From Phycisphaera sp. (GTDB taxonomy: Bacteria; Planctomycetota; Phycisphaerae; Phycisphaerales; SM1A02), in NCBI GenBank assembly GCA_016124975.1, contig WGMP01000054.1, positions 1-40,834 on the forward strand: a DNA stretch of 40,834 bases, read 5' to 3'. Below, in pieces: positions 1 to 40,834 of the stretch. The position numbers and the translations under genes were made by a program. The notes beneath the pieces were generated by a model that saw nothing but the letters and a program-made list of their open reading frames with translations, did not search any database and had not been told where the DNA came from. Each line of letters starts with the position of its first letter. The first letter of the stretch is position 1.

Positions 1-253
1 CAACCACGGCTACAACTCGGCCCCCGCCTGCCTCTTCTTCGACGGCCACATCGAGCTCGTCAGCTGCCAGAAGTCCATGCAGGCCGACAACCGCGTCGCG
101 CCGAGCAATGGCTCTGTCTGGTCGCGCAACACGCCGTTCGGCGCGAACGGCTACTTCGGAGCCCAGTCGTACGACTTCCTCGTGCGAACGAGCTTCCACA
201 TCCTCACCACCGACGGCATCGAGGGCCGCGATGTCCTCGGCGACGAAGGCTGA
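1..253 (+). CDS. Pseudopilin-like protein, C-terminal part (gene cut by window edge)
   Basis: Only the last 83 codons are present, read from base 2 to a TGA at 251-253. The peptide contains the FFDGHIELV segment that resembles the C-terminal DG motif of planctomycete prepilin-type (H-X9-DG/DUF1559-like) proteins, and it ends in a [15 protein letters not shown] segment. It differs at only four positions from the last 83 residues of the complete gene at 561-1730, so the two are recent tandem copies. A strong terminator follows at 324-357. By family the full protein would carry an N-terminal prepilin helix and an exported globular domain. The job of these proteins is not established. Confidence 0.85.
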   Translation, partial: NHGYNSAPACLFFDGHIELVSCQKSMQADNRVAPSNGSVWSRNTPFGANGYFGAQSYDFLVRTSFHILTTDGIEGRDVLGDEG

Positions 254-560
254 TGTGCCTGATGTGATGCGGTTCGGTTGATCGGCCGCCAGGCCGATGC
301 ACCGAGCGCCAATGCAGATTCAGCAGCCGCCCGCCTCGTGCGGGCGGCTGTCTTTTTGCGAAATTGCCGCGGCGCGCGACACGGATCCGCGCATCGAGCC
401 CCATGCGTGTCATGATGCGAGTGCGGACGCAGGCGTGCTCCTGATTCGACCCTCCGCCGCGAAGTCTCGCGCCCCGCGTTCACTCGCGTCGCGCGAGAGA
501 GGGTCGAAGCACACGCATCGATGCAAGGTCATCGATCCAACACACAGGAGACGCCACGAC
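254..560 (+). other. Intergenic region with terminator and leader of the pseudopilin gene
   Basis: About 307 bases without a convincing gene. It holds the terminator at 324-357, a possible -10 hexamer CATGAT at 411-416 set in a TGTCAT context like the one at 28663-28671, and a ribosome binding site (AGGAG, near 546-550) for the gene starting at 561. An open frame runs through it in phase with that gene, but its composition (Arg/Ser/Pro rich) and the internal terminator argue against translation. Confidence 0.6.
324..357 (+). terminator. Rho-independent terminator
   Basis: A perfect 10-bp stem (CAGCCGCCCG at 324-333, CGGGCGGCTG at 341-350) with a 7-nt loop is followed by TCTTTTT. It ends the truncated pseudopilin gene. 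The same stem recurs at 1834-1860 after the second copy. Confidence 0.9.
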
Positions 561-1730
561 ATGCTGCATGCAAGCCTTCCTTCGCTCCCGCGGGCGAGCG
601 GCGATCGTTCCCTCGCGGTCCGTTCGCGTGCCTGCGCCCTCCGCTCACGCGCCTTCACGATCGTCGAGCTCCTCGTCGTCGTGTCGATCATCGCGCTCCT
701 CATCGCGCTGCTGCTTCCCGCTGTGCAGCGCGGGCGCGACAAGGCGCTCATCTCGCAGTCCGTCGCGAACCTCAAGAACCTCGCCGCCGCGAACGAGATC
801 TACGGCGGCGACTGGGGCGACCGCCAGTGGACGGCGTGCCCCGACGACGCGGGGCTCGTGAACGGCTGCGACCAGTACAAGGCGCAGATCGCCTGCCCGC
901 CGCAGCAGTTCCTCGGATGGGATGTGAACGGCGCGATGTGGGGCTACTTCCTCGGCAGCTCGGGCAAGTGCGCGCAGTACGGCTGGCCAGAGGCCTGCTA
1001 CAACTGGATCGTCTACATCCCGCTCACCTTCACGACGGGGCCGAATCCAGGCGGAGGCAACGCCTTCGGAAGCTTCCGCATGCCGGGCGTGAAGAGCTTC
1101 CACGACTACGTGGGGCGCCGCTTCTACGACCCGACCTTCTACGCGCCGAAGGACATCGTCGCGCTCTCGACGATCTCGAAGTACTTCACGAGCGCCGCGG
1201 AGTTCACCTACGACGGCACCAACTACGAGGACAGCTCGTACTGCTTCTCGCCGGCAGCGATGTTCGACACCGCCGTGTTCCGCCGCAACGGCGACGCGCT
1301 GAACGGCCAGGGCTTCACCAACCCGAACACCATGAAGGCGGGGTACCGCAGCCCGCCCGTGTCGCGCTGCCGCTACCCCGACCTGAAGACCCGCATGATC
1401 GAGCACAACTGGCTGCAGAACACGCCCGACTCGTTCATCAACACGAACTTCGCGGGCGGGCGCACGCCGTGGTTCTTCAACCACGGCTACAACTCCGCGC
1501 CGGCGTGCATGTTCTTCGACGGGCATGTCGAGCTCGTCAGCTGCCAGAAGTCGATGCAGGCCGACAACCGCGTGGCGCCGACGAACGGCTCTGTCTGGTC
1601 GCGCAACACGCCGTTCGGCGCGAACGGCTACTACGGCGCGCAGTCCTATGACTTCCTCGTGCGGACGAGCTTCCACATCCTGACCACCGATGGCATCGAG
1701 GGCCGTGATGTCCTCGGTGACGAGGGGTGA
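561..1730 (+). CDS. Prepilin-type N-terminal domain protein, Cys-rich ectodomain
   Basis: 389 residues. I chose the ATG at 561 because GGAG lies 10 nt upstream and a terminator sits between it and earlier starts. Residues 32-52 are a classic type IV prepilin helix ([22 protein letters not shown]) with Glu at +5. The residue before the cleavage point is Ala31 rather than Gly, and the leader peptide is long and basic (31 residues). The ectodomain (about 60-389) has several Cys (for example in GWPEACYN and CFSPAAMF), a FFDGHVELV motif near the C-terminus and a [15 protein letters not shown] end. Known family: pseudopilins and prepilins processed by PilD-like peptidase at the inner membrane. Inference: an exported surface or pseudopilus-associated protein. 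It is a tandem paralogue of the gene ending at 253 and more distantly related to those at 28886 and 30057. Confidence 0.88.
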
Positions 1731-1833
1731 TGGCGCGAGAGATGACGGTGACGAGATATGAAGGTGACGGGAGATGAAGGCGCGCCGGCGTCGGGCGCGG
1801 GTCCCGACACCCAGCACAGCGACAAGCCTTCTG

Positions 1834-1867
1834 CAGCCGCCCGCCCCGCGCGGGCGGCTGTGTCCTT
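1834..1867 (+). terminator. Terminator hairpin, copy of the one at 324-357
   Basis: The same 10-bp stem CAGCCGCCCG / CGGGCGGCTG with a 7-nt loop, followed by TGTCCTT, so the U-tract is weaker than in the first copy. It lies 103 nt after the stop at 1730. The matching stem supports duplication of gene plus terminator as a unit. Confidence 0.75.
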
Positions 1868-1873
1868 CGCGGC

Positions 1874-1879
1874 TATCCT
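1874..1879 (+). promoter_or_regulatory. -10 hexamer TATCCT, near-leaderless start
   Basis: TATCCT ends 6 nt before the ATG at 1886, placing a transcription start at or next to the start codon. No Shine-Dalgarno sequence is visible. No clear -35 hexamer is seen. Confidence 0.45.
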
Positions 1880-1885
1880 CTTCGA

Positions 1886-2248
1886 ATGCCCGCTTCGTTC
1901 CCTCCGTCTGCAGGCGGCTTCGCCATGCTCGGCGCAGTCGTCGGGCCCGCCATGATGCTCGCGCTCGCGTTCTCGCAGCCGGGTCCAGTGCGCACGCTGC
2001 TCAAGGCGGAGGCGGACTGCCCCGAGCGAGCGCGGCGCGCGGCAAGCCTCGGGATCCGCGAGGTCGTGCTCGAGCCGCTCGTTCGCTCGGGCGTCGTCGT
2101 GCGCGAGAAGGACGGCTGCGTCTGGGTGGTGCGTGAGCTGGCGAAGCGTCGGCAGCGGCGCATCGCGCTGAGGCTCGCGTTGGCGACCTTCGTGCTGATG
2201 GCGCTTGCGTGGGCCGCGGTCTCGATCGGCGGACCGCCGCGCGGATGA
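1886..2248 (+). CDS. Small two-helix membrane protein of unknown function
   Basis: 120 residues. Two hydrophobic segments (about 12-29 and 92-114) flank a soluble middle that contains a helix (ARRAASLGIREVVLEPLVRSG) and a short beta-like stretch VVVREKDGCVWVV, a pattern that could be a small winged-helix-like fold. I do not recognise the family. The start at 1886 is supported by TATCCT 6 nt upstream rather than by a ribosome binding site. It stands alone, 60 nt before the next start at 2309, which has its own -10 hexamer. Coding is likely from its length, the membrane pattern and the promoter, but this is less secure than for its neighbours. Confidence 0.6.
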   Translation: MPASFPPSAGGFAMLGAVVGPAMMLALAFSQPGPVRTLLKAEADCPERARRAASLGIREVVLEPLVRSGVVVREKDGCVWVVRELAKRRQRRIALRLALATFVLMALAWAAVSIGGPPRG

Positions 2249-2296
2249 GGGCGAAGCCCTGCATCGGAGTCCGAGACGCCGCGCATGGGGTTGACA

Positions 2297-2302
2297 TACG
2301 CT
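2297..2302 (+). promoter_or_regulatory. -10 hexamer TACGCT before the MuiA-like gene
   Basis: TACGCT ends 6 nt before the ATG at 2309, which begins a signal peptide. TTGACA directly abuts it at 2291-2296, but that spacing is wrong for a -35 element. It fits the short-leader pattern seen elsewhere in the window. Confidence 0.45.
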
Positions 2303-2308
2303 GCGCCC

Positions 2309-4129
2309 ATGCCGTCGAACACACCAGCGCTTCTCGTCGCAGCGGTCCTTGCCGCAAGTTCCAGCTCCGCATCGATTCTCGCCGCCGTTCCGCACCCGCG
2401 CAGCGAGCCGACGCACGCTTCGCCGCTGATCGCGGCGCATCTCGACGACACGCTCGCGCCCGTCCCATCGCGGGTCGATCTGCCGATCTCGTCGGTCACG
2501 CTCTATCGCGGGCGTGCGGCCGTGACACGATCCGGCGACGCCGCGCTTGCGCAGGGGCTGCATGAGCTGCGCGTCGGTCCGCTGCCCGAGTATGCGGATC
2601 TCGACAGCGTGCAGGCACGGATCGGCGACGGCGGGCGGCTGCTCGACGTCAAGACCGAGACGGTCGCACGCCCCGCTCCGACGACCGACAACCCGCGCAT
2701 CCGCGAGGCCCTCGCGGCGGTCGAGGAAGCGCGGCTTGCGCTTGCGGAGATCGATCGGCGCCTGACGAACAACGCAGCGTCGACCAAGCTGGTCGACTCG
2801 ATCGCCGCGAAGGCCGCAGCCGACGCCTCGCAGGCGATCGGCGGCGCGCTCGACCCAGAGAAGCTGCGGGCGCAGATCGCGTTCATCGAAAGCGAGCGCG
2901 AACGGCTCACCAAGAGCGCCGCGGAGCTCGCCGTGGCGCGCGTGAAGGCGGTCGGCGAACTCGAGGCGCGCCAGCGCGCCCTCGCGGATGCGGGCGGCGC
3001 ACCGCCGATCGAGCGCTTCGCGGTGGTCACGGTCGCCGTTCCCGAGGGCGGCGAGGTGCCTGTGTCCGTCACCTATCTCGTCGCGAACGCGACCTGGGAA
3101 CCCGCGTACACGGTGCGCGGCGATCTCGATGGCGGAAGCCTCGCGATCGAGTTCGATGCGCTCATCAGGCAGGCCACGGGCGAGGACTGGACGGACGCCG
3201 CGGTCGTCCTGTCGACCGCGCAGCCGACGCGCGCCGCGAACCCGCGCATGGTCGCGCCTGCCTATCTCGAACTGCTCGACCCGAGCAAGCCCAAGCTTCC
3301 GCCGCCGCCGCCGTCCGCCGGCTTGCGCCCCGGTGGTGCCGTCGCCGAGATGGCCATGGCGCCTGGCGCACCGATGGCGGACGCGGCAGGTTCCGGTTCC
3401 AACGAGTTCGGCGCAAGGGCCAAGGCGCTCGAGACCCTCTCCGCCGATGCATCGGTGGGAGGCGGCGGCGCAGCGGTCGAGTACCGCATCCCGCGCACCA
3501 TCACGGCTGCGAGCGACGCTTCGGCGGAGCGGCGCACGCGCGTCGCGACGATCGATGCCAAGCCGAACTTCACCCTCGTCGCGCAGCCGCTCGTCGATGC
3601 TGATGTCTATCTACGCGCACGCTTCGTGAACGAGAGCCCGTACATCCTGCTCGCGGGCCGAGCGCGCATGTACCTCGGCTCGGACTCGATCGGCTCGGCT
3701 GCGATCGGCGAGATTCCCGTTGGCGGCGAGCTAGACCTCTGGTTCGGCAAGGAGCCGCGCGTTACGGCCAAGCGCGAGCTCGTGTCGAAGAAGGCTTCCG
3801 AGTCTGGCGTCTTCTCCAAGTCGAAGGGCCTCGACCGCGAGTACCGCATCTCGCTCGTGAACACGCTGCCGCGCGCGGTCGACATCGAGGTGTGGGACCG
3901 CGTGCCCGTGTCGCGCGACGAAGGCGCGAAGGTCGAGCTGCGCGACCTCTCCCCCGCGCTTGCGACCGACGAACGATTCACGCAGGACTCGAAGCCTCAG
4001 GGACTCCTCAAGTGGACCCTCTCGCTCCCCGCACGGAATGACGGCGCAGACGCGACACCGACGCTCATCCGCTGGAAGACGCGCACGACCTGGCCCGAGG
4101 CCATGACGCTCGTCGGTGACGCCGACTGA
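2309..4129 (+). CDS. MuiA-family protein (DUF4140/DUF4139), exported
   Basis: 606 residues. An N-terminal signal-like stretch (MPSNTPALLVAAVLAASSSS) supports the start at 2309 over an earlier in-frame ATG at 2285. Residues about 58-125 match the N-terminal DUF4140 pattern (SSVTLYRGRAAVTRSG, then LRVGPLPEYADLDSVQARI). A charged coiled-coil region follows (about 130-228). The rest is the DUF4139 beta-rich domain, with VSVTYLVANATWEPAYTVRG and TGEDWTDAAVVLSTAQPT as the hallmark segments and an Ala/Pro/Met-rich insert around 335-375. The family is named after mucoidy inhibitor A; its biochemical role is not established. It is probably periplasmic. It ends in a strong bidirectional terminator facing groL. 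Confidence 0.85.
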   Translation: MPSNTPALLVAAVLAASSSSASILAAVPHPRSEPTHASPLIAAHLDDTLAPVPSRVDLPISSVTLYRGRAAVTRSGDAALAQGLHELRVGPLPEYADLDSVQARIGDGGRLLDVKTETVARPAPTTDNPRIREALAAVEEARLALAEIDRRLTNNAASTKLVDSIAAKAAADASQAIGGALDPEKLRAQIAFIESERERLTKSAAELAVARVKAVGELEARQRALADAGGAPPIERFAVVTVAVPEGGEVPVSVTYLVANATWEPAYTVRGDLDGGSLAIEFDALIRQATGEDWTDAAVVLSTAQPTRAANPRMVAPAYLELLDPSKPKLPPPPPSAGLRPGGAVAEMAMAPGAPMADAAGSGSNEFGARAKALETLSADASVGGGGAAVEYRIPRTITAASDASAERRTRVATIDAKPNFTLVAQPLVDADVYLRARFVNESPYILLAGRARMYLGSDSIGSAAIGEIPVGGELDLWFGKEPRVTAKRELVSKKASESGVFSKSKGLDREYRISLVNTLPRAVDIEVWDRVPVSRDEGAKVELRDLSPALATDERFTQDSKPQGLLKWTLSLPARNDGADATPTLIRWKTRTTWPEAMTLVGDAD

Positions 4130-4174
4130 GCGCACCGCTGAACGGCTCGGTCGCTCGCCCTACGCAAAACGAAA

Positions 4175-4213
4175 GCCCCGGGCCGCAGTTGCGGCCCGGG
4201 GCGGTTTGTTTGT
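4175..4213. terminator. Bidirectional terminator between convergent genes
   Basis: A perfect 12-bp stem (GCCCCGGGCCGC at 4175-4186, GCGGCCCGGGGC at 4191-4202) with an AGTT loop. T-rich sequence follows on the plus side (GGTTTGTTTGT). On the minus side the hairpin runs into TTTCGTTTTG. It separates the MuiA-like gene from groL. Confidence 0.88.
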
Positions 4214-4328
4214 CCGAGCATCCGGCGCGGGGGCTCAGGCCGCGCGTGTCAGACAGAACGGTTTGGATCTTGAGATCCGACGGCTCTTGGTTTCAGGCCT
4301 CGCCGAGTTCCTCGGCGGAGCTGTGAAA

Positions 4329-5960
<1,632 letters not shown>

Positions 5961-6018
5961 GTGTGTGCTTCTTTCTTCGTTGCGCGTGTGCGCGTTGGGG
6001 TTCCTTCGATCTTCGAAT

Positions 6019-6129
6019 CCGCCAGAGGGAGCGCCCGCAGGCGCGACCGCTCAATCTCGCGTTCTTCCCGCCAGAGGGAGCGCCCGCAGGCGCGACCGCT
6101 CAAACTCGCCGCGACCGCTCAAACTCGCC
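6019..6129. repeat. Short tandem GC-rich repeat upstream of groL
   Basis: A unit of about 41 nt beginning CCGCCAGAGGGAGCGCCCGC occurs at 6019-6059 and again at 6068-6108 (period 49). A third, partial copy of its right end (GCGACCGCTCAAACTCGCC) is at 6111-6129. Each full unit contains the hairpin GCGCC-CGCA-GGCGC. It fills the gap between the stop of the small gene at 6129 and the groL start. Confidence 0.8.
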
Positions 6130-6338
6130 TATCCGATCTCGATCCACGCCACCCGCTCGGAGTCCACGATGTAGACATGCGAGCCGTCGGTGACCTTCAC
6201 GAGCCCGTCGGCCTCCGTCGGAATCAGCATCGCGCGCTTCACGATGCAGCTCGCCGCGTGATCGAACTCGATCCGCAGGTCGCGCTGCGCGTTCAGCTCG
6301 CCAAGTGCGAGTCGGAGGATTTCGGGGTTCATCGGCAT
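6129..6338 (-). CDS. Small conserved-looking protein between groS and groL
   Basis: 69 residues. I do not recognise it with certainty. The C-terminal half ([24 protein letters not shown]) is a beta-rich segment that loosely resembles small FlbD/SwrD-type proteins. The N-terminal half looks helical ([27 protein letters not shown]). The ATG at 6338 has AGGA about 9 nt upstream; a second in-frame ATG lies at 6332. It follows groS by 32 nt on the same strand, so co-transcription is likely. The order groS, small gene, groL is not the standard two-gene operon. Coding is supported by position, ribosome binding site and a balanced composition. Confidence 0.65.
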
Positions 6339-6370
6339 GGGGCGGTTCCTCGCGGCCTGTCTCGCGGCGC

Positions 6371-6661
6371 TTACTCGACGACGCCGAGGATGTCCTCCTC
6401 GGTCATGATGAGGAGCGTCTCGCCGTCGATCTTGATCTCGGTGCCCGCGTAGCTCGAGAAGATGACGCTGTCGCCCTTCTTGACGGTGAACGGCGTGATC
6501 TTGCCGTTGTCCTTGCTGCGGTGGCCGTCGCCGAGGGCGATGATCTTGCCCTGCTTCGGCTTCTCCTTGCTCGACTCGGGGAGGAAGATGCCGCTCTCGG
6601 TCTTGGTGGCGGCTTCATCGCGCTTCACGAGGATCTTGTCACCGAGTGGACGAAACTTCAT
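6371..6661 (-). CDS. groS: Co-chaperonin GroES (10 kDa)
   Basis: 96 residues, the usual length. It caps the GroEL ring. Diagnostic segments are MKFRPLGDKILVKRDEA at the start, the mobile loop TKTESGIFLPESSKEKP, and the C-terminal GDSVIFSSYAGTEIKIDGE and TEEDILGVVE. A strong AAGGAG lies 7 nt upstream of the ATG at 6661, so longer in-frame extensions are rejected. It is the first gene of a probable groS - small gene - groL operon. Confidence 0.98.
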   Translation of the reverse strand: MKFRPLGDKILVKRDEAATKTESGIFLPESSKEKPKQGKIIALGDGHRSKDNGKITPFTVKKGDSVIFSSYAGTEIKIDGETLLIMTEEDILGVVE

Positions 6662-6753
6662 GGTGTGCTCCTTGGCTGTTCTCTTGTGCTGACACTTGCA
6701 AAGGACGGAGGCCTCCGACGGCGTCCGTCCGTGGGGACGGCTGGTGGGGACGG

Positions 6754-7317
6754 TCACGCGGCAGGCCAGTGATCCCGGTAGTAGCGGCGCACGCACCGCT
6801 CGAGGACCTGCAGCATGGTTTCGACTGGAACGGGATCGTCGAGCACCGTGAACGCGCCGTCGCGCAGGGCCTCGGCGAGGATCCGGTTGCTCTCTGCGGG
6901 GTCGACCTGGCGCGGGCGGACGATGATCGTCGGCGGCGGGCAGTCGAGCCGCCGCAGGAGCTGGAGGACCCGCGGGCCCGCCTGCACCGTGCGGGGCGCG
7001 TTCTGCGCGCCGCGGCGCTCGTGCATGGGAATCGACAGGTCGATGACGGCGATGTGGACGGCGGCGCGGCGGACGACATCCGAGACCTCGTCGCCCGTCT
7101 TGGCGCGAAGGCACTGGATGCCGATCCGATCGAGGAGGACAGGCAGCTGGTCTGCGAAGGCGTGCTCACGCCAACCTCCATAGGTGAGGAGGAGGTTCAG
7201 CCGCCTCGGGCCCTCAGATCCACCTTTGGAGACGGTTCCACCTTCGGAGACACCGCCGCCGTCGCGGGTGGAACCCGCGCCAGGTTCGGGGTCGAAGCTG
7301 TGGAGCCGCAGTCGCAT
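6754..7317 (-). CDS. Stand-alone degenerate receiver-domain protein
   Basis: 187 residues from the ATG at 7317. A variable Gly/Ser-rich N-terminus (1-38) precedes a CheY-like receiver fold (about 40-178). The presumed phospho-acceptor is Asp93 in HIAVIDLSIPM. The acidic pair expected after the first strand is missing (LNLLLTYGGWRE), and the Lys of the usual K-P motif is replaced (VLDDPVPVETM). This suggests a pseudo-receiver that may not be phosphorylated in the usual way. It lies upstream of groS on the same strand with a 92-nt gap, and is divergent from asnS. Longer in-frame starts up to 7515 would add a low-complexity extension across the asnS upstream region and seem unlikely. Confidence 0.7.
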   Translation of the reverse strand: MRLRLHSFDPEPGAGSTRDGGGVSEGGTVSKGGSEGPRRLNLLLTYGGWREHAFADQLPVLLDRIGIQCLRAKTGDEVSDVVRRAAVHIAVIDLSIPMHERRGAQNAPRTVQAGPRVLQLLRRLDCPPPTIIVRPRQVDPAESNRILAEALRDGAFTVLDDPVPVETMLQVLERCVRRYYRDHWPAA

Positions 7318-7549
7318 GGAGAGCGGGCGACGATGCAACGGGTATGCCAAGGGCGATGCGGTTGGGACGGGCTGACCAAAGGGGCCGGCTGTGCGGGATT
7401 GCTCCGTAAATCCATTTGTTACAGATACTTGAGGCCGTCTTTGGGCGCGGCTACCGCGTCTTGCGGCACCGCTCGGCAGCGCCAACGGCGGCTGCGGCGC
7501 CACGCCGTCTGCCAAGTTGGCACTTGCGTCCCTCGGGCCCGTTCCGCCC

Positions 7550-7555
7550 TATCTT
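7550..7555 (+). promoter_or_regulatory. -10 hexamer TATCTT for asnS
   Basis: TATCTT ends 9 nt before the asnS ATG at 7565. TTGCGT at 7524-7529 could be a -35 element, but the spacer (20 nt) is long. The predicted leader is only a few bases. Confidence 0.45.
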
Positions 7556-7564
7556 CCCCGTCCC

Positions 7565-8974
<1,410 letters not shown>

Positions 8975-8988
8975 GCCCGAGGAAAGAC

Positions 8989-9125
8989 GGTGCCAAGCAC
9001 GTGCCGTCTGGTGCCGTGCACCTCCTGGCGCGTGCCAGGCACCGATGTTCACTCCTTTGATAGACGAGCGGTGCCCACCACGTGCCGTCTGGTGCCAGGC
9101 ACCTCACGGCACGTGCCAGGCACCG
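8989..9125. repeat. Two copies of a 56-bp GTGCC/GGCAC palindromic repeat
   Basis: Copies at 8989-9044 and 9070-9125 (period 81) both start GGTGCC, share CACGTGCCGTCTGGTGCC, and end CGTGCCAGGCACCG. Each is rich in GTGCC..GGCAC inverted pairs, so both can fold into several hairpins. It resembles REP-type dispersed elements; that assignment is an inference. It may also act as a terminator for asnS. Confidence 0.75.
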
Positions 9126-9162
9126 TTTCAGTTCTATGTTGCAAGCATCTTGCCTTGTGAAT

Positions 9163-9282
9163 CTCTCACGGAGGCACGGAGGCACAGAGGATGAAATGAA
9201 GACAAGCCTTCCGAAGCCCGCACGCGCGCTGCGCGAACGGACTGGAAGGCTTGATCTCCGTGCCTCCGTGCCTGCGTGAGAG
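9163..9282. repeat. 120-bp long inverted repeat (MITE/REP-like palindrome)
   Basis: The outer arms of 22 nt (starting CTCTCACGGAGGCACGG at 9163-9184, pairing with 9261-9282) have one mismatch. Inner arms CAAGCCTTCC (9203-9212) and GGAAGGCTTG (9244-9253) pair perfectly. A short GCGC hairpin sits at the tip. It lies between convergent genes and could terminate transcription in both directions. Confidence 0.75.
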
Positions 9283-9313
9283 GCCTAGAGACCATCAGCA
9301 TCACCACCGTCGC

Positions 9314-9829
9314 TCAGATCGCGAATCCGACGACGGTCTTCGTGCCGTCTTCGCCTTCGATCTCGATCCAGAGCTTCGAGCCCTCGGGCAGCGGATCGGG
9401 GACCTCACCGTGCGTGTGCCACTGGCCGTCCTCGACCTCGCACTTCGCCTTGATCGAGCCCTTCGCGTCCTCGGTGCCGAACCAGAAGCGCACGGCCTTG
9501 CCGTTCGCGCCCCCATCGATCCAGATGTCGACTGGGACATCGCCGCCAGGCTTGATGTCGCCGTCGCGCGACACCTTCACGGTGTAGGGGCCTGCCTTCT
9601 GCTCGCCCATCTCGATGGTCTCACCGTGACCGTGGTCCTTGTCCATCTTGCCGCCCTCGGCGTGCGAGTGGTCGTGATCGTGATCGTAGCCATGGTCGTG
9701 ATCGTGGTCGTGCGAGTGATCGCCCGCCTTCGCGGCCGGCGCTGGTGCGTCCTTCTTCTCGCAACCGGCGGTTGCCGCCAGAGCGATGGCGCAGCACGAG
9801 GCTCCGAGCAGTTCAAGCATAGTCTTCAT
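9314..9829 (-). CDS. His-rich metal-binding lipoprotein, last gene of efflux operon
   Basis: 171 residues. It has a lipoprotein signal peptide with lipobox ATAGC (Cys23), then a His/Asp-rich metal-binding segment (about 38-69, repeated HDHDHDH and HSHAEGG). A small C-terminal beta domain follows (about 80-171) with VPVDIWIDGGANGKAVRFWFG and GQWHTHGEVPDPLPEGSKLWIEI. Its ATG overlaps the TGA of the RND gene by four bases (ATGA) and is preceded by AAGGAG, so it is translated with the pump. Inference: an outer- or inner-membrane-anchored metal buffer or chaperone serving the pump. I do not recognise a named family for the C-terminal domain. Confidence 0.88.
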   Translation of the reverse strand: MKTMLELLGASCCAIALAATAGCEKKDAPAPAAKAGDHSHDHDHDHGYDHDHDHSHAEGGKMDKDHGHGETIEMGEQKAGPYTVKVSRDGDIKPGGDVPVDIWIDGGANGKAVRFWFGTEDAKGSIKAKCEVEDGQWHTHGEVPDPLPEGSKLWIEIEGEDGTKTVVGFAI

Positions 9830-12800
9830 GGCTTCTCCTTCTGAATGGGGTTGAGGTCGCGTGGAACCCGGAAAGCGAGCGCGTAGCCCGCTGGAACGAC
9901 GAACAGATTCAGGATAGTCGACGAGACAAGCCCGCCGAGCACGACGATCGCGAGCGCGGCGAGCAGTTCGCTGCCTGGCTTGTTGCCGCTGAGCGCGAGC
10001 GGGATGAGCCCGAGCGCAGCGGTCAGGGCCGTCATCAGGATCGGGACGAGGCGCTCCATCGATCCGCGCACCACCGACTCCGCGCGCGAGCAGCCTTCGT
10101 GTTCCTCGAGATGCGCGTAGTGGTTGACGAGCAGGATTCCATTCCGCACGGCGATCCCGAAGAGCGTGACGAAGCCGACCATGCTCGCGATCGAGATGAC
10201 GGGCTCGACATAGCGGCCGTCGCCGAGGCCGACGAGGGCGAGCGTGTTGGCGACGAACGGCCGCGACTCGGTGATGTAGATCGCCGCGACGCCGCCGATC
10301 AGGGCGAGCGGCAGATTGAGCATGACCAGCGCCGCGGTGCGGCTCCGCCCCGTCGCGTACTGAAGGAGAAGGAACATCACCACGGCGACCACGGCGCCCA
10401 TCACGAGGATCGTGCGGCTCGCCGACTGCTGCGCCTCGAACTGCCCGCCGTACTGGACGGTGCAGCCTGCGCGCGCGACGATCGGGTCGACCTTCTCGCG
10501 CACGGCCTTCACGAGCTCGCCGAGGTTGTAGCCGTCGGCGATGTTGGTCGACACGATCGCCTTGCGCTGCGCGTTCTCGCGGGCGATGAGGTTGCTCGTG
10601 CGCTCGGGGCCGATGTCGGCCACCTCGCGCAGGCGCACCATGGCGCCGCCCATGCCGCGCAGAACGAGGTCGCCGACCTGCTCGATGTGCCGGCGTTCGT
10701 CTTCGGCAAGGCGCACGACGAGCTCGATGCGCCGCGGGCCATCGCTCACCTCAGCCACCGTTTCGCCGTAGAGCGCCTGCTGCACCTGCTGCGCGGCCGA
10801 TGCGGGCGTGAGACCCGCCGCGGCGAGGTCCTGCGCGCGATAGCGGATTGGAAGCGAGGTGACGAGAACCTCGCGGTTCGCGTTCACGTCGCGCGTGCCG
10901 GGAATCGTCTTCAGCACGGCCTCGATCTCCTTCGCGAGCCCGCGCAGGGTCTCGAGGTCGTCGCCGAAGACATTGATCGCGATCGCCGCGGGCGTGCCCG
11001 AGAGGATGTGCGACATGCGGTGCTCGATCGGCTGTCCGACCATCGTGGTGATGCCGGGGATGTTGGCGAGGATGCGTTCGATCCTCGTCCGCACGACGCT
11101 CTGGTCGGCATCGGGCGTCATCGTCACCTCGATCTCCGAGCTGCTCACGGGTTCCGCATGCTCGTCGCGCTCGGCGCGGCCCGTGCGGCGTGTCACGCTC
11201 ACGACGCCGTCGATCTCGGCGAGCTGCAGCTCGACGCCGCGCGCGAGCCGGTCGCTCTCCCCGAGCGAGGTGCCCGGCGGGGCCATCAGGAACACCGTGA
11301 AGGTGCCCTCGCGGAAGCTCGGAAGAAACGAGCTGCCGAAGGTGGACGCGAGGAGGAGCGACGCGGCCGTCAGCACGCCCGCCCCAGCGAGGACGCTGCC
11401 GCGGCGTCGGATCGATGCCCGCAGAAGCGGCTCGTAGCGCGCCTTCAGGAAGCGCACGAGCGGGCTGTCGCCATGCGCGCGCGCGTCGGTGGCGCCTCCC
11501 GCGCCGTAGGTCCTCGCGAACACGAACCGGCAGAGCGCGGGCGTGACCGAGAGCGCCACGAACAGCGACGCGAGGATCGACACGATGTAGGCGATGCCGA
11601 GCGGCTGGAAGAAGCGGCCCTCGAGCCCCTCGAGGAAGAGGAGCGGCACGAACACCATGCAGATGATGACGGTCGCGAAGACGACCGACGAGCGGATCTC
11701 GTTGCTTGCGCTGAAGATCACATCGACCGCGGGCCTGCGCTCCGCAGCGGGCAGCGACGCGTTCTCGCGCAGGCGCCGCAGAACATTCTCAACATCGATG
11801 ATGGCGTCGTCGACGAGCTCGCCGATGGCGACCGCGAGTCCGCCGAGCGTCATCACGTTGATCGAGAGCCCCCACGCCCACAGGACGAGCAGCGCGACCG
11901 CGAGTGAGAGCGGAAGCGCGGTGAGCGTGACGAGCGTCGCGCGCCAGTTCAGGAGGAAGAGCAGGATGATGACGGCGACGATCACCGTCGCCTCGACGAG
12001 GACCTTCACCACGTTGTCGACCGCGCGGTTGATGAATCGCTCGGCGCGGAACGGGTCGCGGTTCAGCACCATGCCCTCGGGCAGCGCCCGCACGGCGGCA
12101 TCGAGCGCCTCATCGATGCGCTTCGTGAGCTCGAGCGTGTTGGTGCCAGGGGTCTTCTGGATGCTCACGACGACCGCGGGCACGCCGCGATCGGCGGCGG
12201 TTCCACGCTTGGGCGACGGGCCGAGGCGAACGTCGGCGACATCGCCGATCGTGATCGGCGTTCCGTTCTCCATCCGCAGCACCGTGCCCGCGATGTCCTC
12301 CACCGACCGCACGCGCGCCATCTGGCGGATCGGCAGCTCCTGATACTCGACCTCGGCGAGGTACCCCGCGGTCGCGGTGCTGTGCGCCCCGCGCGCGGCC
12401 TCGACGACCTCGCCGATCGAGAGCCCGTGCGCCGCGAGGCGGTCCTGGCGCACCTCGACCTGGTACTGCGGCAGCTCTCCGCCGATCGCGACGACCTTCG
12501 ACACGCCACCGACCGCGAGAAGCCTGTTCTGCAGCGTGAACTCCGCGTAGGCGCGGATGTCGAGCGGGCTGACGCTGCCGTCGGGCGAGCTGAGCACGAG
12601 CAGCATGACCTCGCCCGTGATGCTCGTGACGGGCGAGATCTCCGCGTGCACGTTCGGCGGCAGCGACTCGCGCACCGCCGCGAGCCGCTCGGCGACCATC
12701 TGCCGCGCGCGGTAGAGATCGGTGCCCCAGTCAAACTCGACCCAGATGATGGAGAGGCTCGTCGAGCTCGACGAGCGCACGCGGCGCGTGTCGGGCAGCC

Positions 12801-13023
12801 CGTTGACGGCCGTCTCGATCGGGAAGGTGACGGTCGTCTCGACCTCGTCGGCCGAGAGCCCGCCGGCCTCGGTCATGATCACGACGGTCGGCGCGTTGAG
12901 CTCGGGGAAGACATCGACGGGCATCTCGCGGAGCTTGAGGCCCGCGAAGAGGACGAGCAGCCCCGCGATCGCGACGACGAGCGCAGAGTTGCGCAGGGAG
13001 AAGGAGATGAGCTTGGAGAGCAT
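9826..13023 (-). CDS. Heavy-metal efflux RND pump, CusA/CzcA family
   Basis: 1065 residues, the normal length for HME-RND proton antiporters in the inner membrane. The start at 13023 (MLSKLISFSLRNSALVV) has AAGGA 6 nt upstream. The first helix leads into MPVDVFPELNAPTVVIMTEAGGLSADEVE, a family signature. The fourth helix carries the acidic proton-relay residues in GELVDDAIIDVENVLRRL, closer to CzcA-type than CusA-type sequences. GQPIEHRMSHILSGTPAAIAI is typical of the porter domain. The metal cannot be fixed from sequence; divalent ions (Zn, Co, Cd, Ni) or Cu/Ag are possible. It lies 11 nt after the membrane-fusion gene and overlaps the lipoprotein gene that follows. Confidence 0.95.
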   Translation of the reverse strand: MLSKLISFSLRNSALVVAIAGLLVLFAGLKLREMPVDVFPELNAPTVVIMTEAGGLSADEVETTVTFPIETAVNGLPDTRRVRSSSSTSLSIIWVEFDWGTDLYRARQMVAERLAAVRESLPPNVHAEISPVTSITGEVMLLVLSSPDGSVSPLDIRAYAEFTLQNRLLAVGGVSKVVAIGGELPQYQVEVRQDRLAAHGLSIGEVVEAARGAHSTATAGYLAEVEYQELPIRQMARVRSVEDIAGTVLRMENGTPITIGDVADVRLGPSPKRGTAADRGVPAVVVSIQKTPGTNTLELTKRIDEALDAAVRALPEGMVLNRDPFRAERFINRAVDNVVKVLVEATVIVAVIILLFLLNWRATLVTLTALPLSLAVALLVLWAWGLSINVMTLGGLAVAIGELVDDAIIDVENVLRRLRENASLPAAERRPAVDVIFSASNEIRSSVVFATVIICMVFVPLLFLEGLEGRFFQPLGIAYIVSILASLFVALSVTPALCRFVFARTYGAGGATDARAHGDSPLVRFLKARYEPLLRASIRRRGSVLAGAGVLTAASLLLASTFGSSFLPSFREGTFTVFLMAPPGTSLGESDRLARGVELQLAEIDGVVSVTRRTGRAERDEHAEPVSSSEIEVTMTPDADQSVVRTRIERILANIPGITTMVGQPIEHRMSHILSGTPAAIAINVFGDDLETLRGLAKEIEAVLKTIPGTRDVNANREVLVTSLPIRYRAQDLAAAGLTPASAAQQVQQALYGETVAEVSDGPRRIELVVRLAEDERRHIEQVGDLVLRGMGGAMVRLREVADIGPERTSNLIARENAQRKAIVSTNIADGYNLGELVKAVREKVDPIVARAGCTVQYGGQFEAQQSASRTILVMGAVVAVVMFLLLQYATGRSRTAALVMLNLPLALIGGVAAIYITESRPFVANTLALVGLGDGRYVEPVISIASMVGFVTLFGIAVRNGILLVNHYAHLEEHEGCSRAESVVRGSMERLVPILMTALTAALGLIPLALSGNKPGSELLAALAIVVLGGLVSSTILNLFVVPAGYALAFRVPRDLNPIQKEKP

Positions 13024-13034
13024 GGCGGTCCTTC

Positions 13035-14417
13035 TCAGTGGTCTTCGGCGTGCCAGGTGCCGTCGGAGTGGAAGTGCCCGCCCTTCGGCGCGGCGCCGCT
13101 TGTCGCGAGCATGAGCTGGTAGTTGCCCGCGAGCACGATCTCGTCGCCGCCGCGGACGCCGCTCTGGATCACGATCCAGCGGCCGTCGTCGACGCCGAGG
13201 TCGGCCTCGAGGCGGATCGCCTTGTCGGGGTTCTTCGGGTCGCGGCGGAACACGATGGCCTTGTTGCCGTCGCGCACGACGCACCCAAGCGGAATCGCGA
13301 GCTCCTCGCCGCCGCCCTCAAGGGTGACTTCGAGCGAGCCCGCCACGCCGGCGCGCGCCCACGGAGCGAGCGCATCGGGAGTCACGAGGAGATCGATGGT
13401 CCGGCTCGCGGGGTCTGCTTCGGGCGCGATCGCGAGCACGCCCTGCATCGACGCGGCGGACGCAAGCGACGCGGCGCCCGCAGGAGCAATGCGCGCGGCG
13501 AGGCCGTCGCGGAGCCGCGCGAGGTCGCCTTGCAGCGCGTGGGCGCGGAAGCGGACCTTCTCGGGCTGCATGACCGTGACGACGCGCGCGCCCTCCTCGG
13601 CGAGCCCGCCCTGCGTGACGCCGAGGTCCTCGACGACGCCGTCCGCGACGGCGCAGACGAGGATCGGCCGCGCGTGCTCGAGCGACGCATCGGGTGTCGC
13701 GCCGCAGCCGCATGACGCGAGGATCGCCTCGCGCCGCGCACGCAGCGCGCGCAGTTCGGCCTGCGCGCGCGCCTCGTCGGCCTCGAGGATCGCATCCTTC
13801 TCCATCACATCCGCAAGCTCGGCCTTGGTCGAGGTGAGCTCGATGCGCGCCTCGGTCATCTGCTGCGCGCTTCCGCCGCCCGCGGCCTGCAGCGCTTCAA
13901 GCTGCTCGAGGCGCGTGCGCCAGAGCTCGACCTTCTCGGCGAGGCTCTCCTCGTGCACGCGGTGCGCCTCGCGCAAGGGCGGCATCGAGTCGACCTTCGC
14001 GGCGACGGCGATGATCTCCTCCTCGAGCGCGCGCCACGCGGGCGCGTCGATGCGATAGAGCGGCGTTCCCGCCGCGACGCGCTCGTACTGCGCGACGAGG
14101 ATCTCGACGCGGCCCGCGAGGGGCGCGCGGTACTCGCGATGCGCGGTCGGAAGCGCCTCGAACCGCCCGGGGACTCGGAGCGTGCGCGCCACATTGCGCG
14201 ACTCGACCTTCGCGAAGGTGACGCCGAGGTTTCGGCGCACGGCGTCGGGAATGTCGACGCGGTTCGTGGGCGCAGCGGCCTGCTCGGCGTGCTCGGCGGC
14301 GTATGGGTCAGCCTCGACCTGCGCGTCGCCTCCGCCGCATGCGGCGAGCGCCGCCGAGGCGAGCGCGCAGCCGAACGCGCGGAGAAGCTTCGTGTTCATC
14401 GGATTCCTCGGGTTCAT
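13035..14417 (-). CDS. Membrane-fusion lipoprotein of the RND efflux system
   Basis: 460 residues, CusB/CzcB-like periplasmic adaptor that joins pump and outer-membrane channel. The lipobox is ALAAC (Cys27). An N-terminal barrel segment (PGRFEALPTAHREYRAPLAGRVEILVAQYERVAAGTPLYRIDAP) precedes a long helical hairpin (about 120-235). Then comes a CGCG segment near residue 240, barrel and membrane-proximal regions, and a C-terminal tail with His (GGHFHSDGTWHAEDH) that may bind metal. The ATG at 14417 overlaps the stop of the outer-membrane gene (ATGA) and has AAGGAGG 6 nt upstream. A second start at 14399 also has AGGA. Confidence 0.93.
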   Translation of the reverse strand: MNPRNPMNTKLLRAFGCALASAALAACGGGDAQVEADPYAAEHAEQAAAPTNRVDIPDAVRRNLGVTFAKVESRNVARTLRVPGRFEALPTAHREYRAPLAGRVEILVAQYERVAAGTPLYRIDAPAWRALEEEIIAVAAKVDSMPPLREAHRVHEESLAEKVELWRTRLEQLEALQAAGGGSAQQMTEARIELTSTKAELADVMEKDAILEADEARAQAELRALRARREAILASCGCGATPDASLEHARPILVCAVADGVVEDLGVTQGGLAEEGARVVTVMQPEKVRFRAHALQGDLARLRDGLAARIAPAGAASLASAASMQGVLAIAPEADPASRTIDLLVTPDALAPWARAGVAGSLEVTLEGGGEELAIPLGCVVRDGNKAIVFRRDPKNPDKAIRLEADLGVDDGRWIVIQSGVRGGDEIVLAGNYQLMLATSGAAPKGGHFHSDGTWHAEDH

Positions 14418-15778
14418 GGATTGCCTCCTTCCGCGGCCGCCGCGCGTGGCGCAGGGCCGACAAGTTCATCGAGCGCGATCGCGGCGCGCGCCTCGTCGCG
14501 GCGCACCGCGATGAGCTGGGCACGCGCCTCGAGCTCCTGCTTCAGGCTCTCGAGGAGGACGAGCGTCTTGACCTCGCCGAGCCGAGCGACCTCGCGGGTC
14601 TCCTCGTACTGCGCGGCGACGAGGGGAAGCAGCGACTCCTCGAGGTTCGCGCGGCGACGCGACGCGTCGGCCAGGCGCTCCTCCGCGGCTGCGAAGTCGC
14701 CGAGCGCGCGCGTCAGCTCCGCCTCGACCCGTGTGCGCGCAACCTCGCGCGCAGCCTCGGCCGCCGCGATTCCCGCGCGGTTTCCGTTGAAGACGGGAAG
14801 CGTGACGCCGACGCCGAGCACCCACTTGCGGTCGCCGTTGTCCTTTCCGTAGCCAGGCCCGAGCGTGAGATCAGGCCACTGCATTCGGATCTCCTCCTCG
14901 AGCCGGCGCTCGGCGGACTCGTGCTCGGCCCGCGCGACGAGGACCGCGGGGTTCGCGTCGGCGAGGCCCGCGAGGACGGTCTCGCGCGGCAGGCCTGCGC
15001 TGGCGCCGCGCGGCGGAAGATCGGCGAGAAGCACGACATCCACGGCGTGCGGCAGGTCGAGCAGGCTCTCGATCGCACGCGTGGACGCGGAGAGCTCTGT
15101 CTCGAGCTCGGCGACGCGCGCGACGAGCTTCGCCTCCTCGATGCGGAAGAGCCGCGATTCGATGCGCGCGACCTCGCCCGCCGCCTCCATGCGGTCGACG
15201 ATCGCACGCACCTCGGCGAGGCGCCCGAGCGTCTCGCGCGCGGACTCCGTCTCGGCCACGAGCGCGGCGCGTTCGGCCCACGCACGGCGAAGGTCGGCGA
15301 CCGTGCTCCACTCGAGCGCGGCGACGCGCGCAAGCTGCGCGGCGTGCTCCGCATCGAGCCGCGCCTTCTCGAGCTCGAGCCTTCCCGAGAGCGGAAGCGT
15401 CAGCCCGAGCGACACGATCGCCTCGACGCCCTGCGACGCCGATCCGACGATGCGCGTGAAGTCGACGCCGAGCGTGGGATCGGCCCACAGGCCGCCGTTC
15501 TCGGCGTTGGCGCGGGTGACGCCCGCCTCGAGCCGCGCGATGCGAAGCTCGCGGTTGAAGACGAGGAGAAGCGCCTCGGCCTCGGCGGCAGAGAGGCCGT
15601 CGGCGACATCGAACGCAGCGTCGGCCGATGACGCGGGCAGCGCGGGCGTGCGGGCGAGAAACTCCTCGCGCACGGAGTCGAGATCGAGCGGCTTGCGCTC
15701 GTAGGACGCGCAGCCTGCAAGCGAGGCAAGCGCGAGTACGGAGAGAAGGACGGGCAAAGTACGGCGTGGCGCGGTCAC
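14414..15778 (-). CDS. Outer-membrane efflux lipoprotein (CusC/CzcC/TolC-like)
   Basis: 454 residues. It starts with GTG at 15778, preceded by a perfect AGGAGG. The signal peptide ends in lipobox LAGC (Cys23), as is typical of the OMF lipoprotein branch. The body is helical with two related halves: AEALLLVFNRELRIARLEAGVTRANAENGGLWADPTLGVDF, and later NPAVLVARAEHESAERRLEEEIRMQWPDLTLGPGYG. This matches the duplicated structure of TolC-type channels that span the outer membrane and periplasm. It overlaps the adaptor gene by four bases and follows the first His-rich gene by 69 nt. Confidence 0.93.
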   Translation of the reverse strand: MTAPRRTLPVLLSVLALASLAGCASYERKPLDLDSVREEFLARTPALPASSADAAFDVADGLSAAEAEALLLVFNRELRIARLEAGVTRANAENGGLWADPTLGVDFTRIVGSASQGVEAIVSLGLTLPLSGRLELEKARLDAEHAAQLARVAALEWSTVADLRRAWAERAALVAETESARETLGRLAEVRAIVDRMEAAGEVARIESRLFRIEEAKLVARVAELETELSASTRAIESLLDLPHAVDVVLLADLPPRGASAGLPRETVLAGLADANPAVLVARAEHESAERRLEEEIRMQWPDLTLGPGYGKDNGDRKWVLGVGVTLPVFNGNRAGIAAAEAAREVARTRVEAELTRALGDFAAAEERLADASRRRANLEESLLPLVAAQYEETREVARLGEVKTLVLLESLKQELEARAQLIAVRRDEARAAIALDELVGPAPRAAAAEGGNP

Positions 15779-15847
15779 GAGACCTCCTGCGATCGAATGG
15801 ACAATGGTCCATGCAAGGACAACGGGGCGAATGTCGCTCCGCGTCCC

Positions 15848-16348
<501 letters not shown>

Positions 16349-16377
16349 GATGGGTCGCGGAAGCGGAGCAGGTCGGG

Positions 16378-16383
16378 AGTGTA
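16378..16383 (-). promoter_or_regulatory. Possible -10 hexamer for the metal-efflux operon
   Basis: TACACT on the minus strand ends 29 nt before the GTG at 16348, implying a leader of about 20 nt. No clear -35 element or MerR-type dyad could be identified. Confidence 0.3.
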
Positions 16384-16447
16384 TCGCTCCATCGGGGCTG
16401 CGGATGCAGCACAGACGCCCCGAACCGTGGAATCACGCACCTTCGCC

Positions 16448-16453
16448 TAGCAT
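16448..16453 (+). promoter_or_regulatory. -10 hexamer TAGCAT, near-leaderless
   Basis: TAGCAT ends 6 nt before the ATG at 16460. It fits the window-wide pattern of -10 elements next to start codons. Confidence 0.4.
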
Positions 16454-16459
16454 GGCGCC

Positions 16460-16687
16460 ATGTTCACCTGCAACATCGACCAGCGCGGCAAGACGGTGCG
16501 CCTTGTTCTCGGCGCCTTCCTCGAGACGATCGGGCTTCTGCTCGGGGTGCTGTGGTTCCTCGAGTGGATCCCCTCGTGGGGCATCTGGCCCGCCGCGGCG
16601 ATCTGGATCTCGGGCATGTTCGTGATCTTCGAGGCCGTCGTCGGCTGGTGCGCGGTGCGCGCGCTCGGGTTCAAGACGCCGATCTGA
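16460..16687 (+). CDS. Small inner-membrane protein, DUF2892/YgaP-like
   Basis: 75 residues. A short N-terminal segment (MFTCNIDQRGKTVRLVLG) precedes two hydrophobic helices (about 15-33 and 41-60). It ends in WCAVRALGFKTPI, which resembles the C-terminal 'CPLYxLLGI(N/S)T' motif of DUF2892 membrane proteins. Those often occur near sulfur or metal genes. It lies divergent from the metal-efflux operon, so a linked role is possible but unproven. The start is supported by TAGCAT 6 nt upstream. Confidence 0.72.
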   Translation: MFTCNIDQRGKTVRLVLGAFLETIGLLLGVLWFLEWIPSWGIWPAAAIWISGMFVIFEAVVGWCAVRALGFKTPI

Positions 16688-16700
16688 ACTTGATTCACCG

Positions 16701-16720
16701 ACGAACGGTTGAATGTTCGT
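16701..16720. promoter_or_regulatory. Palindrome upstream of the sigma factor gene
   Basis: ACGAAC and GTTCGT pair perfectly across 8 bases. TTGATT at 16690-16695 could be a -35 element with a weak -10 (AATGTT) at 16712-16717, so the dyad would overlap the promoter like an operator. The alternative is a weak hairpin ending the preceding gene. Confidence 0.3.
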
Positions 16721-16743
16721 TGCGCGTCTGAGAGCATCCGATC

Positions 16744-17337
16744 ATGGGGCAGCAGCCGTATGTGGAGGACCTGACGCAGGCGCTGAACGCCGCTGGTGCG
16801 GGCGACAGGGCCGCGCTCGACCGCGTCTGGCGCGCGATCTACGGCGAGATCCACGAGATGGCGCGGCGCGCCTGCCACGCCGAGGGAACGCGCGCCCAGC
16901 TGCAGCCGACGCTCCTCGTGAACGAGCTCTTCCTGAAGATGTTCGGCGACGGGGTCGCGCGCACGGAGTGGGACGACCGTCGCCACTTCTGGGGCTCGGT
17001 CGGCCGCGCGCTCGGGCAGTTCCTGATCGACCTCGCGCGCGCAGAGGGGCGGCTCCGCCGCGGCGGCGACCGCATGCGCGTGCCGATCGAGGTGGTCGCG
17101 GGCGAGCTCGAGGATGTCACGCGCGCGCTGTCGCCGCTCTCGATCGCGGCGCTCGAGGCGCTTGAACGCCTCGAAGCGGAGAGCCCCGAGAGCGCCGAGG
17201 TCGCGCGCATGCGGTTTCTCTCGGGGTTCTCGATCGAGCAGACCGCGATCCTCCTCGACATCGCGCCCCGCACCGTGAGCAAGCGCTGGAACTACGCCCG
17301 CGCGTGGCTCAGGCGTGCGATCGCCGAGGCCGAGTGA
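16744..17337 (+). CDS. ECF-type RNA polymerase sigma factor
   Basis: 197 residues. Region 2 is seen as LDRVWRAIYGEIHEMARRACHAE and LQPTLLVNELFLKMFGD with DRRHFWGSVGRALGQFLIDLAR, the pattern of the planctomycete/acidobacterial Sigma70_ECF subgroup. Region 4 is the helix-turn-helix GFSIEQTAILLDIAPRTVSKRWNYARAWLRRAI near the C-terminus. It would direct transcription of a specific regulon. The kinase gene starts 14 nt after its stop, an arrangement typical of ECF groups linked to Ser/Thr kinases. The 56-nt upstream gap contains the palindrome ACGAAC-N8-GTTCGT at 16701-16720. Confidence 0.92.
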   Translation: MGQQPYVEDLTQALNAAGAGDRAALDRVWRAIYGEIHEMARRACHAEGTRAQLQPTLLVNELFLKMFGDGVARTEWDDRRHFWGSVGRALGQFLIDLARAEGRLRRGGDRMRVPIEVVAGELEDVTRALSPLSIAALEALERLEAESPESAEVARMRFLSGFSIEQTAILLDIAPRTVSKRWNYARAWLRRAIAEAE

Positions 17338-17350
17338 CGCATGGAACACG

Positions 17351-20300
17351 ATGCAACCTGAGCGCATGCCACAGGATCCCGCCCACGCCGCGCGGCAGCG
17401 CGCGGCGGAGGATCTCTTCGAGGCGGTGCGGGCGCTGCCCGAGGCCGAGCGCGACGCCGCGATCGACGCGGGCTCGGACGACCCGTGGGTGCGCACGGAG
17501 GTGCGGTCGCTGCTCCGCTTCGACGGCCCGACGAGGGCGACGATCGGCGGGCAGCCCTCCGCCGACTTCGATGCCGACGCGTGCATCGGCCTGTCGACGG
17601 GCGGGTTCACGCTGCGCAGCGTGATCGGCGTGGGCGGCATGGGCACCGTGTTCGCGGCCGACCAGGTGCTGCCGACGCGGCGCATCGCGGTGAAGGTGCT
17701 GCACACGGCCACGACGCGCCCGACGGCGATCGAGCGCTTTCGCAGGGAGAGCGAGTTTCTTGCGCGGCTCGAGCACCCGAACATCGCGCGCGTGATCTCG
17801 GCGGGAACGCTGCACGCGCCGCCGAGCGGCGTCGAGCGGCCCTACTTCGCGATGGAGCTCGTCGAGGGCGGCCGGGCCATCACGGCCTGGGCGCGCGAAG
17901 GGCCCGTCGATCGCCGCATGGTCGTGCGCATGCTCGCGACCGCATGCGAGGCCGTCGGCGCGGGCCACCGCGCGGGAGTGGCGCACCTCGACCTGAAGCC
18001 CGGCAACCTGCTGGTGTCGCGGAGCGGCGCGCTCCGCGTGATCGACTATGGCATCGCGCGCTCCGTCGAAGAGCTGCCTGGCGAAGAGGACGCGCCTTTC
18101 TCGGGCACGCCGCAGTACATGAGCCCGGAGCAATGCGTGCGCGGAGCGCGGGTCGACTCGCGCGCCGATGTCTACGCGCTCGGGCTCATTCTCCACGAGC
18201 TCCTCGCGGGGCGGCTTCCCTACGAGACGCGCGGGCTGCCCTTCGCGGCGATCGCGCGGACCGTGCGCGAGTCGGAGCCGCCCGCGCTGCGGCGCATCGA
18301 CTCGACGATTCCGCGCGAGCTCGAGGCGATCGCGCGCAAGGCGACCGCGAAGAACCCCGATGCGCGATACGGCACCGCCGCCGAGCTCGGCGACGACCTT
18401 CGCCGCTGGATCGACGACGAGCCCGTCGTCGCGCTGAAGGAGCGCGCGACCGATGCGTTTCTGCGCGTCGTGCGCCGGAACCCGATCGCGTCGGCGCTCG
18501 CGACGATCGCGACGATCGCCGTGATCGCGGGAACGGCGGTGTCGCTTCGGTTCGCCGTCCACGCGTCCGACGCGGCGGATGCGGAGCGCGTCTCCGCCGC
18601 GCGCGCGCGCGTGCAGGCCGCGAGCGGAGCCATCGCCATCGGCGAACCTGCGGAGGCCGTCGCGCACCTCGATCTCGTGCCTTCGGAGCTGCGCGGCTGG
18701 GAGTGGCGCCACCTGCGCGCGCGCGTCGACAACCACGAGCTCTACGCTGCGTCGCCAAACGAGATCCTCTCGGTCGATTCGATCGACGCGACCGACGAGG
18801 TCGTCGGCGGCGTCACGCACGGATCGGTACTGGTCGCCGATCGATTGCATCGGAGGCCGCCCGTGCGCTACGACCTGCGCAGGGCGTTCGTGAACGCGGA
18901 GGGCTCGTACATCCTCTCGGTCGCGGGCTCTGCGGACGGGTCGCGCATCTATCTCGTGACGCACGAGCTCGATGTCCTCGTGATCGACCGGCGCGACGAC
19001 TCGCTCAGGCGGATCGCGCGCGGCGCGATGCGCGTGCGGCCGTCGGGGCGGCTCGTCGCGTGCGCGATGGTCGACGGCTCGGTCGCGCTCGTCGACCCAG
19101 AGACGGCCGAGGTCGTCGCGCGCTCGGATGCGGGCAGCGCGGGAATCATGGATGTCTCGATCGCGAAGAACGGACGGAGCGCGCTCCTCACCTTGATGGA
19201 CGGCTCGCTGCGCATGGTCGACATCGACGCCGACGCGCCCGCCGTGCGCGAGCGCTGGCGCACGGCGCCGCAAGCGCTCACCTCGCGCGCGCCCGCGGTG
19301 TCGCCCGACGGATCCGTCGCGATGGTCGCATGGCGCGACGACCGCATCAGGCGCTACGACGCTGCGACGGGCGCCGTCGTCGCGGAGTCGCATCTTGCGG
19401 GCGGAAGCGTCTTCATGCTCGCCATCTCGCCCGACAACAGGACAGCGGCCGCGAGCAGCTGGGCGAACGAGGTGCGACTCATCGATGTCGAGACGCTCGC
19501 GCTCACGCGCAGGCTGAGCGGGACCGTCGCGCATGTCTGGGGGATCGACTTCACGGCCGACGGCTCGCGCATCGTGGGGCGCGTGCTGCCATCCTTCGAA
19601 GCGGCGAAGTTCGAAGGGAGGATCCTCGAGTGCCTCGGCGCATGGCTCGTCGGGTCCGACGCCGCCGTGCGCGACGATTCGGTGCACGCCGACGCGGTGG
19701 CCGCGACCGCGGGGCCTGAGCCGGGCGTCTTCACGCTCGTCGGCTCGGACGGCGCGATCGTCGAGTACGACGCGCGTGAAGGCGTCGCGCGCAGGCTCGG
19801 CGAAGGGCCTCTTCGCGCCATCCGCGTCGCGCGCGCGGCCGACTGGCTTGCGATCGGCGACGCCGACGGCGTGCTCCACCGCTATGAACTTCGCGACGGG
19901 AAGGCGACGGTGTCGTGGAGGTCGAAGGTCTTCCCGATCTCGTTCTGGGCGCTCGCCGCCTCGCCCGACGGGTCGCTCATCGTGTGCGGCGACAAGCGGC
20001 AGTCGATCGCGGCCGTCTCGGCGGCGGACGGCGAGGTGCTGTGGACGCGCGAGATTCCCGCCGAGGCGTCGTACACGCCGCTCGCCGTCCGGTTCGTCTC
20101 GCGCATCGTCTTCCTCGACGGTGGACGGCTCGTGACCTATGCGGCGCGGCTTGGAGGCGTGCCGCGCGTGGTCTTCAGGACACGCGACGGCGCGATCGAG
20201 CCGTCCCGCTCGATCGGAGTCGGCGCCGAGGCCGACGACGCCGTGCATCGCGCGCGCGACGGGCGCATCTACTCGCTCAGCGTCACGGGGCCGCTTCTCG

Positions 20301-20653
20301 TCGACGCGCCGCGGCCGAGCGACCAGCCGCTGCCCCTCGCCCGCAACGGCGGCGTGATGTGCCTCGATGCCGCGGAGGACCGGCTCTTCGTCGCCACGCG
20401 CGACGGATCGGTGCGCATCGTCGGGTTCGACCCCCCGCTCGCGATCGCGCGGCTCGACGCCGCGAACGGCATGCCGCTTGCGATCGCGTTCGACGACGAG
20501 CGCGACGCGCTGACGGTCGTGAGCAACCAGGGCATCGCGAGGACCTGGTTCGGGGCGACCGCCGGGCGCACGCAGCGCGGCACGGCGTCCCTGCTTCCCG
20601 CGCCCGACGACGAGCGGACGCTGCGTCTCGCCGAGGATTCGGGCGGGAAGTAG
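17351..20653 (+). CDS. Ser/Thr protein kinase with transmembrane helix and WD40-like C-terminus
   Basis: 1100 residues from the ATG at 17351; a start at 17366 is also possible. The kinase domain spans about 85-355. It has glycine loop GVGGMGTV, catalytic Lys115 in IAVKVL, and Glu133 in the C-helix. The catalytic loop is HLDLKPGN (Asp214, Asn219), so the Arg of HRD is Leu. The metal site is DYG (Asp232) instead of DFG. GTPQYMSPEQ marks the activation segment. One transmembrane helix lies at about 377-399. The rest, starting with LRGWEWRHLRARVDNHE, is a beta-propeller of WD40 type with repeats such as SPDGSVAMVAWRDDRIRRYDAATG. It follows the ECF sigma gene by 14 nt, so they probably form an operon and a signalling pair. 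Confidence 0.93.
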   Translation: MQPERMPQDPAHAARQRAAEDLFEAVRALPEAERDAAIDAGSDDPWVRTEVRSLLRFDGPTRATIGGQPSADFDADACIGLSTGGFTLRSVIGVGGMGTVFAADQVLPTRRIAVKVLHTATTRPTAIERFRRESEFLARLEHPNIARVISAGTLHAPPSGVERPYFAMELVEGGRAITAWAREGPVDRRMVVRMLATACEAVGAGHRAGVAHLDLKPGNLLVSRSGALRVIDYGIARSVEELPGEEDAPFSGTPQYMSPEQCVRGARVDSRADVYALGLILHELLAGRLPYETRGLPFAAIARTVRESEPPALRRIDSTIPRELEAIARKATAKNPDARYGTAAELGDDLRRWIDDEPVVALKERATDAFLRVVRRNPIASALATIATIAVIAGTAVSLRFAVHASDAADAERVSAARARVQAASGAIAIGEPAEAVAHLDLVPSELRGWEWRHLRARVDNHELYAASPNEILSVDSIDATDEVVGGVTHGSVLVADRLHRRPPVRYDLRRAFVNAEGSYILSVAGSADGSRIYLVTHELDVLVIDRRDDSLRRIARGAMRVRPSGRLVACAMVDGSVALVDPETAEVVARSDAGSAGIMDVSIAKNGRSALLTLMDGSLRMVDIDADAPAVRERWRTAPQALTSRAPAVSPDGSVAMVAWRDDRIRRYDAATGAVVAESHLAGGSVFMLAISPDNRTAAASSWANEVRLIDVETLALTRRLSGTVAHVWGIDFTADGSRIVGRVLPSFEAAKFEGRILECLGAWLVGSDAAVRDDSVHADAVAATAGPEPGVFTLVGSDGAIVEYDAREGVARRLGEGPLRAIRVARAADWLAIGDADGVLHRYELRDGKATVSWRSKVFPISFWALAASPDGSLIVCGDKRQSIAAVSAADGEVLWTREIPAEASYTPLAVRFVSRIVFLDGGRLVTYAARLGGVPRVVFRTRDGAIEPSRSIGVGAEADDAVHRARDGRIYSLSVTGPLLVDAPRPSDQPLPLARNGGVMCLDAAEDRLFVATRDGSVRIVGFDPPLAIARLDAANGMPLAIAFDDERDALTVVSNQGIARTWFGATAGRTQRGTASLLPAPDDERTLRLAEDSGGK

Positions 20654-20655
20654 CG

Positions 20656-20675
20656 GCAGGCGCGGCGCCGCCTGC
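20656..20675 (+). terminator. Possible weak hairpin after the kinase gene
   Basis: GCAGGCG and CGCCTGC pair across 6 bases just after the stop at 20653. No T-tract follows, so termination is uncertain. The hairpin lies just before the promoter of the ABC genes. Confidence 0.3.
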
Positions 20676-20697
20676 GGACAACCACCGCGCGCTCGCC

Positions 20698-20703
20698 TAT
20701 CCT
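20698..20703 (+). promoter_or_regulatory. -10 hexamer TATCCT for the ABC exporter operon
   Basis: TATCCT ends 8 nt before the ATG at 20712. CGGACA at 20675-20680, 17 nt upstream, keeps GACA of the -35 consensus. Confidence 0.45.
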
Positions 20704-20711
20704 CGCGGCCT

Positions 20712-22616
20712 ATGTCCGAGCCCGCGGGCGACGCCAGTTCCGACAAGCCTCCGCAACCCTCGCCCCGCGAGGGGCTGCGCGCGGTGTGGCGCCTGGCAGG
20801 GCACGAGCGATGGTCGTTCGTCGCGGCGATGACAGCGCTCGTCGCGTCGGCGGCGCTCCTCTACGCCGCGCCGCTCGTGCCGAAGGCCGTGTTCGACCTC
20901 GTGCTCGACCCGACGGCGGAGCCGTCCGCGTTCTCGCGCGCGCTGATCGACCTCCTCGGGGGCGCCGAGCGTGTGCGCGACGCGCTGTGGCTTCCCGCCC
21001 TCGCGATGGTGTCACTCGCGGCGGGCTCGGGCCTCGCCATCCATCTCAAGACGCGCTTCGCGACGGGCGCCGCCGAACGCGTGGCGCGGAAGACGCGCGA
21101 CCGCATGTACGACCATGTGCAGCGGCTTCCGTGCAGCACGCTCGACGGGATTCCGTCGGGCGACCTCGTGCAGCGCTGCACCTCCGACATCGAGACGCTG
21201 CGCGTCTTCCTCGCGAACCAGGCGCCCGAAGTCGGCCGCGCGGTGCTCATGCTCCTGATCCCGCTGCCGATCATGCTCTCGCTCGACTGGCGCATGGCGG
21301 CCGCGTCGATCGTGTGTATCCCCGCGCTCCTCTGGTTCACCGCGGTCTACTTCCGCCGCATGGGCCCGAACTTCGGCGTGAAGGAGGCAGCCGAGGCGCG
21401 CATGACCGCGAACGTGCAGGAGAACATCACGGGCATCCGCACCGTGCGCGCGTTCGGGCGCGCGGAGTTCGAGAACGCGCGCTTCGCAGAGACCTCGGGC
21501 GCGTTCCGCGACGCGGACCGCACGCTCTTCCGCCACTATGCGAACTTCTGGTCGGCGTCCGACCTCCTCTGCTTCCTGCAGCTCGTGATCGTCGTCTCGC
21601 TCGGCGCCGTGTTCGTCTCGCGCGGCTCGATGAGCACGGGAAGCTACTTCTACTTCCTCACGGTCGTCGGCATGTTCATCTGGCCCGTGCGCATGCTCGG
21701 GCGCATGGTGGTCGAGAGCGGCAAGGCGCTGGCGGCGGTCGTGCGTCTCGACGAGATCCTCGCGAAGCCCGAGGAGCGCGATCTCGATCCCGCTGCGGCC
21801 GAGGCGCTCGCGCTCGATGTGCCCGAGGAGGCGTCCGGCGGCATCGCCATCCGCTTCGCCGGCGTGTCGTTCGCGCATGGCTCCGGGCCGAAGGTACTCG
21901 ACCGCGTCTCGTTCGAGGTGAAGCCGGGCGAGACGCTCGGGCTCGTCGGCCCGTCGGGCGCGGGCAAGACCACGATCGTGCAACTTCTCCTCCGCTTCCA
22001 CGAGCCGACCGAAGGTGCGATCGAGATCGATGGCAAGCCGCTCGCGCGCATTCCGCGCGCCGAGATTCGCCGCGCGACGGGCACGGTGCTCCAGCAGCCG
22101 TTCCTCTATTCGAGGAAGCTGCGCGAGAACATCGTGGCGGGCATCGCCGCGGGCTCCGCGCACGACGATTCCGTCGAGCAGGCGACGCAGACCGCGTGCA
22201 TCCACGAGTCGATCCTCGGCTTTCCCGAGGGCTACGACACCGTCGTCGGCGAGAAGGGCCTCACGCTCTCGGGCGGGCAGCGCCAGCGCGTCGCGATCGC
22301 GCGCGCGCTCGTGCGTGCGCCGCGGCTCCTCATCCTCGACGACGCGCTCTCGGCGGTCGACATGCACACCGAGACCTCGATCCTCGAGGGCCTGCGCGGC
22401 CGCGTCGCGGGGCAGACCCGCATCATCGTGTCGCACCGCCTCTCGGCGGTGATGGGCGCCGACCGGATCGTCGTGCTCGAGGAAGGCCGCGTGACGCAGC
22501 GCGGCACGCATGCCGAGCTCGTGGCGCAACGCGGGCTCTATGCGACCTTGTGGCGCATCCAGAGCGAGGGCGATCCCGAGGGCGACGCGTCGCGGGCGGA
22601 GGTCGCGCATGTCTGA
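20712..22616 (+). CDS. ABC exporter half-transporter, degenerate-site subunit
   Basis: 634 residues: six-helix transmembrane domain (about 30-345) fused to an ATPase domain (about 375-620). Walker A is GPSGAGKTT (413-421), the signature is canonical LSGGQ (519-523), and the switch His575 is present. Walker B is ILDDALSAVD, with Asp544 where the catalytic Glu normally stands. The coupling-helix region and VQENITGIRTVRAFGR segment are typical of type IV exporters (MsbA/LmrA/BmrCD type). It overlaps the next half-transporter by 8 nt. The paired changes predict that this subunit's Walker B contributes to the weak ATP site of a heterodimer. The substrate is unknown: lipid, drug or peptide. Confidence 0.93.
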   Translation: MSEPAGDASSDKPPQPSPREGLRAVWRLAGHERWSFVAAMTALVASAALLYAAPLVPKAVFDLVLDPTAEPSAFSRALIDLLGGAERVRDALWLPALAMVSLAAGSGLAIHLKTRFATGAAERVARKTRDRMYDHVQRLPCSTLDGIPSGDLVQRCTSDIETLRVFLANQAPEVGRAVLMLLIPLPIMLSLDWRMAAASIVCIPALLWFTAVYFRRMGPNFGVKEAAEARMTANVQENITGIRTVRAFGRAEFENARFAETSGAFRDADRTLFRHYANFWSASDLLCFLQLVIVVSLGAVFVSRGSMSTGSYFYFLTVVGMFIWPVRMLGRMVVESGKALAAVVRLDEILAKPEERDLDPAAAEALALDVPEEASGGIAIRFAGVSFAHGSGPKVLDRVSFEVKPGETLGLVGPSGAGKTTIVQLLLRFHEPTEGAIEIDGKPLARIPRAEIRRATGTVLQQPFLYSRKLRENIVAGIAAGSAHDDSVEQATQTACIHESILGFPEGYDTVVGEKGLTLSGGQRQRVAIARALVRAPRLLILDDALSAVDMHTETSILEGLRGRVAGQTRIIVSHRLSAVMGADRIVVLEEGRVTQRGTHAELVAQRGLYATLWRIQSEGDPEGDASRAEVAHV

Positions 22617-24468
22617 AGTCGAGCGGATCGATGACGCGCGCGCGCGCTTCAGCCTGCGCGTCTGGAGGCCGATCGTGGCGCGTGCGCTTGCGAACCGCGG
22701 CGCGGTCGCAGGCCTCGTCGGCGGCGGCGTCGCGATCGCGCTCATCGAGACGGCGCTTCCGCTCTTCGTCCGCGCCATCATCGATGAGGCGGGGAAGGGC
22801 GAGTCGGCGCGGCTTGCACCCGTGCTCGCGCTCTACGCGGCGCTCTTCCTCTTCTTCGCGGCGGGCGTGTGGCTCTTCATCGACAGCGCGGGGCGCGTGG
22901 CGACGCGCACCGCCGACCGCCTGCGCCGCGACGCGTTCGCGAAGCTGCAGACGCTCGAGCCCGCCTACTTCGACGTGCGCCCGACGGGCTGGCTCGTGTC
23001 GCGCCTGACGAGCGACTGCTCGAAAGTGTCGAACATCCTCCCGTGGTGCATGCTCGACCTCGCGTGGTGCACGGCGATCCTCGCGGGCGTCACCATCACG
23101 ATGTTCGTGATCGACGCGCGGCTCGCGCTCTGGGCGCTGGCGGTCGTGCCCGTGATGGCGGTCGTGTGCGCGGTGTTCCAGCGCTTCCTCATGCGCGCAG
23201 GCCGCGAGGCCCGCAGGCTCTCGAGCGCCATGACGGCGTCGTACGCCGAGATGCTGCTCGGCGCCCGCACCACGAAGACGCTCGCGCGCGAGGAGGCGAA
23301 CCTTGGCGAATTCCAGAAGCTCTCGACCGAGATGAACATGTGGTCGCTGCGCGGCGCCGTCCTCTCGAGCGTCTATGTGCCGCTGATGGCGACGCTCGCC
23401 GCGGGCGCTGGCGCGATCATCCTCTGGCGCGGCGCGGGCGACGCGCTCTCGGCCGAGGGCATCACGCTCGGAACGCTCATCGCCTTCATGCAGTACGCGG
23501 CGCTCTTCGCGCAGCCCGTGCAGGAGCTTGCGCAGCGCTTCGCAGACATCCTGAGCGCCTCGAGCGCGGCCGAACGCATCGCGTCGCTCCTCGCGACCGA
23601 GCCCGCGATCGCAGACAGGCCCGATTCCGCGCCGCCCGCGCGACGCGCGCACATCGACGCTGTCTCGTTCGAGGCCGTCGACTTCTGGTACCGCGAGGGC
23701 GTGCCCGTCCTCGAGGGCTTCTCGTTTACCGCGCGGCGCGGGCAGACCGTCGCGCTCGTCGGCTCGACGGGCGGCGGCAAGACGACGATCGTGTCGCTCG
23801 CGACGCGCTTCTACGAGCCGCGCGCGGGCCGCATCGCGGCCGACGGCGTCGACCTGCGCGACATCCCGCTCGCGTGGTTCACCGAGCGGATCGGCATCGT
23901 GCCGCAGGTCGCGCATCTCTTCGCGGGCACGGTGCGCGAGAACATCCGCTATGGCCGCCTCGACGCGACCGACGCGGAGGTCGAGCGCGCCGCCGCGCGC
24001 GTGAAGGCGCATGGCTTCATCGTCGGCCTCGAGAAGGGCTACGACACGGAGGTCGGCGAGGGCGGCGAGCGGCTCTCGACAGGACAGCGGCAGCTGGTGG
24101 CGCTGGCGCGCGCGGTGCTGCGCGACCCCGACATCCTCGTGATGGACGAGGCCACGAGCTCGATCGACACGGCGACCGAGCGGCTCGTCCAGGAAGGCGT
24201 CGAGGAGGTGCTGAAGGGGCGCATCTCGTTCGTCGTCGCCCACCGCCTCTCGACGATCCGGCGCGCCGATGTGATTCTCGTGATCGAGAAGGGCCGCATC
24301 GCCGAGCAAGGCGCGCACGACGAGCTCATTGCGCGGCGCGGCCGCTACTGGGAGCTCTACACGAACCAGTTCGCGGCCGAGCGCGAGCGCGAGGTGCTGC
24401 GCTTCCCGGATGCGCCTGAGGCCGCGACGGTGGCCGGACTCGTCGGCGAAGACGACGGCCGCGACTGA
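22609..24468 (+). CDS. ABC exporter half-transporter, catalytic subunit
   Basis: 619 residues. The start at 22609 overlaps the partner gene by 8 nt and avoids a 33-residue extension. The transmembrane domain spans about 20-310 and the ATPase domain about 350-600. Walker A is GSTGGGKTT (385-393) and Walker B is VMDEATSSID with catalytic Glu514. His545 is the switch histidine. The signature is LSTGQ (489-493) instead of LSGGQ. In a head-to-tail dimer this signature faces the partner's Asp-type Walker B, making one degenerate site. This Glu514 would face the partner's canonical LSGGQ, making one competent site. This matches known heterodimeric exporters such as TM287/288. Confidence 0.93.
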   Translation: MSEVERIDDARARFSLRVWRPIVARALANRGAVAGLVGGGVAIALIETALPLFVRAIIDEAGKGESARLAPVLALYAALFLFFAAGVWLFIDSAGRVATRTADRLRRDAFAKLQTLEPAYFDVRPTGWLVSRLTSDCSKVSNILPWCMLDLAWCTAILAGVTITMFVIDARLALWALAVVPVMAVVCAVFQRFLMRAGREARRLSSAMTASYAEMLLGARTTKTLAREEANLGEFQKLSTEMNMWSLRGAVLSSVYVPLMATLAAGAGAIILWRGAGDALSAEGITLGTLIAFMQYAALFAQPVQELAQRFADILSASSAAERIASLLATEPAIADRPDSAPPARRAHIDAVSFEAVDFWYREGVPVLEGFSFTARRGQTVALVGSTGGGKTTIVSLATRFYEPRAGRIAADGVDLRDIPLAWFTERIGIVPQVAHLFAGTVRENIRYGRLDATDAEVERAAARVKAHGFIVGLEKGYDTEVGEGGERLSTGQRQLVALARAVLRDPDILVMDEATSSIDTATERLVQEGVEEVLKGRISFVVAHRLSTIRRADVILVIEKGRIAEQGAHDELIARRGRYWELYTNQFAAEREREVLRFPDAPEAATVAGLVGEDDGRD

Positions 24469-24509
24469 GCGCGCCAGCTCGCCGCGCTGCACGGCGCGCG
24501 GGCATCACC

Positions 24510-24515
24510 TACGAT
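24510..24515 (+). promoter_or_regulatory. -10 hexamer TACGAT for the CNNM/CorC gene
   Basis: TACGAT ends 10 nt before the ATG at 24526. CTGCAC at 24487-24492 lies 17 nt upstream as a possible weak -35. Confidence 0.35.
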
Positions 24516-24525
24516 CGCCGCCGTC

Positions 24526-25791
24526 ATGACGATCCTTCTGATCAGCGTCGGCGTCGCGCTCACGGTGTCGTTCATCTGCTCGCTCGCAGAGGCGACGCTC
24601 CTGAGCCTGACGCCGAGCCAGGTTGCGGAGCTCTCCGAGAAGAGGCCGCTTCTCGGCAGCATCTGGCGCGACTTCAAGGCGCGCATCGACCGCCCGATCG
24701 CGGTGATCCTGCTCCTCAACACGACCGCCCACACGATCGGCGCGACCGTCGCGGGCGCGCAGTTCGACGAGCTCTACGGCGACGAGTGGATCTGGGTCTT
24801 CTCGATCGTCCTGACGATCGCGATGCTGCAGTTCACCGAGATCCTGCCGAAGACCCTCGGCGTCCAGTTCAACAGGCAGCTCGCGCCGTTCCTCGCCGTG
24901 CCGCTGTCGGCGGCGACGCGCGTCGCAGAGCCGCTCATCAAGGTGATGCACTTCTTCAACAAGCCCTTCGAGCGGCGCGGCGGCGACCGCTCCGCGCGCG
25001 CCGTGCGCGAGGAGATCTCGGCGCTCGCGGCGATGGCGCGCATGTCGAAGGACATCGACACGCACCAGGAGCGCATCATCCGCGGCGCCGCGCGCCTCTC
25101 CGAGCGGCGCGTGCGCGAAGTCATGATCCCGATGGCGCAGGTCGTGACGCTCTCGACCGCGCAGAGCCTCTCGCGGGCGATCATCGCGGCGCATCTCGAC
25201 GCGCACACGCGGTTTCCCGTGTGCGTGGACGGCGACCGCGACCGCATCGCGGGCTATGTGAACTTCAAGGAGATGATCTACTTCATGAGCACGAACCCTG
25301 CGGATCCGAGCCTGAACGGCATCATCCGCCCCGTGCACTTCGTGGAGCCCGACCGCCCCGCGACCGAGCTCATGCAGGTCTTCCTCGACGAGCACAAGCA
25401 CATCGCGATCGTGCGCGACGGGTCGGGCAGGTCGATCGGTCTCGTGACGCTCGAGGACATGATGAAGGAGCTCGTCGGCGAGCTTGGCGACGAGTTCGAC
25501 CGCCTGCCGAAGTCGGTGCAGGCGCTCAGCGGCGGCACCTTCATGTTCGGCGGCGGCGTGAGCATGAACGAGGTGTCGGCGGCGCTCGGCGGCGCGCTTC
25601 CGCCTGGCCCGATGACGCTCGCGGCGTGGCTCGAGGAGCAGATCGGACAGACCCCCGCGGGCGGACAGACGCTTCGTCACGGCGCCGTCGACATCCTCGT
25701 CCGCCGCGTGCGGCGCGGGCGGGTGTTCGAGGCGTCGATGACCACCATGAACGCGGCTTCGGGCGCGACGGCGGGCGGCGCGGCCGGATGA
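24526..25791 (+). CDS. CNNM/CorC-family membrane protein (DUF21, CBS pair, CorC_HlyC)
   Basis: 421 residues. The DUF21/CNNM membrane domain covers about 1-150, with FICSLAEATLLSLTPSQVAEL at the start and LQFTEILPKTLGVQFNR later. Two CBS modules follow (about 195-320), with RVREVMIPMAQVVTL and HIAIVRDGSGRSIGLVTLEDMMKELVGE. A C-terminal CorC_HlyC-like domain covers about 335-405. Members are linked to Mg2+ or Co2+ transport and are often named hemolysin-like. The start at 24526 begins the first helix directly. It is convergent with nuoA. The 52-bp gap has a small hairpin (GCCTCG-GT-CGAGGC at 25805-25818) without a T-tract. Confidence 0.9.
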   Translation: MTILLISVGVALTVSFICSLAEATLLSLTPSQVAELSEKRPLLGSIWRDFKARIDRPIAVILLLNTTAHTIGATVAGAQFDELYGDEWIWVFSIVLTIAMLQFTEILPKTLGVQFNRQLAPFLAVPLSAATRVAEPLIKVMHFFNKPFERRGGDRSARAVREEISALAAMARMSKDIDTHQERIIRGAARLSERRVREVMIPMAQVVTLSTAQSLSRAIIAAHLDAHTRFPVCVDGDRDRIAGYVNFKEMIYFMSTNPADPSLNGIIRPVHFVEPDRPATELMQVFLDEHKHIAIVRDGSGRSIGLVTLEDMMKELVGELGDEFDRLPKSVQALSGGTFMFGGGVSMNEVSAALGGALPPGPMTLAAWLEEQIGQTPAGGQTLRHGAVDILVRRVRRGRVFEASMTTMNAASGATAGGAAG

Positions 25792-25843
25792 AGCGTCGGA
25801 TATAGCCTCGGTCGAGGCGTCGATCGCAGGGGTCGCGCTCCGC

Positions 25844-26233
25844 TCAATCCCAGCGGAAGACGCCCTTCTTCCACGCGTAGATGTACGCAATGACGCTCGT
25901 CGCGAGGAAGAAGAGGATGCGGCCGAGGTAGAGCTGCGCCTCGGGGCTACCAGGGTCGAGCTGCGAGTAGCTCACGGCCCACGGGTAGAGGAAGATGATC
26001 TCGACATCGAAGAGGAGGAAGGTGACCGCCATCATGTAGAAGCGCACATTGAAGCGCTTCCGCGTGGTGCCGATCGGGTCCATGCCCGCTTCGTAGGTCG
26101 TTCCCTTGATGGCGCCTTCCGCGCGCGGGCCGAGCACCGTGCTGAGCACGATGTTGGCGACGACGAAGATGATCGCCATCGAGGTGATGACGACCACGGG
26201 GAAGTAGCTGAGGAGGTCGGAGGCGGCCAGCAT
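25844..26233 (-). CDS. nuoA: NADH-quinone oxidoreductase subunit A
   Basis: 129 residues, the usual length. It is a membrane subunit of complex I near the quinone channel. Three hydrophobic helices are visible. The conserved loop YEAGMDPIGTTRKRFNVRFYMMAVTFLLFDVEIIFLYPWA carries the family signature, including Glu48 and the FDVE acidic pair. No nuoB or other complex I gene follows; the downstream neighbour is convergent. The upstream gene is an unrelated amidase with a 50-nt gap. TATCCT lies 10 nt before the start, so it probably has its own promoter. Confidence 0.96.
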   Translation of the reverse strand: MLAASDLLSYFPVVVITSMAIIFVVANIVLSTVLGPRAEGAIKGTTYEAGMDPIGTTRKRFNVRFYMMAVTFLLFDVEIIFLYPWAVSYSQLDPGSPEAQLYLGRILFFLATSVIAYIYAWKKGVFRWD

Positions 26234-26243
26234 CGGACGGCGG

Positions 26244-26249
26244 AGGATA
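26244..26249 (-). promoter_or_regulatory. -10 hexamer TATCCT for nuoA
   Basis: On the minus strand TATCCT ends 10 nt before the nuoA ATG at 26233. This supports separate transcription from the amidase gene. Confidence 0.45.
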
Positions 26250-26283
26250 CCACAGGGTCACGGGCGCGTGCGCGGCGCGCAAG

Positions 26284-28092
26284 TCAGGTCATCCACGGCA
26301 TTTGCGGCCGACGGCCCGCGACGGCGAGCCTGGCCTCGAGCGCACCGCCCGCGCGAAGGAGCGTCGCCTCGTCGAACGGGCGGCCGATGAGCGTGATCGA
26401 CCGCGGCTGCACGGCGCCCTTCTGCTCGTCGAACCCGCTCCTGAGGACGAGCGACGGGTGGCCAGTGGCGTTCGTGACGACGAGCATCCCGCCCGCGAAC
26501 GGCGGCAGGATCAGCGCGTCGACACCCTCGAGCGCACCGCGCATCCACTGCATGAAGACGCGGCGCAGGCGCTCGGCCTGCACGAGCTCGAGGGCGGGAA
26601 TGAACCACGACTGACGGAACGAGTTCGGCCACGCCTCGTCGGCCTGCCACGAGAGCTGGTCGTCGGTTCCGCTTCGCGTCATCTCCTCGAACGACGCGGC
26701 GGCTTCCGACATCAGGCTCGTGACGAGGAGCGATGGATCGGTGGGCGGCGTGACGGTGCGCTCGACGAGCTCCATGCCCGCGGCCCGCGCCGCATCGAGC
26801 GCATCCGAGAGCGACGCCATCGGACCGCTGAACCATCGCGGGTCGTAGCCAAGGCGGAGGTCGGACGCGCCCGCGCCGCGCGGCTGCGTGAACGGCACCG
26901 ACACGCTCGACGCGTCGGCCGTGCTCGCTCCGTTGATCGCCGCGAGGACGAGCCCCGTGTCTGCGACCGAGCGCGCGATCGGACCGACCTTGTCCCACGA
27001 CCAGCAGAGCGCCATGCAGCCGTCGCGCGGCACGCGGCCGAAGGTCGGGCGCAGCCCCGTCGTGCCGCAGCGAACGCTCGGGCTCACGATCGAGCCGAGC
27101 GTCTCCGTGCCGATCGCAAACGGCACGCATCCCGCTGCGACGGCCGACGCGCTGCCCGCGCTCGAGCCCGACGACCCCTGCTCGGGGTTCCACGGATTGC
27201 GACAGGTGCCGCCGAACCAGATGTCGCCGTAGGCGAGCGCGCCGACGGCGGTCTTTGCGACGCAGACGGCGCCCGCCTCGCGCAGACGCGCGACGACCGT
27301 GGCGTCGCCCGTCGGCACGCGGTCGCGCCACGGCTCTGCGCCCCAGGTCGTGGCGATTCCCGCGGTGTCGAAGAGGTCCTTGAGGCCGTAGGGAATCCCG
27401 TGCAGCGCTCCGCGCCAGGCGCCTGCGCGCGCCTCGGCGTCGCGTGCGTCGGCTTCGGCGCGCGCGGGGGCCTCGATCAGCGTGATCACGCAGCGCAGCG
27501 TCGGATCGGCCTTCTTCAGCCGCGCAAGCGAGCGCTCGACGAGCCTGCGCGAGGTGACGAGGCCCGCGCGCATCCAGCGGCCGAGCGTCTCGACCGTGGC
27601 GAAGTCGAGGTCGTCGTCGGACAGAGGTCGATCGGTCGCTGGCGTCGCTGCACCCGCCGCGCCCGCCGCTCCCGCATCGAGCGCGCCTTCCCCGATTCGC
27701 GGATCGACGGTCTCGCCAGGCAAGAGCACGCGGAAGACCTGCGCGGGCGCGAGCTGGTTGTCGAGCGCGCCGAACGGTGCGCGCGTGCGGAAGGTCGCGA
27801 TCTGCCCCGCGATCGACTTCGCCATCTGCGCGCGCTCTGCGTCGGTGAAGGCGATTCCCGCGAGCTTCTCGGCCTCGGCGATCGTGCTTGCGGAGATCGT
27901 GTTCGACGGTTGAACGGCCGATGCAGGCGTGCTCGACGGCGACGGCGCGGAGAACGACGACGCGACGGCCTCCCCTGCCGCTCCCAGCGCCTCGGGCGCT
28001 CCCACGGCGACGCTGGCAGCGCCGAGCGCCGCCAGCGAAACAAGTGCCTCTCGCCTGGTGGTGGTCGTGTGGTCTTCGCGCGGTTCGGGCAT
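26284..28092 (-). CDS. Tat-exported amidase (amidase signature family)
   Basis: 602 residues. The N-terminus carries a twin-arginine motif (TTRREALVSL, Arg13-Arg14) followed by an Ala-rich hydrophobic stretch, so export in folded form is predicted. A low-complexity linker runs to about 65, then a helical segment resembling the small domain that precedes secreted amidases, and the amidase domain from about 165. Catalytic residues of the Ser-cisSer-Lys triad are visible: Lys238 in GLKDLF, Ser311 in GSSAGSASAVAAG, and nucleophile Ser334 in GTETLGSIVSPS. The enzyme hydrolyses amide bonds; the substrate is unknown. TACGCT ends 6 nt before the ATG at 28092. Confidence 0.92.
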   Translation of the reverse strand: MPEPREDHTTTTRREALVSLAALGAASVAVGAPEALGAAGEAVASSFSAPSPSSTPASAVQPSNTISASTIAEAEKLAGIAFTDAERAQMAKSIAGQIATFRTRAPFGALDNQLAPAQVFRVLLPGETVDPRIGEGALDAGAAGAAGAATPATDRPLSDDDLDFATVETLGRWMRAGLVTSRRLVERSLARLKKADPTLRCVITLIEAPARAEADARDAEARAGAWRGALHGIPYGLKDLFDTAGIATTWGAEPWRDRVPTGDATVVARLREAGAVCVAKTAVGALAYGDIWFGGTCRNPWNPEQGSSGSSAGSASAVAAGCVPFAIGTETLGSIVSPSVRCGTTGLRPTFGRVPRDGCMALCWSWDKVGPIARSVADTGLVLAAINGASTADASSVSVPFTQPRGAGASDLRLGYDPRWFSGPMASLSDALDAARAAGMELVERTVTPPTDPSLLVTSLMSEAAASFEEMTRSGTDDQLSWQADEAWPNSFRQSWFIPALELVQAERLRRVFMQWMRGALEGVDALILPPFAGGMLVVTNATGHPSLVLRSGFDEQKGAVQPRSITLIGRPFDEATLLRAGGALEARLAVAGRRPQMPWMT

Positions 28093-28098
28093 TCGGAG

Positions 28099-28104
28099 AG
28101 CGTA
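28099..28104 (-). promoter_or_regulatory. -10 hexamer TACGCT for the amidase gene
   Basis: On the minus strand TACGCT ends 6 nt before the ATG at 28092, implying a leaderless transcript. The same hexamer and spacing occur before 2309. Confidence 0.45.
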
Positions 28105-28227
28105 TCGAATGCGGCTTGAACGGCCCGCAGAGCCCGCGCAGCGCCATCGCGGCCGGGCTCGAGGCCCACGCCGGCCGAACGCTGCGCAAGGTTCGCAAGA
28201 CGCTGGGAAATCGCTCGGCGGCCGCGG

Positions 28228-28233
28228 TACACT
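28228..28233 (+). promoter_or_regulatory. -10 hexamer TACACT for tRNA-Pro
   Basis: TACACT ends 10 nt before the first base of the tRNA. This calibrates the local -10 consensus (TAYNCT), because the RNA 5' end is known by structure. Confidence 0.5.
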
Positions 28234-28243
28234 CCGCGACTCG

Positions 28244-28317
<74 letters not shown>

Positions 28318-28885
28318 TTTGCCCGAATTGGCGCAAGCGCAAGGGCTTGCGACCAGAGACCGCTTCGCCGTGAAGCGCGCGGGCTGCATGATTCCGTGTA
28401 GGCGTTCCGTGCAGTGGACCGTGGTCGCCGCTCGCCGGGCCAGCACGCGAGCCTGTGCGTCGAGGGGCGATCTGGTTGGTCGAGGCCCGTCGCGGGACAC
28501 CATGCGCGGGGCCGCCGATGAAGAGTGCGCCAATCTCCCTGCGCGCGTCAACACCGCGCAGGCCCGTGCGTAGAAGCGCGGTCGAGGCCGCGTGACTTCA
28601 AGGCGGCGGCTCGACCGATGTGAAAATCTGTGCACATCAGTGGTTGGTTTTGCCGAGATTTGTGTCATACTCCAGTGCGCGGCGGGCGACCGCGCGGGGA
28701 CGACCATTTCTCCTTCGCCCGATTCGGCACCGCGCCAGCGGTTTCATCCCATCGTTCGCCGTCCGTGATGTGCGCGGCCGTTGCTCCTTTCCTCGTCGTG
28801 GATGCTGTCCATCGTTGACGACGAAGCGGCGCGGCCCAGCACGCGTGCGGCGCTCCCTGCTTCGTCCTGACAAAGGAGTCCGAGC
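28318..28885 (+). other. Long intergenic region with promoter and structured leader
   Basis: About 568 bases with no convincing gene on either strand. Toward its right half it holds an inverted pair GATGTG-N10-CACATC (28617-28638) and a promoter-like pair (TTGGTT at 28644, CATACT at 28666). A leader of about 207 nt follows, with a long stem (GACGAAGC at 28820-28827, GCTTCGTC at 28859-28866) just before the ribosome binding site at 28872-28878. Confidence 0.55.
28644..28671 (+). promoter_or_regulatory. Promoter for the second pseudopilin pair, with adjacent dyad
   Basis: TTGGTT (28644-28649) and CATACT (28666-28671) are separated by 16 nt, preceded by TTGTGT in extended -10 position. The dyad GATGTG/CACATC (28617-28638) ends 5 nt upstream of the -35, a position suited to an activator. 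The predicted leader is about 207 nt. Confidence 0.45.
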
Positions 28886-30043
28886 ATGTCGCTGTTACTT
28901 GCACCATCGTTGCACGCACGGTTCCCGTCGCACGCACCGTCCCCGTCGGGCCCAACCGCACTGAGTTCGCCGCGACCACGGACATCGGGCCGCCTCTCCC
29001 GCCCACAGGCCGCGCGCGGCATCTCGAGGGTCGATGTCCTGTTCGGCCTCTCCGCGGTCGCCGTGATCGCGTGCGTCGCCGTCACCATGCCGATGCGTGG
29101 CGGCGGCGGGCTCGACTCGCAGTTCAAGCTCGCAGAGCTCGCGCAGGCGAACGACTGCTACGCGAACGACTTCGCGGGAAGGCAGTTCGGCGTGATGCCC
29201 GCGAACGCGGGGGAGTATGGCGACAACGGAGCCACCTTTGTCTCCTCGGCGTGGTGTCCGAGGCAGCTGTATCTCGGCCAGGACTCAAACGGCGCGATCT
29301 GGGGCTACTTCCTCGGCTCTGGCGGGTTCTGCGGAAGCTCGGGCTTCCCAGGCAGCGTCGGCAACTGGGATGTGTACAGGCCCATCAACTTCTCCGGCGC
29401 GTCCGCTGGGTACGGCTTCTTCCGCATGCCAAACGCCGTCGGCCTCCGCGAGTACCTCGCGAAGAACTTCTACTCGCCCGAGTTCTACGCAGAGGACGAC
29501 CCGACCTACGCGGGAGTCCCCGCGCTCGCGACCGCGCCGAGCGAGTTCACCTTTCCAGCGCCCGGCATTCCCGGCGGATACGAAAACTCGAGCTACTGCT
29601 TCTCGCCCGCCGCGATGCTGAACCCGGGCGTCCTCCGCGCGCGCGCCGACGGCGGATTCCAAGCGCCCGCGTCGTTCGCAGACAGCTATCGATCGCCGGC
29701 GGTGTCGCAATGCGCCTACCCGTCGCTCAAGACGCGCATGTGCGAGTACGGCTGGTACCGCGGCGCGCCCGACGAAGGCCTCGCCTTCAACGCGGGCCGC
29801 AAGAGCTCGCCCTTCACGCTCTTCTTCGACGGCAGCGTGCAGACGGTCACGATGGCGAAGGCCGAGGCCGACGACATCATCGTCCGCGAAGGCAGCAAGT
29901 CGGGCGACGGCCTTTGGTCGGACGACACGCCCTTCGGCGCCGACGGATGGCGGCCGACAGGCTCGGTCGACGGCGCGCGCACGAGCTTCCACATCCTCAC
30001 CACGAACGGCATCCTCGGTCGCGATCTCCTCACGCGCGAATGA
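28886..30043 (+). CDS. Pseudopilin-like protein with degenerate prepilin helix
   Basis: 385 residues. AAAGGAG lies 7 nt before the ATG. The N-terminus is long and basic (45 residues). It leads to Gly45 and ISRVDVLFGLSAVAVIACVAV, a prepilin-like helix where the +5 Glu is Asp. The ectodomain aligns by eye with the protein at 561-1730: [76 protein letters not shown] and [15 protein letters not shown] all have counterparts there. It is probably exported and membrane-anchored or pseudopilus-associated. The paralogue at 30057 follows by 13 nt, so they form an operon. Confidence 0.88.
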   Translation: MSLLLAPSLHARFPSHAPSPSGPTALSSPRPRTSGRLSRPQAARGISRVDVLFGLSAVAVIACVAVTMPMRGGGGLDSQFKLAELAQANDCYANDFAGRQFGVMPANAGEYGDNGATFVSSAWCPRQLYLGQDSNGAIWGYFLGSGGFCGSSGFPGSVGNWDVYRPINFSGASAGYGFFRMPNAVGLREYLAKNFYSPEFYAEDDPTYAGVPALATAPSEFTFPAPGIPGGYENSSYCFSPAAMLNPGVLRARADGGFQAPASFADSYRSPAVSQCAYPSLKTRMCEYGWYRGAPDEGLAFNAGRKSSPFTLFFDGSVQTVTMAKAEADDIIVREGSKSGDGLWSDDTPFGADGWRPTGSVDGARTSFHILTTNGILGRDLLTRE

Positions 30044-30056
30044 AAGGGACAACGCC

Positions 30057-31157
30057 ATGAAGAACACACGACTCCACTCACGCTTCGGTTCGCGCCGAGG
30101 CTTCACGCTCACGGAGGCGGCTGCGGTCGCGGCGGTCGTCGCGGTCGCGACATCGATCACGGTGCCCGTCTTCCGCCGCGTCGGCTGCAGCGCGATGCGC
30201 CAACAGTCGCAGGCGCAGCTGATGACGATCGCCGCCGCGCACGCCGCCTACGCGGCCGACTTCGACGGCAGGCAGTTCACGGCGTGCCCGGACGACCTCG
30301 GTCTCTTCGGCGGCGACTTCGCCGCCTACCAGGCCGCGAACGGCTGCGTTCCGCCCATGACGCTCGGCACGAGCGCAAGCGGACAGACCACGGTCCTCGG
30401 GCACGGCACGGGCTCGTGCGAGGGCTCCGCCGACGGCGGAGCGTTCCAGATCCCGCTCAACTTCTCGGGGCCGAGCCGCGGCCAGGGCTCGTTCCGCTGG
30501 ACGAATGTTCGGCAGTTCAACACCTATGTCGGCGGCCGCTTCTACGACCAGGCGTTCTATGCGCCAGACGACCCTGCGATGACGCGCAAGGTGCAGCGCT
30601 GGATCAACCAGGGCCGTGACTTCGAGCAGGACGCGCAGAGCGGCATCGTCAACTCGACCTACGACTACTCGCCCGCGGCCATGTTCGACCCCCGCGTCCT
30701 CGGCGACGGGACCAATCCCGCGTGGCCGCAGTGGCAGAACCCGAACACGGTCGCGAACGGCGAGGGCTACAGGTCGCCGTCGAACGCGCAGTGCCTGCAT
30801 CCGTCGCTCAAGACGCGCTTGCTCGAGCGCCACTGCATGGAGCCATTCCTTGGGAGCAACCCGAGCGTCGCGGGCGGACAGACCCCGTACCAGTGGAACC
30901 ACTCGTTCCGCGCGCGCGGCTACGCAGCGTTCTTCGACGGCTCGGTGCGGCTCTTCACGACGGCGGAGGCGATGGACTCCGAGGCGCGCGCGCGCGTGCC
31001 TGGCACCAATTCACCTGCTCGGCTCTGGGTCAAAGGCACGCCGCTCGGACCGCAGGGCTTCGGCGGGGAACTTTCCGAGGACTTCCTCGTCAGCACCTCG
31101 GCGCATTACCTCACCGCCTCGGGCATCCGCGGGCGCGACACGCTGTCGCCTCCTTGA
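30057..31157 (+). CDS. Prepilin-type protein, partner of the preceding pseudopilin-like gene
   Basis: 366 residues. AAAGGGA lies about 8 nt before the ATG, 13 nt after the previous stop. It has a canonical class III leader: RRG15 then FTLTEAAAVAAVVAVATSITVPVF with Glu at +5, although the helix is Ala/Val-rich rather than Leu/Ile-rich. The ectodomain keeps the family landmarks: FDGRQFTACPDDLGLF, RFYDQAFYAPDD, YDYSPAAMFDPRVL, CLHPSLKTRLLE, FFDGSVRLF and TASGIRGRDTL. The middle shares CPDD with the 561 protein, showing that all four genes in the window belong to one family. Confidence 0.88.
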   Translation: MKNTRLHSRFGSRRGFTLTEAAAVAAVVAVATSITVPVFRRVGCSAMRQQSQAQLMTIAAAHAAYAADFDGRQFTACPDDLGLFGGDFAAYQAANGCVPPMTLGTSASGQTTVLGHGTGSCEGSADGGAFQIPLNFSGPSRGQGSFRWTNVRQFNTYVGGRFYDQAFYAPDDPAMTRKVQRWINQGRDFEQDAQSGIVNSTYDYSPAAMFDPRVLGDGTNPAWPQWQNPNTVANGEGYRSPSNAQCLHPSLKTRLLERHCMEPFLGSNPSVAGGQTPYQWNHSFRARGYAAFFDGSVRLFTTAEAMDSEARARVPGTNSPARLWVKGTPLGPQGFGGELSEDFLVSTSAHYLTASGIRGRDTLSPP

Positions 31158-31172
31158 GGCGCGTGCGCCGCG

Positions 31173-31298
31173 TCACCTTCGCCTGAACACCATCAGGTGC
31201 TGCTGCGGCAGCACCGAGATGTTCTCGACGAACTCGAAGCCGCCGCGCACTTCGTCGCCGACCGCGGCCATCTCGAGCTTGGCCTGCGCCTCGCTCAT
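31173..31298 (-). pseudogene. Remnant of a methyltransferase gene (last 41 codons)
   Basis: On the minus strand, 31298 to a TGA at 31173-31175 reads MSEAQAKLEMAAVGDEVRGG and then FEFVENISVLPQQHLMVFRR R stop. The 118 bases 31181-31298 align without gaps to 34224-34341, the 3' end of the intact gene, with about ten differences. Everything upstream of the Met is unrelated, so the copy lacks its N-terminal domains. The frame and stop are still intact, so it is either a recent fragment or, less likely, a small expressed peptide. Confidence 0.85.
31181..31298. repeat. 118-bp direct repeat, left copy
   Basis: The left member of a pair of direct repeats. The right member is 34224-34341. Together they flank the beta-propeller gene. 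Homology starts at GCCTGAACACC and stops abruptly after CTCGCTCAT. Confidence 0.88.
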
Positions 31299-31500
31299 CC
31301 CGCCGCAAGACGATCTCGACGGGCGGTCCCTGTTCATGGACGGAGGCCCCAGGCTCGCGCCCTGAAGTGGCGGGAAGTCGCGGCTCCCTGTCCGCGGCCT
31401 CCCTTCCTTTCATCATTCCGACAGCATCAGACTTCGCGATTCGATGGTCTTGTGTTATCCCTACGGTGCGTTTCGGCGCGCATGAAGGATGTCCCAATCC

Positions 31501-34212
31501 ATGTTGACGATGCTTGTTGCTTCTCGAAGTGTTCTTGCGGCGGTCCTTTCGGCAGCCCTCGCACTTGTCTCGGCGAGCCCCGCCGCCGCACAGGCGAGTC
31601 TCTGCTGCCCCGCCGACATCGTGAACGACGGATCGGTCGGACCCGCAGATCTCTCGCGGATGTTCGGGCAGTGGGGCGCGGCGGGAGACGCTGACCTCGA
31701 CGGCAGCGGCGTGGTGGACGGCGACGACCTTGCCGTACTTCTCGACGGCTGGGGAGATTGTCCCTCGCCGTGCCTCAAGACGCGCCTCGTCGGACAAGTG
31801 CGGTTCCCCGACGGGTCGTCCGCCTCGGGGGCCGTCGTGATGAGCGAGTTCGGCGGCATCGCGACGACCACCGCGGGCGGATCGTTCGCCTTCGTCGTCG
31901 ATGTGCCGTCGAAGGCGACGCAGATGTCGGTGACAGCCACCGTCACCCTCGACTCGACCGAGTATGTCGGCGAGGCGGTCGCGTCGCCCATCGTCCTCGA
32001 CGGCGAGACCCCCGTGGACGACATCGTCCTCGAGCCTGAAGCGTGCATCCCAGGCTGGCTCCGGACGGTCGGGCCCGTCTCCGGTGCGCCGAATGGCCAG
32101 ATCCTGACGATGACGACAGCGGACCTCGGGTCTGGGCCGATGCTCTTCGTCGCCGGCAGCTTCACCAGCATCGGAGGAATCCCCGCGAACAACATCGCGG
32201 CGTGGGACGGCCTGACCTGGCGTGCGCTCGGGTCGGGGGTGAACGGTGGTCCCCAGGGCTTCCTCCCGAGCGTCTTCACGATGAAGGCGTGGGACAACGG
32301 CAGCGGGCCGCAGCTCTTCGTCGGCGGTCGGTTCCTCAGCGCGGGCGGCTTGCTTGCGGGCTGCATCAGCCGATGGAACGGAACCAGCTGGGCCTCGATG
32401 GGAAGCGGTGTCAACATCGAGACGAGCTGGATCGAGGCGCTCGAGGTCTACGACGACGGCACGGGTCCCGCGCTCTATGCGGCGGGTTCGTTCGATGCCA
32501 TCAGCGGAGTCAACGCCCAGTACATCGCGCGTTGGAGAAGCTCGGGATGGTCGTCGGTCGGCGGCAACGCCATCGGCAACGGCTCCTACGCGCTTGCGGT
32601 CCATGACGATGGAACCGGCCAGAAGCTCTACATCGGCGGAGTCTTCGAGAACGCAGGCCCCGAGGCTGCGTGCGCGATCGCCAGCTGGGATGGCACCGCA
32701 TGGCGCCGCGTGGGTACGGCCGATGACGCCGAGAACCTGCCCTGGGGCGTGTACGCCCTGAAGAGCGTTCAGGTCGGCTCGGAGTCGAGGCTCTACATGG
32801 GAGGCGTGCTCACAACTTCCGCCGGGCAGTTGGTGTCGGGGGTCGGGTACTGGACGGGGAAGGACTGGATGCAGGTCGGCGAAGGCATCTTCGGCGTCCG
32901 CGAGCTCGAGGTGTTCTCCGACGAGTCGGGACCGACGATCCATGCGATCGGCGAAGTGCTCCCGGCACCCCAAGGTGTCCCTGAGCTGGGCGTGTACCGC
33001 TGGAACGGCGCGACATGGGAAGGACTCCAGCCGAGGGTCACGCCATACGCGATCCAGACATTCGATCTTGGCGAAGGCGCCGAGCTCATCATCGGCGGAG
33101 GATTCGCGACACCCGTCGGCTCGCCGCTCGTCCTCAACGGCCTCGCGCGGTGGAATGGCGAGTCGCTGCGGACCTTCGGCAACTCCGTCGATGCGGCCGC
33201 GTTGACGATGCTCGAGGTCGCGGGGCCGAACGGACCCGAAGTCATCGTCGGCGGCTCGTTCTCCTCGGCAGGCGGCGTGGCCGCGCCGCGGGTCGCCCGC
33301 TGGGACGGCGAGAGCTGGAGCGCGCTCGGGTCGGGACTGACGGGCAGTGTGAACGGGCTCACGATGCACGATGCGGGCTCGGGGCCGCAGCTCTACGCGG
33401 GCGGAACCTTCACGACCACGGGCGGCGCGGTCGCGAATCGCGTCGCGCGATGGAACGGGGCCTCGTGGGAGCCGCTGGGAGTCGGCACCAACAACGCGGT
33501 CAACGCCGTTCTCAGCTTTGACGATGGCTCGGGTCCGAAGCTCTACGCAGCGGGAACATTCACATCGGCAGGTGGTGTCGCTGCGAATCGAATCGCACGG
33601 TGGGACGGCCTCGGCTGGCAACCCGTCGGGAGCGGGACGAACGGCACCATCGACGCCATGATGGCCTTCGACGACGGCACAGGGGTCAAGCTCTACATCG
33701 CAGGCAGCTTCTCGACGGCGGGGGGCGTCGCCACGGGCGGCATCGCGCGATGGGATGGAGCCTCGTGGGGCGCCGTGGGCGCGGGAATCGCAGGAACGGT
33801 TCGGGCGCTCGCGGCGCACGACGACGGCACGGGTGTCGCGCTCTACGCAGGCGGCTCCTTCACGCAGGCAGGCGGAGTCCCTGCGGCGCGGGTCGCGCGA
33901 TGGGACGGAACCTCGTGGCACGCGATCGGCGCAGGCGTCGGCGGAATCGTTCGGACGCTCTCGAGCTTCCCGGTGAACGGCCGCGACGCGCTGTTCGTCG
34001 GCGGCGACATAAGTTCGGCGGGCGGGCAGCCGGCGACGAGCCTCGTCTACTGGGACGGGTCGAACTGGTTCAACCTCGGGCAGGGCATGACGGGCGTCGT
34101 GAACGGACTGCTTCGGCGAAGCGACGGCGCCGCACTGTTCGTCTGCGGCGGCTTCAGGCGAACGCCGCTCGGCGACGCGTACTTCAGCCGAATCGGCTGT
34201 TCCGAAGACTGA
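31501..34212 (+). CDS. Secreted dockerin-like / beta-propeller repeat protein
   Basis: 903 residues from the ATG at 31501; GAAGGA lies upstream, and an ATG at 31489 would add four residues. The signal peptide ends near ASPAAAQA. A dockerin-like pair of Ca-binding loops follows (DIVNDGSVGPADLSRMFGQWG, then DADLDGSGVVDGDDLAVLL). Next is a carboxypeptidase-regulatory-like beta domain (VGQVRFPDGSSASGAVVMSEF). The rest is about 13 repeats of roughly 50-60 residues with core LYAGGSFTxAGGVxAxRIARWDGxSWxxLGxG, resembling Rax2/Kelch-type propellers. The last six repeats are the most uniform. It is probably extracellular, perhaps for adhesion or glycan binding. It ends 3 nt before the convergent methyltransferase stop. 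Confidence 0.88.
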   Translation: MLTMLVASRSVLAAVLSAALALVSASPAAAQASLCCPADIVNDGSVGPADLSRMFGQWGAAGDADLDGSGVVDGDDLAVLLDGWGDCPSPCLKTRLVGQVRFPDGSSASGAVVMSEFGGIATTTAGGSFAFVVDVPSKATQMSVTATVTLDSTEYVGEAVASPIVLDGETPVDDIVLEPEACIPGWLRTVGPVSGAPNGQILTMTTADLGSGPMLFVAGSFTSIGGIPANNIAAWDGLTWRALGSGVNGGPQGFLPSVFTMKAWDNGSGPQLFVGGRFLSAGGLLAGCISRWNGTSWASMGSGVNIETSWIEALEVYDDGTGPALYAAGSFDAISGVNAQYIARWRSSGWSSVGGNAIGNGSYALAVHDDGTGQKLYIGGVFENAGPEAACAIASWDGTAWRRVGTADDAENLPWGVYALKSVQVGSESRLYMGGVLTTSAGQLVSGVGYWTGKDWMQVGEGIFGVRELEVFSDESGPTIHAIGEVLPAPQGVPELGVYRWNGATWEGLQPRVTPYAIQTFDLGEGAELIIGGGFATPVGSPLVLNGLARWNGESLRTFGNSVDAAALTMLEVAGPNGPEVIVGGSFSSAGGVAAPRVARWDGESWSALGSGLTGSVNGLTMHDAGSGPQLYAGGTFTTTGGAVANRVARWNGASWEPLGVGTNNAVNAVLSFDDGSGPKLYAAGTFTSAGGVAANRIARWDGLGWQPVGSGTNGTIDAMMAFDDGTGVKLYIAGSFSTAGGVATGGIARWDGASWGAVGAGIAGTVRALAAHDDGTGVALYAGGSFTQAGGVPAARVARWDGTSWHAIGAGVGGIVRTLSSFPVNGRDALFVGGDISSAGGQPATSLVYWDGSNWFNLGQGMTGVVNGLLRRSDGAALFVCGGFRRTPLGDAYFSRIGCSED

Positions 34213-34215
34213 CCG

Positions 34216-35160
34216 CTATCTCCGCCTGAACACCATCAGGTGCTGCTGCGGCAGCACCGAGATGTTCTCGACGAACTCGAGCTGGCCGCGCGTCGCATCG
34301 CCGACCGCGGCCATCTCGAGCTTCGCCTGCGCCTCGCTCATCTTGTGGCGTTCCTTGATCGGAACGGTCGGATCCTCGAGGCGGTACTCGACGAGGATCA
34401 CGCGGCCGCCCGGCTTCAGCGCGTCGAGGATCGACTCCATCATCTCGCGCGGATGCGAGAACTCGTGGTAGGCGTCGACGAAGAGCACGACATCGACAGA
34501 GCCCGGCTCGAGGCCGCAGTGGTCGATCTCGCCGAGGACGGGCATCACGTTCCACGCCTCCTCCTCGAGCGCGCGCTCGACGATGATGTCGAGCATCTCC
34601 TTCTGGATATCAGTCGCGTAGACGACGCCCTCGGGCACCATCGGCGCCATGCGCATCGTGAAGTAGCCGCTGCCTGCGCCGATGTCGGCGACGGCGTCGG
34701 TGGGCTTCAGCTTGAGCGCGTTCACGAGAAGATCGGTGCGCTCCTCGCGCTCGCGCTCGGGGCGCTCGAGCCAGCCGACGCCGAAGTGGCCCATGACCTC
34801 CGAGATCTCCCGGCCCATGTAGGTGCGTCCGCTTCCGCCTTCGCCCGGCTCGCAGGTGCCGTAGAGCTCTGCGAAGTCGTACTTCGCGCGCGTGGCGTTT
34901 GCGTCGGCGGGTGCGGGCCTCGGCGTCTCGCGCGGCTGAGGGACAACGCCGCGGCGCTGTTCGGCGTCGGGTTCGGGTGATGGCGCTGGTGCAGGTGAAG
35001 GTGCAGGCGTCGCCGCTTGATCAGGCGGCGGCGCGACTGCGGGCAACCGAGGCGCAGGCGCGGCTTGCTCCGCGCGGTCGCAGGCGACAAAGAAGAGGGA
35101 GCAGGAAAACGCCGCGCCCACAAGGAGCGCGGCGGTCATGGCGTTTCGGGTTTGCTGCAT
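34216..35160 (-). CDS. Predicted lipoprotein with class I SAM-methyltransferase domain
   Basis: 314 residues from the ATG at 35160. The N-terminus is a lipoprotein signal (TAALLVGAAFSCSLFFVAC) with Cys27 followed by Asp, then a Pro/Ala-rich linker to about 85. The catalytic domain contains motif I DIGAGSGYFTMRMA, an acidic strand end TDIQKEMLDII, VLFVDAYHEFSHPREMM, and LKPGGRVILVEYR. Its family therefore binds S-adenosylmethionine. A surface-anchored location is odd, because SAM is cytosolic. The start codon lies 4 nt after the stop of the peptidase gene, so they are co-transcribed. The end of the gene is duplicated at 31173-31298. A shorter start at 35139 would still keep the signal. Confidence 0.86.
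   Translation of the reverse strand: MQQTRNAMTAALLVGAAFSCSLFFVACDRAEQAAPAPRLPAVAPPPDQAATPAPSPAPAPSPEPDAEQRRGVVPQPRETPRPAPADANATRAKYDFAELYGTCEPGEGGSGRTYMGREISEVMGHFGVGWLERPEREREERTDLLVNALKLKPTDAVADIGAGSGYFTMRMAPMVPEGVVYATDIQKEMLDIIVERALEEEAWNVMPVLGEIDHCGLEPGSVDVVLFVDAYHEFSHPREMMESILDALKPGGRVILVEYRLEDPTVPIKERHKMSEAQAKLEMAAVGDATRGQLEFVENISVLPQQHLMVFRRR
34224..34341. repeat. 118-bp direct repeat, right copy
   Basis: The right member of the pair, lying within the 3' end of the methyltransferase gene. It matches 31181-31298 without gaps at roughly 92 percent identity by eye. Confidence 0.88.
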
Positions 35161-35164
35161 GTCG

Positions 35165-37552
35165 TCAATCGTCCTGCGGCCTGCGCGGCGCGGTCGATGC
35201 CTTGAGCTCGACGTCGAGCACGGTCTCCTTGCCGTCGCGGAAGACCGTGAGCTTCGCCACATCGCCTGGCTTCGATGCACGCAGCTTCGCCATCATGTCC
35301 TGGATCGAGCCGAGCGAGTCGCCGTTCCACTTGAGGAGGATGTCGCCGGGCTTGATGCCGCCGTCTGCGGCGCTCGTCCCGGGGCTCACGCTCTCGACGA
35401 GGATTCCCGACTCGCCGTCCTCCGCCATCGCGGGCTGGATGCCGAGACGGACGGGCGCGTAGCCGCGGTCGCTGCCGCCCGGCGCGGTGTCGACGACGAC
35501 GGGCGCGGGCGCGGCGGCTGGCTCTGCAGGCGCCGCGGTGCGCGCGCGTGCGTTCGGCCCCGAGAACTGCAGCATCTCCGCGCTCGACGCGCGCCACCAC
35601 GCGATCCGCTCGACGAGGTCGAGGAGCGCGGGAATGCCGCGAGGGTCGACCGTGTAGCCCTGATCGCCCGGCTGGTGGTAGATGTCGTGCACGCCGCCGA
35701 AGAAGAAGAGGACGGGAATGCCCGCGCCGAAGAAGGGCGCATGGTCGCTCGGCGCGCGGCCGCTTGGGTCTGCGAAGACCTTGAGCCCGCTGTCGACGAA
35801 CATCGGCTCAAGCGCCGCGCGGAATCCGACGGCGCTCTCGACGCCGCCGACGACGAGCGTGTGGTCGCGGATGCGGCCGACCATGTCCATGTTGAGCATG
35901 ACATCGACTTTTTCTGCGGGAATCGACGAGTTGCGCACGAAGTGCCGCGCTCCGTTCAGGCCCATCTCCTCCGCGTCGAAGGCGAGGAAGAGCACGCTGC
36001 GCAGCTCTCGGTCGGCGGGCGCCGCGTCATACGCCTCCTTGAGCCGCTTCGCGGTCATCAGGAGCGCAGCCGTGCCGCTCGCGTTGTCGTCGGCGCCCGG
36101 GTGAAGCTTGCCGCGGTTCTTCGGATCGGCGCCGTACGCGCCGTATCCGACATGGTCGTAGTGCGCGCCGATCACGATCCACTCGTTCGCGAGCACGCCG
36201 CGGCCGCGCAGCACGCCGCCGACGTTGTGGGCGACGACGCCGTCGACACCGACGCTCGCCTTGAGCAGAACCTTCGCCTCGTCACGGCCGAGGATCGCGC
36301 CCGACTGCGCTGGAAGATCCGCGACCGCGCGCAGCGCCGCGAGATCACGGCCCTCTGGGTCGGCGGCGCGCACGATGCGGTCGACGACCTCGTTCTCCGC
36401 GTAGAAGACGGGAACGCCGATCCATCCGCCGAGCGCCTCCGCGCTCATCGCCGAGAGATCGACGCGCCTTCCCGAGAAACCAGGCGCGTCGGTGAGGATG
36501 ATGCCGTTCGCGCCGCGGCGCTTGATGGCGTCGAACTTCGCAGCGAGGCTCGAGGCGCTCGTCATGCGCGCGCCGCCCCACGCCGACCTTCCCTCCGCGT
36601 CGAGCGGCTCGCCGCGCATCACGACGGCGATGCGTCCGTCGAGGCGCTGGTCGGCTGCGAAGCTCGTGTAGCCGTCCTTGCCCGACTCGATGCCGTAGCC
36701 GACGAACGCGATCGGGCCCTCCATCTCGCCGCCGCCCGTGTTCGGCATCGGGCGCGCGAGCGTCGGGTCGACGGGCTCGCCGCCGATGCTGAGCGTTCCG
36801 CCCTGCACGCGCCGCTCGCGGCCGGGAAGGTCGAACGGCTGGCGCCACGGGTTCGCGGGCACTGCGCCCGACGCCGCGTCGCCCGAGGGGGCCGCCGCCG
36901 CGAACGCGGGCGCGAGCCCGATTCGCGTCATCCAGAACTCGAGGTAGTTCGCAGCGTGCTCAATGCCCTTCGATCCCGGCACGCGGCCCTCGAACCACGG
37001 GTTCGAGAGCGTCATCACATGCTGGTACCACTCGATCGACTCGTCGCCCATGTCGGCGAGCACCTGCGCGAGCGAGGTCGTTGCGGGGTCGACGGGCGTG
37101 AACGACTCAGGCGGGTTGAATGTGTAGACATTGACGCTTCCGAAGACGACCGAGCCCTGCCCGCGCGAGATCGGCGACTTCTCGGCGGGAGTCGGCGTGC
37201 CGAGCCCTGGCTGCGTGCGGTCGCCGAAGAGGCCGCCACGCGCGGTGCGGGCGGGTTCGGCCGACGCGGTCGCGCCCGGTCGCGGCGAGTACGCGGCGGG
37301 CGCTGTTCCTGCGGTCGCGGGAGCGACCTTCTCGTCGGCCCCCTTCGCGGTGGCAGACGCGGTCGTGCCGCCGTCCTGGGGCTCGCCCGTCGGGGCCGGC
37401 GCCGTGCTGCACGCCGAGAAGACCGCGACCGCGGCGGCCGCCACGGTTGCAGCGAGGGTCGGGAACTCCCAGAATCGGCGGCGGGCTGTCGGCGTCATCG
37501 CGGACTCGACGGGCGGGTGCGTGGGACGGGCGTTTTGAGGATCTCGGCGCAT
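35165..37552 (-). CDS. M28-family zinc metallopeptidase with PA and PDZ domains, lipoprotein
   Basis: 795 residues from the ATG at 37552, chosen because TACCCT ends 7 nt upstream; 37498 is an alternative. The lipobox is FSAC (Cys48). A low-complexity linker leads to a PA-type domain (GYGIESGKDGYTSFAADQ). The M28 catalytic core follows with zinc ligands and catalytic acids in GAHYDHVGYG, GADDNASGTAALL, FDAEEMGLNGARHF, LNMDMVGR and GGVHDIYHQPGDQG. A C-terminal PDZ domain (about the last 95 residues) includes GILVESVSPGTSAADGGIKPGDILLKWNG. It is probably a periplasmic or surface aminopeptidase. It is the first gene of an operon with the methyltransferase and is divergent from gcvP. Confidence 0.93.
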   Translation of the reverse strand: MRRDPQNARPTHPPVESAMTPTARRRFWEFPTLAATVAAAAVAVFSACSTAPAPTGEPQDGGTTASATAKGADEKVAPATAGTAPAAYSPRPGATASAEPARTARGGLFGDRTQPGLGTPTPAEKSPISRGQGSVVFGSVNVYTFNPPESFTPVDPATTSLAQVLADMGDESIEWYQHVMTLSNPWFEGRVPGSKGIEHAANYLEFWMTRIGLAPAFAAAAPSGDAASGAVPANPWRQPFDLPGRERRVQGGTLSIGGEPVDPTLARPMPNTGGGEMEGPIAFVGYGIESGKDGYTSFAADQRLDGRIAVVMRGEPLDAEGRSAWGGARMTSASSLAAKFDAIKRRGANGIILTDAPGFSGRRVDLSAMSAEALGGWIGVPVFYAENEVVDRIVRAADPEGRDLAALRAVADLPAQSGAILGRDEAKVLLKASVGVDGVVAHNVGGVLRGRGVLANEWIVIGAHYDHVGYGAYGADPKNRGKLHPGADDNASGTAALLMTAKRLKEAYDAAPADRELRSVLFLAFDAEEMGLNGARHFVRNSSIPAEKVDVMLNMDMVGRIRDHTLVVGGVESAVGFRAALEPMFVDSGLKVFADPSGRAPSDHAPFFGAGIPVLFFFGGVHDIYHQPGDQGYTVDPRGIPALLDLVERIAWWRASSAEMLQFSGPNARARTAAPAEPAAAPAPVVVDTAPGGSDRGYAPVRLGIQPAMAEDGESGILVESVSPGTSAADGGIKPGDILLKWNGDSLGSIQDMMAKLRASKPGDVAKLTVFRDGKETVLDVELKASTAPRRPQDD

Positions 37553-37559
37553 GGGCCGA

Positions 37560-37565
37560 AGGGTA
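37560..37565 (-). promoter_or_regulatory. -10 hexamer TACCCT for the M28 peptidase operon
   Basis: On the minus strand TACCCT ends 7 nt before the ATG at 37552. It lies in the divergent region shared with gcvP. Confidence 0.4.
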
Positions 37566-37609
37566 GCAGCGCGGTCAGGGCCGCAGTTCGGCGGCACCGC
37601 GCTTCCACC

Positions 37610-37615
37610 TATACT
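37610..37615 (+). promoter_or_regulatory. -10 hexamer TATACT for gcvP
   Basis: TATACT, the best -10 in the window, has TTCGGC 17 nt upstream (37587-37592) as a possible -35. The predicted leader to the ATG at 37687 is about 65 nt. No glycine-riboswitch fold could be recognised in so short a leader. Confidence 0.5.
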
Positions 37616-37686
37616 CGCCCTCTTCGCGACGGCCATGTGGCCGCGCGAGCGCCCGACCGCGACGGCCCACCAGCACCCACACTGCG

Positions 37687-40644
<2,958 letters not shown>

Positions 40645-40704
40645 GCGGTCGCCGCTGCGGCGGCTTCCTTTGGCGTGAATGATGCGCGTCGGGGTCGACA
40701 AACA

Positions 40705-40806
40705 AGGGGTGCCCGCAGGTTTCAACCTGCGGAACGACAACCGCCGGAGTCGAAGGCTGACACAATCCGTTCCGCATGCTGAAGCATGCGGGCACCCCTG
40801 ATTTTT
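40705..40806 (+). repeat. Cruciform-like inverted repeat acting as probable terminator
   Basis: Outer arms AGGGGTGCCCGCA (40705-40717) and TGCGGGCACCCCT (40787-40799) pair over 13 bp. Inner arms pair over 9 bp: TGCGGAACG (40728-40736) with CGTTCCGCA (40768-40776). Between them each side has its own small palindrome: GGTT-TC-AACC at left and TGCT-GA-AGCA at right. GATTTTTG follows the right arm. It therefore reads as a four-way junction plus U-tract, 60 nt after the gcvP stop. Confidence 0.85.
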
Positions 40807-40834
40807 GTGGCGCACGATTCAGGTTGTCGGCGTC

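Follow-up and report, generated by a model that had tools for sequence, protein, structure and literature searches.

The sequence following gcvP in this Phycisphaera sp. genome raises the question of what kind of element its elaborate palindrome represents. The window, that is, the whole 40,834-nt stretch of DNA analyzed here, is an entire contig (G000:C53) and ends at 40834, 28 nt past the reported feature; the downstream side is therefore out of view. The outer arms at 40705–40717 (AGGGGTGCCCGCA) and 40787–40799 are perfect complements and form a 13-bp outer stem. Inside it lie two 10-nt mini-hairpins, GGTTTCAACC at 40718–40727 and TGCTGAAGCA at 40777–40786, and two perfectly complementary inner arms (40728–40736 and 40768–40776) whose 9-bp stem closes a 31-nt central loop at 40737–40767. 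All these parts are contiguous and leave no gaps. A preliminary description of the locus, which proposed a four-way junction, had given this anatomy exactly, from the outer and inner stems and the mini-hairpins to a loop of about 31 nt.

The same bases allow an alternative reading, in which two 9-bp hairpins (40713–40732 and 40772–40791) stand within an outer stem of 7 bp. The CCGCA and TGCGG blocks are able to pair according to either reading. Two REPs are then recognizable. REP 1, on the forward strand at 40707–40732, consists of a foot GGGTGC (40707–40712) and the 9-bp hairpin CCGCAGGTT-TC-AACCTGCGG (40713–40732). REP 2 is inverted and occupies 40772–40797 on the reverse strand. Its foot GGGTGC is the complement of 40792–40797, and its 9-bp hairpin at 40772–40791 reads CCGCATGCT-TC-AGCATGCGG on the reverse strand, with the loop GA on the forward strand; this hairpin is the most frequent of the family (75 of 231). 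The two are separated by a spacer of 39 nt (40733–40771, forward strand), whose ends are able to pair. A linker towards the next array unit (40798–40834, forward strand) is cut by the contig end. RNA folding of 40690–40825 yielded −65.4 kcal/mol (z = −4.9, with none of 200 shuffles as good), and the minimum-energy RNA fold of the window copy is a single long hairpin, not a four-way junction. With DNA parameters and the 2-nt loops opened, the junction (−25.0 kcal/mol) and the two-hairpin form (−24.7 kcal/mol) are nearly equal. We consider, with a probability of about 0.8, that the gcvP feature is a head-to-head REP pair of the REPIN/BIME type, belonging to a high-copy family that is arrayed at the 3′ ends of genes and presumably mobilized by a RAYT.

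Copy number, arrays, and position at gene ends

With a 131-base query, BLAST returned 161 matches in the own genome, self-inverse matches included, many of them in tandem at about 137 bp. A half-element pattern tolerating up to three mismatches found 193 matches, against none in a reversed control. Both results bear out the earlier view of a multicopy palindromic element. The profile search of 39 own-genome regions and the window identified 109 copies, 73 of which are near full length, and the covariance model gave at least 149 matches, opposite-strand duplicates included, among the best 150 of 3,800 candidates. A unique copy without compensatory changes in relatives, which the preliminary description had regarded as contrary to its proposal, was looked for and not obtained.

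The tandem period is 135–138 bp in many copies and longer in others (e.g., 181 bp), and within a cluster the copies mostly share one orientation. In 59 own-genome regions and the window (60 sequences), the count of footed hairpins is 231, distributed over 61 arrays; it includes a few unrelated hairpins passed by the scan. At least three REPs are present in 45 of the 61 arrays. Of 83 head-to-head pairs, with the feet outside, 76 have a spacer of 39 nt; the spacers of tail-to-tail pairs are variable (50 nt in 37 of 72), and 15 neighboring REPs point in the same direction. Arrays show orientation patterns such as ><><, with a GC palindrome beside or between the REPs. As in REPs, the unit is a 26-bp palindrome in high copy, and an overlap exceeding 40 nt with a called ORF is seen in 5 of the 61 clusters. 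As in REPINs, inverted doublets prevail, with 83 head-to-head pairs and a window copy that folds as a long hairpin; as in BIMEs, REPs alternate at regular spacing in a mosaic with another motif. The repeats succeed one another directly, without gene cassettes, and an integron attC reading was set aside.

A contig end is no more than 100 bp away from 25 of the first 40 clusters (39 regions and the window). REP arrays thus help to explain the break points of this draft assembly. One REP copy (locus L032, about positions 106–180, on G000:C25) is broken by a stretch resembling what we take to be Illumina adapter sequence; this insert is probably an assembly artefact at the hairpin.

Array flanks coincide with gene 3′ ends in 78 of 90 cases, compared with 61 of 136 in other intergenic regions of the same stretches (Fisher P = 7 × 10^−11), the gene calls coming from a simple GC3 script and not from annotation. 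Where both flanks were called by this script, 21 of 29 arrays lie between convergent genes, as do 11 of 68 control intergenic regions (Fisher P = 2 × 10^−7). This strong placement and the very stable hairpins would suit a transcription terminator or an mRNA 3′-end stabilizer of gcvP and other genes, but such a role is unlikely as the main identity of the repeat. The T-tract that had been reported after the outer arm does follow the window copy (TTTTT at 40802–40806); it is not a feature of the family, in which TTTTT follows 2 of 72 copies and TTTT 22 of 72. The succession of a GC hairpin and a T-tract that characterizes intrinsic terminators is accordingly not seen in the family. Two terminator-like hits were found within 40600–40834. 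They overlap at 40648–40664, and both fall before the repeat, in a separate palindrome between it and the gcvP stop, so that the earlier statement that the structure goes beyond a simple terminator is fair. By eye, several relatives carry other terminator-like hairpins at this place and no repeat. A known RNA family was also rejected: Rfam gave no match in three array loci, and its two matches in window positions 40500–40834 are both far below the gathering score. Termination or stabilization could be a secondary function of the REPs.

The separate palindrome is of interest in its own right. It is GC-rich, occupies 40645–40664 on the forward strand directly after the gcvP stop codon (TAG, 40642–40644), 42 nt before REP 1, and is terminator-like with the tail TTCCTTT. 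Its sequence, GCGGTCGCSGCTGCGGCSGC, is present in 94 exact copies genome-wide and in none in the reversed control. Of the 94, 37 have a listed REP doublet within 200 bp, and they belong to 27 of 72 clusters; about 1.2 are expected if placement is uniform, a model that disregards the preference of both families for intergenic DNA. Between many copies and the first REP, the same leader sequence can be seen by eye. The other 57 copies are found elsewhere, some in short tandem runs. Three copies are spaced at 50 bp on contig C29, and likewise on C48. The GCGGTCGCSGCTGCGGCSGC palindrome is a second dispersed family that often leads REP arrays.

Covariation in 72 aligned copies

The two readings of the repeat were compared in an alignment of 72 copies, with 36 partial copies of the 109 left unaligned and L032:90–207 dropped for its adapter-like insert. 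Under the two-hairpin structure, 92.5% of the cells are paired and the covariation score exceeds those of all 500 shuffles. The ten pairs unique to this reading are paired in 93.9% of cells and have a covariation of 0.326, above all shuffles (0.137 shuffled). Conversely, the ten pairs found in the junction only are paired in 79.4% of cells and reach a covariation of 0.081, compared with 0.118 shuffled, all 500 shuffles being at least equal. These cells are not independent events, as the copies within one array are related. The helix formed by the spacer ends is paired in 96.5%, and the foot columns GTGCC are invariant or nearly so. The stems CCGCATGC, CCGTGGAC, CAGCAGAC, CCGCAGGT, CCTTGGAC, and CCGGGGAC appear repeatedly, each together with its complement, in differing combinations: the two halves vary as units. 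The covariation of the hairpin in each half, together with the conserved GTGCC foot, identifies each half as a REP and the whole feature as a head-to-head REP pair.

Selection on structure, as postulated in the preliminary description, is borne out by many compensatory changes among the 72 copies, and its remark that the lateral hairpins are unlike in sequence and alike in form holds for every pair counted. Its four-way junction did not stand as the conserved form, the low covariation of the junction-only pairs having ruled it out as the conserved object. It is quite improbable that a true four-way junction or cruciform, for instance a protein-binding site, has been selected as a whole. In the window copy its energy approximately equals that of the two-hairpin form and every junction pair is perfect, but across the alignment the two-hairpin form has the lower energy in 58 of the 72 copies and the junction in the other 14. 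The conserved object is not the four-way junction, which is one fold among several that a REP pair can adopt. A bias toward G–T at non-Watson–Crick stem positions on the foot-bearing strand was left unused, as the scan included many unrelated hairpins and its main case was one inherited stem.

Neighboring stems, relatives, and RAYT genes

In the assembled sequence, neighboring REPs do not share their stem. Identical 8-bp stems were found in none of 78 head-to-head pairs (17.0 expected under random pairing) and in none of 69 tail-to-tail pairs (14.6 expected); with one pair per region (49 regions), none was identical versus 10.6 expected. Left and right positions draw on partly different stem sets. 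The commonest stem common to both sets, present 23 times on the left and 26 times on the right, never meets itself in 76 pairs (P = 9 × 10^−6), and with one pair per region (48 regions) the median P value is 7 × 10^−4 and the largest 0.01. Four same-genus genomes provided 14 pairs, some representing the same place fetched twice, none with a shared stem; three further same-genus genomes were searched and yielded no pair. Partners with a single differing stem position reach or exceed the expected number, at 11 of 78 head-to-head pairs (8.3 expected) and 13 of 69 tail-to-tail pairs (7.8 expected), so that identity alone is missing. With such one-mismatch partners present, a real loss of perfect repeats fits less well, and an assembly effect fits too. 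Identical pairs may be hidden at the contig ends near which the 25 clusters lie. The absence of identical-stem neighbors is striking and may be partly technical: both a real loss of identical pairs and an assembly breaking at them fit the data. In the portion of the REP survey available to us, loss of identical pairs is proposed for REP dimers generally, and the preference for heterodimers is said to have "no obvious explanation" (PMC3733652).

A MITE belonging to a classical DDE transposon, whose terminal inverted repeats would be the outer arms, could account for the inverted arms and the high copy number. This reading is extremely improbable: in each of the 78 pairs the two ends have different stems, which matched terminal repeats would not, and one copy has a RAYT gene next to it.

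The own genome encodes three RAYT-like genes, at C15:38529–39071, C14:13634–14104, and C30:70249–70575. The C15 protein scores 89.9 bits against NCBIfam NF047646 (REP_Tyr_transpos; cut-off 80). Its match to TnpAREP (structure 4er8) is weak (E = 0.0037); the alignment includes the NHVH (HUH) and YIHLNP (Tyr) regions. On one side only, its gene has a partial and a full copy of the family next to it, the full one being the best other match of the window copy in the genome (92%). DUF1501 and PSCyt/PSD domains are encoded beside it, in keeping with a planctomycetal genus. A separate REP set, of the GGGTGCCACCACTTC type, flanks the C14 gene on both sides (six matches, four of them around the gene, versus one in the control). 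There are thus two RAYTs and two REP sets with a common foot. The RAYT-like gene on C30 (L060) and one in another genome (L092, G003) are more distant, and each lies between long inverted repeats in which GGCACGTGCC is abundant, an arrangement resembling the TIR-associated type. In a further genome, a RAYT gene (L079, G091:C1:281587–285015) lies inside a regular tandem series with a 55-bp period, made up of CGGTGCC-footed hairpins that all point the same way.

Outside the own genome, the covariance model, run with strict filters and scoring the best 36 candidates per genome, found matches in 7 of 15 same-genus genomes and in none of 85 others. A scan of named genomes, which may omit records near the window's own genome, gave a single match, in the MAG Planctomycetaceae bacterium 49613_E25. 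The same-genus genomes carry doublets with other stems. Among the seven family-bearing genomes, the C15 RAYT has no match in G001 and G008 and weak ones in G003, G012, and G014, G001 being 97% complete and the others less so. At four RAYT loci from other family-bearing genomes (L064, L066, L092, and L143; two in G004, one each in G003 and G006), the family profile found no match, so that the direct link between RAYT and REPs comes from one locus in one genome.

Occupancy of individual sites differs between species, the level at which presence and absence of the REP pair were seen. A gcvP match exists in 12 of the 15 same-genus genomes, and the family profile found nothing in the 154–440 nt inspected after gcvP at 11 of the 12 loci; in G008, a related doublet with other stems follows about 150 nt after the gcvP stop. 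At a second site, C50:63632, the profile found nothing in any of the nine same-genus loci with both flanks aligned. Some gaps at that site hold other hairpins, of the GGGTGCCCAGTG type in G004. This genome harbors a further hairpin family, GGGTGCCCAGTG..CACTGGGTCGC (L095, L062, and L180), with REP doublets in the same intergenic regions or alone.

Spread of the paired-hairpin family by a transposase-like enzyme is most likely, by analogy with known REP systems. The unit of the family is two inverted REPs, each with a GTGCC foot and an 8–9-bp hairpin, around a 39-nt spacer. By analogy with TnpA(REP), the C15 RAYT or a relative would bind foot and hairpin of single-stranded DNA and nick the foot-bearing strand, and it would then move or copy the head-to-head pair; tandem duplication would subsequently build the arrays. 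Under a model in which the foot acts as guide, the GTGC foot predicts that cleavage occurs at a dinucleotide that is not CT. According to the available part of a biochemical study, TnpA(REP) recognizes single-stranded DNA by its foot and hairpin and cuts it close by, the E. coli enzyme at CT; for Marinomonas, a change in the foot altered the cleavage site, and such attempts failed in two other systems (PMC8266576).

Feet near planctomycetal RAYTs and known REP families

We then ranked all 5-mer feet of hairpins lying no more than 400 bp from the gene at 52 RAYT loci; these come from the own genome and from relatives as distant as the same order, with several loci contributed by one genome. The leading 5-mers are GTGCC (22 loci), GGGTG (20), and GGTGC (17), and GTGCC is first in this ranking and also in a smaller one covering 31 loci. 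Either GGTGC or GGTGG occurs in 25 of the 52 loci, on both sides of the gene in 15, and was not found in 27. Farther from the RAYT genes (47 kb, for 42 kb in the near set), the corresponding counts are 4 and 2 loci. As for tetranucleotide feet, GTGC is present at 25 loci and GTGG at 20, either of them at 36 of 52, CGTC at 8, and GTAG at none.

In the 72 copies, the foot of the present family is GTGCC, with little or no variation, and not that of the GTAG or CGTC super-families. No description of GTGC-footed REPs was found in the literature text searched, a search that covered text and not figures (e.g., Figures 1 and 9 of PMC3733652); the letters gggtgcc do occur in PMC2817692 and PMC3686654. 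A published automatic REP search, as its accessible text describes it, required a GTAG or GTGG foot, complemented by hand inspection (PMC6006769), so that GTGC feet were invisible to the automatic step. E. coli TnpA(REP) tolerates no change of its GTAG foot and other enzymes tolerate some, as reported in the available part of PMC8266576. A REP pair of a REPIN/BIME-like family is a kind already known; the GTG[C/G] foot makes this family a novel variety. We propose tentatively, as a possibility that we hold to be less than even, that Planctomycetota harbor REPs with a third super-family of tags, GGGTG[C/G]C, served by RAYTs of its own. In the family described here, neighbors would then have to differ by at least one stem pair, the enzyme or the host enforcing heterodimers.

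The family otherwise shares many features with described systems. E. coli BIMEs consist of alternating inverted REPs forming arrays between genes; the arrays found here alternate likewise and differ in foot and stem.

As far as the accessible part of their description goes, GTAG-tagged REPs similarly carry, at one end of a short hairpin, a conserved foot that remains unpaired, show complementary stem changes, occur in clusters, and frequently form inverted dimers, theirs mostly 20–100 bp apart; the conservation of the head-to-head spacer and the variability of the tail-to-tail one are a rule of thumb there (PMC3733652). The same part reports REPs in Planctomycetes also. The foot differs, being GGGTGCC (GTGC) here and GTAG or CGTC there. 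In addition, none of our 147 neighboring pairs has identical stems, whereas heterodimers are preferred in most of those families and homodimers occur in several (PMC3733652). The REPINs of Pseudomonas fluorescens, in the part of the report available, likewise are inverted REP doublets with a spacer, able to form a long hairpin or clover, with compensatory changes, clusters by RAYT genes, and ordered tandem clusters (PMC3116915). They are mostly single, in contrast to our 45 of 61 arrays with at least three REPs, and their REP letters are unlike ours. Finally, the C15 protein has the attributes given for TnpA(REP)/RAYT families in the available parts of PMC6006769 and PMC8266576, namely an HUH/tyrosine protein with NHVH and YIHLNP motifs, an NCBIfam equivalog match, and REPs beside the gene.

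Little is understood of how REPs spread, and GTAG is the foot used by the enzymes investigated. A GTGC-footed family with an adjoining RAYT offers a natural test of whether the foot guides the cleavage site, and the lack of any identical-stem neighbor in 147 pairs one of why heterodimers are preferred. If the third tag super-family is real, its GTGC foot would imply a different cleavage dinucleotide, as the foot can act as a guide in at least one studied enzyme.
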